DNA of 64,000 nt from an uncultured Granulosicoccaceae bacterium (GTDB taxonomy: Bacteria > Pseudomonadota > Gammaproteobacteria > Granulosicoccales > Granulosicoccaceae). Position 1 is the stretch's first letter. Every line of letters begins with the position of its first letter. This document shows positions 1 to 64,000 of this stretch, in pieces. The notes beneath the pieces were generated by a model, which saw only the letters and a list, made by a program, of their open reading frames with translations, made no database searches and had not been told where the DNA came from. The DNA is taken from NCBI GenBank assembly GCA_937931165.1, contig CALHCI010000053.1, positions 1 to 64,000 on the forward strand. Reading direction: 5' to 3'. A program made the translations under genes and the position numbers.

Positions 1-2
1 GT

Positions 3-512
3 GAAGGCTTGCCGCCAATAGCAGTCGGTATCGGTTTATCGACAGGCAGTGCCAATGTGGGGCACCTCGGTTCAAAGGAAAGAATGACTTATACCGTGGT
101 TGGTGATGCGGTAAACACCGCTGACCGTCTGCAACGTTGCACCGGAGTGTATGATCTATCGCTGGTGGTGAATGACAGAATGACAGAGCAGGTGCCGGAA
201 TATCTTTTCCGTGAACTCGACACGGTACATGTTAAAGGCCGGCAGAGATTTGTCAGAATATTTCAACCGATATGTCATCAGGACGATGCCGTTCCAAATA
301 CTCACCGTCGCTTGCAAATGCATCGAAAGGCCATGCAGTTTTATCGTCGTGGCATGTGGGCAGATGCCGAAAAACTGTTTCGTGCGCTCGGTGATGATAC
401 GAAAGAACATGTCTTCTATAAGAGATATATAGAGCGAATTGTCAGTATTCGACAGACTGATCCGTCAGCCGACACCAGCTATGTGGTCGACTTTACGCAG
501 AAGATTGGGTAG
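3..512 (+). CDS. Class III adenylate/guanylate cyclase, C-terminal part (5' end cut by window)
   Basis: The reading frame is open from the left edge, so the true start lies outside the window. The visible protein begins inside the catalytic domain of a class III nucleotide cyclase. It shows the typical segment VGIGLSTGSANVGHLGS followed by YTVVGDAVNTADRLQ, which carries the purine/transition-state Asn and the Arg of this family. After the cyclase core about 75 residues rich in basic and aromatic residues follow, as in cyclases with a CHASE2 or other sensor N-terminus. It would make cAMP (less likely cGMP) from the nucleoside triphosphate. The sensor part cannot be seen, so the input signal is unknown. 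Confidence 0.85.
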   Translation, partial: EGLPPIAVGIGLSTGSANVGHLGSKERMTYTVVGDAVNTADRLQRCTGVYDLSLVVNDRMTEQVPEYLFRELDTVHVKGRQRFVRIFQPICHQDDAVPNTHRRLQMHRKAMQFYRRGMWADAEKLFRALGDDTKEHVFYKRYIERIVSIRQTDPSADTSYVVDFTQKIG

Positions 513-532
513 CGCTTTTTACAGCGATGATT

Positions 533-1258
533 TTATAGTCGCTCGATGCGGATCCACTGATCCGAAATGTACCTTTCCTGCGGTGTAAATTCAGATTTAT
601 AAGTCATTTTCTGGCTGCCGGCTATCCAGTAACCAAGATATAAGTGTTCAAGTCCCATCGCTTTGGTGAGTGCAATCTGTTGCAAAATAGCAGCGGTACC
701 GAGACTTCTTTTCTGATAATCCGGGTCGAAGTAGGTGTACACGGCAGACAACCCGGTATCGACCTGATCAGTCACAGCGACGGCGAGTAGTTTATCGTTT
801 TGGCCGTCCTTCAGGCGCAGTTCCAGAAACAGACTGTCACACCAGTCACTGATTAAAAACCGCTCGAAGTCTTCGCGCCGGGGCTGGTCCATGCCGGAAT
901 CTTTATGACGGGTATTCAGATATTTTTCGTACAGAGAAAAGTACTCGTCTGTGTACCTTGCTTCTGCAACGTTGGTCGTCAGGTCAGCGTTGTTGGCAGC
1001 GGCACGGCGCTGGTTGCGTTTAGGTTTGAAATCGTTAACAGGAATCCTTACCGAAACACATTGTTCACAGGTGACACAGTGAGGGCGATATACATGATGG
1101 CCCGACCGTCGAAACCCTTTTTTTATCAGCAGGTTGTACATCTCCATGGTAGGAGAGCGAAAAGGGTCTGCGTACACGTTTCTGGATACGTGATCAGGCA
1201 GGTAGCTGCAGGACTCCGGTGGCGACTGAAACAATACAATTTGAGACGTGTGTTGCAT
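533..1258 (-). CDS. bpt: Aspartate/glutamate leucyltransferase (arginyl-tRNA-protein transferase family)
   Basis: This 241-residue protein matches the usual length of bacterial leucyl-tRNA-protein transferase (Bpt). It transfers leucine from leucyl-tRNA to proteins with N-terminal Asp or Glu, marking them for ClpS/ClpAP degradation in the cytosol. The N-terminal half has the family Cys motifs (CVTCEQCVSVRIPV, near residues 61-74) and the GFRRSGHHVYRPHC segment. The C-terminal half has the GNAT-like fold end with YLGYWI and KMTYKSEFTPQE. It is downstream of sbcB on the same strand, 86 bases away. No aat gene is seen beside it, unlike the arrangement in many relatives. Confidence 0.93.
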   Translation of the reverse strand: MQHTSQIVLFQSPPESCSYLPDHVSRNVYADPFRSPTMEMYNLLIKKGFRRSGHHVYRPHCVTCEQCVSVRIPVNDFKPKRNQRRAAANNADLTTNVAEARYTDEYFSLYEKYLNTRHKDSGMDQPRREDFERFLISDWCDSLFLELRLKDGQNDKLLAVAVTDQVDTGLSAVYTYFDPDYQKRSLGTAAILQQIALTKAMGLEHLYLGYWIAGSQKMTYKSEFTPQERYISDQWIRIERL

Positions 1259-1344
1259 GGTTTCAGTCTACCCCAACTTCAGGGGTTCGAACACATACCC
1301 ACCGCACAGCTTCCAGTTTCACCGGTATCAGTCGATGCTTTTGA

Positions 1345-2793
1345 TTAGATGGATTCGGTGAACGCTGCGACTTGCTGTCCATAGGCCTGTAGTTTACTGA
1401 CAAGTTCTGCCGATTGTTTACCATCGGTGCTTTCCTGAAGCTTAATCATGGCTTCATTATAGTCTTTGATGGTTCTGAATCCGTCTACACCGGTATGCAC
1501 GCGATGACGGCAGAAGTCGCGCCACCTTGATTGATCATCCGGTTTGAGCCAGTCCGGTTTGTGTCGCGCGCGAAGCCGTAACCAGATTTCGTTCAATCGT
1601 TCGTCGTCAAAGATTACAGGCTCATCGTTGATCTGGCCGTTGTTCAGACTCGACTGTACCTGCTGCATGGTGAGGCGATCTTTATCGCTCGCAAAAGTAC
1701 CTGAGTACAGAGTCAGTTCCGGGTCAGTGGCATGCGGGTAATCTCGCGCGGCAAAAGCCCATACAAGCTTTTCTGTGACCTGTGGATTTGCGAGTAACTG
1801 TTCCCGATACTCCAGCGCCTGATTAATATTAAGCTGCAGACGTGTGGCGTTTTCTTTAGTCAGTGTTTTTAGCGGCACAACCACCGGGCAACGATTAGCG
1901 TGCACCGTTTTTACGGCTATCCGGCTTTGTCCTTCCGGTAAATCTGCTTGTCTGGTAAATAATCTTGCGGCCACTTCTTCTTTGGTGGCGCTTATAAGGT
2001 CTACCGGGTCAACACGTAAGTCATAGACAAGAATGCCGTTCTGATTACCCGGGTGCGGCCCGAGTGGCATCACAATACTAATGTTGCCTTTGTCAGATGG
2101 ATACATTCCGCTCACATGCAGTACCGCCGGTTTGCTGACCACATTAAGGTTCGCAAAAATCGCTTTTTTATTTTTACTGTTAAAAGCAAAGTCGTAAAGA
2201 CGTGGTTGTTTTTCTTTCAGCAGTTTTGCAATGGCAATAGTGGCATCGACATCTGCCAGTGCATCGTGCGCGTTGCTGTGTGATATGCCGTTTGCGTCAG
2301 TCAGGAGTTCGAGCTTGTTGGATGGTTTGCCGTCTTTGTCTACCGGCCATTCAATGCCTTCAGGGCGCAGAGCGCGTGCCAGACGAACAACATCAATCAG
2401 GTCCCAGCGGGAGTTGCCGTTTTGCCACTCACGTGCGTAGGGATCAATCAGATTTCGGAAAAACAACTGGCGGCTGAATTCGTCATCGAAACGAATGTTG
2501 TTGTAGCCGACCGTGCAGGTACCCGGTTGCGCCATCAGTGTGTTGATCGCATTGGCAAACTCCCATTCACTCAGGCCTTTTTCATTAGCAGTTTGCGGGA
2601 GGACACCGTGTACCAGACAGGATTCCGGATCAGGCAGGTAGTCTGCCGACTGACGGCAGTAAATCATCGTAGCGTCGCCGGTTGGCTCGAGATTGGTATC
2701 GGTTCTGATGGCGGCAAATTGTGCTGGCCGCTCACGAGCCGGATCACGACCAAATGTTTCGTAGTCGTGCCACAGAAAAGACTCTGCGCTCAT
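1345..2793 (-). CDS. sbcB: Exodeoxyribonuclease I
   Basis: Exonuclease I degrades single-stranded DNA 3' to 5' and works in mismatch repair and recombination. The N-terminal DEDDh exonuclease domain starts with FLWHDYETFG (first Asp/Glu pair) and contains NIRFDDEF and SHSNAHDALADVDATI, which hold the other metal and His residues. The rest matches the SH3-like and C-terminal domains of ExoI; the total is about 482 residues, normal for the family. I take the ATG at 2793 as start because it places the protein four residues before FLWHDYETFG; an in-frame GTG at 2805 would overlap the upstream DUF2058 gene by seven bases. The two genes are probably co-transcribed. Confidence 0.95.
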   Translation of the reverse strand: MSAESFLWHDYETFGRDPARERPAQFAAIRTDTNLEPTGDATMIYCRQSADYLPDPESCLVHGVLPQTANEKGLSEWEFANAINTLMAQPGTCTVGYNNIRFDDEFSRQLFFRNLIDPYAREWQNGNSRWDLIDVVRLARALRPEGIEWPVDKDGKPSNKLELLTDANGISHSNAHDALADVDATIAIAKLLKEKQPRLYDFAFNSKNKKAIFANLNVVSKPAVLHVSGMYPSDKGNISIVMPLGPHPGNQNGILVYDLRVDPVDLISATKEEVAARLFTRQADLPEGQSRIAVKTVHANRCPVVVPLKTLTKENATRLQLNINQALEYREQLLANPQVTEKLVWAFAARDYPHATDPELTLYSGTFASDKDRLTMQQVQSSLNNGQINDEPVIFDDERLNEIWLRLRARHKPDWLKPDDQSRWRDFCRHRVHTGVDGFRTIKDYNEAMIKLQESTDGKQSAELVSKLQAYGQQVAAFTESI

Positions 2794-2798
2794 TGCGC

Positions 2799-3425
2799 TT
2801 ACCACTTCAGGTCGTCGGGTACCTTGAAGTCAGCATATTCTTCCGTTTCATCTGCAGTGGCCTGCGACTCTGCTTCGAGGTTAAATACACTCCATTGCGG
2901 GTTAATCTCCCGAATTGCCAGAGCAGTCTCACGGGGTATGACGTAGGTGTCGCCGTTTAATCTTGTAATAGCCAGTGTTCTGTCTGCGAGCTTTTCCTGC
3001 ACAGTATCTTTTACGTACAGCTCCCTAATGCGCTTGTCGACCAGGTAGCGGTACGCTACTTCACCTTTCCACTCTTCAAGCTTTGTTTCATCTATAAGTG
3101 TTTTAATTTTTGCTTTGAGTTTTTTCCGCTCTTCGATGGCTGCTGCGTCTGCCGCTGTGGTGTCGGCGGCGTTACTTCTGTTCTTTTGGTTGCCTCTGCC
3201 GGAGCCGGGTTTTCCATGGTTTTTCGCTGGTTGGGCTTTCGCAGATTGGTTTTTACCGGTTCTGCTGTTGCTTTGGTTATTGCCCTTGTTATTGCCCTTG
3301 TTATTGTTTTGGGCGTTTTTTTTGCGGTGCTTGTTCTTGCCGCCGGTGCTGCCTTTGCGTTTGTCTTCTTTCTTCGGTGCCTGGTAGCCAGCGGCGATGA
3401 GCTGGTCTCTAAGAGAATCGGCCAC
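2799..3425 (-). CDS. DUF2058 family protein (YaiL-like)
   Basis: This is a 208-residue DUF2058 protein. The N-terminus MADSLRDQLIAAGY is the family hallmark, followed by about 70 residues of Lys/Asn/Gly/Gln-rich low-complexity sequence with tandem KGNNKGNN-type repeats (residues 30-85). A helical segment (ERKKLKAKIKTLIDETKLEEWKGEVAYRYL) and a folded C-terminal region ending in DLKW follow. E. coli YaiL is described as a nucleoprotein or polynucleotide-associated protein, but its role is not settled. The basic linker fits nucleic-acid binding. It lies directly upstream of sbcB on the same strand. Confidence 0.85.
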   Translation of the reverse strand: MADSLRDQLIAAGYQAPKKEDKRKGSTGGKNKHRKKNAQNNNKGNNKGNNQSNSRTGKNQSAKAQPAKNHGKPGSGRGNQKNRSNAADTTAADAAAIEERKKLKAKIKTLIDETKLEEWKGEVAYRYLVDKRIRELYVKDTVQEKLADRTLAITRLNGDTYVIPRETALAIREINPQWSVFNLEAESQATADETEEYADFKVPDDLKW

Positions 3426-3578
3426 TTTACATTCCTCTGTCTGGCGAAGGCTTGTTAAAGCGGAGAAGCAGCCGGTTTATCCGGTAGCAGATGTATACAG
3501 AATTTTTCATCATAGCAACGAGCCGGATACCGCACCGGCCTGGTAGTTGGTTTTTAAGGGTGGGGCTTTCCTCACACC

Positions 3579-4094
3579 TTACCTGTGGTGATCAACCAGG
3601 TCTTTTTGCGACCGGCTGAAAAATAGCAGCAACGAAAGTCCCAGAAATACGACAAACAATACCAGTGTCCATTCAGGGATGGAAAATCCGAGAAACTGCC
3701 ACTGGATATCTGCGCACTCTCCGGAGCCATTGAGAATTGTATCTAAAAATTGTGCAAATGGCATGCTGTCGAGCATATACCAGAAACCAGCGCCGCAATC
3801 AGGCACCTGATCCGGGGGTAAATTCTGCAGCCAGATGTGTCGCATACAGATGCCTATGCCGGTAATTGACAGCAGCGTGGCAATTCCTGCGTATATCCGG
3901 CGACCGGTTTGCCGCGGGTTGTGCAGTAGTGCAATCAGAAAAATGGTCCCCAGACCAATAACCACCCCGCGATCCAGCACGCACAACGGGCAGGGGTCAA
4001 GATATTCAACCATTTGCAGATAGCCGACAGCAAACGCCATGGACGCAATGGCAAGTAATAAACCGCAGGTGCTGATAACTCGTGACGTAAACAT
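3579..4094 (-). CDS. dsbB: Disulfide bond formation protein B
   Basis: DsbB is the inner-membrane quinone reductase that reoxidises periplasmic DsbA. The 171-residue protein has four predicted membrane helices. The first periplasmic pair is Cys35-Pro-Leu-Cys38 and the second is Cys100 and Cys127 in the second periplasmic loop, so both redox pairs are present. The helix-end Arg42 near the quinone site is also there. The gene is divergent from the HisN-like phosphatase gene and shares a 99-base intergenic region with it. A dsbC gene is found elsewhere in the window, but dsbA is not seen. Confidence 0.95.
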   Translation of the reverse strand: MFTSRVISTCGLLLAIASMAFAVGYLQMVEYLDPCPLCVLDRGVVIGLGTIFLIALLHNPRQTGRRIYAGIATLLSITGIGICMRHIWLQNLPPDQVPDCGAGFWYMLDSMPFAQFLDTILNGSGECADIQWQFLGFSIPEWTLVLFVVFLGLSLLLFFSRSQKDLVDHHR

Positions 4095-4193
4095 AGTGTC
4101 TCTTGATTAATCGGTGAATAAGCTAATTGTAGGCGATTTCAGCGATCATTCTGGTCATAATATGGTCATGATTGCCAGCCACGTGAAACGCTA

Positions 4194-5033
4194 ATGAAGC
4201 TCCCTGTTACGACAGCTCACCCGCTCAACAATTTAGAACTTGAGTCGATGACGGAGTTTGCCGGTGAGCTGGCAGATCTGGCTGGTCAGGCCATTGTGCC
4301 GCATTTCAGAAGTCCGGTTCAGATTGACGATAAACCTGGTCGCGGTTACTTCGATCCGGTAACGATTGCTGATCGCGCTGCCGAAACCGTGATGCGTGAT
4401 CACATCAAAAAACACTTTCCGGAACACGGGATATTCGGTGAAGAGCACGGTTATGAAACTGGCGTAAGCAAATTAACGTGGGTGCTCGATCCTATTGATG
4501 GTACACGTGCGTTTATAACCGGCATGCCTCTATGGGGCACACTAATAGCGCTTTACGATGGATGTCGTCCGGTGGTTGGTGTAGTTGATCAGCCGGTGAT
4601 GAAAGAACGTTATATAGGCAATACTTTGCAAGCGGTTTGTGTTACCGCTGCCGGCGTGCAGAATATTCGTACACGTCAATGCAACCAGCTCTCAGATGCG
4701 GTGCTAATGGCAACTGCCCCCGAGATATTTCAGACTGCATCTGAACAAAACGCGTTTGGTGCCCTGTCTGATGCTGCCAAAATGACCCGCTACGGTGGTG
4801 ATTGTTATGCGTACTGTATGCTGTCCTGCGGTTATGTTGATGTGATTGTTGAATCCGGTTTGGCACCGTATGACATACAGGCACTAATACCGGTTATCGA
4901 GCGAGCCGGGGGGATTGTCAGTGACTGGCAGGGGGGGAGCGCTGAAAACGGTGGGCAGGTTGTGGCTGTAGGTTCCCGAGAGATACATCAGGAAGTTCTC
5001 GACATACTTCAGCCTGCGGTAAACCGCATTTAG
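4194..5033 (+). CDS. hisN: Inositol-monophosphatase-family phosphatase, probably histidinol-phosphatase (HisN type)
   Basis: This 279-residue protein is a Mg-dependent phosphatase of the IMPase superfamily. Metal ligands are visible: GEEHG (Glu83/84), the DPIDGT motif (Asp99, Asp102) and the late Asp228 in APYDIQAL. The stretch RAFITGMPLWGTLIAL is close to the RAFISG-P-WGTLIAL signature of HisN-type histidinol-phosphate phosphatases, which carry out the eighth step of histidine synthesis; a general inositol phosphatase would normally differ here. No other his gene is nearby, so the substrate is inferred from sequence only. The start is not certain: a second ATG lies 18 codons in (4248) and neither has a strong ribosome site. 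Confidence 0.8.
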   Translation: MKLPVTTAHPLNNLELESMTEFAGELADLAGQAIVPHFRSPVQIDDKPGRGYFDPVTIADRAAETVMRDHIKKHFPEHGIFGEEHGYETGVSKLTWVLDPIDGTRAFITGMPLWGTLIALYDGCRPVVGVVDQPVMKERYIGNTLQAVCVTAAGVQNIRTRQCNQLSDAVLMATAPEIFQTASEQNAFGALSDAAKMTRYGGDCYAYCMLSCGYVDVIVESGLAPYDIQALIPVIERAGGIVSDWQGGSAENGGQVVAVGSREIHQEVLDILQPAVNRI

Positions 5034-5039
5034 ACCGTG

Positions 5040-5831
5040 CTATTTATCGGTAAAAAAATCTGAAATTATCTTAAAGACGACGTCAGGTTTTTCGCTGTGG
5101 GGCCAGTGCCCTGCGCCATCAATCGATTTAAGTGCCGCTTTTGGAAACTGCTTTAAAATAGCGTTGCGATCAGCCGTCTTCAGATAATCCGAATCAGCAC
5201 CTTTAATAAACAGAACCGGGCCTTCAAATGGCTTTGCCGGCTTATCCACAGCGGCAGCAATATGCTCGTATTGTTCTGTAATCACTTTAAGATTGATCTT
5301 GAGTTGATAGCTTTTGTTTTCCTGGCGCTGAAGGTTTTTAAGTAAAAAAGATCTGATCGCTGCGTTGTCGACATGGCGCGCCAGTGTGTTATCGGCGTCG
5401 CGTCTGCTGGAAATATCACTTGCTTCTACAGCGGCAAGGCCCTGTAAAACACTCTGGTGATGGTGCGGGTATTTACCGGGACCGATATCGACAATAATCA
5501 GTTTGTCTAATAATTGCGGATGCAACAGGGCCAGTTGCATGGCGGTTTTTCCACCCATTGAGTGACCCAGTAAATGCGTGCGTTCTATGCCCATGCTGGC
5601 GCACGTGGTAATCACATCGGCAGCCATTTCCGGATAACTGATCGATGATGTGTGAGGTGAGTCGCCGTGGTTTCTGGCATCCATGCTGTGCACAGTAAAC
5701 GACTCTGCGAGCCTCTTTGCCTGGCTGCGCCAGTTTTCGCCACTGCCGAATAATCCGTGCAAAATCACAAGATTAGGGCCGTGACCCATGGTCTCGCAGT
5801 GCAGTTCGACAGATGCAGGCAGTTCGGTCAC
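5040..5831 (-). CDS. Alpha/beta-fold hydrolase (YbfF-like esterase)
   Basis: The 263-residue protein is a classic alpha/beta hydrolase. It has the oxyanion HGLFGSGENW motif (residues 25-34), the nucleophile elbow GHSMGG with Ser91, and the catalytic His in GAGHWPHSEKP near the C-terminus; DARNHGDSPH is also typical of the YbfF/acyl-CoA esterase branch. It should hydrolyse short acyl esters or thioesters in the cytosol. The exact substrate cannot be read from sequence. Its 3' end faces the HisN-like gene with only six bases between them, and its 5' end is divergent from gshA. Confidence 0.85.
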   Translation of the reverse strand: MTELPASVELHCETMGHGPNLVILHGLFGSGENWRSQAKRLAESFTVHSMDARNHGDSPHTSSISYPEMAADVITTCASMGIERTHLLGHSMGGKTAMQLALLHPQLLDKLIIVDIGPGKYPHHHQSVLQGLAAVEASDISSRRDADNTLARHVDNAAIRSFLLKNLQRQENKSYQLKINLKVITEQYEHIAAAVDKPAKPFEGPVLFIKGADSDYLKTADRNAILKQFPKAALKSIDGAGHWPHSEKPDVVFKIISDFFTDK

Positions 5832-5840
5832 TTGTATCCA

Positions 5841-5868
5841 TTACTTTTGGGTTGGCCCACAGTATAAT
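5841..5868 (+). promoter_or_regulatory. Likely sigma70-type promoter for the gshA operon
   Basis: A perfect TATAAT -10 hexamer is at 5863-5868, about 130 bases before the gshA start and just beyond the start of the divergent hydrolase gene. The -35 region is poor (TTACTT at 5841-5846, 16-base spacer). The implied leader of gshA is long (about 120 bases). Confidence 0.45.
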
Positions 5869-5996
5869 TACAGTTCAGAGTCTGCGCAGTAACAGGTGTA
5901 TTGCGGTGCAGATTACCAGGCCGGTATGGCGGAAAAACGCCTGCTGTCAGCAGACCCCTTGTTGCTGAATATTAAAGCCCCCGATCGGAGATTTCC

Positions 5997-7598
5997 TTGT
6001 ATACAACAGCACGCAACCGCCTTGAAGCGGTGTATAAAAAGTGCAGTAGCAGACCATTGTCCGGTCGTATGGTCGGGGTCGAAAAAGAGTGTCTGCGGGT
6101 AGCAGCAGATGGTTCGTTGTCGGCACTGGCACATCCCAGGGCACTGGGTGCAGCACTGACTCACAGCACAATTACTACTGACTTCTCTGAAGCTTTACTT
6201 GAAATAGTCACACCGCCTTTCAAAGATATGAGCGACACGCTCGCCTGTCTGGCGGAGGCTCAGGCATTTGTCTACTCCGGCCTTCCTGAAGGTGAATTAC
6301 TGTGGGGGTCGAGCATGCCCTGCAAACTGAATCTTGATTGCGATGTGCCTATCGGTCGTTATGGCACTTCAAATATTGGCAGAATGAAGCATGTGTATCG
6401 TCGTGGCCTCGGGTTGCGTTACGGGCGGAAGATGCAGGCTATTGCCGGAGTTCATTACAACTACTCCTACCCGGACACCTTTTGGGAGTTAATGGCAGAA
6501 GTTGAGGGTGTCAGTCAGGCAGATAATGCGTTTGTATCGCAACAGTATTTTGCGCTGGTAAGAAACATACTCAGATTCGGTTGGCTGATTCCTTATCTGT
6601 TCGGGTCGTCACCAGCGGTGTGTGGCTCATTTTTTGGCAGTAGCCAGCCACCGGAAAAAATGCAGCGTCTCGGGCACAATACGTTATACGAACCCTATGC
6701 GACATCTTTGCGTATGGGTGACATTGGATATCAGAATAATCGCGAAGAGTCTGCAACGATAGACGCTGACTACAACAGTCTTAATTCTTATGTGGCCTTT
6801 CTGCAGCGAGCTATAACAACACCTTCTGCACGCTACGCAAAGCTCGGCTTGCGTGATGCAGACGATGAGTATCAGCAGCTCAATACCAATCTGCTGCAGA
6901 TTGAAAACGAATACTACAGCTCAATCAGACCAAAGCAGATTACCCAACCCAATGAAATGCCTTCAATCGCACTGGCAAAACGCGGAGTGCAGTATGTAGA
7001 GCTGCGATCACTGGATGTTAACGCTTATGATCCGCTGGGTATTAATGATGAACAATTGCGATTCGTTGAATCGTTTATGCTTTTCTGTATGTTGTGTGAA
7101 AGCCCCGCCATTAACCTGTCTGAACAACTGGAAATTAAAAATAACCTGCTGGCGGTAGCGCACAATGGCAGAAATCCTGATCTCAGGCTGAGCCGTCAGG
7201 GCAAAGAAATTTCCCTGCGTCAGTGGGGTGAAGAAATTCTCGATGTCGTTGGTGATATGTGTGATCTGCTTGACGTTGCCGGTAAGCCGAAGCTTTACTG
7301 CAACTCGCTGACGCAGCAGCTCACCAAGCTTCATGAGCCGCACAAAACGCCTTCCGGTGTCATGTTGCAGGAGCTTAAAGATAACGATGAAGACTTCGCG
7401 AGCTTCGGATTGCGCAAGTCTGCAGAACACCGTGACTATTTTGCTGCTAACCCGCTTTCTGCTGAAAAGCTCGGTGAGTTTCAGCGATTGTCAGAGGCTT
7501 CGCATGACAAACAGCGTGCCATCGAAAATGCTGATGATAAGAGCTTTGAAGCCTTTCTTGATGATTACTTTTCGCAGTTGGAAAGTTCGTCAACATGA
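5997..7598 (+). CDS. gshA: Glutamate-cysteine ligase (glutathione synthesis, step 1)
   Basis: GshA joins glutamate and cysteine with ATP to make gamma-glutamylcysteine. The 533-residue protein is the gammaproteobacterial type, with VGVEKECLRV (Mg/Glu-binding region near residues 27-36), the DFSEALLEIVTPP segment and FGSSPAVCGSF. The start is TTG at 5997: CGGAG at 5986-5990 sits six bases upstream and no ATG or GTG nearby has a comparable site. The stop codon overlaps the ATG of mobA (ATGA), so gshA and the molybdenum cofactor genes are translated from one message. Coupling glutathione synthesis with molybdenum cofactor genes is unusual. Confidence 0.95.
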   Translation: MYTTARNRLEAVYKKCSSRPLSGRMVGVEKECLRVAADGSLSALAHPRALGAALTHSTITTDFSEALLEIVTPPFKDMSDTLACLAEAQAFVYSGLPEGELLWGSSMPCKLNLDCDVPIGRYGTSNIGRMKHVYRRGLGLRYGRKMQAIAGVHYNYSYPDTFWELMAEVEGVSQADNAFVSQQYFALVRNILRFGWLIPYLFGSSPAVCGSFFGSSQPPEKMQRLGHNTLYEPYATSLRMGDIGYQNNREESATIDADYNSLNSYVAFLQRAITTPSARYAKLGLRDADDEYQQLNTNLLQIENEYYSSIRPKQITQPNEMPSIALAKRGVQYVELRSLDVNAYDPLGINDEQLRFVESFMLFCMLCESPAINLSEQLEIKNNLLAVAHNGRNPDLRLSRQGKEISLRQWGEEILDVVGDMCDLLDVAGKPKLYCNSLTQQLTKLHEPHKTPSGVMLQELKDNDEDFASFGLRKSAEHRDYFAANPLSAEKLGEFQRLSEASHDKQRAIENADDKSFEAFLDDYFSQLESSST

Positions 7599-8206
7599 GC
7601 TTGCAAACAGATGTTACAGCAGTAGTACTCGCAGGTGGTATGGGGCGTCGTATGGAGGGGGTTGATAAAGGCCTGGTGGAGATTGGCGGTCGTGAGATGA
7701 TCAGCTACATCATAGCAACACTGCAGGCCAGTGTTAGTAATGTGGTGGTCAATGCCAATCGAAATGTAGACCATTATGAAAAATACCCGGTGATGGTCGT
7801 ACCTGATAGCATGCAGGGTTATCAGGGACCACTGGCAGGTGTTGAAGCAGCACTCAGCGCCGCAACCACCCCGTGGGTGTATACCTGTCCGTGTGACTCT
7901 CCAATGCAGTCTGTAGAGTTGTTGCCACATATGTGGCAGGAAATTACCGCCTCCAATGCAGAAATTGGTGCGGCCTTTGACGGACAGCGGACGCATCCGG
8001 TCTTTTTGATCTTAAAGCGTGACCTGCTAACCAGCTTGCAGGGTTATCTGGAAGAAGGTGAGCGCAAGATTGATCTCTGGTTTGACCGACATCAGCTTAA
8101 AACCATTGATTGCAGCGATTTTTCGCAGAGCTTTGTCAACGTGAACACTGAAGAGGAAAGAGTCAGTGCTGAAATGCAACTGATAAGCAACCGCAATGGT
8201 GATTGA
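7595..8206 (+). CDS. mobA: Molybdenum cofactor guanylyltransferase
   Basis: MobA adds GMP to molybdopterin to form the bis-MGD cofactor used by DMSO-reductase-family enzymes. The 203-residue protein starts with the nucleotidyltransferase P-loop VVLAGGMGRRMEGVDKGL (residues 11-28), followed by PDSMQGYQGPLAGVEAAL and the metal-binding CPCDSP at residues 98-103. It begins inside the gshA stop (ATGA) and overlaps moeA by 11 bases, so translation is coupled on both sides. Its presence implies that the organism has at least one bis-MGD enzyme, such as a nitrate reductase, formate dehydrogenase or similar; none is in the window. Confidence 0.93.
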   Translation: MSLQTDVTAVVLAGGMGRRMEGVDKGLVEIGGREMISYIIATLQASVSNVVVNANRNVDHYEKYPVMVVPDSMQGYQGPLAGVEAALSAATTPWVYTCPCDSPMQSVELLPHMWQEITASNAEIGAAFDGQRTHPVFLILKRDLLTSLQGYLEEGERKIDLWFDRHQLKTIDCSDFSQSFVNVNTEEERVSAEMQLISNRNGD

Positions 8207-9491
8207 AAAACAACCTTCCTGTGATGATGAATTTGAACCGGAATTGTTACCGGTAGAGATCGCATTACAACGCATTGCCTCACAGATAGTACCGCTGTCT
8301 GATGGCAGCGATATTGAGTTTTTGCCACTGAGACAAAGCCTCAATCGTATTGTTGCCATACCGGTGAAATCCCCGATAGATGTACCCGCCTACACCAACA
8401 GTGCGATGGATGGATATGCGATTAACAGCGCAAATCTGCCTGAAAGCGGGGAAGTGACATTATCTGTTATAGGTACCGCATGGGCAGGCCGACCGGTTAA
8501 ATCTGAAATAAGCCATGGTCAGGCGGTACGTATTATGACCGGCGGTATGATGCCGCATGGTACCGATACGGTTGTAATACAAGAACATGTTCAGGCCAAT
8601 TTGTCAGGCAACGATGTTGCGTCTATTGTGATTGATAACAGCACATCGGCTGGTCGTAATGTCAGACAGGCGGGAGAAGACATAAAATCAGGGGAGGTGA
8701 TAATTGAGCCGGGAGAGCAGATTACACCGGCACATGTCGGACTGATCGCTTCACTTGGTATTGATACCGTAGCCGTGTTCCGACGATTGAAAGTGGCTTT
8801 TTTCAGTACCGGAGACGAGTTGAGGGCACTGGAGCAGCACGCCGGTGAAACGCTTGGGCCTGGTGAATTGTTTGACAGCAACCGGCATACGTTGTTTGCG
8901 ATGCTGACACGGCTTGGCGTAGAGCTGAACGACCTTGGCGTGGTGCCTGACACAGCCGATGCAACACGCGCTGCATTAACCAAAGCTGCAGCCACTTCAG
9001 ATGTTGTTATCTCTTCCGGTGGCGTATCTGCAGGGCAGGCAGATTTTGTCAGCCAGACTCTGGCAGAGCTTGGTGAAGTGACATTCTGGAAGCTCGCGAT
9101 GCGCCCGGGCAGGCCACTGGCCTGCGGTAAAATTGGTAACGCACACTTTTTCGGTTTACCGGGTAACCCGGTAGCGGTAATGGTGACGTTCTATGAATTT
9201 GTGCAGCCGGCGATCAAACGGTTGATGGGGTGTCGCAACATTGAGCCGTTGCGCTTTCAGGTTCAAAGTGCCGTTGCTATTCGAAAAGTGCCGGGTCGAA
9301 TCGAATATCAGCGTGGCATAGTTTCTACTGATAGCGATGGCAAACAGGTGGTCAACACCACCGGTAAACAAGGGGCCGGCCGACTGACATCCATGTGTAT
9401 GGCGAATTGTCTGATTGTCTTGCCGGTAGATTCAGACGGTGTAAAACCTGGCGACATGGTAGAGATTCAACCTTTCCACGGCCTGGTCTGA
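8196..9491 (+). CDS. moeA: Molybdopterin molybdenumtransferase, copy 1
   Basis: MoeA inserts molybdate into adenylylated molybdopterin. The 431-residue protein has the family motifs PAYTNSAMDGYAI (residues 65-77), VRIMTGGMMPHGTDTVV, FFSTGDEL, FDSNRHTLFAML, VISSGGVSAGQADF (MoCF-binding domain) and FGLPGNPVAVMVTF. An N-terminal extension of about 30 acidic residues precedes the normal start region. It overlaps mobA by 11 bases and ends one base before the next small gene. A second full-length moeA is at 24869-26116 in this window. Confidence 0.95.
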   Translation: MVIEKQPSCDDEFEPELLPVEIALQRIASQIVPLSDGSDIEFLPLRQSLNRIVAIPVKSPIDVPAYTNSAMDGYAINSANLPESGEVTLSVIGTAWAGRPVKSEISHGQAVRIMTGGMMPHGTDTVVIQEHVQANLSGNDVASIVIDNSTSAGRNVRQAGEDIKSGEVIIEPGEQITPAHVGLIASLGIDTVAVFRRLKVAFFSTGDELRALEQHAGETLGPGELFDSNRHTLFAMLTRLGVELNDLGVVPDTADATRAALTKAAATSDVVISSGGVSAGQADFVSQTLAELGEVTFWKLAMRPGRPLACGKIGNAHFFGLPGNPVAVMVTFYEFVQPAIKRLMGCRNIEPLRFQVQSAVAIRKVPGRIEYQRGIVSTDSDGKQVVNTTGKQGAGRLTSMCMANCLIVLPVDSDGVKPGDMVEIQPFHGLV

Positions 9492-9749
9492 ATGCAATGT
9501 CGACGGGGCTGTGGTGCGTGCTGCATTGCGCCTTCAATCAGTACACCGCTACCGGGGATGCCGTACGGCAAACCCGCCGGTGTGCCTTGCGTTAATCTCG
9601 ATGATTCGTTCGATTGCACGTTGTTTGGCCACCCGTCCCGTCCTGCTTTTTGCGGTCAACTGCAAGCGGATCCGGAAATGTGCGGAGCAGACCGGCAGGA
9701 AGCCCTGATCTCACTGTACCGACTGGAAGATCTCACCAACCCGCAGTAA
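9492..9749 (+). CDS. YkgJ-like cysteine-cluster protein (UPF0153-type)
   Basis: This 85-residue protein has a cysteine pattern typical of the YkgJ/UPF0153 family: CRRGCGACC at residues 3-11, then single Cys residues at about 32, 42, 54 and 64. The family is thought to bind a metal or Fe-S cluster through these Cys, but its biochemical role is not established. The ATG follows the moeA stop with no gap, which places it as the last gene of the gshA-mobA-moeA operon. The link to molybdenum cofactor genes is by position only. Confidence 0.85.
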   Translation: MQCRRGCGACCIAPSISTPLPGMPYGKPAGVPCVNLDDSFDCTLFGHPSRPAFCGQLQADPEMCGADRQEALISLYRLEDLTNPQ

Positions 9750-9867
9750 TTTCCTGGTAACTCTGCGCGACCAACGCACTCAGAATCAGCGTCTATACTC
9801 ATGCTTTACTGAAGGGATTCCAACAGTCCAGCGGACGGGTTAGTTGCGAATGAAAGTGTGAGCAGAA

Positions 9868-11580
9868 ATGTCTACTGTCGTTGAAAATACAAAGGTTCTG
9901 GTCGTTGATACTTCCCCGGCAATGCTGGAAGTATTAAAGAATTTTTCCAATAAGCATGGCTACGATATGGACAGCCATTCTGACCCTGCCGATGCGGCAG
10001 CCGCACTGAACGGCAGGTTTCAGCAGTTTGGTGTGGACTATCGTTGCGTGATGCTCGGGTGGCCACAGGGAAATCCGGCAATCATTCGTGAACTGCTCAC
10101 GGCATTGTCATTACCCGACCATCAGGACTTGCCGCTGCTGATCGTTTGTCAGGAGGAGACGCCGGAGTTGGCTGCATTGCGCAAACGCCGCGCAAAAACG
10201 CATTCTCTGCTATGGAAAGACTATCAGAACGCATCCGAGATTATTGACCGCCTGCCGGTTGTCCGAGTTGCGCCACAACAGGCAAAAAGTAATAAAAACG
10301 CAGTCCAAAAAGCAGTGTCTGCTGCGCCGCGTAAGCAGGCTTTGCTGGTCGACAGTGCACCGTCCATTTGCCACACGCTCAGGGAGATGATGGAAACCAA
10401 CGGTTATCAGATAACGGTTGCGAGCACCGCTGGAAATGCGCATCAGTCGCTCGAAAGTAGCGGTTATGATCTTATCGTGGCGGACTATCACCTGCTGTGT
10501 AATGGTCGCAGCGATGAACGTGGCATTGAATCATTTTGCGAGGCGGCACGGCTCAATAGCAGTGCTGCGGTAATCGCTGTTGTTAGCGCCAAATACACTG
10601 ATGCGGTGATTAAACACTCCCTTGCTGCCGGTGCTGCCACTTGTTTGTTTAAGAGTGAATCGACAGAGTTATTGTTCGCAAGAATTGATGCGCTGACGAA
10701 AAATCTGGTCTCGCGGCCGCAGGTATCAAAGGCACCGGCAAACGATAATAAAGCATTGGCAAACAATACAAAGGTGCAAAGCCGCGTCGTACCGGTTAAG
10801 GCGGTTCCTTTGAAAGCAACAGTGATGCAGGGTAAGCAGACCGTTGACGATAAAGCGATGAGAAAGACTGCAGATATTGTTGACGCGTTAGCCAGCACAC
10901 CCGCGACCGTCAGTAGCCCTCAATTCGCTACGGCAAAACCAGTGGAGCAGAAAGTTCCGGCCAACCATGAAAAAGCTGGTGCACCGGCAGTTCAAGCGGT
11001 AGATAAAAATGCAGTAAAGCAACAGCCTGAGCAGGCGAAAGCATCTGTGGAACGACCAGGCGAGCCGATAGATAAAGAAAAATTTGCAGCATCACTTGCA
11101 GGCATACTGCGTAATGTCGCAGACAAAACGCATGGCAATGTTCGCTACAGCGTGCTGATGCTTGACGTGCAGTTAGTTGCAGCCACTGGTGATCGCTTGT
11201 CAATTGGTGATAGCGAACCGATGCGTAACATTGTTCTGCAGCGTCTGAGCCGATTGTATAAGCGTGAAAATTCACTGTCTTATCTTGGCGAAGGTCAGTT
11301 CGCTTTTATTCTGGCCAATCGCAGGGTGCCTGATGCCCTGATGCTGACCAGCAAAGTGCTGGAGGTGGTGCCGAAAATGGTGCGTTATCTTAATAACATG
11401 GCGCTGGTGAGCCATGCGGCAGTGGTTCAGATAGACGGAAGCTGTGTAGAGTCTGCAGCACTGCTAACGCAATGTCGGGCAGCGTGCGCAAGAACCAGAA
11501 AGGACCAGCGTGACAACTGCGCACTGGTGATGCCGATGCGTAAATACCTGACTGCACTGGAATCCGAAGAAACAGCCTGA
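9868..11580 (+). CDS. Tandem receiver protein with degenerate GGDEF-like domain
   Basis: The 570-residue protein has four parts. Residues 8-130 are receiver-like, but the phosphoacceptor Asp position reads Gly64 (VMLGWPQ), so this domain should not be phosphorylated. Residues 157-280 form a second receiver with Asp206 (LIVADYHL) and Lys262 (CLFKSES), so it looks functional. Residues 285-405 are an Ala/Lys/Pro/Val-rich linker. Residues 410-565 resemble a GGDEF fold, with YLGEGQFAFIL where GGDEF is expected; the signature is lost and cyclase activity is unlikely. It may act as a c-di-GMP or protein-binding adaptor. No histidine kinase gene is adjacent. Confidence 0.72.
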   Translation: MSTVVENTKVLVVDTSPAMLEVLKNFSNKHGYDMDSHSDPADAAAALNGRFQQFGVDYRCVMLGWPQGNPAIIRELLTALSLPDHQDLPLLIVCQEETPELAALRKRRAKTHSLLWKDYQNASEIIDRLPVVRVAPQQAKSNKNAVQKAVSAAPRKQALLVDSAPSICHTLREMMETNGYQITVASTAGNAHQSLESSGYDLIVADYHLLCNGRSDERGIESFCEAARLNSSAAVIAVVSAKYTDAVIKHSLAAGAATCLFKSESTELLFARIDALTKNLVSRPQVSKAPANDNKALANNTKVQSRVVPVKAVPLKATVMQGKQTVDDKAMRKTADIVDALASTPATVSSPQFATAKPVEQKVPANHEKAGAPAVQAVDKNAVKQQPEQAKASVERPGEPIDKEKFAASLAGILRNVADKTHGNVRYSVLMLDVQLVAATGDRLSIGDSEPMRNIVLQRLSRLYKRENSLSYLGEGQFAFILANRRVPDALMLTSKVLEVVPKMVRYLNNMALVSHAAVVQIDGSCVESAALLTQCRAACARTRKDQRDNCALVMPMRKYLTALESEETA

Positions 11581-11680
11581 TGGCGCGGCAATAGATCATT
11601 ACCCGCCGTTGTCATTTGTGGGTAGACTGTGCACCTTTGTGCGGCCGTAAGGCGGCGAACTTTGAAGCTGGTGCCGATCA

Positions 11681-13444
11681 ATGAGCGCAACCCGTTATGC
11701 CCGAATAAGTGATAATGATGGCAGCACCGTCGTTGTCGACCTGTTTGATCCGGAGCGGTTCTTTGCTGTTGAGTCCGCGAGTGTTTACCCGCCGGACAGC
11801 ATTGTTACTTACTCTGTTACCCATTCCGTTTGCCACATTGAGTCATTGCTTGCGAAGGCAGATTCAGCACTGGCTGTGATTTGGCATGCGTTGTCAGAGC
11901 ACGGGGTTGATCCGGCTTATCCCGATGCGGTCAGTGACGAAGTCCGCGAGATTATAAAAAAACCGGGTATTGAAGAGGCATCTCTGCCGGATCTTACGGA
12001 CCTGCCGTTTATCACCATTGATAATGTTGATTCCAGAGATCTTGACCAGGCAATGCATATCGTTAGTCAGGATAACGGATATATTCTTTACTACGCACTG
12101 GCTGATGCAGCGCACTTCGTACAGCCAGGGTCGGCATTGTTTGCAGAGGCACTGAGCCGGGGAGCCAGCTACTATGTGCCCGGCTTTGCGGTACCGATGC
12201 TGCCGCGTGCGCTGAGCGAAGATCTGGTCTCTCTGAATGAAGGTGTTACCCGTCGAGCGCTGGTATTTACGATTCGCTTTGATGCAGCAGGACAGGTTAT
12301 CGATACCAGTATTCAGCAGGCCCGTATCCGTAGTGCTGCCAAGCTCAGCTACAGTGGGGTTGAGGCTTATTACAACGCGCGGCAACAATCTGATCTGGCA
12401 AATTGTCCCTTTACACCAACTTTGGATAATCTGCGTACGCTTGGTGGTTTACGTATTGAGGTAGCACGCAATCGCAATGTGGTTGAATATGATCGCAGCT
12501 CGGTTGAAATCTCTCTGAGCGACGATAATCAAGCCTTTATAATCACTGACACTGATCGGATGCAGGTAGAGCGTTACAACGAACAGATATCACTGGTGTG
12601 CAATGCTGAAGGTGCCAGGCTGCTTGAGTCTGCCGGACTTCCCACGGTAGTGCAGGCGGTTTTTCGAGTGCATGAAGCCCCGGACACCGAAAGGCTCATC
12701 AAATTCAGTCGGCTGTTAAAAGGGCTGATTCGCCACTACAAACTCGATGAAGAGATCTGGGTCTGGCGCTGGCGTGATGGAAAATACGGTGCTAAGGAAA
12801 ATCTCTCTGACTACCTCGAAAGATTGAAACAAAACCATGTGGATGACGGATTGCTGTCTGCTGTGCAACGGCAGGCGTTAATGCTGAGTCCGGCATCGCG
12901 GTTTTCGTCAGAGGTGGGTGTGCACCATTCACTAAAGCTTGATCAATACGCAAGATTCTCCTCGCCAATGCGTGAAATTGCCGGTATCTATACACACCGT
13001 GAATATCTGCAGTACCTGGCGTTTGAATCCTCCGCTGCGAATCAGAGTACTAACGATGAGGAATTGCGAGAGCATGTAATACAAGCGGCAAATCGATCCA
13101 AAGAAATTCAGAAGAAACTTAATAAATCAGTGATGAAAAAGGCAATTGATCAATTGTTTGAGTCACAGCTTGCTATTGAGCCAGGGCTGCGCCGTGTCTG
13201 GCAGGGTACAGTGATCGCGCTCAGAAAAACGCGCGTTTATGTGCGCCTTGATACGCCCTCTATTACAGTCAAAGTCTATCTTCGGCAACTTGCCCGTGTT
13301 ACCGGGGCTGACTATCGGCTGGATCGGTCATCAGCAGTGATAACCGATGGAGATAATGAGTCTTTCGCACTCGGGCAACGCATTGCGCTGCGTGTTGAAA
13401 GCTACTCCGAAGGCAAAATGCGTTGGGGGCTTGAGCCGGTATGA
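11681..13444 (+). CDS. RNB-domain exoribonuclease (RNase II/R superfamily)
   Basis: The 587-residue protein has an RNB catalytic domain from about residue 100 to 420. The motif ITIDNVDSRDLDQAMHI holds the catalytic acidic cluster, and RGASYYVPGFAVPMLPRALSEDLVSLN, RFSSPMREIAGIY are also RNB hallmarks. It is shorter than RNase R and lacks an obvious N-terminal helix-turn-helix/cold-shock array; a short C-terminal S1-like end (VWQGTVIALRKTRVYVRL) is present. In the acidic cluster the last Asp of RNase II/R is Gln, which seems to mark a subgroup of RNB proteins. It should degrade RNA 3' to 5'. Its stop overlaps the next gene (ATGA). Confidence 0.88.
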   Translation: MSATRYARISDNDGSTVVVDLFDPERFFAVESASVYPPDSIVTYSVTHSVCHIESLLAKADSALAVIWHALSEHGVDPAYPDAVSDEVREIIKKPGIEEASLPDLTDLPFITIDNVDSRDLDQAMHIVSQDNGYILYYALADAAHFVQPGSALFAEALSRGASYYVPGFAVPMLPRALSEDLVSLNEGVTRRALVFTIRFDAAGQVIDTSIQQARIRSAAKLSYSGVEAYYNARQQSDLANCPFTPTLDNLRTLGGLRIEVARNRNVVEYDRSSVEISLSDDNQAFIITDTDRMQVERYNEQISLVCNAEGARLLESAGLPTVVQAVFRVHEAPDTERLIKFSRLLKGLIRHYKLDEEIWVWRWRDGKYGAKENLSDYLERLKQNHVDDGLLSAVQRQALMLSPASRFSSEVGVHHSLKLDQYARFSSPMREIAGIYTHREYLQYLAFESSAANQSTNDEELREHVIQAANRSKEIQKKLNKSVMKKAIDQLFESQLAIEPGLRRVWQGTVIALRKTRVYVRLDTPSITVKVYLRQLARVTGADYRLDRSSAVITDGDNESFALGQRIALRVESYSEGKMRWGLEPV

Positions 13445-13956
13445 AGCGTTGGCGTATAAAAAGCAGATTGTGGGTGTTGGTTGTACTTGGTTTTAGTCTT
13501 GCGGGCTGTAGCTCGAGTCCGTTAAAAGAATCGCCGGTTGTCGGTTGGGTGACCAAGGTGCACGACGGGGATTCTATTCATATAACCCCACCAGGGTCGA
13601 AGCGGGTTGTTATTCGTCTGGCGGGTATTGACGCGCCCGAAATTGATCAGGCATTTGGTGTTGCTTCGCGAGACACACTGCGTTCAATGATATTGAATAA
13701 ACAGGCTGAAGCGCGCTGCCACAAAGCGGACAAATATCAGCGTCAGGTGTGTGTGGTTTATTCCTCAGGTGTGGATGTGAATCTGCAAATGATCAGTGCA
13801 GGAATGGCATGGCATTATAAGTACTATCAGAACGAACAAAGCTTTATGCAACGACGTCGTTACTCAGGTGCTGAGGACAACGCTAAGCACAGCCGACTCG
13901 GGTTATGGGCACAGGAAGCGGTGGCCCCGTGGGATTACCGGCAATCTCAGCGCTGA
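13441..13956 (+). CDS. Thermonuclease-family (SNase-like) lipoprotein
   Basis: This 171-residue protein starts with a lipoprotein signal peptide (VLVVLGFSLAGC, lipobox Cys near residue 23). It then has a staphylococcal-nuclease fold: VTKVHDGDSIHI, the Arg/Asp-bearing VIRLAGIDAPEIDQ, and DKYQRQVCVVY, which contain the expected catalytic Arg and Ca-binding acidic residues. It should be a membrane-anchored nuclease acting outside the cytoplasm. The ATG overlaps the stop of the RNB exoribonuclease by four bases, so the two nucleases are translated together although they act in different compartments. Confidence 0.88.
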   Translation: MKRWRIKSRLWVLVVLGFSLAGCSSSPLKESPVVGWVTKVHDGDSIHITPPGSKRVVIRLAGIDAPEIDQAFGVASRDTLRSMILNKQAEARCHKADKYQRQVCVVYSSGVDVNLQMISAGMAWHYKYYQNEQSFMQRRRYSGAEDNAKHSRLGLWAQEAVAPWDYRQSQR

Positions 13957-14072
13957 AGAATTGAAAAATCCGGGTGCTTGCTGACTCATAGCGTTTGTTG
14001 CACGCTGCAGGCTCGGCAGTAAAACCGGATGTGCTTCACACAATAAGCAGTCGTAGTACATCCAGAACAACG

Positions 14073-14098
14073 AAAGGTCTGTTATTTTGACCTTTTCG
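14073..14098 (+). terminator. Possible weak rho-independent terminator
   Basis: AAAGGTC at 14073-14079 pairs with GACCTTT at 14089-14095 around a nine-base AT-rich loop, lying between the nuclease lipoprotein and the barrel-protein gene. The stem is short and the trailing T tract is weak. Confidence 0.35.
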
Positions 14099-14166
14099 GA
14101 TTCTGATTGCTCCCGCTTCAGATGATCCACAAACTATCTCCGGTCGCAAATTACTCACTGGAGATT

Positions 14167-15045
14167 ATGATGTTTAAATCACTACTTACCTTTTTATTGT
14201 TGGTCCCTGCTATAGCTTCTGCCGATTCGTTTTATGTGGAGGAACCTCGTGAGCGCTCCGACGCTTCCGTCACTGTTGAACGGCTGGTGAAAAATGAATT
14301 GTTATCCCGGGGACATACGGTTGTTACTAATGACGTTAACCCGCAATGGGTACTGATACCCGATGCAATCAAACTTGGTAATTCCTACATCGTTTCACTA
14401 ACAAAGTTGAAAGATGGCAGGGTGGTTTATTCTGACAAACTAAAATCTGCAAGCCTTGATAACCTGGATACCGTCTCTGCGCGTCTGGTTTCCGGTGCAC
14501 TGGATAATGTGGCTTCTGAAAACAGCATTACCGTTGATACGGTCACTGAAAACGAAGCCGCAGGCACTGCGGTGAAAACCAGGGTAACCCGACAGAAGTT
14601 TCTCGGTTACGGGCCTTCGGCTCCCAATAATCTGGGTGTCAGTAATTCCGGGGTTATGTTTACTGCAGGTGCGCTATGGGGAGTCGATCACCAGGTTAGT
14701 ATCAGAGCCGGATATACCACCAGCAATGTCTCGGAAAGTCCTGCTGATATGACAGGGGTTAACATTGGCGGCCATTACTATCTGAATCGTGAGCAACACT
14801 CACCGTATGCTGTTGGTTTGCTTGGTTACACGTGGGCAGAATCACATACGCGCAATTCAGAAAATACGTTTTCTTTTGGTGGCGAAAAAGAATCCGGTTG
14901 GTCAATAGAAGCAGGTATGGGTATGCACTTTTACCGAACTGCGAAAGTCAACATTGCCGCCGAAGTCACTTATAATCAGGCAATATTTGATATGACCGAA
15001 GGGGCGCCGGGGGCGTTGGGCGCAAAGCTGATCGTGCTGTTCTAG
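14167..15045 (+). CDS. Outer-membrane beta-barrel family protein
   Basis: From the ATG at 14167 the product is 292 residues with a clean signal peptide (SLLTFLLLVPAIASA then DSFYVEE). GGAG at 14160-14163 sits just upstream; the frame is open further to 14107, but that would bury the signal peptide. Residues 20-130 form a soluble periplasmic domain with mixed strands. Residues 150-292 look like an eight-stranded barrel (GVDHQVSIRAGYTTSNVS, GVNIGGHYYL, SPYAVGLLGYTWAES) ending in Phe, as outer-membrane proteins usually do. I recognise no specific family and cannot name a ligand. Confidence 0.72.
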   Translation: MMFKSLLTFLLLVPAIASADSFYVEEPRERSDASVTVERLVKNELLSRGHTVVTNDVNPQWVLIPDAIKLGNSYIVSLTKLKDGRVVYSDKLKSASLDNLDTVSARLVSGALDNVASENSITVDTVTENEAAGTAVKTRVTRQKFLGYGPSAPNNLGVSNSGVMFTAGALWGVDHQVSIRAGYTTSNVSESPADMTGVNIGGHYYLNREQHSPYAVGLLGYTWAESHTRNSENTFSFGGEKESGWSIEAGMGMHFYRTAKVNIAAEVTYNQAIFDMTEGAPGALGAKLIVLF

Positions 15046-15063
15046 TTCGGTATCGTAGAAACT

Positions 15064-15096
15064 AATGCCCCTGCAATAAGGCATTGCAGGGGCATT
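15064..15096. terminator. Bidirectional rho-independent terminator
   Basis: AATGCCCCTGCAAT at 15064-15077 pairs perfectly over 14 bases with 15083-15096 around a five-base loop (AAGGC). It separates two convergent genes, the barrel protein and the ParA-family ATPase, and can serve both. The T tract is weak on both sides, but the stem is long and GC-rich in the centre. Confidence 0.8.
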
Positions 15097-15115
15097 GCAT
15101 TAAGTCTGCGTACTT

Positions 15116-15790
15116 TTACACTTTAAATTTACGGCAGAATTCCTTGTAAAAGCTCTCGAACCGTCGCTCTCCTTCAGCTGTTTGTAACGGTGACTGAAAA
15201 ACTGAAGGCGATGTGAAAATTCTTAGATCAGAAAGCGAGTTGGTAAACATTTTCAACCCGGCTTTTTTCAGTGTGACTTCCGCTTCCTGGTTACTCTTGC
15301 GAAGATTTCTGCGATTAATAAATCCATAGGCTGTGAAATCTTCCTTCATTTCCTCTTTAAAGCTTCGGCAATCTTCGATCACAGCAAGAAATTCCTGGGT
15401 GGCAAGCACGTCGACGTCTGAGCCGATGACAGGCACTAGTATGCCATCACAATTATAAAGCAGCATAACCGTAGGATTGTCTGCCTTTTTATCAGTCATA
15501 CGCGGAATATCAATGAAAATCAGATCGTAGTCGTCTGCAAAGCGCTTTAAAAACGTATTAACACGCCTTGGGCTCAGTGCTTCGACTTCTACTAGCGGCT
15601 CGTCGTCCGGGTACTGTTCTTTTTCCTGCTCGGCAAGTTCGTAAACGGTGGCTTGAGAGTCGCAATCGATAATCAGCACTTTTTTGTTTTTCTGCTCTGC
15701 GATTGCTGTGGCCATCATCAGGGTGACCACTGATTTACCTACACCGCCTTTGGAATTGCAGATGCTAATGATTTTTGTCTGGCTGCTCAT
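15116..15790 (-). CDS. ParA/MinD-family ATPase (orphan)
   Basis: The 224-residue protein has a deviant Walker A motif KGGVGKS (residues 14-20) and the DCDSQAT motif at 43-49, followed by LIFIDIPR; these mark ParA/Soj-type ATPases that move or position cargo. No parB, DNA-binding partner or centromere-like repeat is next to it, so it is not a standard chromosome or plasmid partition gene. Such orphan ParA proteins can position chemoreceptor arrays, flagella, secretion machinery or other cargo. It lies 38 bases downstream of valS on the same strand. Confidence 0.8.
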   Translation of the reverse strand: MSSQTKIISICNSKGGVGKSVVTLMMATAIAEQKNKKVLIIDCDSQATVYELAEQEKEQYPDDEPLVEVEALSPRRVNTFLKRFADDYDLIFIDIPRMTDKKADNPTVMLLYNCDGILVPVIGSDVDVLATQEFLAVIEDCRSFKEEMKEDFTAYGFINRRNLRKSNQEAEVTLKKAGLKMFTNSLSDLRIFTSPSVFQSPLQTAEGERRFESFYKEFCRKFKV

Positions 15791-15828
15791 TAAATACCGG
15801 CCTGTTACTATGCTACTTGATTACGGGG

Positions 15829-18636
15829 TTAAAGGGATTCGATGCGTGCTTTCTGTGATTCGAGTTGTTCGAGAGCAGCAATTACGTCGGCAAGTTTCTG
15901 CTTTTCTTTTTCTACCACGGCAGCAGGGGCTTTAGCGGTAAAGCTTTCGTTGCCAAGTTTGCCTTCGAGTCGTCCTTTTTCTTTGGCGAGTTTTGCATTT
16001 TCTTTGGTTAAGCGGGCGATCTCGGCGTCTTTATCGATCAGGCCAGCCAGAGGGATGAGAATTTTCATGTCACCCACCAGCGCGGTAGCGGATTCCGGTG
16101 CCTCGTCTTGCGGTGTTAGGACCGTGATTTCCTCAATGCGAGCCATGCTAATCAGCAGCGATTGGTGCTGATTAATTCGGTTGGCGTTTTCATCCGATAC
16201 GTTTTCGCAGATAACCGGGAGTGGTTTGCCGGGTGCAATATCCATTTCGGCTCGAATGCGTCTGATGCCAAGTACAAATGATTTAACCCATTCGATTTCT
16301 GCAATCGCGTGTTCATCAATTTTGTCGGTTTGGCTGACCGGCCATGGCTGGCGCATGATGGTGTTGCCGCTAATACCTGCTTTGGGTGCGACTTTCTGCC
16401 ACAGTTCCTCGGTGATAAACGGCATGACCGGGTGCGTAAGCCTGAGCAGTGCTTCGAGTACGCCAACCAGCGTTTGTCGCGTGCCGAGTTGCTGTGCAGT
16501 GCTGATTGTGGCGTCATCTGAGGCGTTGAGTGTCGGTTTTGCCAGTTCCAGGTACCAGTCACAGTATTCGTTCCAGGCAAATTCGTAGATTTCTTTAGCG
16601 GCGAGGTCGAGTCGGTAGTGATCGAGGTGATCAGTCACACTTTGTTCAAGCTTTTGCAGCAGCGAAATAATCCATTTATCGGCAAGTGTCAGCTCAGAAG
16701 GTTGTGAACTTGGCAGATCTTCCACGTTCATCAGAACATAACGACTGGCGTTCCACAGCTTGTTGCAGAAGTTGCGATAGCCTTCAACACGCTTCAGATC
16801 AAAGCGTACGTCGCGACCGGTTGACGCAAGAATGGCAAAGGTAAAGCGCACAGCATCAGTGCCGTAGCCTGGAATACCACCTTCAAACTCCTTGCGGGTT
16901 TGTTTTTCGATTTTATCTGCAAGATGCTGTTGCATCATGTTTTCGGTGCGCTTTTGCACCAGAGCTTCGAGATCTATACCGTCGATGATGTCGAGCGGGT
17001 CCAGGACGTTGCCTTTGGACTTGGACATTTTCTGACCGCTTGCGTCACGAACCAGTCCGTGGATATAAACATCGCGAAAAGGCACTTCGCCATCCATGAA
17101 CTTGACACCGAACATAATCATTCGCGCCACCCAGAAAAAGATAATATCGAAGCCGGTGACCAGTACGCTGGTCGGGTACCAGGTGTCGAGCGCCTTAGTT
17201 TGTTCTGGCCAGCCGAGTGTTGAGAATGGCCATAACGCAGATGAAAACCAGGTATCCAGAACATCTTCATCCTGATGAAGTGCTACGTCAGCGGCGAGGT
17301 TATATTTTTCCCGCACCAGTGTTTCGGTTTGTGCAACGTAGATTTTGCCGTCGTTGTCGTACCATGCAGGGATACGGTGGCCCCACCAGATCTGTCGCGA
17401 GATACACCAGTCTTCAATGTTTTCCAGCCACTGGTAGTAAGTCTTTGACCAGTTTTCAGGCACAAACTTAATGGTGCCGTTTTTAACCACATCGATTGAC
17501 GGGTTGGTGATCACGGCCTTGCCACCGGGGCGCCCGTCGGCTTGTTTGTCGCGGGTAAGATCAACGTACCACTGATCAGTCAGATACGGTTCAACCACCG
17601 AGTTCGAACGATCACCGCGGGGTACCATGAGTTTATGATCGTCGATACGTTCAAGCAGTCCTTGCTCGGTCAGGTCTTTGACAATCTGTTTGCGCGCATC
17701 GTAGCGATCCATGCCCTGGTACTGAGCTGGAGCGTTTTCGTTAATTTCGGCGTTATCGTTAAAAATGTTGATGATGTCGAGCTGGTGCCGCTGACCCATC
17801 GCATAGTCATTAAAGTCATGCGCCGGCGTTATTTTTACGCAGCCGGAGCCGAATTCCGGATCAACGTAGTCATCGGCAATGATCGGTATTTCGCGCCCGA
17901 CCAGTGGCAGCTTGATGGTCTTACCAATCAGGTGTTTGTAACGTTCATCTTCCGGGTGCACGGCAACAGCGGTGTCACCCAGCATGGTTTCAGGTCGGGT
18001 CGTGGCAACAATTAAATGTTCATCACCATCGTTTAGGGGGTAGCGCAGATGCCACAGATGCCCTTGTTCTTCTTCACTGAGCACTTCGAGATCAGACAAG
18101 GCGGTGTGCAACACAGGGTCCCAGTTGACCAGTCGCTTTCCGCGGTAGATCAGCCCTTCATCATAGAGTGTGACAAACACCTCGCGAACGGCGTGTGACA
18201 GGCCTTCATCCATGGTGAATCGCTCGCGATTCCAGTCTGGAGAGGCCCCCATTCGTCGCAGTTGACGGGTGATTTGTCCACCGGATTCTTCTTTCCACTG
18301 CCAGACACGATCAATAAACGCATCACGGCCAAGATCGTGACGACTCTTTTGCTGCATGGCCAGCTGTCGCTCTACAACCATTTGTGTGGCAATACCTGCG
18401 TGGTCGGTTCCCGGTTGCCACAATGTGTTGTCGCCCTTCATACGGTGGTAGCGGATAAGCGTATCCATTACTGTATCCTGAAAGGCGTGCCCCATATGCA
18501 GCGTGCCGGTCACGTTCGGCGGTGGAATCATGATGCAGTAGGGATCGCCGGAGCCTGATGGCACAAAGTGATTTTCGCGCTCCCAGTAGTCGTACCAGGA
18601 CTGCTCTATGGCGGCGGGATCGTAGGTTTTATCCAT
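15829..18636 (-). CDS. valS: Valyl-tRNA synthetase
   Basis: ValRS charges tRNA-Val and edits mischarged threonine. The 935-residue product has the full class Ia set: [18 protein letters not shown] with the HIGH-type HMGH, the CP1 editing domain, [12 protein letters not shown] as the KMSKS motif, and the anticodon-binding region. The last 65 residues form the coiled-coil arm ([22 protein letters not shown]), typical of ValRS. It ends 38 bases before the ParA-like gene, and its first eight bases overlap a small membrane ORF, so the whole holC-ORF-valS-parA series may be one transcript. Confidence 0.98.
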
Positions 18637-18910
18637 GGAAATCGGTAAGTATCTGTTGAATCAATAAGTAGATTAATAGTAGCAGGAACGCAGCACTTGC
18701 GCGGCACAACGTCAGCGATTGTGAACCCTTCAGGACAGGGGGTGAACTGAAGGTTTTTTTATTAAACATTGCGGTGCGTTTGAGCAACACTGCGGCACAA
18801 ATAGAGGGTAAAAGCGCCGTCGCAACAGCGTTTTTAGGCGGCGTGATTTTACCGCACAGAATGCCTGCTGGAAATACGCAGGTGATGAAGACAAGACTGT
18901 TGGTCAGCAT
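18629..18910 (-). CDS. Small putative membrane protein between holC and valS
   Basis: This 93-residue ORF fills the space between holC and valS on the same strand, starting 17 bases after holC and overlapping valS by eight bases. It has two hydrophobic segments (residues 4-19 and about 70-86, the second [14 protein letters not shown]-like) with a basic middle. I do not recognise a family and see no strong ribosome site. The tight packing argues for a real gene; the low-complexity composition leaves doubt. Confidence 0.45.
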
Positions 18911-18927
18911 CTGCAGAGCCAGGCTGA

Positions 18928-19335
18928 CTACACCAGTTCCAGCTGTGCCTCTTGTTTTACTTTGTTGTGAAACAGCGGGTAGCCGCGTTCCTGATAATAT
19001 CGATACCGTTCGCGGCCCATCTCCCGTGTTTGCTGTTCGTCGTTTACCACCTCAAGCATGGTTTCAAAACGACTAAAAAAGAAAGGAACTTCGGCAGACA
19101 TATTAAGCAACACTTGAATATCGGGTTCGGGCTCGCCTTTGTGATCGATGGTGATGTGATCAGCTTCGCGCAGATGTTGAAATTCACGAATCAGGTGCCT
19201 TGTATCACTCGCACAACTGGTGTGAATATGGACTGACTTACCCCTGCCGAGCGTCTGCAATACCAGACGCTGCACCCAGGCAAGTCGCTCATCAGTATTG
19301 GCACTGTCGAGGATATAAAATTCGACTCTGGTCAT
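18928..19335 (-). CDS. holC: DNA polymerase III chi subunit
   Basis: HolC (chi) links the clamp loader of DNA polymerase III to single-strand binding protein. The 135-residue product shows the family sequence MTRVEFYILD at the start, then HIHTSCASDTRHLIREFQHL and VPFFFSRFETMLEVVN. Length and order next to pepA and valS match the common gammaproteobacterial cluster pepA-holC-valS. It starts six bases after the pepA stop. Confidence 0.93.
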   Translation of the reverse strand: MTRVEFYILDSANTDERLAWVQRLVLQTLGRGKSVHIHTSCASDTRHLIREFQHLREADHITIDHKGEPEPDIQVLLNMSAEVPFFFSRFETMLEVVNDEQQTREMGRERYRYYQERGYPLFHNKVKQEAQLELV

Positions 19336-19341
19336 TTCGGA

Positions 19342-20838
19342 TTAGCCGGCACGGCTGATCAGATATTCCATCAGCAAAGGTACCGGTCTGCCGGTGGCAC
19401 CCTTTGCCGCCCCCTGTTTCCAGGCGACGCCTGCGATGTCCAGGTGTGCCCACTTGTAGTCTGTTGCAAATCGGGAGAGAAAACACCCGGCGGTAATACT
19501 GCCGGCCGGGCGACCACCGATGTTGGGGATGTCTGCGAAGTTGCTGCTCAGCTGTTGCTGGTATTCATCCCAAATAGGTAGTCTCCAGCATTTGTCGCTT
19601 GATTCAATGCCGGCATCGTATAGATCACCGGCAAGCGTATCGTCGTTACTCATTAAACCGGTTGTGTGGTGACCGAGCGCAATAATCACGGCGCCCGTGA
19701 GTGTTGCAATGTCGATGACAACGTCCGGTTTGTATTTAGCGATATAGGTTAATGCGTCGCACAGCACCAGTCTGCCTTCGGCGTCAGTATTCAGGACTTC
19801 AATCGTTTGGCCGGACATTGATGTCACAATATCTCCGGGTTTGGTTGCCTTGCTGCCAGGCATATTCTCTGCGGCGGCAACAACGCCCACCACATTGATT
19901 GGCAGTTTTAATTCGGCCACCGCGCGCATAACGCCAAATACACTGGCGGCGCCGCACATATCAAACTTCATTTCATCCATACCGGCGGATGGTTTGATGG
20001 AAATGCCGCCGGTGTCGAAAGTCACACCTTTACCGACAAGTACTACCGGTTTGGCGTTTGCTTTACCACCCTTGTATTCCATGCAAATGAGCCTGGCTTC
20101 CTGTTCACTGCCTGCAGATACGCTGAGCAGCGAGCCCATATTGAGTTTGGCCATCTGCGCTTCATTGAGCACCGTTACTTTTAACGAAGGCAGCGACTTT
20201 TTCAGTTGCTTTGCATGATCGGCCAGATAGGTTGGCGTACAGACATTTGCAGCCATATTGCCGAGATCCCGTGCGGTTTGCATGCCGTTGCCAATGCCGA
20301 CGCCAAACTCACCGCCTTTCGCTACTGACTTATTATGTTTTTTGTCGCTGCAGTGCAGGCTGAGTTTGGTGAGCGTGATTGGCTCTGATTTTTTGCTTTT
20401 ATGCATGTCGAATCGATAGCTGCGTGCCACCAGTGCCTGCGTGAGTGATTGCGCCATGCGGGCAGGGGTTCTGTTATCGACATCAATTTCGAGCACGCAG
20501 CTGGAGGCATCTTTGCTGTTGAGCTCTGCCAGTACACCAGCGTGTGCTGCTGCGATTTTTTCAAACTCTGCTGCACTTAGTGCGTCGGTGTTTTTGCTTT
20601 TACCTGTGTTGATCAGCACCACCCGTTTTGCAGAGATGTTGGGCAGGTTGTGCAGTGTCAGCGTTGCAGCCGGTTTGGCTGACAGATCACCCTGTTTCAG
20701 AACATCACTTAAAAAACCATCGCTGGCATTGTCTATGGCTGCGGCACTGCCCGTCAGTTTGCGTTGATTGGAAACAGGCAACACCAGACAGCCTGTTTTG
20801 ATTTTTGCGGGGTCTGCATTCGAAACGCTGATGTCCAA
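19342..20838 (-). CDS. pepA: Leucyl aminopeptidase (M17 family)
   Basis: PepA removes N-terminal residues from peptides in the cytosol with two Zn or Mn ions; in E. coli the homolog also binds DNA in Xer recombination and carAB control. The 498-residue protein has the catalytic signature NTDAEGRLVL and the metal-binding KGVTFDTGGISIKP with Lys, Asp and the MDEMKFDMCGAA segment. An N-terminal macro-like domain precedes it. It is the first gene of the pepA-holC-valS cluster and is divergent from lptF. Confidence 0.96.
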   Translation of the reverse strand: MDISVSNADPAKIKTGCLVLPVSNQRKLTGSAAAIDNASDGFLSDVLKQGDLSAKPAATLTLHNLPNISAKRVVLINTGKSKNTDALSAAEFEKIAAAHAGVLAELNSKDASSCVLEIDVDNRTPARMAQSLTQALVARSYRFDMHKSKKSEPITLTKLSLHCSDKKHNKSVAKGGEFGVGIGNGMQTARDLGNMAANVCTPTYLADHAKQLKKSLPSLKVTVLNEAQMAKLNMGSLLSVSAGSEQEARLICMEYKGGKANAKPVVLVGKGVTFDTGGISIKPSAGMDEMKFDMCGAASVFGVMRAVAELKLPINVVGVVAAAENMPGSKATKPGDIVTSMSGQTIEVLNTDAEGRLVLCDALTYIAKYKPDVVIDIATLTGAVIIALGHHTTGLMSNDDTLAGDLYDAGIESSDKCWRLPIWDEYQQQLSSNFADIPNIGGRPAGSITAGCFLSRFATDYKWAHLDIAGVAWKQGAAKGATGRPVPLLMEYLISRAG

Positions 20839-20952
20839 AAGAATGGCCTCTTAAAATTTGCTTGCGATTTACGGGTAGTGACAGTCGCCGGTTAACACCA
20901 GTGAAGGGTTACCGGGTTAAAACACAGATATCAACAATATTACTGGGTTTGT

Positions 20953-20958
20953 TATGAT
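20953..20958 (+). promoter_or_regulatory. Possible extended -10 promoter upstream of lptF
   Basis: TGTTATGAT gives an extended -10 (TG-N-TATGAT, hexamer at 20953-20958) about 70 bases before the lptF start in the region shared with the divergent pepA. No clear -35 is seen, which extended -10 promoters can tolerate. Confidence 0.35.
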
Positions 20959-20981
20959 CACGCATCCTGCACTCATTGAAT

Positions 20982-20998
20982 GGCCCTTCGTGAGGGCC
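20982..20998 (+). other. Short stable hairpin in the leader of lptFG
   Basis: GGCCCT at 20982-20987 pairs with AGGGCC at 20993-20998 around the loop TCGTG. It lies between the possible promoter and the lptF start and has no T tract, so it looks like an mRNA leader structure rather than a terminator. Confidence 0.45.
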
Positions 20999-21029
20999 CG
21001 AATTTACTGAACACGGCTGATAATTGTCT

Positions 21030-22124
21030 ATGCTCGGCGTTCTCGATCGCTATATATTCAGAGAAATCTCCCTCACGTGGGCGGCAGTAACCATCGTGTT
21101 ACTGGTCATTATGGTGGCGAATGTGCTGGCCAGAATCCTTTCCCGTGTCACTGAAGGTCGCTTGCCCGCAGAGGCTCTGCTGGTGTTACTTGGCCTTAAA
21201 GTGGTCAACTTACTGGTAACACTGGTGCCATTGGGTTTGTATCTGGGGGTATTGCTTGCCTTTGGCCGGTTATACCGGGATAACGAAATGGCAGCCAGTG
21301 CTGCTTGCGGTGCCGGTCTCAAGTCGTTGTACAAACCAGTGTTGTTGAATGGTTTGATCGGCGTCATCCTGATTACCGCATTAACGTTCTGGGCATCACC
21401 ATGGGCTGCGCGCCTTGAGCAGGACGTGACCGATAAAGTTGCCAGCCAGTCCGTTTCCAGTGTCCTCGGTGCCGGCAGATTTGTTGAGATTCTGGATGGC
21501 ACTGCTGTGGTGTATACCGAAAGCCACTCGGCAGGCAATAATCAGTTTAATCAGGTTTTTGTTCACCGAACGCTCGAGAACGGCGCGTTTGAAGTCGAAA
21601 CAGCAGACTCAGCTACCTATCAGCGTGATCGCGATGAAAACGAATACATCGTTTTTAAAGACGGGGTGACGGTGTTTGCCAACCCCGATGGTCAGAGTTA
21701 TCAGCGTACCGAGTTTGCCCGACACGGTGTTCGGCTGCCTGGTAAGCAACAGGCGACTGCCTCGGTTGAAAACTCTGCCAGATCAATTGCCGATCTATGG
21801 CGTGATGGCAGTAATCAGTCTATTGCTGAAATTCAGTGGAGAATATCTATTCCACTGGCGGCATTGTTACTCGCGCTGCTTGCAGTGCCACTGTCGCATA
21901 CTTCTCCACGCCAGGGACGCTATTCCAAAATCGTGATCGCAATACTTATCTATGTACCGTATGCCAACCTGCTGGTGCTTAGCCGAAAATGGACTGCTGC
22001 TGGAAAGGTACCGGCGCTGGTTGGTGTGTGGTGGGTTCATGCACTCTTTATAGGTGTGATTCTCTACTTTACCGTCAGGCGCTATGGAATGGCCTGGATA
22101 TCCGGGCGGGTGCGAACCACATGA
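21030..22124 (+). CDS. lptF: LPS export ABC transporter permease LptF
   Basis: LptF is one of the two membrane permeases of the LptB2FG machine that extracts lipopolysaccharide from the inner membrane. The product (about 364 residues) has the six-helix YjgP/YjgQ fold: helices near residues 13-35, 55-80 and 95-120, a periplasmic beta-jellyroll domain (about 125-255), and three C-terminal helices starting with WRISIPLAALLLALLAVPLS. I use the ATG at 21030; a TTG two codons earlier is possible. lptG follows after 61 bases. The two genes show a Gram-negative, LPS-making cell. Confidence 0.95.
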   Translation: MLGVLDRYIFREISLTWAAVTIVLLVIMVANVLARILSRVTEGRLPAEALLVLLGLKVVNLLVTLVPLGLYLGVLLAFGRLYRDNEMAASAACGAGLKSLYKPVLLNGLIGVILITALTFWASPWAARLEQDVTDKVASQSVSSVLGAGRFVEILDGTAVVYTESHSAGNNQFNQVFVHRTLENGAFEVETADSATYQRDRDENEYIVFKDGVTVFANPDGQSYQRTEFARHGVRLPGKQQATASVENSARSIADLWRDGSNQSIAEIQWRISIPLAALLLALLAVPLSHTSPRQGRYSKIVIAILIYVPYANLLVLSRKWTAAGKVPALVGVWWVHALFIGVILYFTVRRYGMAWISGRVRTT

Positions 22125-22185
22125 GGAACGTTGTGTTGTTTATGCGTCATTACGATGGGCCGGCCATCAACAAGGTTCGCGTCTG

Positions 22186-23250
22186 ATGAGCCTGATTGCA
22201 CGCTACATTGGCAAGACAGTTTTGCTGAACACGCTGCTGGTACTTTTGGTGCTGGTCGCGCTGACCGGTATTTTTGGCTTTATCGGTGAGCTCGATGATG
22301 TTGGTCGGGGTAGTTATGGCGTGCCGACCGCCATGATCTATGTGTTACTGCGGATGCCTGGTTCGGCTTACGAGTTATTTCCCCCTGCAGTGCTGCTTGG
22401 CAGTTTACTGGGGCTTGGTGGCCTTGCAACGCATAGTGAACTCACGGTGATGCGTTCTGCAGGTATCTCTATCATGCAGATTGCTCGTTCGGTTGCGTTG
22501 ATTGGATTGATACTGATGTTGCTGGTTGCGCTGGTTGGTGAGTTTCTTATGCCGGATGCTGAAAGACAGGCACACGAAGTAAGAGCGGCAGCATTATCAG
22601 ATCGAGTGTCATTAAGCTCTCGAACCGGGTACTGGGCTAAGTCCGGTCCGTTGTTTGTGAATATAAAATCGGTACTGCCAGACACGACGCTGGTCGGTAT
22701 CAGCGTGTACGATTTTGATAAAGGTACGCTCAAAAGCGTTGTGCAGGCAGAGAAAGCGCAACAGCAGCCGAACGGGCACTGGCGGCTGGAATCGATAAAA
22801 AGAACGACCTTTAATGACACCTCATTGCAGAATCAAACTGCTGAAACTGAAATATGGCCGATTCTGGTGAATGCTGAGCTATTGAAAGGGTTGTCGGTGC
22901 CTGCTGAGTCAATGTCAGCCAGTAATCTTGTTAACCAGATCCGCTACCTGAGACGTAATCAGCTCGACAGCCGTGTAACCGAGCTTGCGCTATGGACCAA
23001 AATAGCCAACCCGATATCAACACTTATTATGCTAATGCTGTCATTGCCGTTTGTTTTCGCATCGCAGCGGGCTGGCGGTGTGGGTCAGAAGATGTTTGTC
23101 GGCATACTGCTCGGTATCGGTTACTTTTTGTTAAACCGGTTAGTCACTCATCTTGGACTGGCAAACGGCTTGTCACCGGCGGTGAGTACCCTGATACCAC
23201 TGACAATCTTCTCGTTGATTGCCTTGTTTGGTCTGCAGCGCATCACCTGA
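22186..23250 (+). CDS. lptG: LPS export ABC transporter permease LptG
   Basis: LptG pairs with LptF in the LPS export permease. From the ATG at 22186 the product is 354 residues. The motif LFPPAVLLGSLLGLGGLATHSELTVMRSAG is strongly conserved in LptG, the periplasmic domain runs from about 100 to 265, and the C-terminal helices include SLPFVFAS and LPLT-type ends. The frame is open upstream to 22084, inside the lptF end, but that extension (34 residues) is not hydrophobic and is not seen in LptG, so I start at 22186. Confidence 0.95.
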   Translation: MSLIARYIGKTVLLNTLLVLLVLVALTGIFGFIGELDDVGRGSYGVPTAMIYVLLRMPGSAYELFPPAVLLGSLLGLGGLATHSELTVMRSAGISIMQIARSVALIGLILMLLVALVGEFLMPDAERQAHEVRAAALSDRVSLSSRTGYWAKSGPLFVNIKSVLPDTTLVGISVYDFDKGTLKSVVQAEKAQQQPNGHWRLESIKRTTFNDTSLQNQTAETEIWPILVNAELLKGLSVPAESMSASNLVNQIRYLRRNQLDSRVTELALWTKIANPISTLIMLMLSLPFVFASQRAGGVGQKMFVGILLGIGYFLLNRLVTHLGLANGLSPAVSTLIPLTIFSLIALFGLQRIT

Positions 23251-23288
23251 ATAGCGGTTGTGCGGGTTAGCAGCGACGAGATACCTGG

Positions 23289-23726
23289 TTATTGTCGCTT
23301 TGCGATGTTCTTTGGCACCAGCACTACCCGGGTGGATGATAATCGGTCGTGCCAGGCAAGTTTATCGCGGTCAAACAATACCCACAGTAAGCCGGCAGCG
23401 GCAGGTATAAAAGCAATCCAGGACGCTCCGAAGCGGATAGCAGCATCTTTCCAGGTTAACTTTTCTTCTCTTTCACCGATCACTTTTAGTCTCCAGGTGC
23501 GTAACCCGAGCGTTTGTCCTCCGTTTGTCCAGAACCAGCCATAAAACCCGTAAGTCACCAGTATCAGACATAGGTAATAGATCGGATGTGTTACTGCTTC
23601 GCCTTTGTTAGCTGCGACCGCGATAGCTGATACAGCGAATAAAACCCCGGTTAGTAGTAACAGATCGTAAAAAATTGCCGCTACTCTTCGTAACAGCGAT
23701 GCATTTTTATAAGATTCAGCGTTCAT
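23289..23726 (-). CDS. RDD family membrane protein
   Basis: This 145-residue protein has the RDD-family layout: SLLRRVAAIFYDLLLLTGVLF with the Arg and Asp that name the family in the first helix, a second helix (residues 45-65, GFYGWFWTNGGQTLGLRTWRLKV), and a third helix near 100-118. RDD proteins are inner-membrane proteins, some of them linked to Na+/H+ exchange, but most have no known role. It is convergent with lptG, 38 bases away. No neighbour on its own strand suggests a substrate. Confidence 0.85.
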   Translation of the reverse strand: MNAESYKNASLLRRVAAIFYDLLLLTGVLFAVSAIAVAANKGEAVTHPIYYLCLILVTYGFYGWFWTNGGQTLGLRTWRLKVIGEREEKLTWKDAAIRFGASWIAFIPAAAGLLWVLFDRDKLAWHDRLSSTRVVLVPKNIAKRQ

Positions 23727-23836
23727 AGACGATGTTTTTTAGTTGTTTCGGTGGATCAAATCGAGCTGATGTTTATGATATTAAGCTTACAGTGCTGCCG
23801 TGAAACGAGTTATAGAATGTAAGCATTCGCTATAAC

Positions 23837-23845
23837 TTATCCACA
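23837..23845 (+). promoter_or_regulatory. DnaA-box consensus (TTATCCACA)
   Basis: The nine bases match the strict DnaA-box consensus TTATCCACA. A second perfect copy in the same orientation is 1004 bases downstream at 24841-24849, so the two flank the lysine-rich gene. Two boxes alone do not make an origin; they could titrate DnaA or tie local transcription to replication. Confidence 0.5.
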
Positions 23846-24034
23846 GATAACACCGCCTTAAACAAGATCAATTGCTTCACTCAAGTGTTGGTTAACTATT
23901 AATTCGATGAAAGATTGACCGTAAAGTACTATGTTTTTATAAAAAACAGAGCGTGAAATAGGGTTTTTTGCACTACATTTTTAACTTCTGGTGCCTTTTT
24001 TGTATTAAAACCAACGCTTTTTAAGTATTTTTTA

Positions 24035-24062
24035 TTGAATTCAATCAATTAACGATTATAAT
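24035..24062 (+). promoter_or_regulatory. Strong sigma70-type promoter of the lysine-rich gene
   Basis: TTGAAT at 24035-24040 and a perfect TATAAT at 24057-24062 are separated by 16 bases. The sequence upstream (24000-24034) is AT-rich, as in UP elements. Transcription would begin near 24069, leaving a leader of about 24 bases with AGGAGAA as ribosome site. This fits high expression. Confidence 0.75.
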
Positions 24063-24092
24063 CCAACCGCCTATAACTCTCAGGAGAACTTA

Positions 24093-24554
24093 ATGGCTCG
24101 AACCAAAAAGAAAGCAGCTGCAAAGAAGCGCGGTCGCACCGCTTCTAAAAAAACAGCTAAGAAAAAAGTACGCGGCAAGAAGAAGGCTTCTTCAAAAAAG
24201 AAGTCTAAAAAGAAAGTAAGTAAGAAAAAAGCTTCCAAAAAGAAAGTCTCCAAGAAGAAAACTTCAAAAAAGAAGACTTCAAAGAAAAAGGCTTCTAAAA
24301 AGAAAGTAAGTAAGAAGAAGCGATCTAAGAAGAAGGCTTCCAAAAAGAAGCGATCTAAGAAGAAAGCTTCCAAAAAGAAAGTTTCTAAAAAGAAGCGTTC
24401 CAAGAAAAAAGCTTCCAAAAAGAAGCGTTCTAAAAAGAAAGTAAGCAAGAAGAAGCGTTCCAAAAAGAAAGCTTCTAAAAAGAAGGTTTCCAAAAAGAAG
24501 CGTTCTAAGAAGAAAAGAAGTAAGAAAAAATCTTCCAAAAAAAAGCGTAGTTAA
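24093..24554 (+). CDS. Lysine-rich histone H1-like DNA-binding protein
   Basis: The 153-residue product is made almost entirely of Lys, Ser, Ala, Val and Arg. After MARTKKKAAAKKRGRTASKK it is a run of short units of the type KKKASKKKVSKKKRS (residues about 30-153). This resembles the C-terminal tail of histone H1 and bacterial H1-like proteins such as Chlamydia Hc1/Hc2, Bordetella BpH1 and the tail of AlgP. Such tails bind and condense DNA or RNA without a fixed fold. A strong promoter and ribosome site point to high expression. The gene ends in an eight-A run directly before the stop, and a second open frame continues without its own start (see next entry). Confidence 0.82.
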   Translation: MARTKKKAAAKKRGRTASKKTAKKKVRGKKKASSKKKSKKKVSKKKASKKKVSKKKTSKKKTSKKKASKKKVSKKKRSKKKASKKKRSKKKASKKKVSKKKRSKKKASKKKRSKKKVSKKKRSKKKASKKKVSKKKRSKKKRSKKKSSKKKRS

Positions 24555-24717
24555 TACCTCGCTGGAAGGTGCTGAATCAGAAGCACGGCTCGCGCTGTTG
24601 CGCGAGCAAGTAGCTGAAATTAAAAGAAATTTCGCTTCAGCAAAAGAAGACGGGAAAGCACTGAAACGCAGCGACAAAGAGGCCGGCAAAGTTCTTAAAG
24701 AACATACCGGTGACTAA
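24544..24717 (+). pseudogene. Out-of-frame 57-codon tail of the lysine-rich gene (frameshift or slippage product)
   Basis: In the +1 frame the coding-like sequence runs from the A8 tract to the TAA at 24715-24717. It reads SVVNTSLEGAESEARL, then ALLREQVAEIKRNFASAKED and GKALKRSDKEAGKVLKEHTGD. This is a charged amphipathic helix that could form a coiled coil, unlike random sequence. It has no ATG, GTG or TTG with a ribosome site, so it is not an independent gene. It joins the lysine-rich frame if one A of the A8 tract (24537-24544) is skipped. It can be a real C-terminal domain reached by slippage, a recent frameshift, or a one-base sequencing error in a homopolymer. Confidence 0.5.
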
Positions 24718-24774
24718 CCCTGGTGTTTTACACAGGGCCTGTCCGACACTCTTAGCAGGTATTAAACTAACTCT

Positions 24775-24804
24775 GGCGACCATAATGGTCGCCTTTGTCG
24801 TTTT
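24775..24804 (+). terminator. Rho-independent terminator after the lysine-rich gene
   Basis: GGCGACCA at 24775-24782 pairs with TGGTCGCC at 24786-24793 around a three-base loop, followed by TTTGTCGTTTT. It lies 58 bases after the end of the out-of-frame tail, so the message includes that tail. Confidence 0.8.
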
Positions 24805-24840
24805 GGGGTTTAGTGTTACCTAAAGTAACGAAATTCAAAG

Positions 24841-24849
24841 TTATCCACA
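24841..24849 (+). promoter_or_regulatory. DnaA-box consensus (TTATCCACA), second copy
   Basis: Perfect match to TTATCCACA in the same orientation as the copy at 23837-23845. It lies just past the terminator of the lysine-rich gene and 20 bases from the 3' end of the moeA copy 2 gene. Confidence 0.45.
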
Positions 24850-24868
24850 GGCTGTTGTGGCGTAAAAG

Positions 24869-26116
24869 TTATTTCTGTAGCCCCGGTATGGTATCGAACA
24901 GCATTACATTTACCATCTCACCGGTTTTTGCACCTGTTGATTGTGCTTCCAGACAGATAAAGCAATTAGCCTCTCCCATCGAGTGCAGTACGTGGGAGTC
25001 TTGCAGACCAGTGGTCGTTACCTGTGCACTGCCTTTCGAATCTATGCTGTACCTGCCTCGCTGAAATTCAAATCTTCCCGCTTCTTTTTGAAGCGTGGTT
25101 TGGCAGTTTGCCCGGATAATTGGTGGTGCGTTGTATTCGGCCCCTTCAAAAGCACCGACAGCAGGGATAACAAACTGGGCGCATGTGACCATGCTGGATA
25201 CCGGGTTACCGGGTAGTCCGAAGTAGTAAGCACCGGATTTCAGCTTGCCGGTCACCATCGGTTTACCGGGTTTCATCGCAACTTTCCAGAACTGTAGTGT
25301 GCCGTTTGCTTCCAGCGTTGCTTTGACATAATCGGCTTCACCAACGGAAACGCCACCGCTTGATAACAGGAAGTCGTAGTTCTTCTGATGATTCAGCAGC
25401 AGCTGCTGAATATCTGCTTTGCTATCTCTTGCGATTCCCAGATCATCAGCCTGAAACCCTGCGCGACGAAGCATTGTACAGATAGATATCCGGTTGCTGT
25501 CGTAGATGGCGCCATCGGACAGTGTCTGACCTGGCTCGCAGAGTTCATCTCCTGTTGAAAATACGCCTATCTTCGCCTGTCTGAATACTTCGATGGTATT
25601 AGCACCCTGCGCTGCCAGTAAGCCAAGATGTGCCGGTTTTAGTCTGGTGTTAGCTGCGATGACTATTGAGCCCTGAGTGACATCATCGCCGACATTGCGA
25701 ATGTACTGGTGTTGTTCGGGGGGCTTGTTAATCACCATGGTGTCGTCGGTTTGTGTTGTGTTTTCGACGATCACGATGGTGTCGGTGTCGGGTGGCACCA
25801 TCGCACCGGTGGTTATTTTTATGGTGTGTTGCAGGGGGACTTCACCCTCAAAGGGATGTCCGGCCAGTGAGCTGCCGGCAACTTTAAATGTGCTGCTTAA
25901 TTGATAATCTCTCCAGCGAATTGCGTAGCCATCCATAGCTGAATTTCTAAACGGAGGGATAGAAATAGCAGCGGGAAACGCTTTTGCGGTAATTCTGCCA
26001 AGGGCTTCACTTAAAGGGATCTGTTCAGTGTCGATCGGGGGCGGAATGGCTGCAATCACGGCGGCTCTGGCTTCGTCTACGGTATAAACGTGCGCAGTAT
26101 TCGAGGATTGATTCAT
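24869..26116 (-). CDS. moeA: Molybdopterin molybdenumtransferase, copy 2
   Basis: A second MoeA of 415 residues, with PPFRNSAMDGYAIRW (residues 59-73), IKITTGAMVPPDTDTIV, GVFSTGDEL, YDSNRISICTMLRRAGF, LLSSGGVSVGEADYV and YFGLPGNPVSSMVTC. All family motifs are present, so it looks active. It differs at many positions from copy 1 at 8196-9491, so the pair is not a recent duplication. In some organisms two MoeA paralogs serve molybdenum and tungsten, or separate enzyme sets; which applies here is not visible. It stands alone, divergent from xerD. Confidence 0.95.
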   Translation of the reverse strand: MNQSSNTAHVYTVDEARAAVIAAIPPPIDTEQIPLSEALGRITAKAFPAAISIPPFRNSAMDGYAIRWRDYQLSSTFKVAGSSLAGHPFEGEVPLQHTIKITTGAMVPPDTDTIVIVENTTQTDDTMVINKPPEQHQYIRNVGDDVTQGSIVIAANTRLKPAHLGLLAAQGANTIEVFRQAKIGVFSTGDELCEPGQTLSDGAIYDSNRISICTMLRRAGFQADDLGIARDSKADIQQLLLNHQKNYDFLLSSGGVSVGEADYVKATLEANGTLQFWKVAMKPGKPMVTGKLKSGAYYFGLPGNPVSSMVTCAQFVIPAVGAFEGAEYNAPPIIRANCQTTLQKEAGRFEFQRGRYSIDSKGSAQVTTTGLQDSHVLHSMGEANCFICLEAQSTGAKTGEMVNVMLFDTIPGLQK

Positions 26117-26174
26117 GCGGGCCTGGCCTGATTAGCTGTGTTACGTGCAATGGTATTAGAACTCTATTTAGGCA

Positions 26175-26180
26175 ATTATA
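26175..26180 (-). promoter_or_regulatory. Possible -10 element of moeA copy 2
   Basis: On the minus strand 26180-26175 reads TATAAT, 59 bases before the moeA copy 2 start. I see no good -35 at the right distance, so this is only a candidate. Confidence 0.3.
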
Positions 26181-26250
26181 CCTTTAGATTTCTGTTCCCA
26201 CTGATTCCTGTTCAAGACTTCCTCTTCATTGTGTTACTGAAAAATTCTCG

Positions 26251-27180
26251 ATGAGCGCAACTGCTACAAAGACAAAAAATGCAACGCAGGCAAATCATGC
26301 GCTAATTGAGCAGTTTCGTGATTATCTCTGGCTTGAACGAGGCTTAAGCGACAACACTATCTCGTCTTATACCAGTGATCTGAAATTGTTTGCGAACTGG
26401 CTGACCGAACATAGCCAGTCTTTGCAAAAAGCTGCTCCGGAAGATGTGTTGCAGTATCTCGCAAGTCGGGTGCAGTCTGGTATGAGCGCGCGAACCACCG
26501 CACGTCTGTTGTCCAGTCTGAAACGTTTTTACACATTGTTGTGTCGCGAAGGCGTAATAGAAAAAGATCCGACAGCGCTGGTTGATGCACCAAAGACCGG
26601 ACGTTCTTTACCGGTTAGTCTTAGTGAGCCACAGGTTGAATTACTGCTTGCTGCACCGGATCTGTCGACTCCGGAAGGGTTGCGGGATCGAGCCATGCTG
26701 GAGCTCACCTATTCGAGTGGTTTGCGGGTCAGTGAATTGATTTCTCTGGGGCTGGCCCAAGTTAATATTCACTCTGCCGTTATGCGCATCATGGGCAAGG
26801 GCAACAAGGAGAGGTTGTTACCCGTGGGTGATGTCGCGCTGGAGCATCTGGAACAATATCTGCACAGCGCCCGGGATGAACTGCTGAAAGGGCAGGGCAC
26901 TTGCGACAAAATGTTTGTCACACGCAGGGGCGGAGGCCTTACGCGTCAGGCATTCTGGTATCGGGTAAAAAAATATGCTCAATTGGCCGGTATCAGGCAA
27001 TCGTTGTCACCGCATACGCTCAGGCACGCGTTTGCAACACATCTGGTCAACAACGATGCAGACTTGAGGGTGGTTCAATTGCTGCTCGGACACAGCAGTA
27101 TATCAACGACCCAGATTTATACGCATGTTGCCGCTGAGCGGTTAAAATCGTTGCATGCAGAGCATCATCCGAGAGGGTGA
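26251..27180 (+). CDS. xerD: Site-specific tyrosine recombinase XerD
   Basis: XerD acts with XerC at dif to resolve chromosome dimers under FtsK control. The 309-residue protein has an N-terminal SAM-like core-binding domain (HALIEQFRDYLWLERGLSDNT, residues 16-36) and the catalytic residues Arg in SGLRVSEL, the HTLRHAFATHL box, and LLGHSSISTTQIYTH with the nucleophile Tyr. The choice of XerD over XerC rests on the dsbC gene that follows, the same order as xerD-dsbC in E. coli. An N-terminal extension of about 14 Thr/Lys-rich residues is present. Confidence 0.92.
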   Translation: MSATATKTKNATQANHALIEQFRDYLWLERGLSDNTISSYTSDLKLFANWLTEHSQSLQKAAPEDVLQYLASRVQSGMSARTTARLLSSLKRFYTLLCREGVIEKDPTALVDAPKTGRSLPVSLSEPQVELLLAAPDLSTPEGLRDRAMLELTYSSGLRVSELISLGLAQVNIHSAVMRIMGKGNKERLLPVGDVALEHLEQYLHSARDELLKGQGTCDKMFVTRRGGGLTRQAFWYRVKKYAQLAGIRQSLSPHTLRHAFATHLVNNDADLRVVQLLLGHSSISTTQIYTHVAAERLKSLHAEHHPRG

Positions 27181-27347
27181 GTTAGAAATATTATGATGAG
27201 TCACAAACAGCTTTGGCTACTTGACAGTTCTGCACGGGTTGCCGGCAGCAACACAATGAAAGAACTCTGCAACAGGACTGTGGTCCACTAATACGACGCT
27301 GCGCTACACTCTGGCGTGCAAACACCTCATTATCAGGATTCAAACCT

Positions 27348-28109
27348 ATGAAATTCACCAGTAAGATCACGGCAGCAGCGCTGTTTGCAGCCTCTTGCAT
27401 GTTTTCCGGTATGGCAGCAGCGCAGGATCAGCAGGATGCTGAAAAACAACTGCGTGAAGCATTGGCGGAAATGGCGCCGGACCTGCCGGTTACCAGTATT
27501 GCAGAATCAGTCCTGCCAGGTGTTTATGAAGTAGTGAGTAACGCGCAGGTTTACTACCTCTCGCCCAACGGACGTTTTCTGCTTGAAGGCAGCATTATCG
27601 ATTTGCAAAACCAGGTAAACATCAGTGAGCAACGACGTGGCACCTTGCAGCTGTCACTGATCGGAGAAGTGCCTGAAGAACAAATGCTGGTGTTTAACAA
27701 CGAAAATAAAGATGCGGAACGCTGGATCACAGTGTTCACCGATACGGACTGTGGCTTCTGCCAGAAGCTGCATCGCGAGATAGACACAATCACTGAAGCA
27801 GACATCAAAGTTCGCTATCTGTTATTCCCGCGTGCTGGTATCGATTCGAATTCTTCACGGGAGTTGCAGAGTGTCTGGTGTGCGGATGATCAACAGGAAG
27901 CCATGACTATTGCAAAGACTGGCGGTACTGTTGAACCGGCTACCTGTGAAAACCCCATTCAGTCGCACATGGATCTGGCCAGACAAGTCGAGCTTAGAGG
28001 AACACCATTAATCTATCTGGATAGTGGTGCCAAGGTGCCGGGATATCGTCCGGCCAGTGAGTTGATTCAAATGATTCAGGAAAGTGAGCCACTCGCACTT
28101 GGTGAATAA
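27348..28109 (+). CDS. dsbC: Thiol:disulfide isomerase DsbC
   Basis: DsbC is the periplasmic disulfide isomerase kept reduced by DsbD. The 253-residue precursor has a signal peptide (residues 1-25, ending GMAAAQ), an N-terminal dimerisation domain (residues about 30-95), and a thioredoxin-fold catalytic domain with the active site Cys-Gly-Phe-Cys in TDTDCGFCQKLHREI. E. coli DsbC has Cys-Gly-Tyr-Cys, so Phe replaces Tyr. The cis-Pro loop RGTPLIYLDSG is present, and a second Cys pair (ADDQ...CENP region) matches the structural disulfide. It is downstream of xerD. A 15-base tandem repeat covers its stop codon. Confidence 0.93.
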   Translation: MKFTSKITAAALFAASCMFSGMAAAQDQQDAEKQLREALAEMAPDLPVTSIAESVLPGVYEVVSNAQVYYLSPNGRFLLEGSIIDLQNQVNISEQRRGTLQLSLIGEVPEEQMLVFNNENKDAERWITVFTDTDCGFCQKLHREIDTITEADIKVRYLLFPRAGIDSNSSRELQSVWCADDQQEAMTIAKTGGTVEPATCENPIQSHMDLARQVELRGTPLIYLDSGAKVPGYRPASELIQMIQESEPLALGE

Positions 28110-28135
28110 GTTTGCCAGTTATAAGTTTGCCAGTT
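28106..28135 (+). repeat. Perfect 15-base tandem duplication at the dsbC stop
   Basis: ATAAGTTTGCCAGTT occurs at 28106-28120 and again at 28121-28135. The first copy includes the stop codon of dsbC, so the protein is not changed. It looks like a recent replication-slippage event. Confidence 0.85.
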
Positions 28136-28314
28136 AAATAAAGCTGCGTTACCTGCCCGGGCACAGGTTTTCGGCCCGGTGATTCAGAAACTTGTTTTTT
28201 TAAATGATCCTGCAGCGGGTGCACGAGTGCCCGCTCGCCAAAGCTGACAGCAACTGTCCGCTTAAACTCGCCGTCGGGATTGGTCGCAATTTAGATCATG
28301 TTATAATTTGCGTT

Positions 28315-28530
28315 CTAGGCGGGTACATCTGGAAGCAAACTGCTTTTCAGTCGTACAATCATATCTTTCAAGCGGAGTTTGCGTCGCTTTAGACGGCTGA
28401 TGTGCATTTGATCAGTGCCCTGGCCCGCCAGCAGCAACGCAACTTCCTGATCCAGCAACGCATGTTCATTTTCCATTTTTATGAGTAGTTGCCGGCGTTC
28501 CTGCCGTTCTAACTCGTCTATATTGCTCAT
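28315..28530 (-). CDS. DUF465 (YdcH) family small protein
   Basis: This 71-residue protein has the DUF465 signature: an acidic/basic helix MSNIDELERQERRQLLIKMENEHALLDQEV followed by ISRLKRRKLRLKDMI, which is the conserved LKRRKLRLKD core. Such proteins form a helical hairpin or coiled coil; no function is established. It is divergent from truD and sits between dsbC and truD. Confidence 0.85.
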   Translation of the reverse strand: MSNIDELERQERRQLLIKMENEHALLDQEVALLLAGQGTDQMHISRLKRRKLRLKDMIVRLKSSLLPDVPA

Positions 28531-28671
28531 GCATTGTCTCGCCGGGGCGTTGTTTGATCACTATTGTGCGTTTCTGACATTGAATTCGCTTCTTTTGAGC
28601 AATTCGGATGTGGACTTACCGGCATCACAGCCGGACAACCGCTTAATCCAACCCACCGGAACATTGTCGTT

Positions 28672-29748
28672 GTGAATATTACCGCACTCCCTAATACGTG
28701 TCATGACGAACTTCCCAGTGCGCTGATGAAACTGAAGCCTGAAGATTTTTGTGTTGATGAAAAGCTCGGCTTTGAGCCCGAGGGTGAAGGCGAGCATTTG
28801 TGGGTGCAAATCCGTAAAACCGGCCGCAACACCCGTGATGTAGTTGATCTGCTGGCCAAAGGCCTGTCGTTACCCGCCAGAGAAATCGGCACTTCCGGCC
28901 TGAAAGATCGCCATGCAGTGACGACACAATGGATGAGTCTGCCTACTGCAAAACTTACTAACAAAGAGTCGCTGCCCGAGCTAGTGCAGGAACTGCTAAA
29001 CAATGTGCCGGATGTAGAGTGCCTGCGTGCACTGCGTGGCCGCAAGAAGCTTAAAACAGGGACTCACAAATATAACCGGTTCACCATTGTGCTACGTGAG
29101 ATCAGTGATGGCCAATCTGTTATTGAACAACAACTGGCGAGTGTCGCAAAGTCCGGTTTTCCAAACTATTTTGGACCTCAGCGTTTTGGCAGAGGAGGGC
29201 GAAACCTGATACAGGCTCAAGCGTTGTTTGAAGGACGAGCTAAAGTCTCAAAGTTTAAACGTGGCATGTATCTGTCTGCGGCGAGATCTTACCTGTTCAA
29301 CAGTGTACTTGCGCGTCGTGTAGAGCAGGAGAATTGGAATCGGGTGGTGGCTGGTGATAGTTGCATACTTGATGGCAGTAACAGTTTGTTTCAGTGTGAA
29401 ACTGTTGATAGTGAAATCGACAAACGATGTTTGCAAATGGATATACACCCGAGTGGTCCGTTGTATGGCAAAGGCGATTCAAAAGTCACTGGTGACATCT
29501 GGCAACTCGAAGATGAAGTGCTTGGCCATGAAACACTACTTACTGAAGGACTAGAGAAAGCCGGACTAAAATCAGAGCGCCGTGCATTGCGCGCCATTGC
29601 AAAAGACTTACACTGGCAGTGGTTAAACGATACCACGCTGGAATTACAATTTGCTTTGAGCCGCGGGGTATTTGCAACTTCACTTTTGACGGAAATAGTT
29701 TGCGTGCAAGACGCACTTGATCATCAACCTGCAGAGGCTCAACAATGA
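28672..29748 (+). CDS. truD: tRNA pseudouridine(13) synthase
   Basis: TruD converts uridine 13 of tRNA-Glu to pseudouridine. The product from the GTG at 28672 is 358 residues, near the E. coli length. It has KLKPEDFCVDE and GFEPEGEGEH close to the start, the catalytic Asp in GLKDRHAVTTQW (residues 77-88), and NYFGPQRFGRGGRN. An upstream frame is open to 28564, but it would add 36 residues not found in TruD; starting at 28672 matches the E. coli N-terminus. Its stop overlaps the ATG of djlA. Confidence 0.93.
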   Translation: MNITALPNTCHDELPSALMKLKPEDFCVDEKLGFEPEGEGEHLWVQIRKTGRNTRDVVDLLAKGLSLPAREIGTSGLKDRHAVTTQWMSLPTAKLTNKESLPELVQELLNNVPDVECLRALRGRKKLKTGTHKYNRFTIVLREISDGQSVIEQQLASVAKSGFPNYFGPQRFGRGGRNLIQAQALFEGRAKVSKFKRGMYLSAARSYLFNSVLARRVEQENWNRVVAGDSCILDGSNSLFQCETVDSEIDKRCLQMDIHPSGPLYGKGDSKVTGDIWQLEDEVLGHETLLTEGLEKAGLKSERRALRAIAKDLHWQWLNDTTLELQFALSRGVFATSLLTEIVCVQDALDHQPAEAQQ

Positions 29749-30560
29749 ACTGGTGGGGTAAATTACTCGGCGGTGGCTTCGGTTTTTTAATAGGCGGGCC
29801 TATCGGTGCGCTGATCGGTGCTGTGCTTGGGCACAACTTCGATAATGGGCTCAAGCGCATTCAACACGACAGTGAGGAAGACCTTTCTCCGGGTGCCCAG
29901 GAGCGCGTTCAGGCAACCTTTTTTACCGCGACATTTGCCACGATGGGGCATCTGGCAAAGGCAGATGGACACGTCACACCCGATGAAATCAAAATGGCTG
30001 AAAATGTCATGGCGCAAATGCAGTTATCACCCGAGCAACGCAAGGTTGCCATTGATCTGTTTAATCAGGGAAAAAAAGACGACTATGATCTGCAGGCGGT
30101 GGTAGAGCAGTTTCGAATTGAGTGTCGTCGCAGAACCAATCTTATGCGCATGTTTATGGAAATTCAGCTGCATGCGGTGTATGCCGACGGGGCCAGACAT
30201 CCGGCTGAGGAAAAGGTGCTGGAGGAGATTTGCGGTTATCTGAAGTTTCCGAAATTCATGCTGCGGCAGATGGAAATCCTGGTTAAAGCCGGCCTTGATG
30301 CCAACAGAAATCAACAGCGATCTGCCAGTGGACGAACTCCTGCCATGCCGCTGGACAGTGCCTATGAATTGCTCGGGGTGGAGAAAGGTGACGACAAAGC
30401 GGTAGTGAAGCGGGCTTATCGCAAGCTGATGAGCCAGCACCATCCGGATAAGCTGGTGGCCAAAGGTCTGCCACCGGAAATGATCAAAGTGGCGACTGAG
30501 AAAACCCAACACATTAAAGCGGCCTACGAACTTATAAAAGAAGCCAGGGGCTGGAAGTAG
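29745..30560 (+). CDS. djlA: Co-chaperone DjlA
   Basis: DjlA is a membrane-anchored J-domain protein that activates DnaK and affects the Rcs envelope stress pathway in E. coli. The 271-residue product has an N-terminal transmembrane helix with Gly repeats (WGKLLGGGFGFLIGGPIGALIGAVLGHN), a central TerB-like domain (residues about 50-180, with GHLAKADGHVTPDEI), and a C-terminal J domain starting AYELLGVEKGDD with the essential HPD in SQHHPDK. The start overlaps the truD stop by four bases. Confidence 0.94.
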   Translation: MNWWGKLLGGGFGFLIGGPIGALIGAVLGHNFDNGLKRIQHDSEEDLSPGAQERVQATFFTATFATMGHLAKADGHVTPDEIKMAENVMAQMQLSPEQRKVAIDLFNQGKKDDYDLQAVVEQFRIECRRRTNLMRMFMEIQLHAVYADGARHPAEEKVLEEICGYLKFPKFMLRQMEILVKAGLDANRNQQRSASGRTPAMPLDSAYELLGVEKGDDKAVVKRAYRKLMSQHHPDKLVAKGLPPEMIKVATEKTQHIKAAYELIKEARGWK

Positions 30561-30609
30561 TCAGAACTAATGGTTTGGATAGCTGGTAAAAATCGCGTTA
30601 TTTTTAACG

Positions 30610-31131
30610 TTATTGTTCAAGCAGTCTCGGCATCAGCATCACCAGATTGCACGGTCGTGTGCGGTTATCGAGCTGTTCGCTGATGAGTTTTGTCCACGCG
30701 GTTTTACACGCACCAGGTGAGCCGGGCAGTACAAAAATATAAGTCGCGTTTGCAACGCCCGCCAGTGCACGTGATTGCAGCGTGGACGTTTTGATATCTT
30801 CGTAGGAAAGTACCCTGAACATTTCTCCGAACCCCTCGATTTCTTTGTCGAGCAATGGCGAGACTGCTTCAGGCGTGCCATCCCGTCCCGTAACGCCAGT
30901 ACCACCGGTACTCAGCACCACATCAATTTCGGCGTTGGCGATCCAGTCACTGATGCGAGCTCTAATCTGGTATTTGTCGTCTTTGACAATCGCTTTGTCG
31001 GCACATCGGTGGCCGGTTTCTTCAAGCAGAGATACCAGCAGGTGGCCGGATTTGTCATCCGCTTCAGTGCGACTGTCAGAGACGGTCAGGACCGCGATAT
31101 TGAGCGCTTTAAACTCGGGCTTATCAGACAT
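30610..31131 (-). CDS. moaB: Molybdenum cofactor biosynthesis protein B (MoaB/Mog-type)
   Basis: This 173-residue protein has the MoaB/Mog fold: IAVLTVSDSRT at residues 13-23 and VVLSTGGTGVTGRDGTPEAV at 70-89. The family adenylylates molybdopterin before metal insertion by MoeA. It lies alone, convergent with djlA and divergent from rluB. With mobA and two moeA genes it makes four molybdenum cofactor genes scattered over 23 kb; moaA, moaC, moaD and moaE are not in the window. Confidence 0.9.
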   Translation of the reverse strand: MSDKPEFKALNIAVLTVSDSRTEADDKSGHLLVSLLEETGHRCADKAIVKDDKYQIRARISDWIANAEIDVVLSTGGTGVTGRDGTPEAVSPLLDKEIEGFGEMFRVLSYEDIKTSTLQSRALAGVANATYIFVLPGSPGACKTAWTKLISEQLDNRTRPCNLVMLMPRLLEQ

Positions 31132-31243
31132 AAATTCAGCTTATCGTGTTGGCAGTAGAGGACTTGCTTCGCATCCTATCATTGCACTGCCATCATTCAA
31201 CAGCGTGCTGTGCGATAATCCGCTTCCGAACATGTGAGCATTT

Positions 31244-32071
31244 ATGGCAGAAAGAATTCAAAAGTTGCTGGCGCGTGCCGGACTCGGGTCCAGGCGCAAG
31301 CTCGAAGCAGATATTGCTGCCGGTGAGGTCGTGCTCAACGGACGCACTGCAGAGCTTGGCATGAAGGCGGAGTCCGGTGACCGGCTTCGCTACGCTCACA
31401 AGCGCTATCGTGTGGTGACGGCGACTCGTCAGGATTTCAGACTGATTGCCTACCACAAGCCGGTAGGTCGGGTGACCACCCGATCTGACGAGCAGAACCG
31501 GCCTACCGTATTTGAACATCTGCCGCGATTAAAAGGCTCGCGCTGGGTGGCTATTGGCAGGCTTGATATTAATACCAGTGGTCTGTTGTTATTCACTGAC
31601 AACGGTGATCTGGCACACCGGCTGATGCATCCTTCTTCGGAAATAGAACGCGAATATGCCTGCCGTATACGTGGTGTTGTCGATGAAGATCATATTCGCG
31701 AACTGCACAAGGGTGTTGAACTTGACGACGGGCCGGCGCGGTTTCAGCGCTGCTGGTTTGATGGTGGTACTGACAACAATCAATGGTACCGGGTTATTTT
31801 AAGTGAAGGCCGTAATCGTGAAGTGAGGCGGCTTTGGATGGCATTAGGCTATCAGGTCAGCCGACTCACCAGAGTGCGCTACGGCCCGGTAAAATTGCCT
31901 CCGTATTTGCGTGTTGGCAAGTTTGCCGATGTTGATGAACGGCTGGTTGCGGAGCTTAAATCACTGGCGGGATTGCAGGGCAGTAGTGATGCTCAGCTAA
32001 GGCTGATCAATGATGCCGGCACTCGTGGACGCCCGCGCAGCGGTCGCAGACGAGCCCCGGGTCGGCGGTGA
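31244..32071 (+). CDS. rluB: 23S rRNA pseudouridine(2605) synthase
   Basis: RluB modifies U2605 of 23S rRNA. The 275-residue protein has the S4 RNA-binding domain at the start (IQKLLARAGLGSRRKLEADIAAGEVVLNG), the catalytic Asp region RWVAIGRLDINTSGLLL, and GRNREVRRLW, as usual for RluB/RsuA family enzymes. The C-terminus is an Arg-rich tail (GRPRSGRRRAPGRR). The end of the gene and the next 50 bases form a degenerate 12-base repeat array. Confidence 0.92.
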   Translation: MAERIQKLLARAGLGSRRKLEADIAAGEVVLNGRTAELGMKAESGDRLRYAHKRYRVVTATRQDFRLIAYHKPVGRVTTRSDEQNRPTVFEHLPRLKGSRWVAIGRLDINTSGLLLFTDNGDLAHRLMHPSSEIEREYACRIRGVVDEDHIRELHKGVELDDGPARFQRCWFDGGTDNNQWYRVILSEGRNREVRRLWMALGYQVSRLTRVRYGPVKLPPYLRVGKFADVDERLVAELKSLAGLQGSSDAQLRLINDAGTRGRPRSGRRRAPGRR

Positions 32072-32120
32072 TCGCGGCGGTGATCTCGGCGGTGGATCGC
32101 AGTGGTGATCGGGGCGGTTA
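32062..32120 (+). repeat. Degenerate 12-13-base tandem repeat at the rluB stop
   Basis: Five units of the form TCGCGGCGGTGA can be read across 32062-32120, the first ending in the rluB stop. The units differ at two to four positions. Such arrays at rluB 3' ends can add or remove tail residues by slippage. Confidence 0.65.
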
Positions 32121-32273
32121 AGCGCGGTAACAGTAGCGGTGCTCAGTGCACCACAAATATTTATTGATGCCGCTTCACAGTGACAACGGTTATGGTATGA
32201 TCGCCCAGTTGTGCGACCGCGTGCCCGTTTTGGCTCGTCCTAACCAGTAATTGTCTCCCATAAATGTCTCAGT

Positions 32274-32600
32274 ATGACTAAAGAACACGTCTATCGGGTA
32301 CGCTTTATCAACCAGGACAAAATATACGAGCTGTACGCAGCAGATATATTTCAGGGAGAAATGTACGGGTTTGTTGTATTGGAAGGACTGATGTTCAACG
32401 AGCACACAACCGTTGTGGTTGACCCTTCAGAAGAAAAGCTGAAAAGTGAGTTCGAAGGCGTCACACAGACTATAATACCGATGCATGCAATCATCCGTAT
32501 TGATGAAGTAGAAAAACGCGGTACCCCGAAAATTGCAGACGCGGGAAGTAATGTTTCTACATTCCCTCCCATCTACACTCCTAAAGGATCAGGGGCGTAA
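32274..32600 (+). CDS. DUF1820 family protein
   Basis: This 108-residue protein has the DUF1820 core: HVYRVRFINQDKIYELYAADIFQG at the start, FVVLEGLMFNEHTTVVVDPSEEKLKSEF in the middle and HAIIRIDEVEKRGTPKI near residue 85. The family is common in gammaproteobacteria and often sits beside tRNA or RNA-modification genes; its function is not established. Its stop is only eight bases before the tRNA-Ser gene, so both probably share one transcript and one terminator. Confidence 0.85.
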   Translation: MTKEHVYRVRFINQDKIYELYAADIFQGEMYGFVVLEGLMFNEHTTVVVDPSEEKLKSEFEGVTQTIIPMHAIIRIDEVEKRGTPKIADAGSNVSTFPPIYTPKGSGA

Positions 32601-32608
32601 CCGGTTCC

Positions 32609-32699
32609 GGAGAGGTGTCCGAGTGGCTGAAGGAGCACGCCTGGAAAGTGTGTAAACGGTAACCCCGTTTCGAGGGTTCGAAGCCCTCTCTCTCCGCCA
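32609..32699 (+). tRNA. tRNA-Ser (anticodon GGA)
   Basis: The 91-base sequence folds as a class II tRNA with long variable arm. Acceptor GGAGAGG (32609-32615) pairs with TCTCTCC (32689-32695), with G-U at the last pair. The anticodon stem CACGC (32636-32640) pairs with GTGTG around loop CTGGAAA, giving anticodon GGA (32643-32645). The T arm is GAGGG-TTCGAAG-CCCTC. G73 and CCA (32697-32699) are encoded. Confidence 0.97.
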
Positions 32700-32706
32700 A
32701 ATAGGA

Positions 32707-32730
32707 AAGCCCGCAGCAGCGGGCTTTTTT
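32707..32730 (+). terminator. Rho-independent terminator after tRNA-Ser
   Basis: AAGCCCGC at 32707-32714 pairs with GCGGGCTT at 32719-32726 around AGCA, followed by T residues. It ends the DUF1820-tRNA-Ser transcript. Confidence 0.9.
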
Positions 32731-32770
32731 ATTCCGGACGGTTGGCCGCATTGCCACTGTGATTGGCAGG

Positions 32771-33571
32771 TTATGCGGGAGTGGCCGGAGCAACATCAAG
32801 CCGCACAATACTATCGTCGCCGTCGAACACACAAGGGTACAAGGTTCTGACCGCCGGATCGTGACCTGGAATAATGTGCTGCTGCGAGTCGGCAAGTGCG
32901 CTTAGTCGGTTGAAACCATTGAGCATGTCTTCCAGATCTACCACGATTGGAAATGGCTTGCTGTGCAGGAAGTTCTCGTAAAAATGGCTGGCGTCAGAGG
33001 CCAGCACCAGCCAGCCGCGTTGTGTTTTAACCCGTACGCACTGCAGCCCGCGGCTGTGGCCGCCAATCAGGTGGACCTCAAGTCCGGGTGCTACTTCTGA
33101 CGAACCATTGTGAAATACCAGTTTGCCGCTGTACAACTGTTTGACCATATTACATACATGTTCGACGGTAAAAGGTTTCTGCAATACGCCATGGCACATG
33201 CAGGGACCGGTCGCGTATTCCATTTCAAGCTGTTGCAGATGAAACGTGGCATGCATAAAGTCTTCAAGACCACCGGCATGGTCGTAGTGCATGTGGGTCA
33301 CGATCACAGTATCAATCGATTGCGGCGGAACGCCAAAACGGGTGATCAGCTCTGCCGGTGTTTCGTATAACTGTCGGCCTCTGGCGAGACTTTCTTTTTG
33401 ATCAAAGCCGGTGTCAACCAGAATGGTTTTGTCGCCGTTCTTCAGTACCCAGACAAAATAATCAAGCGGCCACGCTGCGTTGTGGTTGTCGTCGAATAAA
33501 AATGACTCGTTGCGATCACGGTTGTTGTGATCGGCGTACTTTAATGCATACACTTCCCATAGATCTGACAT
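32771..33571 (-). CDS. MBL-fold hydrolase, lactonase-like
   Basis: The 266-residue protein is a metallo-beta-lactamase-fold hydrolase. Metal ligands are present: THMHYDHAGG (HxHxDH, residues 92-101), GGHSRG, the bridging Asp in LASDASHF, and the last His in IIPGHDP. This is the pattern of the AttM/AiiA lactonase and 4-pyridoxolactonase branch, so opening of a lactone ring is likely, on an acyl-homoserine lactone or a sugar-type lactone. It is the last gene of an operon with two dehydrogenases (2-base gap), which favours a sugar or organic acid lactone over a signal molecule. Confidence 0.85.
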   Translation of the reverse strand: MSDLWEVYALKYADHNNRDRNESFLFDDNHNAAWPLDYFVWVLKNGDKTILVDTGFDQKESLARGRQLYETPAELITRFGVPPQSIDTVIVTHMHYDHAGGLEDFMHATFHLQQLEMEYATGPCMCHGVLQKPFTVEHVCNMVKQLYSGKLVFHNGSSEVAPGLEVHLIGGHSRGLQCVRVKTQRGWLVLASDASHFYENFLHSKPFPIVVDLEDMLNGFNRLSALADSQQHIIPGHDPAVRTLYPCVFDGDDSIVRLDVAPATPA

Positions 33572-33573
33572 CG

Positions 33574-34662
33574 CTATTCCTTCGTTACTGCAAGTGTGCG
33601 CTGCTTATCGGAGGCATCGTAGACCAGAGACTCGAGTTCAATATTATTCAGGTACTCTGATGCGAGGTTATGCAACGGCGTGCCGTGCAGAAGATGCCCG
33701 GCAACGTGCGACTGCAAACGAAAGACACAGTCACCGCCAAAATCATTGTCGTTAAAATGATAAGGAATCTGTTGTTGCTTTGTGCTGCCGAATTCACGAT
33801 GTGATATGTCACCGTTGCCGTTCAGGGTAAGGGTGCCGGTAGTGCCTTCGATAAGCATTTCGCCCAGTGTCAGGCGGGTATTGTCAGCGCCATGGTCAAG
33901 ATGGCGGTTGCCATCAAACACAACGCGTAAGCCGGAGTCGTACATTAGCGTAAAGAAGCCGGCGTCTTCACCGGCAATGGCCGGGTTTAAGCGTCTGAGG
34001 TCTGCAGAAACGGCATCCGGTTCACCAAAAAGATAGCGAAATACATCTATAAAATGAATGCCGGTTTCATGAATCAGAAAGCGTGGCATAGTTTGAAAGT
34101 AGGGCTGCCGTTGCAGGTACGCCTCCGGCCCTTGTCCATCACCGGGTCTCAACCTGAAAGTGGCCTGCTGTACATCACCAATCAAGTGTTCATCAAGCAG
34201 CATTTTTAATTGCTGATACCACGGTTGAAAGCGAAAATTTTCATGCACAACAATGGTTCTGTTTGTTGATTGCGCGCGCTCTACAATGCCTTTTGCTTCT
34301 TTAATCGTGTTGCAAAAAGGCTTCTGGCAAACAACGATTGCATTGGTGTGCTTCAGAGCTTTTTCAATGAGATCAGGATGTGTTGCCGGTGGTGTTGCGA
34401 TATCGACTATGTCAGTGTTCGGGTGCGCATCTGCCAGATCTTTAATGATGTTCGCCTGTGGAAATTGCTGACGAAGCTGCTGATGTTTTGATTCGTCTAT
34501 TTCAACAATTTCCTGCAGTACAACATTGTGAATGCGTTGCCATGCTCGCAGTTGAAACTGCGCAAAGTAACCAGCTCCGACTACCAGTACGTGTAGCAAC
34601 GCTTGTTGTGCATTTTGTTGCGAGTCAGAGTTGTCCTTATTCATGAGGCCAGATTCAAACAC
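33574..34662 (-). CDS. Gfo/Idh/MocA-family oxidoreductase
   Basis: This 362-residue protein starts with a Rossmann motif VLVVGAGYFAQFQLRAWQ (residues 24-41) and has VCQKPFCNTIKEAKGI with the EKP-like segment changed to QKP. FHETGIHFIDVFRYLFGEPD is the family substrate-domain motif with the catalytic His. It should oxidise or reduce a sugar or polyol with NAD(P). The start is ATG at 34662. It is 21 bases after the dehydrogenase gene and two bases before the lactonase-like gene, so all three are co-transcribed. Confidence 0.87.
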   Translation of the reverse strand: MFESGLMNKDNSDSQQNAQQALLHVLVVGAGYFAQFQLRAWQRIHNVVLQEIVEIDESKHQQLRQQFPQANIIKDLADAHPNTDIVDIATPPATHPDLIEKALKHTNAIVVCQKPFCNTIKEAKGIVERAQSTNRTIVVHENFRFQPWYQQLKMLLDEHLIGDVQQATFRLRPGDGQGPEAYLQRQPYFQTMPRFLIHETGIHFIDVFRYLFGEPDAVSADLRRLNPAIAGEDAGFFTLMYDSGLRVVFDGNRHLDHGADNTRLTLGEMLIEGTTGTLTLNGNGDISHREFGSTKQQQIPYHFNDNDFGGDCVFRLQSHVAGHLLHGTPLHNLASEYLNNIELESLVYDASDKQRTLAVTKE

Positions 34663-34683
34663 TGCTTTAAGCGGTCTGGTTCA

Positions 34684-35775
34684 TCAAGTCAGGCAATCGA
34701 CAACAGCGGTTGCGATGGTCTCGGTATTGGCGCTGCCACCCACATCTCTGCCTTTGCCGGCAGCCGTGCCTGCCGCCTGCAACGCGGCTGCTTTGAGCGC
34801 GAGTCCGGCACGCTCTGCATCAATACAATCGAACTTTTCACCGAGGTATTCAAGCATCATAGCGCCGGATAAAATCATCGCCATCGGGTTAGCGAGACCC
34901 TGGCCGGTAATATCCGGGGCGCTGCCATGGCACGGTTGAAACACCGCATTGTTTTCACCGATGTCTGCTGAAGGTGCCAGTCCAAGACTGCCCATCAGTC
35001 CTGCGCCGAGATCAGACAGAATATCGCCAAACATATTTTCGGTGACCATGACATCGAGATCCCATGGGCTCTGCACCATTTTCATCGCAACCGCATCGAC
35101 GTACATGGCGGATGTTTCAATGTCTGTGAATTGCGCTGCGCGTTCGTTGAATATCTCGCGGAAAAACCAGAACGACCGGAACACGTTGGCTTTATCGACA
35201 CACATAAGTTTACCGGGTCGATTCAACTTGCGTGCACGGGATTGCGCCAGCTTAAAACTGAAGTCAAACAATTGCTCTGACACCGCACGTGTGATGCGCA
35301 TTGTTTCAATAGCATGATCATTATCAATCACCTGGCCTTCGTCTTTGTGGGCAAAAAGACCTTCAATCGATTCACGCACCAGAACAAAGTCCAGTTCGGC
35401 TGCGCGTTCGTCTGCCAGTACTCTGGGTCCGCCCTTGAAGGTATAAACAGGCCGCACACCGGCAAACAATTTTAGTGCGATGCGCAAATCAATTTGCGGG
35501 ACCAGTTCGGTGCCGTCAGGCTTGCGGATGTGCGGGAGTCCCATGGCCGAAAGCAAAATGGCATCTGATTTGCCGGCTGCGGCGACTGATTCGGCTGGCA
35601 GCGCCTCACCTGTGTTCTGGTAGTGCAGGGCACCGGCAGGTAAATGCGTGTAATTTAACGAAAAGCCGTCATAGAGTCCTGCGACTTTCTCTAATACAGA
35701 CAGGGTCGGTGCCATGATTTCCGGGCCGATTCCGTCGCCTTCGAAAACAGCAATTTCAAATGATCTGGCTTTCAA
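34684..35775 (-). CDS. Isocitrate/isopropylmalate-family beta-decarboxylating dehydrogenase
   Basis: The 363-residue protein is a beta-hydroxyacid oxidative decarboxylase. It has IAVFEGDGIGPEI (residues 8-20), LFAGVRPV, FVLVRESIEGLFA, VDKANVFRSFWFF with the catalytic Lys, TENMFGDILSDLGAGL and HGSAPDITGQGLANP. It resembles isopropylmalate, tartrate and D-malate dehydrogenases, and is not close enough to LeuB or Icd to name one. It is not next to leuCD. Being the first gene of the operon with an oxidoreductase and a lactonase suggests catabolism of a hydroxy-acid or sugar acid. Confidence 0.85.
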   Translation of the reverse strand: MKARSFEIAVFEGDGIGPEIMAPTLSVLEKVAGLYDGFSLNYTHLPAGALHYQNTGEALPAESVAAAGKSDAILLSAMGLPHIRKPDGTELVPQIDLRIALKLFAGVRPVYTFKGGPRVLADERAAELDFVLVRESIEGLFAHKDEGQVIDNDHAIETMRITRAVSEQLFDFSFKLAQSRARKLNRPGKLMCVDKANVFRSFWFFREIFNERAAQFTDIETSAMYVDAVAMKMVQSPWDLDVMVTENMFGDILSDLGAGLMGSLGLAPSADIGENNAVFQPCHGSAPDITGQGLANPMAMILSGAMMLEYLGEKFDCIDAERAGLALKAAALQAAGTAAGKGRDVGGSANTETIATAVVDCLT

Positions 35776-36152
35776 ATCTGTTTACTCGTTGTCGCGGGGG
35801 ATGTGCAGTGAAGTATGAGCGCGATCAGCCGGATCGGCAATAATTGCCGGTTTGAAATTGCGACAACAGGTAAATCTTTGAAAAATATAAAAAAATCAGG
35901 TTGTTCGAAATTTGCTGGATTTCAATGAAACTATCAACCTCGTAATACTAACTGTAAATTGAGGAACTGAATAAATATCTGACGCTTCACGCGCCTTCGT
36001 GAGGATTTACTTTAAGTTCGGCTTGTAACGCAACTGGTTCTTGTTGTTAAGTTCATGATACAAATTGCTCGACCCGTGAGAAGGTCGGAAATGTTCCGGT
36101 CTCGGCGAAAAATAAAAATAATAAAAAAGTACCACCCCATTGGCGGTTAACC
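35776..36152. other. Intergenic region between two divergent genes
   Basis: This 377-base region holds the control sequences of the leftward catabolic operon and the rightward EAL gene. It is AT-rich in 35880-35960 and around 36110-36130. I see no convincing promoter pair, gene or repeat. A palindrome GGTTAACC lies at 36145-36152, right before the EAL gene start. Confidence 0.5.
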
Positions 36153-38171
36153 ATGATTGATGTCCCGATTTCTTCTGATTCTCTGAAGCCTGAGCTTTCC
36201 AGCGTGGCAAATGCCTCGCTGCACGCTGTTGTTTTTGGCTCTGGCGACAGCGCCTTTGACCGTCGCGTCATAGAGCCTGCACTCGATAAAATTAATGCGC
36301 TGGGTTTGGTTGGCTCAACGTGCTTTCAGGTTGCGTCAGAAGATGCTGCCGCCAATAACGTCCGAGCTAATCTGTTTGTATTTCTCATTGACCGCCACCA
36401 GCACCAGTCTGCAGAAGCCGCACGAGCGGCCTTTGTTGCTATCCGACGTGCGATGGCTGGAGATGCCTTGATTATCCCGGTGGTGCTCGACAGTGACGTT
36501 GATTTCGAACAGTCAAAGCTTGCTTTTCTGGCACCACTTACCGTAGAGCCACTCGCCACCGGTGTGCGTTTGTCTGAAAGCGCTGTAAGCGACTTTGTCA
36601 GTAGGGCCCTGGAGTTTTCCTCACGGCTTAAGAAAACAGCGGTTGTGCAGCCTGCGGTGACTCCGTCAATGGCAGACAGAATTTCCGAAATCTCGCAAAT
36701 TGCAGAGTCGGTTGATCCACTGCCATGTCATATGAGCAGTTACGATGATTTTGTAGAGCAACTTATCGCACGCCTGCAGGTGATGCGTATGAATAATCGT
36801 CGACGCAACCTGAATATCTTTTCTGAAGCGTTAAAGCAGGTGCTTGGAGCGGAAATGGTGTACTGCTATTTTCGTGGCAAGAATGGACAGCTGCATATGT
36901 ATGAGGCTGATTCAAACCGTCCGCTGCATAACTGTTCTGCCAGCTTAGTGCACTGTGTACTTGAAGAAGCGCTTGAAGGATACGCGGATATAGCACCTCG
37001 TCGTTCACTGCGCTTACAGAACTTTCTGCCGCAACTGTCTCCCGCCAGCGGCAGCCCGATGGAATGTATGGTTGTAGTCAATGATCGCCTGCCGAATTGC
37101 GGGGTGTTTATTGCGGTAAAGGATGGTTTCAAGCGCTTTCCGGCAACAGAAGTGCTGAGTACAGTCATTAACTCACTACATGATGCTTTGGCATGGGCGA
37201 ACTTTGAGTCATTCGAAAAACTTAAAGCCCGCGTATACGACGGATTGAAAGAGACTTATCGGTTTGTCAGCCGTGATATGTATGAAGACCGGCGCAGAAT
37301 ATTCCGCAGTCAACTCAGTAATATTAACGTGCACTTTGAGCCGATGTTCCGTTTTGATCCGGGTAGTCGTGATGTGGATATCTTTGCCTATGAAGCACTT
37401 GCCCGTGAACATATTGACTCAAATGCCGCACCGGTAGAAATCTTTAATGCTGCCAGCTTGTGGGGTATGGGTTTTCAGCTGGAGCTTGATTCGACATTGC
37501 TTGAAACCACAATTGGTGCTTACGGATCACAGGTGAGCGGTGGCGGCGGCAGCAACGATATCAAGCCTTTGTCATTGAATGTGTATCCGGCAACGTTAAA
37601 GTCGCCGGCTTATCGCGAGTTGTTGTACGAAGTGATCGGACGCAGCGCGCCGCTCAGCGGGCATCATCTTATTATGGAAGTGTCAGAAAAAACGGTAGTG
37701 TCTCCGGAGTTACAGATTGAAGCACGTCAGCAACTTGAAGAATATCGCGATGTGGTTCGGCAACTCGGACAACTCACCGGAGTGAGATTCGCGATCGATG
37801 ACTTTGGTGTCGGCAATGCTTCACTGTCCCGACTCGACAGTTTAAAGCCACACTATGTAAAAATAGATCGGGATATTCTTTCCTTTGACACCCGCATGGC
37901 AGACACGTTGATTCGTTACCTCGTCCAAAGCCAGCGTGAACTGGGTACCGCAGTGATACTTGAAGGAGTCGATATACACAGCAAGCTGAGTCTCAACGAG
38001 CTGGTCAGTGACATAGGAGTCGATTTGATTCAGGGCCACAGTCTTAGTAAAGCGGTGAGCTCGTTTGATGATGCCTGGGAAGCGCAGGTTTGTGCCAAAA
38101 TCAAGAGTAATCTTGGCTGGGCAGCGCCGGCGGCTATGGTTCCTGAAGTCGCAGGTTCAGTACTGCATTAA
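36153..38171 (+). CDS. EAL-domain c-di-GMP phosphodiesterase with N-terminal alpha/beta and GAF-like domains
   Basis: The 672-residue protein has three parts. Residues 20-150 form an alpha/beta domain with buried strands (HAVVFGSG, LFVFLIDRH, LIIPVVLDSD) of a family I do not recognise. Residues 180-345 look GAF-like. Residues 395-650 form an EAL domain with FAYEALARE, LSLNVYP, IMEVSE, AIDDFGVGN, VKIDRDI, ILEGV and LIQGHSLSKAVS, keeping the metal-binding Asn, Glu, Asp-Asp, Lys and Gln residues. It should therefore hydrolyse c-di-GMP. It has no GGDEF domain and no membrane helix. It lies alone. Confidence 0.85.
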   Translation: MIDVPISSDSLKPELSSVANASLHAVVFGSGDSAFDRRVIEPALDKINALGLVGSTCFQVASEDAAANNVRANLFVFLIDRHQHQSAEAARAAFVAIRRAMAGDALIIPVVLDSDVDFEQSKLAFLAPLTVEPLATGVRLSESAVSDFVSRALEFSSRLKKTAVVQPAVTPSMADRISEISQIAESVDPLPCHMSSYDDFVEQLIARLQVMRMNNRRRNLNIFSEALKQVLGAEMVYCYFRGKNGQLHMYEADSNRPLHNCSASLVHCVLEEALEGYADIAPRRSLRLQNFLPQLSPASGSPMECMVVVNDRLPNCGVFIAVKDGFKRFPATEVLSTVINSLHDALAWANFESFEKLKARVYDGLKETYRFVSRDMYEDRRRIFRSQLSNINVHFEPMFRFDPGSRDVDIFAYEALAREHIDSNAAPVEIFNAASLWGMGFQLELDSTLLETTIGAYGSQVSGGGGSNDIKPLSLNVYPATLKSPAYRELLYEVIGRSAPLSGHHLIMEVSEKTVVSPELQIEARQQLEEYRDVVRQLGQLTGVRFAIDDFGVGNASLSRLDSLKPHYVKIDRDILSFDTRMADTLIRYLVQSQRELGTAVILEGVDIHSKLSLNELVSDIGVDLIQGHSLSKAVSSFDDAWEAQVCAKIKSNLGWAAPAAMVPEVAGSVLH

Positions 38172-38216
38172 CCTGAGATTCTGCAGCGCAGACTCCTGAC
38201 AAGGGTAGTTAAAGTT

Positions 38217-38693
38217 GTGACGCTGGATGAATACCTGCCAGAGATACTTGCATGGTGTAAGCACAGGGAGCAGCTGATTCTGGAAACCGGTTTGCCGTTA
38301 ACAGAGAGCCAGCTGGTACTCGCGGGAGACTCTGGTGTTAAGGATACTGATCGTGTTCGTCTGCTCAGTGTTGAGCGAGTGTTGTTTCCTGACGATAAGC
38401 ACCTGGTAGAGTTGGCACGCGCCTGCGGTATGCCGCTCGATTCAACTGCTGGCAGAGCGATCGGTTATGGCGTTGAGGTGGTTCATAGTGGTACTCACTC
38501 AGAGCGTTTGCTGAGACATGAGTTTCGGCATGTGTACCAGTATGAGTCCAATGGTGGTGTAGAAGTTTTTCTGGAAATGTATTTGCGCTCTGTTATTGAG
38601 CACGGCTATCTGCAAAGTCCGTGGGAGCAGGATGCCAGAAGATATGAACATGTTGCTGCTAACGACCCGGGTTTTTTACCACATCAGCCGTGA
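38217..38693 (+). CDS. Hypothetical protein with HExxH metallopeptidase-like motif
   Basis: The 158-residue protein begins at a GTG (38217). I do not recognise a family by name. It contains HEFRH (His101-Glu102-x-x-His105) in the context RLLRHEFRHVYQYESNGG, then acidic residues (SPWEQDARRYE, residues 134-144) that could supply a third ligand, as in DUF4157-like or other zinc peptidase domains. There is no signal peptide or membrane segment. It follows the EAL gene by 45 bases on the same strand. It could be a protease or just a metal-binding protein. Confidence 0.6.
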   Translation: MTLDEYLPEILAWCKHREQLILETGLPLTESQLVLAGDSGVKDTDRVRLLSVERVLFPDDKHLVELARACGMPLDSTAGRAIGYGVEVVHSGTHSERLLRHEFRHVYQYESNGGVEVFLEMYLRSVIEHGYLQSPWEQDARRYEHVAANDPGFLPHQP

Positions 38694-38861
38694 ACAGTGC
38701 CGTTATTGGTTAAGTAAGGAGGTTTTCCGGTACTTCGGCAGACTTACCTCGGGGTTCGATACCGGGCAGGCTACATTCGAAACGCATGACGCGATACTGT
38801 AATATTGGAGAGTCGCATCAAGACGGCAGGAATAGCGCGAAACTGATCTGGAGTGTGTTGC

Positions 38862-39287
38862 ATGACTTATGAAGAAAACAATATCTTCGCAAAAATTTTA
38901 CGTGGTGAATTGCCCTCTGAACAAGTTTATGAAGATGATCAGACGCTGGTGATTATGGACATCATGCCGCGTGCTGACGGTCATATGCTGGTGATACCGA
39001 AGTCACCAGCGCGCAACATGCTTGACGCGACCAACGATCAACTGGCTGCCTGTCTGGCGACAGTTCAGGTGGTAAGCAAAGCAGCACAGCAGGCATTCAA
39101 TGCCCAGGGTATAACGCTGCAACAGTTTAACGAGGCAGCCGGCGGGCAGGAGGTTTTCCACCTGCATTTTCATGTGCTGCCACGCAAAGACGGTGAAAAG
39201 CTGCGTCCTCCAGGCAAGATGGGTGATTCTGCAGTGATCAGTGCCAATGCCGAAAAAATCCGTGCCGCGTTGTCAAAAAACCGGTAA
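38862..39287 (+). CDS. HIT-family nucleotide hydrolase
   Basis: This 141-residue protein starts with NNIFAKILRGELPSEQVYEDD and has the HIT motif in VFHLHFHVLP (His-x-His-x-His), so it is an HinT/protein kinase C inhibitor-type HIT protein that removes AMP or similar groups from phosphoramidates. The ATG at 38862 is chosen because GGAG (38850-38853) lies eight bases upstream; a GTG at 38853 would overlap that site. It is monocistronic and placed between the HExxH protein and a response regulator. Confidence 0.9.
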   Translation: MTYEENNIFAKILRGELPSEQVYEDDQTLVIMDIMPRADGHMLVIPKSPARNMLDATNDQLAACLATVQVVSKAAQQAFNAQGITLQQFNEAAGGQEVFHLHFHVLPRKDGEKLRPPGKMGDSAVISANAEKIRAALSKNR

Positions 39288-39445
39288 CAGCGGTTTACAA
39301 AGCAGCGATGCCGGACCGCGGTCAGTTGGCCCGGGATGACACACCAACTTCCAATATTGCGGCTTGTGCTGCAAATGTCCATACATTGGCATAATGGTGG
39401 CGTATACAAAGGAATATCACCGTTGAACGATAAGTCGTTTCATCT

Positions 39446-40150
39446 ATGCAACCACTAGAAAATCTCAGTGTTTTATTAGTTGAAGACCATCAGGATCTTG
39501 CCGAGACTGTTGTCGATTTTCTTGAGTCAATGGGGGCGGTTGTCGATTTTGCTGCAGACGGAATGACTGGCCTGCATCTGGCGCGGCAACACCGCTTTGA
39601 CATCATCGTGCTCGACCTCATGCTACCCGGTATGGATGGCTTCACGTTGTGTAAAGAGATTCGCGAGACCGATAAAAACAGTACTCCGGTTATCATGATG
39701 ACTGCGCGGGATGAGCTTGGAGACAAGTTGCAGGGCTTTGAGTGTGGCGCTGATGACTATGTGGTCAAACCTTTTGACCTGCCGGAACTTGTCGCACGCA
39801 TTAAGTCACTGAGTAAACGCCACCAGGGCAGTGTGACCAGTGAAACGCTCAGCGTGGCTGATCTGATTCTCGATACCGGCACCAGAGAAGTCAGACGTAA
39901 CGGTGAGTTATTGCAGTTAACGCCTGCCGGTTTTCAGATTCTGCGAATACTGTTGAAGAAAATGCCGAACGTGGTGACCAGAGAAGAAATTGAGTCAGAA
40001 CTTTGGGGTGATGATCCGCCGGCAAGCGATACCTTGAGAAGTCAGATCTATAAGCTCCGAAAAACCCTTGATAAGCCCTATGCCGTGTCACTGTTGCATA
40101 CGGTTGCCGGGTCTGGATACCGAATCACCGAAACTGACAGTGAAGCTTGA
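39446..40150 (+). CDS. OmpR-family DNA-binding response regulator
   Basis: The 234-residue protein has a receiver domain with VEDHQDLAETV, the phosphoacceptor Asp in IIVLDLMLPGMDGF and VVKPFDLPEL, and a winged-helix DNA-binding domain (RREEIESELWGDDPPASDTLRSQIYKLRKTLDKP). Its partner is the histidine kinase on the opposite strand, whose last 63 bases overlap its own end. Regulated genes are unknown. No strong ribosome site is seen at the ATG. Confidence 0.92.
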   Translation: MQPLENLSVLLVEDHQDLAETVVDFLESMGAVVDFAADGMTGLHLARQHRFDIIVLDLMLPGMDGFTLCKEIRETDKNSTPVIMMTARDELGDKLQGFECGADDYVVKPFDLPELVARIKSLSKRHQGSVTSETLSVADLILDTGTREVRRNGELLQLTPAGFQILRILLKKMPNVVTREEIESELWGDDPPASDTLRSQIYKLRKTLDKPYAVSLLHTVAGSGYRITETDSEA

Positions 40151-41479
40151 ACCGCGACCTGGCTCGCTATCGATGGTGATGTTCCATCCATAGGTATCAC
40201 AGGTTGTTTTCACCAGTGACAAGCCCAGTCCTGAACCGCTGACTCTTTTTTCAACACGGAAAAACGGATCAAATACCTTTCTTTTGTCAGCTTCGTCGAG
40301 CCCCGGTCCGTCATCAGATATGGTAATCGAGTGATCTGTACAATAGATATCGACATTGCCTTTTTGCGTGTACAAACAGGCATTACGAAGAATGTTGCCA
40401 ATAACAATACGCAGTGAAGCTTCACTGGCATAAACCGTTAGCGGGCAGGTTTTATTGTGATTGATTGTCAGATCGTCAGTAGGTACTACCTGGCTTATCT
40501 CCAGTAATAAGTCGTCAACTACTACGGGAATGGCCACCTCGGTCAAATGCTCACCGCTTCTTTTATCGCGCGCCAGCAGCAGCAACGTGCTGGTCAGGTC
40601 AAGCATGTGTCTGCTGGCGCGCTTGATTCTTTCCACGGCTCGTGCCGGTTTCTCTTCAAGATCCAGCAGTGACAACGATGAGATCGAACCGTCTATTACT
40701 GCCAGTGGTGTTCGCAGTTCGTGCGATGCATAGCGTGCGAAGTTGCGTTCCCGTTCTATGGAATCGTTGGTTCGTTCAATAAAGTGCTGCAGTGCATCGG
40801 CCAGTACCAGTGTTTCGGAGTTGTGTGGACCGGTAAACTTGTTTAAGTCGAGTTCATTGGCATCGCGTGCACTGAAGTCGAAATTTTCAATGGTCTCTGC
40901 GAGTTTCGCAATAGGAGACACCGCACGCTTTGACAGCACATAAGTCAGGTAGGCAAGCGCGTACATCACCAGCAACACTAAAGTCAGTGGAACAACACCG
41001 AAGAAAAATCCGAGGTTGGACACCGTGTCATCCTGAAACAGCAACGTCAGTGTTTCTTCACCGCGACTGCTGACAAATGCTATCAGTTCATCATCCTGAA
41101 ACATGACGCGCTGCTGTCCCGGTGGCAAACCCTGCAGTGCAAATGGCAGTGCGCTGTTGTCGTGAGTGTGCAGATACGATTGAAGATTAAGGGTATTGGG
41201 TACTGGAAAATCCGGGTTATCCTGGCGGCGTTCCCAAAAATATTCGGCTTCTCCGCTGAGCGCCTGCTTCACCAGTATTTGTTCTGCAACCAGGCTGGCT
41301 GCCATCACACCGGTGACAGTCGCAAAACTGATCAGTGCCAACTGTAAAACAAAGGCCCTCAGCAGTCGGGATTGCACCCTCGGTTCAGCGTTGGCGTTCA
41401 TGAGTCCGTGAATCTCGTTAACGGGAAGTCTGCGCACCTTATCTAAGTGAGTGTGATCATCCTGTGACCAGTCAGTCAT
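40088..41479 (-). CDS. Sensor histidine kinase
   Basis: The 463-residue protein has a transmembrane helix near residues 47-67 (VLQLALISFATVTGVMAASL), a periplasmic sensor part (about 70-165), a second helix (about 170-195) and a HAMP region, then the H box ASHELRTPLAVIDGS, the N box NILRNACLYTQ, the G1 box ISDDGPGLDE and GSGLGLSLVK. All catalytic parts are present. It faces the response regulator and overlaps it by 63 bases at the 3' ends. It is divergent from the fasciclin gene, which could be a target. Confidence 0.92.
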   Translation of the reverse strand: MTDWSQDDHTHLDKVRRLPVNEIHGLMNANAEPRVQSRLLRAFVLQLALISFATVTGVMAASLVAEQILVKQALSGEAEYFWERRQDNPDFPVPNTLNLQSYLHTHDNSALPFALQGLPPGQQRVMFQDDELIAFVSSRGEETLTLLFQDDTVSNLGFFFGVVPLTLVLLVMYALAYLTYVLSKRAVSPIAKLAETIENFDFSARDANELDLNKFTGPHNSETLVLADALQHFIERTNDSIERERNFARYASHELRTPLAVIDGSISSLSLLDLEEKPARAVERIKRASRHMLDLTSTLLLLARDKRSGEHLTEVAIPVVVDDLLLEISQVVPTDDLTINHNKTCPLTVYASEASLRIVIGNILRNACLYTQKGNVDIYCTDHSITISDDGPGLDEADKRKVFDPFFRVEKRVSGSGLGLSLVKTTCDTYGWNITIDSEPGRGSSFTVSFGDSVSRPGNRMQQ

Positions 41480-41616
41480 CCGTTGTTACCGGACCGATGT
41501 GAACGTCAGGTGAACGGGCGAATTTTTTTGATCACAAGCCATTCACCCGGCCTGCCGTAATCTCGGCCCCACGATTCAGGATTGGACCTGAATTGAACAA
41601 ATAACAGGACACACAA

Positions 41617-43071
41617 ATGAAATTAATTCGAAACTTGGGATTGTCGCTGCTGGTTGCTGTGGGTGTTTCCGCCTGTGACAGTGATGGCGTGACCCTGAAC
41701 ACAACGGATGCCGCCGGTACATCAGGGGCTGTGGCCGGCGAAGCCACTGGCAATATCGTACAGACCGCAGTCGATGCCGGTAGCTTTAATACGCTGGCGG
41801 CGGCATTGGGTGCTACCGGGCTGGATGCAGTACTGGCGGACGAGAGCCGTCAGTTCACTGTTTTTGCACCGACTGATGACGCCTTCGAGGCACTGGGTCA
41901 GGACACTATCAATGCACTGTTGGCAGACCCGGAAGCGCTGACCGACATTCTTCTCTATCACGTGCTGGCCGATGCGAATGTAGACAGCGCCACCGCGATT
42001 TCGTTGGCAGGCACAGCAGTGCAGGCAGCCAACGAAGACGATCTGCAGATATCCCTTTCAGACGGAAACCTGTTCATTAATACGTCACAGGTGATCTCTG
42101 CTGATGTTGTCGCGACCAACGGTACCATCCACGTGATCGACACTGTGCTTTTACCACCGGCAGGTGACGACAGTGCAAACCAGGGTGATGGTGCAGGTGA
42201 GCCCGTCGAGCCACAGTTGTCTAACATTGTTGATACCGCGCTGGCAGCCGGTTCTTTTAATACACTCGCGGCAGCACTTGAGGCAACCGGGTTGGTCGGC
42301 GTGCTTGCCGATGAGAAAGCCACCTTTACTGTATTTGCGCCGACCGATGATGCGTTCGCGGCCCTTGGTCAGGACACTATAGATGCACTGCTGGCCGATC
42401 CGGATACCTTGCGCGACATCCTGCTATACCACGTAGTATCAGGACAAGCAGTGAATGCTGAAACCGCAATCAGCCTGGCCGGTTCGTCGGTCACCATGGC
42501 GAATGGCGACGATACGGAACTGTCACTTGCTGCAGGTCAGTTGTTTGTTAATGAATCCACTGTGGTTGCGACTGATGTGGCGGCGAGTAACGGCATTATT
42601 CACGTGCTGGACGCGGTACTACTGCCACCTGCCGATGAGCCTGCAGCACCGGAGCTCGACAGCATTTACAACACAGCCATTGCAGCCGGTAACTTCCACA
42701 CTCTGGTAGCTGCGTTGCAGGCGACCGGTCTTGATGGACCACTGGCTGGCGGACATGAAATCTACACCGTGTTTGCCCCGACTGATGATGCGTTTGCAGC
42801 ACTTGGCCAGGACACTATCGATGCTTTACTTGCTGATCCGGATACCCTGAAGAATATCCTGCTGTATCACGTTGTTGCTGATGCCGCTGTGGATGCCAGC
42901 GCCGCGCTTAGTCTGGCCGGAAGCAGTGTCACGATGGCTAATGGTGATGCTGTTCAGGTGAGTGTTAAAGGTGGTGAGTTGTTTATTAATGATGCCATGG
43001 TAACGGTGACTGACATCATGGCTACTAACGGCATTATTCACGTCATAGATACCGTTCTTATCCCCCACTAA
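41617..43071 (+). CDS. Lipoprotein with three fasciclin (FAS1) domains
   Basis: This 484-residue protein has a lipobox VSAC (Cys20), then three FAS1 domains at about residues 45-180, 200-340 and 345-483. Each shows FTVFAPTDDAFEALGQD-type and ILLYHVVADA-type motifs and ends in GIIHVIDTVLLP. FAS1 domains act in cell adhesion and surface binding. The copies are close at DNA level (for example the repeated GGTCAGGACACTAT segment), so they arose by internal duplication. It is likely an outer-membrane or surface lipoprotein. It is divergent from the histidine kinase and ends before a terminator. Confidence 0.92.
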   Translation: MKLIRNLGLSLLVAVGVSACDSDGVTLNTTDAAGTSGAVAGEATGNIVQTAVDAGSFNTLAAALGATGLDAVLADESRQFTVFAPTDDAFEALGQDTINALLADPEALTDILLYHVLADANVDSATAISLAGTAVQAANEDDLQISLSDGNLFINTSQVISADVVATNGTIHVIDTVLLPPAGDDSANQGDGAGEPVEPQLSNIVDTALAAGSFNTLAAALEATGLVGVLADEKATFTVFAPTDDAFAALGQDTIDALLADPDTLRDILLYHVVSGQAVNAETAISLAGSSVTMANGDDTELSLAAGQLFVNESTVVATDVAASNGIIHVLDAVLLPPADEPAAPELDSIYNTAIAAGNFHTLVAALQATGLDGPLAGGHEIYTVFAPTDDAFAALGQDTIDALLADPDTLKNILLYHVVADAAVDASAALSLAGSSVTMANGDAVQVSVKGGELFINDAMVTVTDIMATNGIIHVIDTVLIPH

Positions 43072-43130
43072 AAAGAAGTACAGCGGTAGTAGACGGCACC
43101 CGGTTCCTTCCCCCAGGACCTGTGCTTTGG

Positions 43131-43161
43131 CCCGGCCTTCCCTCAAAGGCCGGGTTTTTTT
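43131..43161 (+). terminator. Rho-independent terminator after the FAS1 gene
   Basis: CCCGGCCTT at 43131-43139 pairs with AAGGCCGGG at 43146-43154 around CCCTCA, followed by seven T residues. It also overlaps the stop codon of the convergent DUF4345 gene. Confidence 0.92.
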
Positions 43162-43531
43162 AATCACTGCGTAAGAACAGCCAGCCGCTGATCACGGTCA
43201 GTACAATCTCAAAACTCAGCCCGATCATATTGAACCCGGAAAATTCACCGTCAACAATGACACCGTATAAACGACAGGCACCGACACTGAAGAATATAAT
43301 TGCCGTCGCTGCCAGTGCAGAACTTAGTCGGCTATGTGCCAGGCTCGACCAGTATAGAAAAACTGCCAGGCCAATCTGAATACCGCCATACGTGGCCCGG
43401 ATATCGGTCAGTCCGGAGTTATCAGCGGTGATACCAGCTTTGGTCGCCAGCGTTATCGGACTGAATAGATAGATCAGGCCGAAAACAGCAAGAATCGCTG
43501 CGATTATTTTCAGAAAAAGCGTTGTATTCAT
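43160..43531 (-). CDS. DUF4345-type small membrane protein
   Basis: From the ATG at 43531 the product is 123 residues with four hydrophobic helices (residues 3-22, 45-64, 70-90 and 98-118). The start MNTTLFLKIIAAILAVFGL leads into the first helix, and TDIRATYGGIQIGLAVFLYW is the conserved segment of DUF4345. A longer frame runs to 43663, but its extra 44 residues are polar and low in coding character. It is an inner-membrane protein of unknown role, convergent with the fasciclin gene. Confidence 0.75.
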   Translation of the reverse strand: MNTTLFLKIIAAILAVFGLIYLFSPITLATKAGITADNSGLTDIRATYGGIQIGLAVFLYWSSLAHSRLSSALAATAIIFFSVGACRLYGVIVDGEFSGFNMIGLSFEIVLTVISGWLFLRSD

Positions 43532-43946
43532 GGGGGCTCGAGTGGTGCGGGTTAAGTTGAGGGAGAGGCTGTTATGTTGGTTTGCGGTACGGGATACCTG
43601 ACCTGTCGGTTCATTGGAGCTACCAGTTCGGATCGTATTCCTACCGGTTGAGTTCAGTGCCAAAAGGCAGATAGCGGCACGCAGACCCCATCAATTGGCA
43701 GAGTACGGGAAGCGGGTAATCGGCGTGCCGGTGATTGTTTGTATCAGTGACTCAGTTTAGAGCACAATCCGGAGTATGGAAATGGGCGCCAACCTGAATT
43801 CGCAATTAAACAAGTCGGCGTACTATTGTGCGATACGACTGCACATCACTGCGCCGTTCAGGTGTACAGGTGCATTGAATCAGGTATGGTACGTGTCGAA
43901 TTCCCGCCGAGTACATCGGTAAATTTGCTGAAGTCCCGAGCTGCCA
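43532..43946. other. Long intergenic region before the P-loop ATPase gene
   Basis: These 415 bases lie between the leftward DUF4345 gene and the rightward P-loop ATPase gene. I see no clear gene, repeat or strong promoter. The stretch has no marked AT-rich block, unlike the region before the lysine-rich gene. Confidence 0.5.
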
Positions 43947-45698
43947 ATGGATAATGACACTACCACGCGATATCAGGAACTTGCGCTTTCTGACAATGAT
44001 CGTGACGAACTCAATACGGAAGTACTAAGCCGTAATCATCCGCTTGGAAACGATGTCTTTGAGTACACCAACGATCACTTTAATCCTCAACTCTACCAGT
44101 TGCTGTTTAATTTCCATCCGAGTCACTTTCAGGAAGATGAGGGTGTGCGACCGGCTATTATTCTGGGTCGCCGTGGCTCCGGGAAAAGCAGTTACCTGAA
44201 TAATCTGGCGCACAAAGAAAATATTGCCGCAATTCCTGTCAACAGCTGGGACATTGTTGATCTGATCGAACGGCAGGTAAGTGTCATCCTGCAATCGCAA
44301 GAGTCGATTGATCCGGAGAAGGTTGCCGATATCTGGCACCTGGTTTTTCTAACACTGATTGCCAGACACATTGGCAGTATGGATGCGACACGCCAATCCA
44401 TAAAAGCCATGCTGACGAATTTTCCGGTTAAAAACATCGTCTCAAAAACGGTCGAGGTGGTCTCGACTGAAGTACTGGACTGGCTGCGAATTAAACACGC
44501 GGAAAACTCCAATCATGTGTTTAATGTCAATACTATTTTTTATGCACTGAATCTGCGGGAAAATTCACTGGCCGGGTTTGAAACTGCGCTGCACAGAATA
44601 GCGCGTGACTGTGGCAAATGTATTGTGCTGATGATCGATAACCCGGAGCGGCTCAATCAGGATTTCTACGAAAAGTGGGAGAGCTCGTATATTGATTCTA
44701 ATAAAGCGCGATGGAAAACCTACTCTGGTCTGTTAACGCTGCTAGCCACTTTTAATGAAGGGAAAATTGCGTTGCAGGCGCGTTATTGTGTGCCGGCAGA
44801 ACAATATTTCTTTCTGCGTGAACGGTCCACCGCAATCCTTAAACATTTATCGAAAATTCAGGTGCTGCACTGGACCAGTGGCGAAATATTGTCCGCGCTT
44901 GCTCATAGATACATGGTGTATCTGCAGCTGCACCAGAACAATCGCAGCGGTACTCGTTACCAGAAACTCAAGAAAATAGAGATCTATACCAGAGATGGTG
45001 CTTTTGATTTTTTTCATCAGGTCTTTGAGCCAAAAATCAAAAACTCAAGAGGATATGAGGAAGACACCATCACTTATCTGCTAAGACACACTCAGTTATT
45101 GCCCAGGCAGATAATTATTTATCTAAACGAGGCTATTCATCTGGCGTTGAGTGAAGATCCAGGCTACGACCTGACGCGTCTCGATTCCCGGTTTATCAGG
45201 CAGGCTATTCATAACAAAGAGGGTTTGCTGGCTATCGAGGTTGTTGATTCCTATGCTTCGGTTTTTCCTGAAGGGAAAGATATGATGCGTGCTATCTCAA
45301 TGCTTCCTGTGCTGACTACCGTTGGTGAGATTAAAAATCACTGGGCCGAGTACGGTGCCAAAAAGGTGCTTAGCAAATTTTCGTCATTTCCAGAGGTCGT
45401 GGTGGAAGCAGACCGGTTTATCCGGTTTTTGACTGAAGTCGGTATCATTGGTCGTGCTACGTTACAGACCGAACCTGAAGCAGGGAGTTACGCCAGCGCT
45501 GCATTTGAATATACGATGCCTGAGCGGTTAATGTTCAGAGACGAAGATGCTGTCGCTGTGCATCCGCTGTTTTGTAGTCACTGTGATCAGCAGGAGTGTG
45601 CGGAGCTCGACCCTTACAAGGCGGTTTATCCTAAAGGCACAGAGCCGGATGATATTGATAAGCGCCCGTTGATGCGGAAATTCGTACCGATTAATTGA
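43947..45698 (+). CDS. Orphan P-loop ATPase (Sll1717-like) with Cys/His-rich C-terminus
   Basis: The 583-residue protein has a Walker A motif ILGRRGSGKSS (residues 72-82, Lys80) and a Walker B strand IVLMIDNPE (residues 226-234, Asp231). A middle region (about 360-400) contains LLPRQIIIYLNEAIHLA, with Arg387 as a possible sensor or finger; this is similar to the P-loop ATPase family typified by Sll1717, which often sits in variable islands and defence contexts. The C-terminus (535-556) has HPLFCSHCDQQECAELD, a possible zinc site. It is soluble and stands alone, with no nuclease or effector gene next to it. Function is unknown. Confidence 0.7.
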   Translation: MDNDTTTRYQELALSDNDRDELNTEVLSRNHPLGNDVFEYTNDHFNPQLYQLLFNFHPSHFQEDEGVRPAIILGRRGSGKSSYLNNLAHKENIAAIPVNSWDIVDLIERQVSVILQSQESIDPEKVADIWHLVFLTLIARHIGSMDATRQSIKAMLTNFPVKNIVSKTVEVVSTEVLDWLRIKHAENSNHVFNVNTIFYALNLRENSLAGFETALHRIARDCGKCIVLMIDNPERLNQDFYEKWESSYIDSNKARWKTYSGLLTLLATFNEGKIALQARYCVPAEQYFFLRERSTAILKHLSKIQVLHWTSGEILSALAHRYMVYLQLHQNNRSGTRYQKLKKIEIYTRDGAFDFFHQVFEPKIKNSRGYEEDTITYLLRHTQLLPRQIIIYLNEAIHLALSEDPGYDLTRLDSRFIRQAIHNKEGLLAIEVVDSYASVFPEGKDMMRAISMLPVLTTVGEIKNHWAEYGAKKVLSKFSSFPEVVVEADRFIRFLTEVGIIGRATLQTEPEAGSYASAAFEYTMPERLMFRDEDAVAVHPLFCSHCDQQECAELDPYKAVYPKGTEPDDIDKRPLMRKFVPIN

Positions 45699-45715
45699 TC
45701 GATCGTTGTACAAAA

Positions 45716-45740
45716 CCCTGCTTTCACCTTGAAAGCAGGG
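45716..45740 (-). terminator. Rho-independent terminator, mainly for the GH26-like gene
   Basis: CCCTGCTTTC at 45716-45725 pairs with GAAAGCAGGG at 45731-45740 around ACCTT. Read on the minus strand it is followed by TTTTGT, so it ends the leftward GH26-like gene. It may also stop the rightward ATPase gene, which ends 18 bases before it. Confidence 0.85.
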
Positions 45741-45772
45741 CTTGTCCTGTGGGCTGTTAGAAATTACGGGTA

Positions 45773-47302
45773 TTAGTTACCCAATACCTCCAATTTGAGC
45801 CCACGAAATTTCGCCATCTGTTCTGGTGACATACTCTTGAAACCATTGCGCATACGTTCCTGCTTGGTGATGTTTACCGCAGGTAGTGGCTTGGAAGCCG
45901 CAAGCAGACGCTGTTGTTCCTTAAGAATTTTCTTAATCTTGCTTTTATCGACACCGGTAAATTGCAGCTTCTGACTTTCGTTTCGCAATCGCTGGAGACG
46001 GGCGTTTTGTGCCGAGCGAAGTTTTGCAAGCTCAGTGCGAGCTTTCTTAACTTGTGCTTTGGTTCCGCTGTCTTCGAGGCTTTCAACGGTGGCAGCCAGC
46101 TCTGCAATTGCTGTGTTGGCCTCGTTGTATTCATCAATAGCAGTTTGCAGTTCAGGTTTTTCAAGCAAAGACGTTTTACGGGCGGCTGCCATGAACAGAG
46201 GTGATGGTCCCATCGCAATCTCGGTAACATAACTGCCTTGCAGAGGCTGAGTGTTGTTCTCAATCTGCAGTGAGACGACATTGCCGTTGGCACCGTCTGC
46301 AGACAGGAAATCACTGGTGAAATGCGAGGACATCATACCGCCGATATACCCTGAAAGTCCGGTGTTGCCGCTGTCTGTCAGTGACCAGTCCAGTTCTTTA
46401 TTGATGTTAAACAACGCCAGCGCACGAATCGCTGGAAAATCGTTTTCGATACTCGACATCATGCCAGCAGTCCAGACGTCCTTGTCTTCACCGGCATCGC
46501 TGTTGTCTCCATTCTGACCCCATGCAGGATCAGGGATGTCATGTGGTTCTGCACTACCGGTCTCTGCAATTAGAATAGGTTTATCCGGGTAGTTGGTGAC
46601 CAGTGTTGAATACGCAGAGGCAAACACGTCATTAAAACTGTCCCAGCTTGACCATGAGAAATTGCTGCCCCAGTTGTAGCCGTCAATCGACGTCCAGTCG
46701 ACATACGTATCTCCGGGATAGTACTGAGTCATATCATTTACTGAGTCGACATTAACGTTGTTGGCACTCCAGACCCATTCGATATGTTCATTGACCCCAG
46801 CGGCTTCGAAACGATCGTGAATGTGCTGCCAGGCGGCGACGTACCATGCGGGTGAGTTGCCGTACGGGTACCATGTGCCATTGAACTCGTGGCCAAAGCG
46901 AAGCAATACGGAGGGGCGGCTTTCAGCCGGGTAGCTGTTTACCCAGGCAACCAGTTTGGTTCCCCATAAGTCGATGTAGTTATCCCAGCTACCGAGCGCA
47001 ATTTCTGGCAGAAGATTGTCGTTGTTACGAGACAGATCCACCGGCATCCAGCTGATTAATGGAATCATGCCTTCGTTAACAATCTTGCTGGACTGCCAGT
47101 AGAGATGATCCCAGCTGGCTGAGAATGAAGAAAAGACATTCACAAAAGCCATGGACTTTGGCAGGTTGGCATTGAGGTCGGCAATAGCTTGCTGGTTCCA
47201 TGCATTGCCGGGTACAAAGGCACCCGTCATCACTTCTGCTGAGACTTGAGTTGACAGAGACAGGGCGGCCGCCAGGGCGGTCGAAAGTAATTTAGTGCGC
47301 AT
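45773..47302 (-). CDS. Secreted GH26-like glycoside hydrolase (probable beta-mannanase) with coiled-coil tail
   Basis: The 509-residue precursor has a signal peptide (residues 1-22, ending VSA). The catalytic domain (25-350) has RFGHEFNGTWYPYG with the acid/base Glu139 and ILIAETGSAEP with the nucleophile Glu247, which is the GH26 pattern of endo-beta-1,4-mannanase and related enzymes. The exact glycan is not certain. The last 115 residues (395-470 in particular) are Lys/Glu/Arg/Leu-rich and form a predicted coiled coil, which is not usual for GH26 and may anchor the enzyme or hold it in a complex. Confidence 0.78.
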   Translation of the reverse strand: MRTKLLSTALAAALSLSTQVSAEVMTGAFVPGNAWNQQAIADLNANLPKSMAFVNVFSSFSASWDHLYWQSSKIVNEGMIPLISWMPVDLSRNNDNLLPEIALGSWDNYIDLWGTKLVAWVNSYPAESRPSVLLRFGHEFNGTWYPYGNSPAWYVAAWQHIHDRFEAAGVNEHIEWVWSANNVNVDSVNDMTQYYPGDTYVDWTSIDGYNWGSNFSWSSWDSFNDVFASAYSTLVTNYPDKPILIAETGSAEPHDIPDPAWGQNGDNSDAGEDKDVWTAGMMSSIENDFPAIRALALFNINKELDWSLTDSGNTGLSGYIGGMMSSHFTSDFLSADGANGNVVSLQIENNTQPLQGSYVTEIAMGPSPLFMAAARKTSLLEKPELQTAIDEYNEANTAIAELAATVESLEDSGTKAQVKKARTELAKLRSAQNARLQRLRNESQKLQFTGVDKSKIKKILKEQQRLLAASKPLPAVNITKQERMRNGFKSMSPEQMAKFRGLKLEVLGN

Positions 47303-47574
47303 TAATCTTCCTTATTAACAGGCAGTTTAAAGAACACGATGAACTGCATTTGGTGGTAGCAATCTCGCGCCGATTTTGTATGTAACAAGTTTTTACACTG
47401 GCTACAGCGCCGCGTTAACGTCCGGAAGGCGATGAGACTGGAGTCACAACAGTTACAACTGAAGACTTCGTCACAAAAAAACTGCTAATTGGGAAAATAT
47501 TCAGTGATTCGTTGCACGAACTCGCACTTTTTTGCGATGCCCGTCAACCGGAAAAGTGACTGGCGGATGTGCGA

Positions 47575-48399
47575 TCAACGGGGTCGATCACCATCAATAG
47601 TGACGCGGTGCATTTCACGGCGGTACCCATGATAGTCATTCAGCGGATAGTGGAGGGTGCAGCGGTTATCCCAGATTGCGACGGTACCGGGTTGCCATCT
47701 GACGCGGCATTTGAAGTCGTCGCTCAAGGCATGAGAAAACAGAGAAGCTAATATTGCCTCACTCTCGTCTTCGGGTAATTCTATAATTCTCGTGGTGTGT
47801 GCGGGGCTCAGGTACAGCGATTTTCTACCAGTAACCGGATGTGTTCTGACTACCGGATGTATGGCAGTAAAAACCGGCTTTGACTGTTGCTGCATTGCCC
47901 CTGAGGTCAGATGATCAGTGCGCAGTTTATCCTGGTTTTTAGCCGAGCTGTGCTCTGCTGTCAGAGTACTTAGCTGCTGTCTGGTTGATGTATCGAGCGC
48001 TTCATAGGCCACGTGCTGGTTGGAAAACAACGTGTCGCCCCCAACTGCCGGCACTTCAACCGCGTACAGAACAGATGCCATTGAAGGCTGTGTCAGATAG
48101 GTGCTGTCTGTATGCCAGATACCACCGAATACAGTCTTTTGTTCCGGCTCTTTGATGATTGCTATGACTTCCGGATGATCAGGCAGTGGTCGGGCGAATG
48201 GATAGGCGCCTACCTGCCCGAAGTAGCGTGCGAAACGTACCAGGTGGTCAGGGGTTAATTTTTGCTCTCGGATAAGCAGGACGTGATATTTCAGAAAGGC
48301 ATTGATGGTGGCTTCAATATCCCTGGCGCTCAACTCGCAGCTGAGATCAAGATCGTAAACATCAGCACCGATGGTGGGTGTCAGTGGCTGGATCTTCAC
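47575..48399 (-). CDS. TauD/TfdA-family alpha-ketoglutarate-dependent dioxygenase
   Basis: This 274-residue protein has the Fe(II) triad: His96-x-Asp98 in GGIWHTDST and His250 in TLHYPLNDY, plus Arg265 in MHRVTI that binds alpha-ketoglutarate. It starts IGADVYDLDLS. The closest described groups are taurine and 2,4-D dioxygenases, but the substrate is not clear here. No sulfonate transporter or sulfur gene is near. It is followed 188 bases later, on the same strand going leftward, by nothing in its own direction until the GH26-like gene. Confidence 0.85.
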   Translation of the reverse strand: MKIQPLTPTIGADVYDLDLSCELSARDIEATINAFLKYHVLLIREQKLTPDHLVRFARYFGQVGAYPFARPLPDHPEVIAIIKEPEQKTVFGGIWHTDSTYLTQPSMASVLYAVEVPAVGGDTLFSNQHVAYEALDTSTRQQLSTLTAEHSSAKNQDKLRTDHLTSGAMQQQSKPVFTAIHPVVRTHPVTGRKSLYLSPAHTTRIIELPEDESEAILASLFSHALSDDFKCRVRWQPGTVAIWDNRCTLHYPLNDYHGYRREMHRVTIDGDRPR

Positions 48400-48587
48400 C
48401 TTATTCCCCTATGCGTAGTGTTGTCTGAGATATTGCTCTAAATCGCAATATCTCAAGACTAACTGGTCATTACCAGGCAATACTTTACCACGTTGACGGA
48501 GGTCGGTTACTACATAGAAGCAGGCATGTTGACGACTACGACTGGTGCGAGTAAATCATCGTACTAAACAGACAAAAGATGTCAGTA

Positions 48588-49988
48588 CTAATTGATTGAA
48601 GATCGGTAGATACGGTAAATCGAATCAAATGTTGAAACAAACAGGTCACCGTTTGCGTGTTCAATCATGTGCAGTGGTTTGCTGCCAAAGTGCTCATCGT
48701 TGAACCTGGCAAAATTCTCTTCACGAATAAAATCGGTGTAGGCATCACCGGCAAGATGAACAACGCGAATGTCAGCGGCATTATAACTGCTGACAAAAAG
48801 CTGATTACCATAGTCGTTAAAACCACCGCTGCCAGTGTGAAACAACAGGGCAGTAGGGGTAATGACTTCATGCCATACTCTAACAGAGTAGCCCACGGTG
48901 CTTCCCTGTGGCTCGTCTTCCATGCCCCATAGAAAGTTCTTTCCAGGCTTTAGGTAATTCAGTTTGTCATCACTGGTGGGGCCTGCATCTGCTCCGAAAA
49001 GATCACCGGTCTGTGGGTGAATTGCCAGTGCAAAGGTGTTTCGCAAACCCCGGCTCCACTCCGGATCACCGGGAAATGGATTATCCGCCGGTATGCCACC
49101 CTCTGGCGTATACCTCAGTACTTTGCCAGAGGGATTTCCCTGTTGCTGCGCACTTGCGGGATCCGTGATGTCGCCACGGCCAATGAGCAGGTTACCCGCA
49201 AGATCGAATGCCAGGTCACCACCGTTGTGGATATCTGCGATGGGCAGATCGTCGACAAGTGTGACCGGGTTGACTCCGGTGTTATCTACGGCCGTATAGC
49301 GAATAATCTCTGCATGATCGGTGGCACCGTTTACTCCGGGAACAGTGGCGTGAACGTAAACATAGCCGTTGTTTTCAAAGTCCGGGTCGAGCACCAGACC
49401 AAGCATGCCTTTTTCAGCACCGCTAACCACCTGAGTAGTGGCAAATGGTTGAGCTTGCAGCTGACCTGTCGCCTCTATGATTCGAATAGCGCCGGTTTGA
49501 AGTTCTGCGTAGAACATTCTTCCATCGGGCGCCATGGCCATGCGTACAGGAATGTCTGCGCCAGTCAGCAAAACATCGGCATTAAAACCTGCAGCGAGAC
49601 TGGCAATCTGTTCTGGCAGTTTACCGTCTACGGAAAGTGAAACGTTATAGTTGGTAGTTTTATCCAGACTAACAACAGTCAGTGTATAAGTTGACGCAAG
49701 CAACTGATCCTGCACCACGCCGGATACACGGCCAGTCGATGGCTCTAATACCAGACCTGAGGGCAGTGCCGGGGCAATGGATAAGAGTGTGGTCGGTGAA
49801 TCTGCGAGTTGCTGTGCAGCATCTGCGAGCAGTGGCAGGTTGTCTACTGCGGTTTGTGTTCGCAGTGACACTTGATTGGTGATTGTCTTGGTTTGTACCG
49901 GCTGCGAGGTATTGTCTTCGCAGCCGGTTGTGTAGAGCATCAGGCCAACTAGCGGGTATAACAGCAGTGAGCGGCTGATTATTTCCAT
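48588..49988 (-). CDS. PQQ-dependent aldose sugar dehydrogenase-like lipoprotein
   Basis: The 466-residue precursor has a lipobox (LMLYTTGC, Cys at about residue 23). Residues 40-125 form an Ig-like domain of the putative-Ig (He_PIG) type (LPSGLVLEPSTGRVSGV). Residues 135-460 form a six-bladed propeller like soluble PQQ sugar dehydrogenases (Asd/YliI): IPVRMAMAPDGRMFYAE, GMLGLVLDPDFENNGYVYVHAT, IADIHNGGDLAFDLAGNLLIG and GFNDYGNQLFVSSYN. It should oxidise aldoses in the periplasm if PQQ is supplied; PQQ synthesis genes are not in the window. Confidence 0.85.
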   Translation of the reverse strand: MEIISRSLLLYPLVGLMLYTTGCEDNTSQPVQTKTITNQVSLRTQTAVDNLPLLADAAQQLADSPTTLLSIAPALPSGLVLEPSTGRVSGVVQDQLLASTYTLTVVSLDKTTNYNVSLSVDGKLPEQIASLAAGFNADVLLTGADIPVRMAMAPDGRMFYAELQTGAIRIIEATGQLQAQPFATTQVVSGAEKGMLGLVLDPDFENNGYVYVHATVPGVNGATDHAEIIRYTAVDNTGVNPVTLVDDLPIADIHNGGDLAFDLAGNLLIGRGDITDPASAQQQGNPSGKVLRYTPEGGIPADNPFPGDPEWSRGLRNTFALAIHPQTGDLFGADAGPTSDDKLNYLKPGKNFLWGMEDEPQGSTVGYSVRVWHEVITPTALLFHTGSGGFNDYGNQLFVSSYNAADIRVVHLAGDAYTDFIREENFARFNDEHFGSKPLHMIEHANGDLFVSTFDSIYRIYRSSIN

Positions 49989-50042
49989 TGATATGCTTTC
50001 ATGGCGATATCACTCAGAAAAGGTTGTAGCTCGGGTTTCAGA

Positions 50043-51293
50043 TCAAACAATACCGAGGGCAGTTGCGCCGAATTGATTGGGGTCGGTAAATACCGGCCCT
50101 GCATCATGACCAAGGTGATTGTTTATAATTTCGCCAAAGACCTGACGAAAATCCACTTCCATCGGCAGATTGCTTTGGTCTCTGATGTCAGCGGAAACAA
50201 GATCACTGCCATAGGTGCCGCCTTGTACCGCACCGCCAGTGATCAACATGGTTTGTCCCGCACCGTGGTCTGTGCCGCCGGATCCGTTTTCGAAATTACG
50301 CCGACCGAACTCTGAAAAAACTACCATGACGCAGTCCTGCCATTTCCCGATGGCTTTCATGTCATTTGCAAAGGCTTCAATGCCGCTATTCAAATCTGCC
50401 ATCAGATTGGGGTGTCGACCACCGGTGACACCCTGACCGCTGTGTGTATCGAAACCGCCCATGCCGGTGTAGTAGATATCGGTACCGAGCCCACCACCGT
50501 GAATAAGCTGCGATATACCTTCCAGTGATTGCCCCAGTCTACTGCCGGAGTATTCAACATTCGGTACATAGCTTTCGACAATCTGTTGAATTTTATCGAT
50601 GTTCTGGTGGCCTGCCTGAATGGCCTGTTGTACAGCCAGTGCGTTACCGTTACTCGCATGGCGTTCAAGGATAGAGCGGGCCAGTTGCAGGCGCCTGTCG
50701 CTCTCACCCGAGTACCGACCGTCTCTGTTGTAGGCAAACGAAGAAAGTCTGCTCATTTGTAGCAGGTTGATGCCTGGCCCTTGCAATGCCTTGGCGTTGT
50801 AGCCCACCGAAATACAACCGAGGCTGTGCGGGTTGTAGAGTTGTGCATAGCGCGCAACCCAGCCGGTTTTGTCGTTGGCATCCAGCCCGCTTGTGTCGCC
50901 GGTATGAAAGACATCTTTACTGGTAAAGTGGCTTCGGTTTGCATCGGGGTAGCCTACTTTTTGAACCATTGCCAATTGGCCGTCGCCATGCAGGGCTTGC
51001 AGGCCAGTCAGGTTGGGGTGCAATCCGTATTCTGAAGTTGCAGCGCTGCCACTGTTCAGTTCCAGTGGCGTTTCAATGGAAAGCGAAGGCCTGCGGTCGT
51101 GGTATGCGCCTATGTTTAAAGGTACTACGGTGTTAAGTGAGTCGTTGCCACCATCAAGATTCACCAGCACCACGAACTTTCGATTGTCGGCTGCACGGGC
51201 GATGTTTGCCAGTGGCCCAAGTGCGGCGAGCCCGGCGCCGGCAACACTCAGTTGCAGCAGGTTGCGTCGAGATATTTTTATATTATTAGACAT
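50043..51293 (-). CDS. DUF1501-domain protein with Tat signal
   Basis: This 416-residue protein starts with a twin-arginine signal (KISRRNLLQLSVAGAGLAALG). The body has FVVLVNLDGGNDSLNTVVPLN, GWVARYAQLY, YYTGMGGFDTHSGQ, VMVVFSEFGRRNFENGSGGTDHG; these mark DUF1501, a family related to alkaline-phosphatase-like or sulfatase-like folds and always exported folded. The role is unknown. It is 13 bases downstream of a DUF1800 gene on the same strand, the pairing seen in many bacteria, so the two probably work together. Confidence 0.92.
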   Translation of the reverse strand: MSNNIKISRRNLLQLSVAGAGLAALGPLANIARAADNRKFVVLVNLDGGNDSLNTVVPLNIGAYHDRRPSLSIETPLELNSGSAATSEYGLHPNLTGLQALHGDGQLAMVQKVGYPDANRSHFTSKDVFHTGDTSGLDANDKTGWVARYAQLYNPHSLGCISVGYNAKALQGPGINLLQMSRLSSFAYNRDGRYSGESDRRLQLARSILERHASNGNALAVQQAIQAGHQNIDKIQQIVESYVPNVEYSGSRLGQSLEGISQLIHGGGLGTDIYYTGMGGFDTHSGQGVTGGRHPNLMADLNSGIEAFANDMKAIGKWQDCVMVVFSEFGRRNFENGSGGTDHGAGQTMLITGGAVQGGTYGSDLVSADIRDQSNLPMEVDFRQVFGEIINNHLGHDAGPVFTDPNQFGATALGIV

Positions 51294-51306
51294 AACAGAG
51301 CTCCGG

Positions 51307-52935
51307 TTATTTGAGGTGAAAGCTTGGGTGCTGACAAAGAATCCACAGCAGATTGCGTAGCTTTCGGCTCTGGTGGGTAGTGTTTTGCGGGGTGTAGTTA
51401 ACGGGGGTTTCAGTACCGTCGCTACTAATCTCGACGTTCATGTAATTGATTAAATCCTGTCTTTCGGTGTCATCAAGTGATACCCCTAACAGCATCGCTA
51501 CATGATCTACAACTTCTACTGCGGTGGTTGCACCGGCAGGTTGAATCGCAGCGCCAATGTCGTAGCCTGCTTCTTCCTGATTGTTTCGGTTGGTGATCAG
51601 TTCATTGACAAAGTTAGGCATAGCCACCCCGGTTGCATGGCTGTTGATTTTGTCGTCACCCTGCGGCCAGCCTTCCACACTCGGTGGACGAGATGGCAGG
51701 CTTTCCATTTCGGTCAGATAGCGTCGGTATTGCCAGTTGCTTTCTGTTAAGCCGGTGGTGCGAACCAGCCCGACTACCTGTTCATAGAAATCTCGAATCA
51801 AACCTTCTCTGGCAGACTCTGAAAAGAACGACTCGGAAAGAAACAGCGTTTTAAGTGCCGGTCCAACATTCAGGCTGTTCTGGCGTAATTCGTTGGCAAA
51901 CGCATTGACTAACGCCTCTGGCGGATTGTCGCTGTGAAAGTGTCTGAGCAGTTTGCGGCTTAAATAGCCGGCCACCAGATCGGAGCCACCGGCATCTGCA
52001 TGTTGCATGGTAAGGTCAACCATAACACCATAATCATCGTTGCCAAGATCGTGACTAACGTTGCTGCCAAGGGGTTGTTTGCTGCCGACGGCTTTACTTT
52101 CAGGGTCAAAGATCACCTGCGTCAATCCGGTACCTGGATTGTATTGGCGACGCCAGCCGGTGAAAGCGCGTGATGCTTCAATAACATCGGTTTCGGTGTA
52201 GCCGTTGTCGACTCCCAGTGTGTATAACTCCCAGAATTCTCGGGCATAGTTTTCATTGGGTGCAAACTTGCTGTTGTCTGCGCCATCGAGAAAGATCAAC
52301 ATGGCTCCGTGACGAGATACATCGAGCAGCAGATCGCGAAAATTGCCGGTGCCCCTCTCGCGAAGCATATTGATAAAATCAATCATCAGGTGATCTTCTT
52401 CACCGCTGAAAGTTTCAAAGTCCACGCCGAAGTGGTCCTGCCAGAACATGCCCATGACTTCCTGAAAGGCGTTAGGGTTGTTCATTAGCAGGTGAATATT
52501 CCAGTCCACCACATCAGATACACTGGGGAATTTACCTTCGAAACCTGCCGGGTCATCGTCGTTGATCAGCAACGCATTAGCGTCCGCTTCAAATGGTTGA
52601 CTCCCTGTCGGAGCGAAAGCCATCATCTCGTCAATGTAGACGGATAGTCCTTTAGATTGAACAAGTTCCGGCGTACCAGGCTGGATACCAAAGTGTGTTC
52701 TGGACAGAAAATGCCTGATGTCGGCTTCTGAGAATTCAGTTTTAGGACTGAGAGAGGAATCGTTATAGATGACGTTTGGGGTAGCAGATCCACTATTGCC
52801 GCCACCCGGGGTTGCCGCACCCGTTGCGGGGGAATCCGATCCCCCTCCACCACAAGCCACCACTGCGGATGTCAAGAGTGTCAGTAACAACTTCCTGGCT
52901 AACCCGCCGGTAGCCTGAACAAGCCTGTTCTCCAT
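51307..52935 (-). CDS. DUF1800-domain lipoprotein
   Basis: The 542-residue protein has a lipoprotein-type start (LLLTLLTSAVVACGGGGSD). The body shows the DUF1800 motifs HFLSRTHFGIQPG, MGMFWQDHFGVDF, NENYAREFWELYTLGVDNGYTETDVIEASRAFTGWR and LLRHFHSDNPPEALV. The family is exported and always found with DUF1501; no enzymatic role is proven. The Ser/Gly/Thr-rich linker after the lipobox is typical of surface lipoproteins. The gene begins the two-gene leftward unit. Confidence 0.92.
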   Translation of the reverse strand: MENRLVQATGGLARKLLLTLLTSAVVACGGGGSDSPATGAATPGGGNSGSATPNVIYNDSSLSPKTEFSEADIRHFLSRTHFGIQPGTPELVQSKGLSVYIDEMMAFAPTGSQPFEADANALLINDDDPAGFEGKFPSVSDVVDWNIHLLMNNPNAFQEVMGMFWQDHFGVDFETFSGEEDHLMIDFINMLRERGTGNFRDLLLDVSRHGAMLIFLDGADNSKFAPNENYAREFWELYTLGVDNGYTETDVIEASRAFTGWRRQYNPGTGLTQVIFDPESKAVGSKQPLGSNVSHDLGNDDYGVMVDLTMQHADAGGSDLVAGYLSRKLLRHFHSDNPPEALVNAFANELRQNSLNVGPALKTLFLSESFFSESAREGLIRDFYEQVVGLVRTTGLTESNWQYRRYLTEMESLPSRPPSVEGWPQGDDKINSHATGVAMPNFVNELITNRNNQEEAGYDIGAAIQPAGATTAVEVVDHVAMLLGVSLDDTERQDLINYMNVEISSDGTETPVNYTPQNTTHQSRKLRNLLWILCQHPSFHLK

Positions 52936-53087
52936 GTTCGCGCCTTCTGTTTGCTGTATGAAAACAACTATTCGAACGATGTGAGGTATTCGGCTTGCCG
53001 GGAATTATCTTTAAGTGTTGTGCGTTAACAGGCGTTAAATCTTTTGAAATCCAGATCAGAACCACATTTTTTTCTGAAAACGTATGC

Positions 53088-53342
53088 TCAGGGGTTGCTG
53101 ACAAAACGCCTGATCATTTTTACTGAGGAATAGGTAGAGACGCAATAAGGTACGGAGTAGGTGAGTGCGATCTGCATGAGGTTGGTCAGGGAAAAAGCGC
53201 CACTCATCATGTCTGGCACGTGGTTTATAATGCAAAGTACCGTGCCGACCACTAACGCGATTTTACCTGCAGTACGCCTTACCGGAGCGCTCAGTGCAAT
53301 GGATAGAAATGTCGGATCTTCACCGAACTCCTGATTTTTCAT
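53088..53342 (-). CDS. NrtS-like nitrate/nitrite transporter protein
   Basis: This 84-residue protein has two hydrophobic helices (residues 24-44 and 55-76) and the motif KIALVVGTVLCIINH then QIALTYSVPYCVSTYSSVK. That fits NrtS, a small membrane protein proposed to move nitrate or nitrite. It stands alone, with no nitrate reductase or regulator next to it, so the role cannot be confirmed from context. It is divergent from the VOC gene across a region holding a tandem repeat. Confidence 0.68.
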   Translation of the reverse strand: MKNQEFGEDPTFLSIALSAPVRRTAGKIALVVGTVLCIINHVPDMMSGAFSLTNLMQIALTYSVPYCVSTYSSVKMIRRFVSNP

Positions 53343-53428
53343 TTAGCGATCCGTTTTCTTTGCGCGCAGTACATTTGGCATAAGATCCTGTTTCAGCGAA
53401 GTGTAGCACCCGCAGGTCCGGGCCGTCG

Positions 53429-53466
53429 GTAGCCGGTTTGAGTTTATGTAGCCGGTTTGAGTTTAT
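53429..53466 (+). repeat. Perfect 19-base tandem duplication
   Basis: GTAGCCGGTTTGAGTTTAT occurs at 53429-53447 and again at 53448-53466 in the divergent region between the NrtS-like and VOC genes. Like the 15-base copy after dsbC it looks recent. Confidence 0.9.
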
Positions 53467-53504
53467 ACTCAACGAATCGAAGGCGGATATTGCAGGATGT
53501 AAGT

Positions 53505-53879
53505 ATGATTGATCACATTGGTATATCAGTAAGCAATGTTCACGCGAGTATACGTTTTTACACACGGGCACTTAAGCCGTTGGGCATGCAAGTGCTTGGT
53601 GAAGACAATGGCTGGGTGGGCTTTGGGGAGAACCAACAGGCTGTGTTCTGGTTTGGTATAGAAGAGATAATACAAGCACCCATGCATATTGCATTTAGTG
53701 CCCGGTCCAGAGACATGGTCGATCAGTTTTATAATGCGGCCATTGCTGCCGGTGGAAAGTGTAACGGTAGCCCGGGTGAGCGTGCCCGATATCATCCGCA
53801 TTACTATGCTGCTTTTGTGATTGATCCCGATGGACACAACGTTGAGGCAGTGTGCCATCAACCGGCAGAGACACACTAA
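53505..53879 (+). CDS. VOC-family (glyoxalase/dioxygenase-fold) protein
   Basis: The product from the ATG at 53505 is 124 residues. It starts MIDHIGISVSNVHASIRFYT, then has MHIAFSARSRDMVDQFYNAA and FVIDPDGHNVEAVC, the paired beta-alpha-beta-beta-beta units of the VOC superfamily with His5, Glu-type and His metal sites. AGGA at 53494-53497 gives a good ribosome site, while the longer frame to 53457 lacks one. The substrate is unknown. It overlaps the GNAT gene (TAATG), so both are co-translated. Confidence 0.85.
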   Translation: MIDHIGISVSNVHASIRFYTRALKPLGMQVLGEDNGWVGFGENQQAVFWFGIEEIIQAPMHIAFSARSRDMVDQFYNAAIAAGGKCNGSPGERARYHPHYYAAFVIDPDGHNVEAVCHQPAETH

Positions 53880-54370
53880 TGGCTGATATGCTGGTCAATT
53901 TGTACACTCCGAGAGCGGTGGACCGACGCGCTGCACTGGAGTCTGATGGTATCGTTGTTAAGCGTGCGCTGGCGCTCGATAAGAAAACTATTATCGAGTT
54001 TGTCCAGGATCGTTTTAGTGAGCACAGCGCAGGCTGGGCAGATGAATGTGCCGTAGCACTTTGCAGGCAACCGTGCGGTTGCTTTGTTGCCGTGGATCAG
54101 CAGCGTCCAGTTGGCTTTGCCTGTTACGATGCAACCGCAAAAGGCATGGTCGGGCCAATCGCGGTTGATGCTGACTATCGCCATCGTGGCATTGCAACAG
54201 TATTGCTAAATAAATGTTTTGAAGCGATGAAGATAGATGGTTATGCCTACGCGGTTATTGGTTGGGTAAGCTCTGAAGCGTTCTATCGCAAAACTTGTGG
54301 TGCTCTGGCTATACCGGGTAGTGAACCCGGAATCTATAGTCGTATGCTAAAGCATGAAAAGCTGCTGTAG
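53879..54370 (+). CDS. GNAT-family N-acetyltransferase
   Basis: From the ATG at 53879 the product is 163 residues. The acetyl-CoA binding region is MVGPIAVDADYRHRGIATVLLNKCF (residues about 90-115) with the Q/RxxGxG/A-type loop HRGIA, followed by WVSSEAFYRKTCGA. It should transfer acetyl from acetyl-CoA to a small molecule or protein; the target is not visible. It overlaps the VOC gene by one base. A longer frame to 53852 exists but would start inside the VOC gene. Confidence 0.88.
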   Translation: MADMLVNLYTPRAVDRRAALESDGIVVKRALALDKKTIIEFVQDRFSEHSAGWADECAVALCRQPCGCFVAVDQQRPVGFACYDATAKGMVGPIAVDADYRHRGIATVLLNKCFEAMKIDGYAYAVIGWVSSEAFYRKTCGALAIPGSEPGIYSRMLKHEKLL

Positions 54371-54405
54371 CGATTGTTACCGTTCGCGTTAGTCTATTTA
54401 TTAAT

Positions 54406-55521
54406 TTACTGAGGCAGATAGCGTGCTTTCCATAGCGTTGCCAGCGCATCAGCTGCGGCGTTGGACTGATCATCCAGTTTGCTTCTGCACAGTGTGCCGG
54501 CATCTAAGTCATCGGTGTAGTTGTTTGCCAGTGCCACCTCTACCCATGCAGCACATTTAACGTAATCCTGCTCTGCGCCCAGGCCATCATGGTGCAGTAC
54601 GCCAAGCGTGTACTGCGCATGCGGGTGCCCTTGTTCTGCGGCCAGGCGATACCATTTTACCGCTTCAGTGTAGTCAGGTTTAATTCGATTGCCTTCATGG
54701 TAAAGCGAGCCGAGTAGCGTTTGTGCTTCTGCATTGCCGAGGTTAGCCGCTTTGACGTACCAGTTTTTTGCTTTACTGAAATCACGTTCAACACCGATGC
54801 CTTCGCTGTACATATAACCGAGCTTTTGTTGTGCCTTGTCGTTGCCGCTAATCGCTGACTCAAGCCACCATTCACGTGCATTGAGGTAGTCCTGTCTGAC
54901 ACCGACGCCCTGGTAGTACATATTGCCCAGCTCGTACTGCGCTGTGCGGTCGCCCTGCATCGAGGCGAGTTCCAGCCACAGCCGCGCCTGTTCAAGATCG
55001 CGGGTAACGCCATCGCCATTGGCATAGGCCTTACCGAGCAGTAGCTGTGATGGAATATGACCGCGCTCAGCCCGCCATGTCACAACACTGATATCGTCTG
55101 TGCGGTGCTGCGGCCTGGCAGATGGTTGAATCGATGGTGGTGACACTGTGTGATCATTGTTAGCGACCTGATTTGCATCTGTGGCTGGATCGTCGTTAGT
55201 CGTGTCTGCGATAGCGGTTTCTACACCGGCAGGGGCGGTTAGCGTGTCGGTTGTTATTGGTTCCTGCGTGATTTCTGCAACGACGGGTTCTGTAACGATC
55301 GCCGGTGAGTCGTCCGCAGCGGTCTCTGCGGCGGGCGGCAGTGTAGGAATTTGCAGCCGATTGGTGTCTGCTGTTGTTTCGGGTGCCTGAGGCAGTTCTG
55401 GAATTTCCAGCCTTGTCGTTGGGACAGGGGGTTCCGCTGGCTCATCGACACTGGTGGCGCAGCCGGTGAGCAACAAAGCGGATAGTGGCAGAGCTATAGC
55501 CAGGGAATGTGTTGATTTCAT
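54406..55521 (-). CDS. Sel1-repeat lipoprotein
   Basis: From the ATG at 55521 the product is 371 residues. It has a lipobox LLLTGC (Cys near residue 21), then a Pro/Glu/Thr-rich linker (about 25-150) and Sel1 repeats: AQYELGNMYYQGVGV, AQQKLGYMYSEGIGV, AQTLLGSLYHEGNRI and AQYTLGVLHHDGLGA. Sel1 repeats form alpha-solenoids that bind other proteins, often in cell-envelope or secretion contexts. The frame is open to 55605, but that extension would hide the signal peptide. It is convergent with the GNAT gene (36-base gap). Confidence 0.9.
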   Translation of the reverse strand: MKSTHSLAIALPLSALLLTGCATSVDEPAEPPVPTTRLEIPELPQAPETTADTNRLQIPTLPPAAETAADDSPAIVTEPVVAEITQEPITTDTLTAPAGVETAIADTTNDDPATDANQVANNDHTVSPPSIQPSARPQHRTDDISVVTWRAERGHIPSQLLLGKAYANGDGVTRDLEQARLWLELASMQGDRTAQYELGNMYYQGVGVRQDYLNAREWWLESAISGNDKAQQKLGYMYSEGIGVERDFSKAKNWYVKAANLGNAEAQTLLGSLYHEGNRIKPDYTEAVKWYRLAAEQGHPHAQYTLGVLHHDGLGAEQDYVKCAAWVEVALANNYTDDLDAGTLCRSKLDDQSNAAADALATLWKARYLPQ

Positions 55522-55635
55522 GTTTCGGAACGTGCGATCAGCGAATGGCCATTTTACACCACATCCGGCCGTCAGTTGTATAGCCCCCGGGCTATCACCG
55601 GTCACCGGTTCAGGTCAATGGCCCAGGCCACCGGT

Positions 55636-56106
55636 TTAGGCAATACCGGCGTCCAGACTGGCCGCCATCAGCGTACCCAGCTCTTCTACCTGATCGACAA
55701 ATTCATTGCGATAGCTGCCATGACACAACAGTGGCTCGCGCAGCGCCTTCCATCGCAAGCCGGTAATGATCCGCTCGACTGCGGTGATGGTGCCGGTACC
55801 ATCGAGACCTGCACGTACATAAAGCGCGTAAGGTGTGCCTTGTTTTTTTTCAAGCACTGGATAATACACACGGTCGAAAAAATCCTTGAGTGCACCACTC
55901 ATGTAGCCAAAATTTTCGGTGGTGCCGAGCAGCAGCCCGTCTGCAGCAAGTACTTCACCAACCCCTGCTTCAAACGGTGTGAGCAAACGTGCATCAACAG
56001 CGTCAATATCTTTGTGTTGCGCACCGCGCAGTGCAGCTTCAGCCAATGCCCGTGTATTGTCAGATGGCATGTTGGCGACAATTAAAAGCTGCTTTTTACT
56101 GCTCAT
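55636..56106 (-). CDS. Flavodoxin-fold NAD(P)H:FMN oxidoreductase-like protein
   Basis: The 156-residue protein has the flavodoxin fold: LLIVANMPSDNTRALAEAALRGA (FMN phosphate loop, residues 7-29), GLLLGTTENFGYMSGALKDFFDRVYYPVLEKK and YVRAGLDGTGTITAVERII. This fits NADPH-dependent FMN reductases and related quinone reductases. The function in the cell is not known. Its start overlaps the rdgC stop by four bases (56103-56106), so it is translated after rdgC. Confidence 0.82.
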   Translation of the reverse strand: MSSKKQLLIVANMPSDNTRALAEAALRGAQHKDIDAVDARLLTPFEAGVGEVLAADGLLLGTTENFGYMSGALKDFFDRVYYPVLEKKQGTPYALYVRAGLDGTGTITAVERIITGLRWKALREPLLCHGSYRNEFVDQVEELGTLMAASLDAGIA

Positions 56107-57023
56107 GGATCGGTCGATTGCTTGTAGCCGCCAAATATCTCGATCAGGCGTGGAAACAATGTGGAGAATTCCAGTGCCATCAGTGAGAAGTTACTGTCGA
56201 ATACGGCACGGCTATCAAGATCGGCCATGTCGGCGCCGTCTTCAGGATTTGTGTCAACGAACTTGATTTTGCTGAAGACAAATTCATCGTCCAGCACAAA
56301 ATTAACCGTTTCATTCAGCGTTAAGCCGATTTTTTGTACGTGCTTGCCGGTGGTTGAAAGCGCGCGTATCTCATCACTGGTCAGGTCTTGCTTGTTGCAA
56401 CGCACTGTGCCCGAAGCGTTGTCTTCATCCTGCAGCACGCATTCGTCACCCATTTCCAGATCTTTGGGGAGTTTGCGCGTGCCTTTCAGCCAGCGGGTGT
56501 AGAGTCCGGCCTGGCCAATTTCAGTTTGCACCGGTGCAATTGGCAGTGACCCCAGAGATTCCCGCAACAGCGTAGTACATTGATCGATTTTCTTGGCGCT
56601 GGAATTGTCGATCACCAGTAACCCTTGCTTCGGCATGATGAGTATTTGTTCGTAAGATGATTTGGTAAATGCCTGTGGCGTGAGCTCCATGACAACGTTG
56701 TCGCGGATATCGAGCTTTTCTTTGCCACGAATTTTCCGTTCCAGCGTGTGCTCAAGCTTCTGGATACGCTCTGCCATGTGATCAGCGATGACGCTGGCAG
56801 GCAGAATCCGCTCTTCGCGGCGTGCCTTCAGCAGCATAAAGCCACTCGCGGTGTGCACCAGTTGCTCACTGTCGTCGCCCATTGGCGGTACCCAGCCGTA
56901 ACTCAACAGTTGCCTGCGGTTAACCGGTTCGTATGCTTTGGTGGCAAGGGCTTCCTCGAGCGCTTCCGGTGTCATCGTAAACTCATCGATGAACTGGAAT
57001 AGACTTGCTGCTTTAAACCACAT
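56103..57023 (-). CDS. rdgC: Recombination-associated protein RdgC
   Basis: RdgC is a ring-shaped DNA-binding protein that limits RecA and is needed in some recombination-deficient strains. The 306-residue product has the expected start MWFKAASLFQFIDEF and the core QLLSYGWVPPMGD, LLKARREERILPASVI and KLDIRDNVVMELTPQAF. Length matches E. coli RdgC (303 residues). It overlaps the FMN reductase gene by four bases and may be co-transcribed with it. Confidence 0.94.
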   Translation of the reverse strand: MWFKAASLFQFIDEFTMTPEALEEALATKAYEPVNRRQLLSYGWVPPMGDDSEQLVHTASGFMLLKARREERILPASVIADHMAERIQKLEHTLERKIRGKEKLDIRDNVVMELTPQAFTKSSYEQILIMPKQGLLVIDNSSAKKIDQCTTLLRESLGSLPIAPVQTEIGQAGLYTRWLKGTRKLPKDLEMGDECVLQDEDNASGTVRCNKQDLTSDEIRALSTTGKHVQKIGLTLNETVNFVLDDEFVFSKIKFVDTNPEDGADMADLDSRAVFDSNFSLMALEFSTLFPRLIEIFGGYKQSTDP

Positions 57024-57145
57024 CGGGGGTGCCTGGCGAGTGTTCGGGGGTCGGTATTGTAACGGAGCAATCAGATCAGTGCTGACTCACATCGACACCT
57101 GATGTAGATTGCTACTGACGACTCCCGCAACTGAATCCGAAGACC

Positions 57146-58087
57146 ATGGCCCGAACCGCGTTTATTACCCACGAAGACTGCGTAAAGCACGAAATGACCC
57201 CGGGGCATCCGGAGCAGCCGGCGCGCATTGGCGCGGTCCTGAACGAATTTGTCACGCAGGGGTTGTTTCAGATGCTGCAAAGGTTCGAGGCCGTTGAAGC
57301 GACGCGCCAGCATTTGTTGCTGGCACATCCTGAGTCGCATGTTAATCATGTGTATGAAAGTGCTCCGGCGGCAAGTGACGGCACGGATCAGTCGCTGGTC
57401 CCGCTCGATCCGGACACCGCGCTCAATCAGTATTCATTGCGTGCAGCATTGCTGGCCGCCGGCGCTGGTGTGCAGGCAGTAGATCTGGTGATGGGGTCTG
57501 AATTCGACAACGCCTTCTGCTGCGTGCGACCCCCCGGACACCACGCGGAAAAAACCCAGGCGATGGGGTTTTGTTTTTTCGGCAGCATTGCTATTGCTGC
57601 ACTGCATGCGCTGGAGCAACCCGGCATCAACCGTGTAGCGATCATTGATTTCGATGTGCACCACGGCAACGGCACCGAAGATCTGATCGGTGATCACGAC
57701 AACATCTTTTTCTGTTCTTCATTTCAGCATCCGTTTTACCCGGGCAAGTTCGGTGCGAATGTGCCCGGTCGCAAAATTAATATTCCACTTGATGCAGGAT
57801 CCGGCGGGGCAGAGTTTAAAGCGCGCATGGAAAGCGAGTGTATGCCAGCGCTTGAAGCATTCAAGCCGGATATGATTTTAATCAGTGCCGGTTTCGACGC
57901 TCACAAAGATGACCCGCTTGGCGGACTCAACTGGACAGAAGACGACTTTGCATGGATTACCCGGGAACTGCTTGGTGTTGCAGAACGGCATTGCAAGGGG
58001 CGTGTGGTTTCTATGCTTGAGGGTGGTTACAATCTCGATGCACTCGGCACCAGTGCAGCGGTACATGTGAAGACATTAATTGCATAA
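57146..58087 (+). CDS. Histone deacetylase-family hydrolase
   Basis: This 313-residue protein is a zinc hydrolase of the HDAC superfamily. It has CVRPPGHHAEKTQAMGFCFF (proton-relay His pair), IIDFDVHHGNGTED with the metal-binding Asp-x-His, SSFQHPFYPG, and ISAGFDAHKDDPLGG with the second metal Asp. In bacteria such enzymes act on acetylpolyamines, acetoin-related or other N-acetyl substrates; no histone role is implied. It is divergent from rdgC. The next gene on the same strand, an unknown membrane protein, starts 70 bases later. Confidence 0.93.
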   Translation: MARTAFITHEDCVKHEMTPGHPEQPARIGAVLNEFVTQGLFQMLQRFEAVEATRQHLLLAHPESHVNHVYESAPAASDGTDQSLVPLDPDTALNQYSLRAALLAAGAGVQAVDLVMGSEFDNAFCCVRPPGHHAEKTQAMGFCFFGSIAIAALHALEQPGINRVAIIDFDVHHGNGTEDLIGDHDNIFFCSSFQHPFYPGKFGANVPGRKINIPLDAGSGGAEFKARMESECMPALEAFKPDMILISAGFDAHKDDPLGGLNWTEDDFAWITRELLGVAERHCKGRVVSMLEGGYNLDALGTSAAVHVKTLIA

Positions 58088-58157
58088 GTGTGATCCCGCG
58101 CGCCGCGGTTACCTGTCGCCGTTTACCCGTATAAGTAACTAACTCTGGCCAATAATA

Positions 58158-58832
58158 ATGTTTGAAGAGTATGCAGAGTATTTCTGGATAGCGCTTTTTG
58201 CAGCGCTTGTTCTTTATGGACTGGCTAATGCGATACAGGTACCGCTGGTTGTAAAAAAATTCTATAAACGAGCGGGGCTTACTGATCAGGGTCAGTCTGT
58301 ATTTGCTGATGAACCGCTGGATCGGTCGGTGCTTCTTAAGGGTATGATGACACCGGCTTTTTATACCGGCACTTATCGTAACCACAACGTTTCGCAGTTT
58401 GAAATGGTTTCGGTTGACCGTCGTAAGTTCACACTGAACAAAGTGGCACGCAAACGCAATCAACTGGTGTGGACAATAACGGCAGTGCATCTTGATACGC
58501 CGTTACCCGAATTTTGTGCCCGTCCGACACGGGTTGTTGAAGCGCCAGGCTACATTTTAGAAGAACAAGGAGTGGTGTTTCCGGAAGATGAAAGCTTTGC
58601 GAATAAAGTGCATGTGATTGCGAAAGACCATGCTGCCGTACGCAAACTTTTTACGGTGTTTGTTCGAGAACGGTTAACCGGTCTTGATCCGGTATCTCTG
58701 GAATCCGTTGGCAACGTGTTAATGTACAAGAGCCCGAGAGCACCACACGACGCTGGTAGTACACTTGAAAAAGAGTTGAATTTACTGGTGGATATTGTTG
58801 AGTCTGTGCTGACTCAATCGGAGAATGGTTGA
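58158..58832 (+). CDS. Hypothetical single-pass membrane protein
   Basis: The 224-residue protein starts with a helix (YAEYFWIALFAALVLYGLANAIQVPLVV, residues about 5-33) and then has a soluble domain of mixed strands: FEMVSVDRRKFTLNKVARK, LVWTITAVHLDTPLPEF and PGYILEEQGVVFPEDE. I do not recognise a family. It is a probable inner-membrane protein with a cytoplasmic or periplasmic domain. It follows the HDAC-family gene on the same strand. Its 3' neighbour region contains the palindromic element at 58889-58954. Confidence 0.7.
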   Translation: MFEEYAEYFWIALFAALVLYGLANAIQVPLVVKKFYKRAGLTDQGQSVFADEPLDRSVLLKGMMTPAFYTGTYRNHNVSQFEMVSVDRRKFTLNKVARKRNQLVWTITAVHLDTPLPEFCARPTRVVEAPGYILEEQGVVFPEDESFANKVHVIAKDHAAVRKLFTVFVRERLTGLDPVSLESVGNVLMYKSPRAPHDAGSTLEKELNLLVDIVESVLTQSENG

Positions 58833-58888
58833 AAGGGTCGTCGGGTTGTTTTTGGTTGTGGTTATAAATGAGTACAAGCCCCCGCGAG

Positions 58889-58954
58889 ACCCTCCCCAGC
58901 GCTTAGACGCTGAGCTTCCTGCAAGTGGGAGGGTACCTGCCATAGCGAGTACCC
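58889..58954. repeat. Palindromic element with alternative hairpins, resembling an IS200/IS605-type end
   Basis: ACCCTCCC (58889-58896) pairs with GGGAGGGT (58927-58934). Inside, CAGCG (58897-58901) pairs with CGCTG (58908-58912). A second pairing, GGGTAC (58931-58936) with GTACCC (58949-58954), competes with the first. The sequence and the trailing GAGCTTCCTGC are like the hairpin ends of IS200/IS605-type elements, but no tnpA or tnpB is present here, so it would be a remnant. Confidence 0.45.
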
Positions 58955-58988
58955 GATTCAAGCTAAGTCAGTGCTTTGAGACCAATAC

Positions 58989-59948
58989 TCAAACAGCAAA
59001 CTGCTTTTGAAAAGCTTGCAAAAAGTTATCTATCTCACCGTGCGGCAGTTGATTAATACCCGCCGCAGCCTTCCTGCCACCACCGGTTGCAAATTGTCTG
59101 CACAGTTCATCAGCGCCTTCGCGGCGGTTGATCGGTGCACGCACACTTACCTGATAGTTATTGTTTTCTATTTCACTTAACAGCGCATGCGCACGGTCAG
59201 GGTGTTCACGGGCAAGTTCGTTACCATAGACGCCACCCACTCTGCGTGACCAGCTGGCCTCAGGGAAAACGAACATCGCACAGTCATTGCTGGCAAAGTG
59301 TGGTCCAATGGCTTTGGCGTTTGCCATATCACTGGCGTAGCCTTCTTTAAGAGTGGCAAACGTACTGTCAGACTGAATGAAGTCAAACGGGTCAGGGTAG
59401 GGCAACAACGCTTTAAAGAGTGCATCCGGTGCAAAAAACAAATCATCTACCGTGGCACCGTAGCCGTTGTAGTTTAACAGCGTGCCCAGTTCTTCAAGGC
59501 TTGCCAGTTGTGCATCGGATAACTTCAAGGGTTCAGCGGCTTCAGCGGCGGCGCGGTGCAGGTTGTCTCCAAAAGCCGCGGTCACCGCCCACGGTAAAAA
59601 CTGATTGTTTAAATGCTTGTTAACTAACAGACCCGTGCACACTTCGGCATCAGTATCGATAGTGGCGCTGAGTGCGGCATGCTCAGGAATATCTCCCGGG
59701 AAGTGGTGGTCAAAATACTGAACCTCCGCACCGTTGTTTAGTGCACTGACCAATGCCTGGTGGTTTTTGTCCATTGAAATATCCAGTACCGTCAGGCGAT
59801 CGCCGGAGGCCGCATCGATTTTTGCCAACAGGTTGATATCGCGTTTTACACCGGTGACCAGTGTCGCTTCTCTGGGTTCTGCAAGGCGCAGTTGCAGCAG
59901 TGCACAGATGCCATCTGCATCACCGTTAAATACATCGTAGTCAGCCAT
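58989..59948 (-). CDS. DHH-family phosphoesterase-like protein
   Basis: From the ATG at 59948 the product is 319 residues. It has the DHH metal motifs YDVFNGDADGICALLQL (residues 4-20), the DHH core in QYFDHHFPGD, and a C-terminal DHHA1-like part with RREGADELCRQFATGGGRKAA. Such proteins hydrolyse phosphodiesters, for example nanoRNA, or linear dinucleotides; the exact substrate is not known. A longer frame to 60137 would lie in pyrD and lacks the family N-terminus, so I start at 59948. The start overlaps the pyrD stop by eight bases. Confidence 0.82.
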   Translation of the reverse strand: MADYDVFNGDADGICALLQLRLAEPREATLVTGVKRDINLLAKIDAASGDRLTVLDISMDKNHQALVSALNNGAEVQYFDHHFPGDIPEHAALSATIDTDAEVCTGLLVNKHLNNQFLPWAVTAAFGDNLHRAAAEAAEPLKLSDAQLASLEELGTLLNYNGYGATVDDLFFAPDALFKALLPYPDPFDFIQSDSTFATLKEGYASDMANAKAIGPHFASNDCAMFVFPEASWSRRVGGVYGNELAREHPDRAHALLSEIENNNYQVSVRAPINRREGADELCRQFATGGGRKAAAGINQLPHGEIDNFLQAFQKQFAV

Positions 59949-60963
59949 TGGGTATTCCCGATTGAATAGTTTGCCGCACTTCTTTGACCAGTGCGGGGCC
60001 GCGAAAAACGAGGCCTGTGTATATCTGTACCAGATCAGCGCCTGCCTGCAAGTGACCGGCGGCGTCTTCACCGCTGCAAATGCCACCGCAACCGATAACA
60101 GGAAGTTCACCCTGCAACCGTTGCGCCAGCCTGGCAATAGTGGCCCGGGCCCCCACTGTCAGCGGGGCACCACTCAGGCCGCCGGCCTCACCAACATGGG
60201 GCGATTGTTCGACGCCGGTTCTGGTGGACGTGGTATTGCCGGCGATTATGCCATCGATCTTGTGAAGCATTGCGGCGTCGCAAAAACCATCGATGTCCTC
60301 GTCTGCCATGTCTGGTGAAATCTTTACCGCTACCGGGACATATTTGCCGTGGGTGTCCGCCAGTTGTTGCTGCGATGCCTTCAGTGTTTTAAGCAGGACG
60401 GTAAGTGACTCACCGAGCTGCAGGTCACGCAGGCCCGGCGTGTTTGGTGATGAAATGTTCACCGTAATATAGTCGGCATACGGGTAAACGCGGTCCATAC
60501 AAATCTGATAGTCCTCATGTGCGCGCTCCAGCGGTGTGGTGAGATTTTTACCAATGTTTATCCCCAGCACACCCTGGTAGCGCCGCTGCTTTACCTGCTG
60601 CACCAGGTGATCAACGCCTTTGTTATTAAACCCCATGCGGTTAATGACTGCGTTTTTATCTTTTAGTCTGAACATGCGCGGCTTTGGATTGCCGGGCTGA
60701 GGCTTCGGGGTGATCGAACCCACTTCCACAAAGCCAAAACCAAAGCGGCCCAGCTCGTTAAAATAGTCAGCGTTCTTATCGAGACCCGCCGCCAGTCCGA
60801 CCGGGTTTGGAAATTCAATACCCATCACCTTCTTCGGCTGGTCCGGCAGTGCACCGGAAGTGAAAAGCGAAGTTGGAGTAAATTTCAAACTACGCAGAGC
60901 CAGATCGTGCGAGGTTTCCGGCGGTAATTTAAAAAGCAGCGGTCTTGCGAGGGAGTAAATCAT
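59941..60963 (-). CDS. pyrD: Dihydroorotate dehydrogenase (quinone), class 2
   Basis: PyrD oxidises dihydroorotate to orotate in pyrimidine synthesis, with FMN and the membrane quinone pool. The 340-residue protein starts with a short membrane-associating helix (MIYSLARPLLFKLPPETSHDLALRSLK) typical of class 2 enzymes. It has NPVGLAAGLDKNADYF, VEVGSITPKPQPGNPKPR, INRMGFNNKG, SSPNTPGLRDLQ, the catalytic Ser region and IIAGNTTSTRTG, plus VIGCGGICSGEDA for FMN binding. It overlaps the DHH-family gene by eight bases. It is divergent from holA. Confidence 0.96.
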   Translation of the reverse strand: MIYSLARPLLFKLPPETSHDLALRSLKFTPTSLFTSGALPDQPKKVMGIEFPNPVGLAAGLDKNADYFNELGRFGFGFVEVGSITPKPQPGNPKPRMFRLKDKNAVINRMGFNNKGVDHLVQQVKQRRYQGVLGINIGKNLTTPLERAHEDYQICMDRVYPYADYITVNISSPNTPGLRDLQLGESLTVLLKTLKASQQQLADTHGKYVPVAVKISPDMADEDIDGFCDAAMLHKIDGIIAGNTTSTRTGVEQSPHVGEAGGLSGAPLTVGARATIARLAQRLQGELPVIGCGGICSGEDAAGHLQAGADLVQIYTGLVFRGPALVKEVRQTIQSGIPNG

Positions 60964-61092
60964 CGGTGCATTCGTGGGGGTTCATGGCGAAGTGTACCGG
61001 TAATTTTGTGTCGTAAGGAAATCAGCGTGCCCGGCAGGCAAAAACAACATCTGTGAATCGGATTTACCTGAAAAAAGCGTTACCATTACCGT

Positions 61093-62139
61093 GTGAACGT
61101 ATTTCCAGACACTCTGCCCAAGGCGTTAGCCAAAAATCTCGCTCCGGTCTACATGATTACTGGTGATGAGCCGCTGCAAATGATGGAAGCGGCAGATCAG
61201 ATTCGCCACGCCTGTCGCGAGGCCGGGTTTACCAACAGTGAACGTTATCAGGTAGACAACGCGCGCAGCTTCGATTGGCAGGCGCTGGCCATGTCCGGCA
61301 ATACCCTGTCTTTGTTTGGCGACAAAAAGATGATCAACCTGCACATGCCGAATGGTAAACCCGGTACCGAGGGTGCCAGTGCGCTGCGTAACTGGTGTGA
61401 GTCTGCACCACCTGACACCGTGTTGCTGATAACCGGCGGTCGGCCGGAGGGGCGGTTTCAAAACAGTGCGTGGTTTAAGGCGATTGATAAAGCCGGGGTT
61501 ACCATGCAGGTGTGGCCGCTGCCTGCTGATAAAACAGCGCAGTGGATTCGCACGCGTCTGGCAGCCAATAAAGTTACCGCCAGCGACGCAGCAGTCACGC
61601 TGTTGCTGGAAAGGGTTGAGGGTAATCTGCTGGCGGCGCGTCAGGAAATTGAAAAGCTTGCCATTCTTTATTCGGGACAATCGGTCGGGCCGCACGAGGT
61701 GCTGGTGAGTGTGACAGACAGTTCCCGCTACACCATACTTGATCTTGTTGATGCTGCATTTGAGAGTGATCCCGCGCGAGCGGTGAAAGTGCTCGACAGC
61801 CTGAAAGCAGCCGGTGATGCGCCGGTGTTAATCTGTTGGCATCTGGCCAGCGAGGTGCGCAAGGTGCATGCTGTGTTCAGCCGGCTCGACACCGGTGAGA
61901 GCATGAGTTCTGCAATGATGCGCTCCGGCATCTGGAAAAACAGACAGCGGCAGGTTGGTAAGGTGATTAACAGCCGTTCACGGATATTCTGGCTGCGAGC
62001 GTTGTCTGACAGCAGTGCCCTTGATCGCTTATCAAAAGGCATGGCAGACGGTGACTTATGGATAGAAATCGCCGCCTTTGTGACAAGACTCAGCGGCAAA
62101 AAATGGCCGTTGCTCAGATCGGCTGATCTACCCCGCTAG
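61093..62139 (+). CDS. holA: DNA polymerase III delta subunit
   Basis: HolA (delta) is the clamp-opening subunit of the DNA polymerase III clamp loader. The 348-residue protein starts at a GTG (61093). It shows LAPVYMITGDEPLQMMEAADQIR, LFGDKKMINLHMP, LLITGGRPEGRFQNSAWFKAI and LVDAAFESDPARAVKVLDSL, all typical. In many relatives it follows lptE and leuS; here those are not present upstream. proA and nadD follow, the order found in Pseudomonas-type genomes for proA-nadD. Confidence 0.94.
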   Translation: MNVFPDTLPKALAKNLAPVYMITGDEPLQMMEAADQIRHACREAGFTNSERYQVDNARSFDWQALAMSGNTLSLFGDKKMINLHMPNGKPGTEGASALRNWCESAPPDTVLLITGGRPEGRFQNSAWFKAIDKAGVTMQVWPLPADKTAQWIRTRLAANKVTASDAAVTLLLERVEGNLLAARQEIEKLAILYSGQSVGPHEVLVSVTDSSRYTILDLVDAAFESDPARAVKVLDSLKAAGDAPVLICWHLASEVRKVHAVFSRLDTGESMSSAMMRSGIWKNRQRQVGKVINSRSRIFWLRALSDSSALDRLSKGMADGDLWIEIAAFVTRLSGKKWPLLRSADLPR

Positions 62140-62202
62140 AGTTGGTAATAATTAAATTTCCAACAGTGACTGAACCGAAGTAAACAACATGGACAAGCAA
62201 GC

Positions 62203-63474
62203 GTGAACAGCGAAACACATCTGGACATCAAAGCCTACATGCAGGCACTCGGTGAAAAGGCCCGCGCTGCCAGCAGAGAAATGGCCAATGCCGATACCAA
62301 TGAAAAGTCTTCAGCGCTACATGCGATGGCTGAGGCCATTCGCAACAGTGCCGGGCACATCAAATCCGAAAATCAAAAAGACATGCAGGCAGGTATTGCT
62401 TCAAAACTGACCGACGCATTGCTTGATCGGCTGGAACTTAATGATGCGCGTATCGAGGCGATGGCTAATGGATTACAGCAAATCGCTGAACTGCCTGATC
62501 CCATCGGTGAACTCACCGATATGAAGTACCGGCCTTCCGGGTTGCAGATTGGGAAAATGCGTGTGCCTCTTGGTGTGATCGGTATTATTTATGAATCACG
62601 ACCCAACGTTACTGCTGATGCTGCAGCGATATGCCTCAAAGCAGGCAACGCTGCCATTCTACGAGGCGGGTCTGAAGCGGTGCATTCCAATCAGGCGATT
62701 GCAGCATGTATAAGTGCCGGTCTTGAGAGTGCCGGTCTTCCGGCAGAGGCTGTGCAGGTGGTGGACACCACAGACAGACAGGCGGTTGTCGAACTCATCC
62801 AGATGCGTGACTACATTGATGTCGTAGTGCCGCGTGGTGGCAAGGGACTGGTAGAGCGAATCAGTGCAGATGCCCGGGTACCAGTGATTAAACATCTGGA
62901 AGGGCTGTGCCATGTGTACGTAGACAGTGATGCCGACATCGATAAAGCGGTAGCCATTGCCTTTAACTCTAAAACTTACCGCTACGGTATTTGTGGTGCG
63001 ATGGAAACGCTGCTGGTTGCAGAGTCAGTCGCCGCGTCAGTTCTGTCGGCACTGAGTGCCAGGCTGACTGATGCAGGCGTTGAGATGCGTGGCTGCAGCA
63101 AGACCTGTCGGTTGATTCCTCAGGCGGTGGCCGCCAGCGATGAAGACTGGGTAACCGAGTATCTGGCGCCGATACTGTCGATAAAAATTGTCAGTGGTCT
63201 TAGTGAAGCGATTGATCATATCGAACGGTTTGGTTCTCACCACACAGATGCCATTGTGACTGAGAGTCTTTCAAACTCGCGCAGGTTCACCCGTGAAGTT
63301 GATTCGAGTTCTGTAATGGTTAACGCGGCGACCTGCTTTGCTGACGGATTCGAGTATGGTCTGGGTGCTGAAATTGGCATCAGTACCGATCGATTACATG
63401 TGCGCGGACCGGTGGGGGTAGAAGGTCTGACAACACAAAAATTTGTGGTGATCGGTGATGGCACTACACGTTGA
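62203..63474 (+). CDS. proA: Gamma-glutamyl phosphate reductase
   Basis: ProA makes glutamate-5-semialdehyde in proline synthesis. The 423-residue protein begins at GTG 62203; the N-terminus ([13 protein letters not shown]) lines up with the start of known ProA proteins. It has [45 protein letters not shown], and the active-site Cys in [13 protein letters not shown]. It is followed by nadD after 14 bases, the usual proA-nadD order. No proB is visible. Confidence 0.95.
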
Positions 63475-63488
63475 TGGAACAATAGTCT

Positions 63489-64000
63489 TTGAATGAACAG
63501 CTGCCAGTAACCGGCTCTCCACGTATTGCAATGTATGGTGGTGCGTTCGACCCGGTGCACCTGGGGCACTTGCGCAGCGCACTGGAGGTTCGGCAAACAC
63601 TGGGACTGGATGAGTTACGCTTTGTACCGTCCGGTAACCCGCCGCATCGTGATCGTGCCAGAGCCAGTGACGATGACAGGCTCAGCATGCTTGAGCTGGC
63701 GGTGCGTGATTCACCCGGCATTGTGGTCGACCCGCGTGAATTACGAAGCCCGGAAATACCTGACAAGAGCAAGTCGTATACGATAGACACGCTCGAATCA
63801 CTCTCTGCCGAGAATCCGACCGCGCGGCTGACACTGGTTATTGGCATGGATCAGTTTAGTGTGTTTGATACCTGGCATCGCTGGCAGGAACTTCTGCAAC
63901 GATTTGACCTGGCCGTCATGGAGCGTCCGGGCGAGCCGATGTCGGACACGGCAAAATCCCTATTGTCTGCCAGCCGGGATAACCAGGCGATGCCGGACAA
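63489..64000 (+). CDS. nadD: Nicotinate-nucleotide adenylyltransferase (3' end cut by window)
   Basis: NadD joins nicotinate mononucleotide and ATP to make deamido-NAD. The visible 170 residues contain MYGGAFDPVHLGHLRSAL with the (H/T)xGH nucleotidyltransferase motif HLGH, then FVPSGNPPHR, the NTP-binding SKSKSYTIDTLE region and LVIGMDQFSVFDTWHRWQEL. The start is taken as TTG 63489, 14 bases after proA; an ATG at 63531 would leave only one residue before the GGAFDP motif. The right end is cut by the window. Confidence 0.93.
   Translation, partial: MNEQLPVTGSPRIAMYGGAFDPVHLGHLRSALEVRQTLGLDELRFVPSGNPPHRDRARASDDDRLSMLELAVRDSPGIVVDPRELRSPEIPDKSKSYTIDTLESLSAENPTARLTLVIGMDQFSVFDTWHRWQELLQRFDLAVMERPGEPMSDTAKSLLSASRDNQAMPD

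Follow-up and report, generated by a model that had tools for sequence, protein, structure and literature searches.

A conserved gene trio of a Granulosicoccaceae bacterium and a candidate lactone route into the OtnK/OtnC branch of acid-sugar catabolism

Which pathway is served by three packed genes that encode an Iso_dh-family (isocitrate/isopropylmalate-type) dehydrogenase, a Gfo/Idh/MocA oxidoreductase (Gfo), and an MBL hydrolase? The trio lies in a 64,000-nucleotide stretch of DNA, hereafter the window, from an uncultured marine Granulosicoccaceae bacterium. A first-pass annotation had outlined a sequence in which a lactone is formed and opened and the resulting acid is oxidized. This outline fits the comparative evidence presented here. 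The best explanation is that the trio represents, in this genus, the core of a conserved operon that breaks down a small acid sugar. The route behind it is apparently undescribed; we found no description of the operon in the open-access papers searched, a result that by itself does not prove absence.

Gene order and surroundings of the trio

The list of open reading frames in the window contains the three genes as intact frames at the coordinates first given (Table 1), and Pfam matches bear out their identities: PF00180 for Iso_dh (278.8 bits), PF01408 for Gfo (69.8 bits, with C-terminal domains including PF22725), and Lactamase_B PF00753 for MBL (70.7 bits). The reported gap of 2 bases ahead of the MBL gene is correct, while the reported gap of 21 bases between Iso_dh and Gfo holds only with the GTG start of Gfo at 34662. 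It widens to 39 bases if translation begins at ATG 34644, and Gfo homologues begin closer to this second position.

Table 1. Features of the trio and the neighboring tRNA gene (window coordinates)
Feature	Coordinates	Strand	Length and start codon
Iso_dh-family dehydrogenase, gene 1	35775-34684	(-)	363 aa, TTG
Gfo/Idh/MocA oxidoreductase, gene 2	34662-33574	(-)	362 aa, GTG
MBL hydrolase, gene 3	33571-32771	(-)	266 aa, ATG
tRNA-Ser	32609-32699		

A genomic island at the tRNA-Ser gene was considered and rejected because the trio keeps the same location across same-genus loci: it adjoins an EAL-domain gene at the same place in all 12 and a 108-amino-acid gene in 9, with 2 of the remaining 3 ending at a contig edge. 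An Rfam scan of positions 30000 to 40000 returned no match, and a scan for promoters and terminators gave numbers (6 versus 3.9 and 8 versus 4.3) near shuffle expectation.

Conservation and the tie to OtnK and OtnC

Sought in other genomes, the three genes proved to be conserved together, and the first outcome that the first-pass annotation had named as refuting it did not occur; in 12/12 other same-genus loci examined they adjoin one another in an unchanged order. We also compiled 80 named loci, found with a Gfo alignment and mutually related, and a second sample of 398 unselected Pseudomonadota genomes. In 51 of the named loci Iso_dh immediately precedes Gfo; the 80 loci altogether encode Iso_dh in 68 cases, MBL in 53, a GntR regulator in 53, an ABM-fold protein in 47, OtnK in 34, and OtnC in 33. 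Twenty-eight of them combine Gfo with Iso_dh, MBL, the ABM-fold protein, OtnK and/or OtnC, GntR, and a TRAP or Tct transporter. Because these loci were picked by Gfo similarity and are related, p-values computed from them are only indicative. Among the unselected genomes, 6 of the 7 with Gfo carry MBL, compared with 26 of the other 391 (Fisher p = 1.1e-6, with no correction for relatedness). Co-occurrence of the trio thus exceeds chance. In marine Alpha- and Gammaproteobacteria the trio forms the core of a larger operon.

The arrangement of this operon varies. In a genome of the same family (G026), TctCBA-MBL-ABM-OtnK-OtnC is divergent from Iso_dh-Gfo-GntR, and G281 carries a single operon, ABM-Iso_dh-OtnK-OtnC-Tct-Gfo-SGL-GntR, in which SGL is an SMP-30/gluconolactonase. 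The complete operon is also present in the cultured strains Shimia haliotis (L096) and Roseibium aggregatum IAM 12614 (L068). The earlier statement that no transporter or regulator belongs to the unit therefore holds for the window's genus only, since in relatives the same gene cluster includes GntR and a carboxylate transporter of the TRAP or Tct type. A search for more recurrent operon genes yielded only another TRAP type, and comparison of the solute-binding proteins with solved structures gave matches to the broad TRAP and Tct families that indicate no substrate.

The destination of the pathway, left open in the first-pass annotation, can instead be placed: sequence models tie the operon to OtnK and OtnC, the predicted 3-oxo-tetronate kinase and 4-phosphate decarboxylase. 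OtnK occurs in 7/7 unselected genomes with Gfo, compared with 81/398 overall (p = 1.2e-5), and 18 of 20 genomes in which the locus lacks OtnK encode it elsewhere. Scores exceed the cut-offs for OtnK (350 bits) and OtnC (250 bits) both in G026 (508.8 and 280.1 bits) and in the window's own genome, G000 (535.8 and 318.1 bits), where the two genes lie on a contig other than that of the trio. The operon kinase scores 547.2 bits with the OtnK model and 117.4 bits with the OiaK model, against a cut-off of 700 for the latter. We consider it probable that a lactone step feeds OtnK and OtnC. Against this frame stand the 2 of those 20 genomes in which OtnK was not matched, as well as G012, which has the trio and no OtnK match. 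The MBL family is also wider than the pathway (26 of the 32 MBL genomes in the unselected sample lack a matching Gfo), and its neighbors in genomes without Gfo are varied and uninformative (18 stretches of 20, with 10 inspected gene by gene).

The classical L-threonate/D-erythronate pathway (OtnI, OtnK, and OtnC) shares above-cut-off OtnK and OtnC with the related operons and G000, and probably also the end product, dihydroxyacetone phosphate. It differs in its front half, where the operon has Gfo, MBL or SGL, Iso_dh, and ABM in place of LtnD/DenD, and in OtnI, for which no match falls inside any of the 80 named loci. Among 23 operon genomes, OtnI matches are above the cut-off in 6, below it in 15, and absent in 2; 3 of the 23 are without a strong match if the weak hit of G458 (1.2e-6) is counted. 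In the window's genome an OtnI candidate adjoins OtnK/OtnC, at 324.4 bits versus a cut-off of 325. The ABM-fold protein, which is weakly LsrG-like, is present in 33 of the 34 loci with OtnK. Strict replacement of OtnI by this protein is not supported by the matches in these 23 genomes. No ABM orthologue was found in the window's genus, where 6/14 genomes gave weak hits of 26-37% identity.

Lactonase exchange and active sites

SGL is encoded in 14 of the 80 named loci, none of which also encodes MBL. Among the 68 loci with Iso_dh, 51 have MBL, 9 have SGL, and 8 have neither (naive p = 5e-7); these last 8 speak against the frame. SGL, which is unrelated to MBL, therefore often stands in where MBL is missing. 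We propose from these data and from sequence comparisons that MBL is a sugar-acid lactonase rather than an acyl-homoserine lactone (AHL) lactonase.

An annotator relying on homology might instead call the enzyme a quorum-quenching AHL lactonase that merely adjoins two dehydrogenases. The closest solved structure to its predicted model (pLDDT 93.6) is the AHL lactonase 8x78 (Z 32.9), and it shares the fold and dinuclear metal motif of AiiA, AidB, and 8x78; HxHxDH (His93, His95, Asp97, and His98) with His172, Asp193, and His237 is kept in 36/36 rows. This motif is common to other MBL lactonases and is not AHL specific. The best NCBIfam matches are likewise AHL-lactonase models, yet the score reaches 71.7 bits against an AiiA cut-off of 375, and the cut-offs for AidB, AttM, AhlS, and YtnP are also missed. 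Moreover, His196, a His in 36/36 rows, aligns with the catalytic Tyr194 of AiiA, whereas 8x78 keeps the Tyr. Because of the missed cut-offs and this His, and with MBL conserved alongside the dehydrogenases and swapped for SGL, quorum quenching is very improbable; the early warning that the enzyme could be misnamed in this way was well founded.

Iso_dh shares the Arg/Lys/Asp catalytic set of LeuB, IDH, and tartrate dehydrogenase, with Arg98, Arg108, Arg134, Lys195, Asp227, Asp251, and Asp255 kept in 34/34 rows. It differs from these enzymes in falling below every NCBIfam equivalog cut-off (best score, 280.9 versus 540; leuB model, 241.9 versus 353.2; TTC model, 249.1 versus 470.4), in a Gln or His four residues ahead of Arg98 (33/34 rows), and in Phe141 (Phe in 33/34 rows), which aligns with the catalytic Tyr of LeuB and IDH. 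We propose that Iso_dh oxidizes the acid released by the lactonase, perhaps with decarboxylation, although the Phe argues against an ordinary decarboxylating cycle and so counts against the main frame.

In Gfo, Lys94, Glu179, and His183 are kept in 36/36 rows, Lys94 and His183 being the catalytic pair of the family. The AlphaFold model (pLDDT 94.6) has 5uhw as its best solved relative (Z 38.5, with the next structure about 4 lower; rmsd 2.5 over 332 aligned residues; 26% identity; sequence match, 1.5e-32). We propose that Gfo is a lactone-forming sugar or sugar-acid dehydrogenase.

A proposed route and its competitors

From the gene conservation, the lactonase exchange, the tie to OtnK and OtnC, and the conserved catalytic residues, we infer that formation and opening of a sugar or sugar-acid lactone is the most likely work of the trio, whose Iso_dh would pass the acid to the 3-oxotetronate branch; every reaction, the reaction order, and the substrate are part of this reading. 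Reactions of known pathways follow NCBIfam names, PMC11747546, PMC12540250, and general background. Gfo would produce the lactone by oxidizing a cyclic sugar or uronate-like acid, and MBL or, in relatives, SGL would open it. Next, Iso_dh would act on the hydroxy acid; most likely this is a diacid of five carbons that loses CO2 as it is oxidized, so that 2- or 3-oxotetronate, a keto acid of four carbons, is formed. The ABM-fold protein of the full operon may carry out the 2-oxo/3-oxo isomerization that is classically the role of OtnI. OtnK would then phosphorylate the keto acid, and decarboxylation of this phosphate by OtnC would give dihydroxyacetone phosphate. Within the window's genome these later steps would fall to OtnK-OtnC-OtnI on the other contig. 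We rate this five-carbon, decarboxylating version as less probable than not.

A four-carbon version would begin with a tetrose or tetronolactone: the lactonase would release tetronate, Iso_dh would act as a nondecarboxylating tetronate 2-dehydrogenase, and the isomerase, OtnK, and OtnC would complete the sequence in the manner of the L-threonate/D-erythronate pathway. It would accommodate the above-cut-off OtnK and OtnC, the Phe of Iso_dh, the ABM-fold protein beside OtnK, and locus L084, where OtnK, SGL, and Gfo occur with a D-2-hydroxyacid dehydrogenase and without Iso_dh. We nevertheless judge it unlikely in view of the three invariant Arg residues of Iso_dh, which hold the leaving carboxylate in characterized relatives, and of related clusters that look like routes for sugars with at least five carbons. 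In these clusters Gfo and SGL lie beside an IlvD/EDD dehydratase (L058, L064, L083, and L084), L083 and L084 also encode an FAA hydrolase, and L084 adds an aldose epimerase; the resemblance to oxidative sugar pathways counts in favor of the main frame.

The order of the first steps could also be reversed. The complex 5uhw, reportedly from work on the D-apionate oxidoisomerase ApnO, contains NAD+ and Mg. Such a metal in the nearest solved relative might be expected of an enzyme that binds acids, so Gfo may act after, not before, the lactonase, a point against the main frame. The lactonase would then open an imported lactone, and Gfo would oxidize and rearrange the open hydroxy acid. As described in PMC11747546, the oxidative D-apiose pathway comprises a dehydrogenase, a lactonase, an oxidoisomerase, a kinase, and a decarboxylase, and apiose clusters thus share with the operon the same design, ending in an acid-sugar kinase and decarboxylase. 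In the operon, Iso_dh replaces the second Gfo, the lactonase is MBL or SGL, and the kinase is of the OtnK rather than the OiaK type. Given the low identity of Gfo to 5uhw, the lack of a match to any NCBIfam model for an ApnO-type oxidoisomerase, and the presence of the same Gfo subfamily beside a dehydratase and mutarotase in sugar-type clusters, we consider an ApnO-like role of Gfo unlikely.

Returning to the five-carbon version, its strongest form would be a new route: a five-carbon acid sugar would pass through a lactone, opening by MBL or SGL, and decarboxylation by a Tyr-less Iso_dh to an enediol or keto tetronate, which an ABM isomerase unrelated to OtnI would hand to OtnK/OtnC. We regard this whole as possible though rather doubtful; if true, the route would occur widely among marine Alpha- and Gammaproteobacteria. 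Each step is testable because cultured strains such as those named above carry the complete operon. If right, the proposal would bring into marine carbon turnover a route for acid sugars that has had no assignment, and would provide a lactonase subfamily (quorum quenching by homology-based naming), a Tyr-less Iso_dh subfamily, and an ABM-fold protein with functions.

The three-gene locus and its conservation in the genus

ORF calls and Pfam matches confirmed the three genes where the first-pass annotation had placed them, in the order dehydrogenase (Iso_dh), Gfo/Idh/MocA oxidoreductase (Gfo) and MBL hydrolase (MBL). The reported 2-base gap stands; the reported 21-base gap presupposes that Gfo begins at a GTG, and taking the ATG at 34644 instead widens it to 39 bases.

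Locations of the features discussed (L-numbers, loci around relatives of the trio genes; G, genome; C, contig)
Feature	Location	Strand	Remarks
Iso_dh, Gfo and MBL genes (trio)	window 32771-35775	minus	
tRNA-Ser	directly beyond the MBL gene, last of the trio		
484-aa protein	window 41617-43071		three tandem repeats resembling fasciclin domains
OtnK match, Ahrensia kielensis	L047:585-3300		two pieces separated by ~1.4 kb, as an insertion might produce
Different operon with Iso_dh	L135:3450-12982 (G006:C188)		TctA (the only Tct reference match) between two genes positioned like TctC and TctB; Iso_dh (35% identity to the reference Iso_dh, Tyr retained); Asp/Glu racemase-like protein; OtnK; OtnC; aconitase-family protein; perhaps another pathway ending in OtnK/OtnC

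Among 57 genomes searched, MBL scored at least 400 bits in 12 of 13 same-genus genomes (the window's own not counted), and Gfo was present in 13 of 14 (the window's own included). Because all 12 same-genus loci fetched carry the trio contiguously, in unchanged order and beside the same EAL-domain gene, the trio is, as judged from these sequences, an old unit inherited vertically rather than a recent genomic island.

A larger operon and two lactonase types in relatives

In three genomes from another genus of the same family, the MBL gene is divergent from Iso_dh-Gfo. The gene that follows Iso_dh and Gfo was identified as a GntR-type regulator in two of them; in the third, it is truncated by the contig end and resembles the other two. 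In genome G026, MBL lies in one run with the transporter genes TctC, TctB and TctA, an ABM-fold protein (ABM), the 3-oxo-tetronate kinase OtnK (508.8 bits versus a cut-off of 350) and the 4-phosphate decarboxylase OtnC (280.1 versus 250).

Scanning the Gfo alignment against named genomes yielded at least 528 relatives, and genes around the best 80 were identified with reference proteins. These loci, mostly from marine Alphaproteobacteria and in addition from Granulosicoccaceae and Halomonas, were selected by Gfo and are non-independent. Among these best 80 of at least 528, Iso_dh was found in 68 (directly upstream of Gfo in 51), GntR in 53, ABM in 47, OtnK in 34, OtnC in 33, TctA in 19 and the TRAP component DctP in 17; 28 loci combine Iso_dh, MBL, ABM, OtnK and/or OtnC, GntR and a transporter, and Gfo stands alone among these genes in 9.

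Loci lacking MBL often have an SMP-30/gluconolactonase-like gene (SGL, PF08450) adjoining Gfo. The same best 80 comprise 53 loci with MBL, 14 with SGL, none with both and 13 with neither; for the 68 Iso_dh loci within them, the counts are 51 with MBL, 9 with SGL and 8 with neither (naive p = 5e-7). One genome without MBL (G281) has a single run of ABM, Iso_dh, OtnK, OtnC, Tct genes, Gfo, SGL and GntR. That two unrelated lactonase folds share one operon position argues that this step would be lactone hydrolysis.

In an unselected set of 398 Pseudomonadota genomes (Gfo at E values up to 1e-70, MBL at 1e-50), Gfo was found in 7, MBL in 32 and OtnK in 81. MBL was present in six of the seven Gfo genomes (p = 1.1e-6) and OtnK in all seven (p = 1.2e-5), both values ignoring kinship. 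Where the Gfo locus is without OtnK/OtnC, OtnK scored above its cut-off elsewhere in 18 of 20 genomes; within the window's genus, OtnK exceeded its cut-off in 12 of 14 genomes and OtnC in 10 of 14. The window's own genome encodes OtnK, OtnC and the 2-oxo-tetronate isomerase OtnI (324.4 versus a cut-off of 325) in a row, on a separate contig from the trio. Counting against the tie to OtnK, genome G012 has the trio and gave no OtnK match.

Features of the encoded proteins

All metal ligands of MBL are kept in 36 of 36 alignment rows, but it carries His at the position of Tyr194 in the acyl-homoserine lactone (AHL) lactonase AiiA. Its predicted model (pLDDT 93.6) is nearest to 8x78, an AHL lactonase structure (Z 32.9, rmsd 2.2, 258 aligned). 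Separately, MBL relatives (38-54% identical, at most three matches per genome) occur in many Pseudomonadota without nearby Gfo or Iso_dh (L150-L167). The ABM protein shows a weak likeness to an isomerase model (50.1 bits versus a cut-off of 135).

The Gfo model (pLDDT 94.6) is nearest to 5uhw (Z 38.5, rmsd 2.5, 332 aligned, 26% identity), a complex with NAD+ and Mg that we take to be an entry from work on D-apionate oxidoisomerase (ApnO); that Gfo is itself an ApnO-like enzyme seems unlikely.

Iso_dh falls below all equivalog cut-offs (curated NCBIfam). Its Arg, Lys and Asp set is kept in 34 of 34 alignment rows, but Phe takes the place of the LeuB/IDH Tyr in 33, the exception being the distant L135 protein. 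Four residues before Arg98, a region presumably in contact with the variable portion of the substrate, these rows have Gln (27), His (6) or Asn (1), so a polar substrate group likely faces this position.

A proposed route

The OtnK/OtnC end is the best-supported part of the route. OtnK and OtnC together convert 3-oxotetronate to dihydroxyacetone phosphate, matching their family names, and entry into this branch would require a four-carbon keto acid. A decarboxylating Iso_dh would require a five-carbon diacid, which fits because carboxylate transporters are present and the Arg residues of Iso_dh are kept; we tentatively put forward this five-carbon version as one possible reading. It is rather doubtful that a non-decarboxylating Iso_dh acts instead on a tetronate, a four-carbon version that fits the loss of Tyr and locus L084, where OtnK, SGL and Gfo are accompanied by a 2-hydroxyacid dehydrogenase and a search for Iso_dh gave no match.

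In the proposed route, five-carbon version included, Gfo would act ahead of the lactonase, an order suggested by analogy because the clusters at L058, L064, L083 and L084 resemble oxidative sugar pathways. All four have an IlvD/EDD dehydratase with Gfo and SGL; an FAA hydrolase is also found in L083 and L084, and an aldose epimerase in L084. These clusters represent a second pathway type with the same Gfo subfamily.

The proposed route has the same end as the threonate/erythronate route. It shares its overall design with the oxidative apiose route, which comprises a dehydrogenase, a lactonase, further oxidation, a kinase and a decarboxylase (PMC11747546). Among the matches listed in a largely open-access body of literature, none combined this pattern with Iso_dh, ABM and MBL or SGL. 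The apiose-like design and the threonate/erythronate end are known; what appears to be new is that they occur together with Iso_dh, ABM and either MBL or SGL.

What the first reader, a model, noticed from the sequence alone, without database searches (positions are those of the whole stretch)
40088..40150. Two-component pair with overlapping antisense 3' ends
The response regulator (39446-40150, +) and the sensor kinase (40088-41479, -) face each other and share their last 63 bases on opposite strands. Partners usually sit head to tail in one operon. This layout means their messages can pair at the 3' ends and may balance each other, or transcription may collide.
Basis: seen in the sequence. 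Interest (0 to 1): 0.6.

Follow-up and report, generated by a model that had tools for sequence, protein, structure and literature searches.

The report
Convergent two-component pair, drifting antisense overlap
A bacterial sensor and its partner regulator are encoded tail to tail on opposite DNA strands, an uncommon layout that has been inherited across several bacterial families, but the exact 63-base overlap between them drifts freely between relatives and is probably a by-product of tight packing, not a switch.

Summary
In detail: an OmpR-type response regulator (39446-40150, +) and a histidine kinase (stop at 40088, -) share their last 63 bases. The kinase start at 41479 is probably too far upstream; M27 (41401) fits relatives better. 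It is the longest of 48 convergent overlaps in 359 kb of the same genome.

The layout is old and uncommon. In 72 homologous pairs, 45 convergent pairs from six families and 6 secondarily separated ones fall on one side of a single branch, the 21 same-strand pairs on the other. The overlap is not conserved: junctions run from 69 bases shared to a 485-base gap, in all three phases. In ten close relatives the two conserved protein cores abut with 0 bases between them, and the kinase stop hops among six codons of the regulator, always opposite a Ser/Leu codon read as a stop. Regulator synonymous sites opposite the kinase tail are unconstrained. A regulatory sense-antisense function is therefore unsupported, though not excluded at RNA level.

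By-catch: a GTGAAC-N5-GTGAAC repeat upstream of the adjacent fasciclin lipoprotein gene, kept even where that gene is unlinked from the pair; predicted regulator operator.

The parts
39446..40150 (+). OmpR-family response regulator (234 aa), receiver + winged-helix domains
   Evidence: orthologs in relatives
40088..41401 (-).
40088..40150 (.). 63-nt antisense coding overlap, codons in register
40130..40150 (+). RR tail (6 aa + stop) read antisense to HK core codons 444-450; constrained on both strands (HK synonymous identity 0.718 vs 0.376)
40088..40129 (-). HK tail (13 aa + stop) read antisense to RR core codons 215-228; no detectable constraint from HK; stop is antisense of RR Ser215 TCA
41499..41515 (+). 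Predicted response-regulator operator, box 1: GTGAAC-GTCAG-GTGAAC (11-bp period); only exact match in the 4.86-Mb assembly
41530..41546 (-). Predicted operator, box 2 (inverted, degenerate): GTGAAT-GGCTT-GTGATC
41617..43071 (+). Probable secreted lipoprotein with three fasciclin (FAS1) domains; predicted target gene, divergent from HK
   Evidence: lipobox-like VSAC read from the sequence

Best explanation
This is a genuine OmpR/HK two-component system whose two genes became convergent through one ancient rearrangement and have mostly stayed tail to tail since. In the ancestor of the window's clade the two conserved protein ends came to abut with no spacer. Each stop codon therefore had to be found inside the partner gene, and the 63-nt overlap is the sum of two short tails running into the neighbour. 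The RR tail and stop are constrained. The HK tail is not: it ends wherever the RR happens to use TTA, CTA or TCA for Leu or Ser, so overlap length drifts with synonymous changes in the RR. Regulation of the system probably lies at the other ends: phosphorylated RR binds the GTGAAC repeats in the HK-fasciclin intergenic region and controls the fasciclin lipoprotein gene and, in this layout, HK transcription, while the RR has its own promoter. Shown: layout, its phylogeny, abutting cores, drifting stop, absence of HK-tail constraint, conserved boxes. Inferred: RR binds the boxes; the overlap has no regulatory role.
For: Overlaps in 14 adjacent Granulosicoccaceae pairs: 63, 57, 60, 63, 45, 39, 27, 60, 69, 69, 40, 37, 14, 8 nt in three phases; two further pairs have gaps of 93 and 124. 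Core-to-core distance is exactly 0 nt in ten genomes. HK stops lie opposite RR codons 215, 216, 217, 221, 223 or 227, always TCA/TTA/CTA. RR synonymous identity opposite the HK tail is 0.322, against 0.374 (sd 0.054) for windows elsewhere; the same measure does detect constraint for HK codons opposite the RR tail (0.718, above all 329 control windows, max 0.565). In the 72-pair tree the cis rows are one side of one branch, SH-aLRT 99; HK and RR trees agree in the main groups. Box with at most 1 mismatch upstream of 18 of 19 fasciclin orthologs, linked or not, against 0.006 expected per 470-bp region; absent from three fasciclin paralogs.
Against: The pair is packed more tightly than other convergent pairs of two sampled genomes (medians -42.5 vs 62 nt in family f1; 3 vs 34.5 nt in f3), and linkage has survived down to about 50% RR / 38% HK identity, which pure drift does not readily explain. 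Rows are related, so those p-values are inflated. The tree root is unresolved: with long-branched outgroups it falls among convergent pairs (support 55), so the direction cis-to-convergent is the parsimonious reading, not shown.
Confidence: 0.75

Rival explanations
1. The overlapping 3' ends are regulatory: RR and HK mRNAs pair (RNase III) or their polymerases collide, balancing the sensor:regulator ratio, as in an excludon.
For: Convergent layout kept in 45 of 51 pairs of the clade with junctions tighter than typical convergent pairs; terminator-like sites at only 2 of 45 junctions, so transcripts likely run into the partner gene; 3' overlaps of convergent mRNAs are processed by RNase III in S. 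aureus (review PMC7154746).
Against: Overlap length and phase not conserved; gaps of 93-485 nt; six genomes with unlinked genes keep both genes. Other tight convergent junctions also mostly lack terminators (1 of 27 has one). No RNA data.
Confidence: 0.15
2. Linkage without antisense function: the pair is kept adjacent because the module moves between genomes together, or because of shared regulation from the fasciclin side. (Compatible with the best explanation; it concerns why the layout persists.)
For: The gene trees group rows of genus g1 with rows of genus g4 in two separate subclades, suggesting replacement or transfer of the module; fasciclin sits on either flank of the pair.
Against: No mobile-element signature was looked for; no fasciclin gene was found near the convergent pairs of the other families examined.
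Confidence: 0.3
3. Annotation or assembly artefact: HK really ends earlier, or the overlap comes from a frameshift.
For: Convergent overlaps over 60 bp are often 3'-extension errors (124 of 178, PMC2478687).
Against: Independent genomes show the same junction with clean stops in register; no HK stop is available nearer its core in this genome.
Confidence: 0.02

Closest known systems
OmpR/PhoB-family two-component systems (closest curated models CzcR/SilR/CopR TIGR01387 for the RR and PorY/PhoR/QseC-like kinases for the HK)
   Same: Domain architecture of both proteins, scores above Pfam cut-offs
   Different: Below every curated cut-off shown for a named system; genes convergent instead of same-strand head to tail
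Convergent overlapping gene pairs / excludon-type 3' overlaps (PMC7154746, PMC2478687)
   Same: Tail-to-tail genes with complementary 3' ends and no obvious intrinsic terminator
   Different: Here the two genes are partners of one signalling pathway; no transcript evidence of mutual control; overlap length not conserved
Two-component regulation of a fasciclin protein: PrrBA and fdp of Rhodobacter sphaeroides (PMC7561615)
   Same: A two-component system controls a FAS1-domain protein
   Different: There shown by reporter genes with a global regulator; here a dedicated, often linked pair, predicted only from conserved operator-like repeats

Membership tests
OmpR/HK two-component system | Receiver + Trans_reg_C in RR; HisKA + HATPase_c in HK | tested here: met
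OmpR/HK two-component system | RR and HK are cognate partners | tested here: inconclusive
   HK and RR trees agree in main groups and the genes co-occur, also when unlinked; phosphotransfer not testable
OmpR/HK two-component system | Same-strand operon (usual, not strictly defining) | tested here: not met
Excludon / antisense-coupled gene pair | Complementary overlapping transcripts of neighbouring genes | not testable with these tools
   coding overlap implies it if both are expressed; no RNA data
Excludon / antisense-coupled gene pair | Reciprocal effect of one transcript on the other | not testable with these tools
   no expression data available
Excludon / antisense-coupled gene pair | Coding overlap conserved in length or phase (expected if the coding overlap itself is selected; not strictly defining) | tested here: not met
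OmpR-type operator | Tandem direct repeat of about 6 bp, 11-bp period, upstream of target, conserved | tested here: met
OmpR-type operator | Bound by the cognate RR | not testable with these tools
   needs footprinting or ChIP

The most novel reading that the evidence does not exclude
An ancient clade of two-component systems has replaced operon co-transcription by convergent transcription, with 3' mRNA overlap or polymerase collision setting the sensor:regulator ratio; coding overlap may vary because the transcript overlap, not the coding overlap, is what selection keeps.
Probability: 0.12. Interest if true: 0.75.

Novelty: new variant of a known kind. Interest (0 to 1): 0.45.

Why it matters
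Partner sensor and regulator genes are almost always co-transcribed, which is thought to fix their ratio. A clade that has kept them convergent across several families is a natural test of whether co-transcription is needed. The locus also shows how a long antisense coding overlap forms and drifts when two conserved protein ends abut, and it gives a specific operator-target prediction for an uncharacterised system.

Tried and rejected
Conserved overlap length or phase as a selected feature: rejected. Constraint from the HK tail on RR codons: not found. Bidirectional intrinsic terminator at the junction: only 2 of 45 junctions have a terminator-like site and other tight convergent pairs are alike, so uninformative. 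Box upstream of RR as autoregulation: 1 of 25 RR upstream regions at up to 1 mismatch, so not supported. Genome-wide box count as a regulon: exact hits (18) are not clearly more frequent overall than the reversed control (about 13); only their position upstream of fasciclin is informative. Rooting the tree with distant outgroups: unresolved, very long branches. Literature searches found no described convergent RR/HK clade, within an open-access library only.

Full report
Observation. The response regulator (39446-40150, +) and histidine kinase (stop 40088-40090, -) are real, domain-complete genes whose last 63 bases coincide on opposite strands with codons in register. The HK start at 41479 is probably over-extended: orthologs align from about residue 27 and one close relative has an in-frame stop just upstream, so ATG at 41401 is more likely. 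With a simple codon-usage gene caller, 48 convergent pairs were found in 359 kb of the same genome; five overlap and this one is the longest.

Anatomy of the overlap. The last conserved HK residue (F450, codon ending at 40130) and the last conserved RR residue (T228, codon ending at 40129) abut with no base between them. The 63 bases are the RR tail (6 aa + stop, 21 nt) running into the HK core, plus the HK tail (13 aa + stop, 42 nt) running into the RR core. The same zero spacing holds in all ten members of the window's subclade.

What drifts and what is held. Across those ten genomes the HK stop lies opposite RR codons 215, 216, 217, 221, 223 or 227, each time where the RR uses TCA, TTA or CTA for Ser or Leu. 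RR synonymous identity opposite the HK tail is 0.322 (13 codons), within the range of other 14-codon windows (mean 0.374, sd 0.054), so the HK tail exerts no measurable constraint. In contrast, HK codons 444-450, opposite the RR tail and stop, have synonymous identity 0.718 against a mean of 0.376 and a maximum of 0.565 in 329 windows (five scorable codons only). HK Ser444 is TCA in eight of ten, the complement of the RR stop; the other two read ACA and have a longer RR tail. So the RR end is held and the HK end is free.

History. In the window's family, identified as Granulosicoccaceae through the named contig L031, 16 genomes have adjacent convergent pairs with junctions from 69 nt of overlap to 124 nt of gap in all three phases; six have both genes but unlinked, in one of them on one contig 16 kb apart. 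A wider search added convergent pairs from five more families, including 19 genomes of one family (f3) with junctions from 6 nt overlap to 64 nt gap, and same-strand pairs from many others. In a tree of 72 concatenated pairs the 21 same-strand rows are separated from all convergent and split rows by one branch (SH-aLRT 99), so one change between same-strand and convergent explains the data. Distant outgroups root the tree among convergent rows with weak support (55) and extreme branch lengths, so the direction cis to convergent is parsimonious but unproven. Several HKs of family f75 and one of f168 have no RR relative within 1.5 kb (placed by HK alone), so separation has happened repeatedly.

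Is the tight junction unusual? RR-HK gaps are smaller than those of other convergent pairs in G000 (median -42.5 vs 62) and in G450 of family f3 (3 vs 34.5). The RR-HK values come from related genomes, so the nominal p-values overstate the evidence. Terminator-like sites are rare at these junctions (2 of 45), but also at other tight convergent junctions (1 of 27).

The other end of the kinase. Between HK and a three-domain fasciclin lipoprotein gene lies GTGAACGTCAGGTGAAC (41499-41515), with a degenerate inverted copy at 41530-41546. The exact pattern occurs once in this 4.86-Mb assembly. A copy with at most one mismatch lies upstream of 18 of 19 fasciclin orthologs examined: all 11 linked ones and seven of eight unlinked ones (the eighth has two mismatches), against about 0.006 expected per 470-bp region at that stringency; three fasciclin paralogs lack it. 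The shuffles used for that expectation keep base composition only. In G013, where fasciclin has left the locus, both boxes remain upstream of HK. In G203 of another family, with a same-strand pair and an upstream fasciclin gene, a weaker two-mismatch repeat is present. An 11-bp-period direct repeat is the usual operator form for OmpR-family regulators (general knowledge). The inference is that this RR controls fasciclin and, in the window's layout, probably HK too. A fasciclin protein under two-component control is known in Rhodobacter sphaeroides (PMC7561615).

Comparison with the literature. Opposite-strand adjacency of TCS genes is uncommon: same-strand exceeds it by more than 15:1 below 200 bp, and interdependent TCS proteins encoded in trans are described as very rare (PMC3018481). 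Overlaps above 60 bp are mostly annotation errors, with convergent pairs the only credible exceptions (PMC2478687). Mutual control by overlapping transcripts is the excludon concept (PMC7154746); nothing here tests it directly.

Verdict. The proposed antisense function of the overlap is not supported by comparative evidence and awaits RNA data.

Noticed in passing
41499-41546: Paired GTGAAC-N5-GTGAAC repeats between HK and the fasciclin gene, conserved upstream of fasciclin orthologs even when unlinked; predicted RR operator.
   Followed up: yes
41401-41479: HK start codon at 41479 probably over-extended; M27 at 41401 fits orthologs.
   Followed up: partly
40130-40150: RR C-terminal tail and stop are constrained although the tail lies outside the Pfam domain; E229 and E233 largely kept in the subclade.
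   Followed up: partly
L082:6737-7644 (G016): The fasciclin gene next to RR is broken into two open frames, while an intact unlinked fasciclin gene with an exact box exists on another contig (L118).
   Followed up: partly
L066-L082 (genera g1 and g4): Two subclades of the RR/HK pair each contain members of both genera, one copy per genome: possible transfer or replacement of the whole module.
   Followed up: no
43947-45698: Sll1717-family P-loop ATPase (NF047389, above cut-off) near the locus; role unknown.
   Followed up: no
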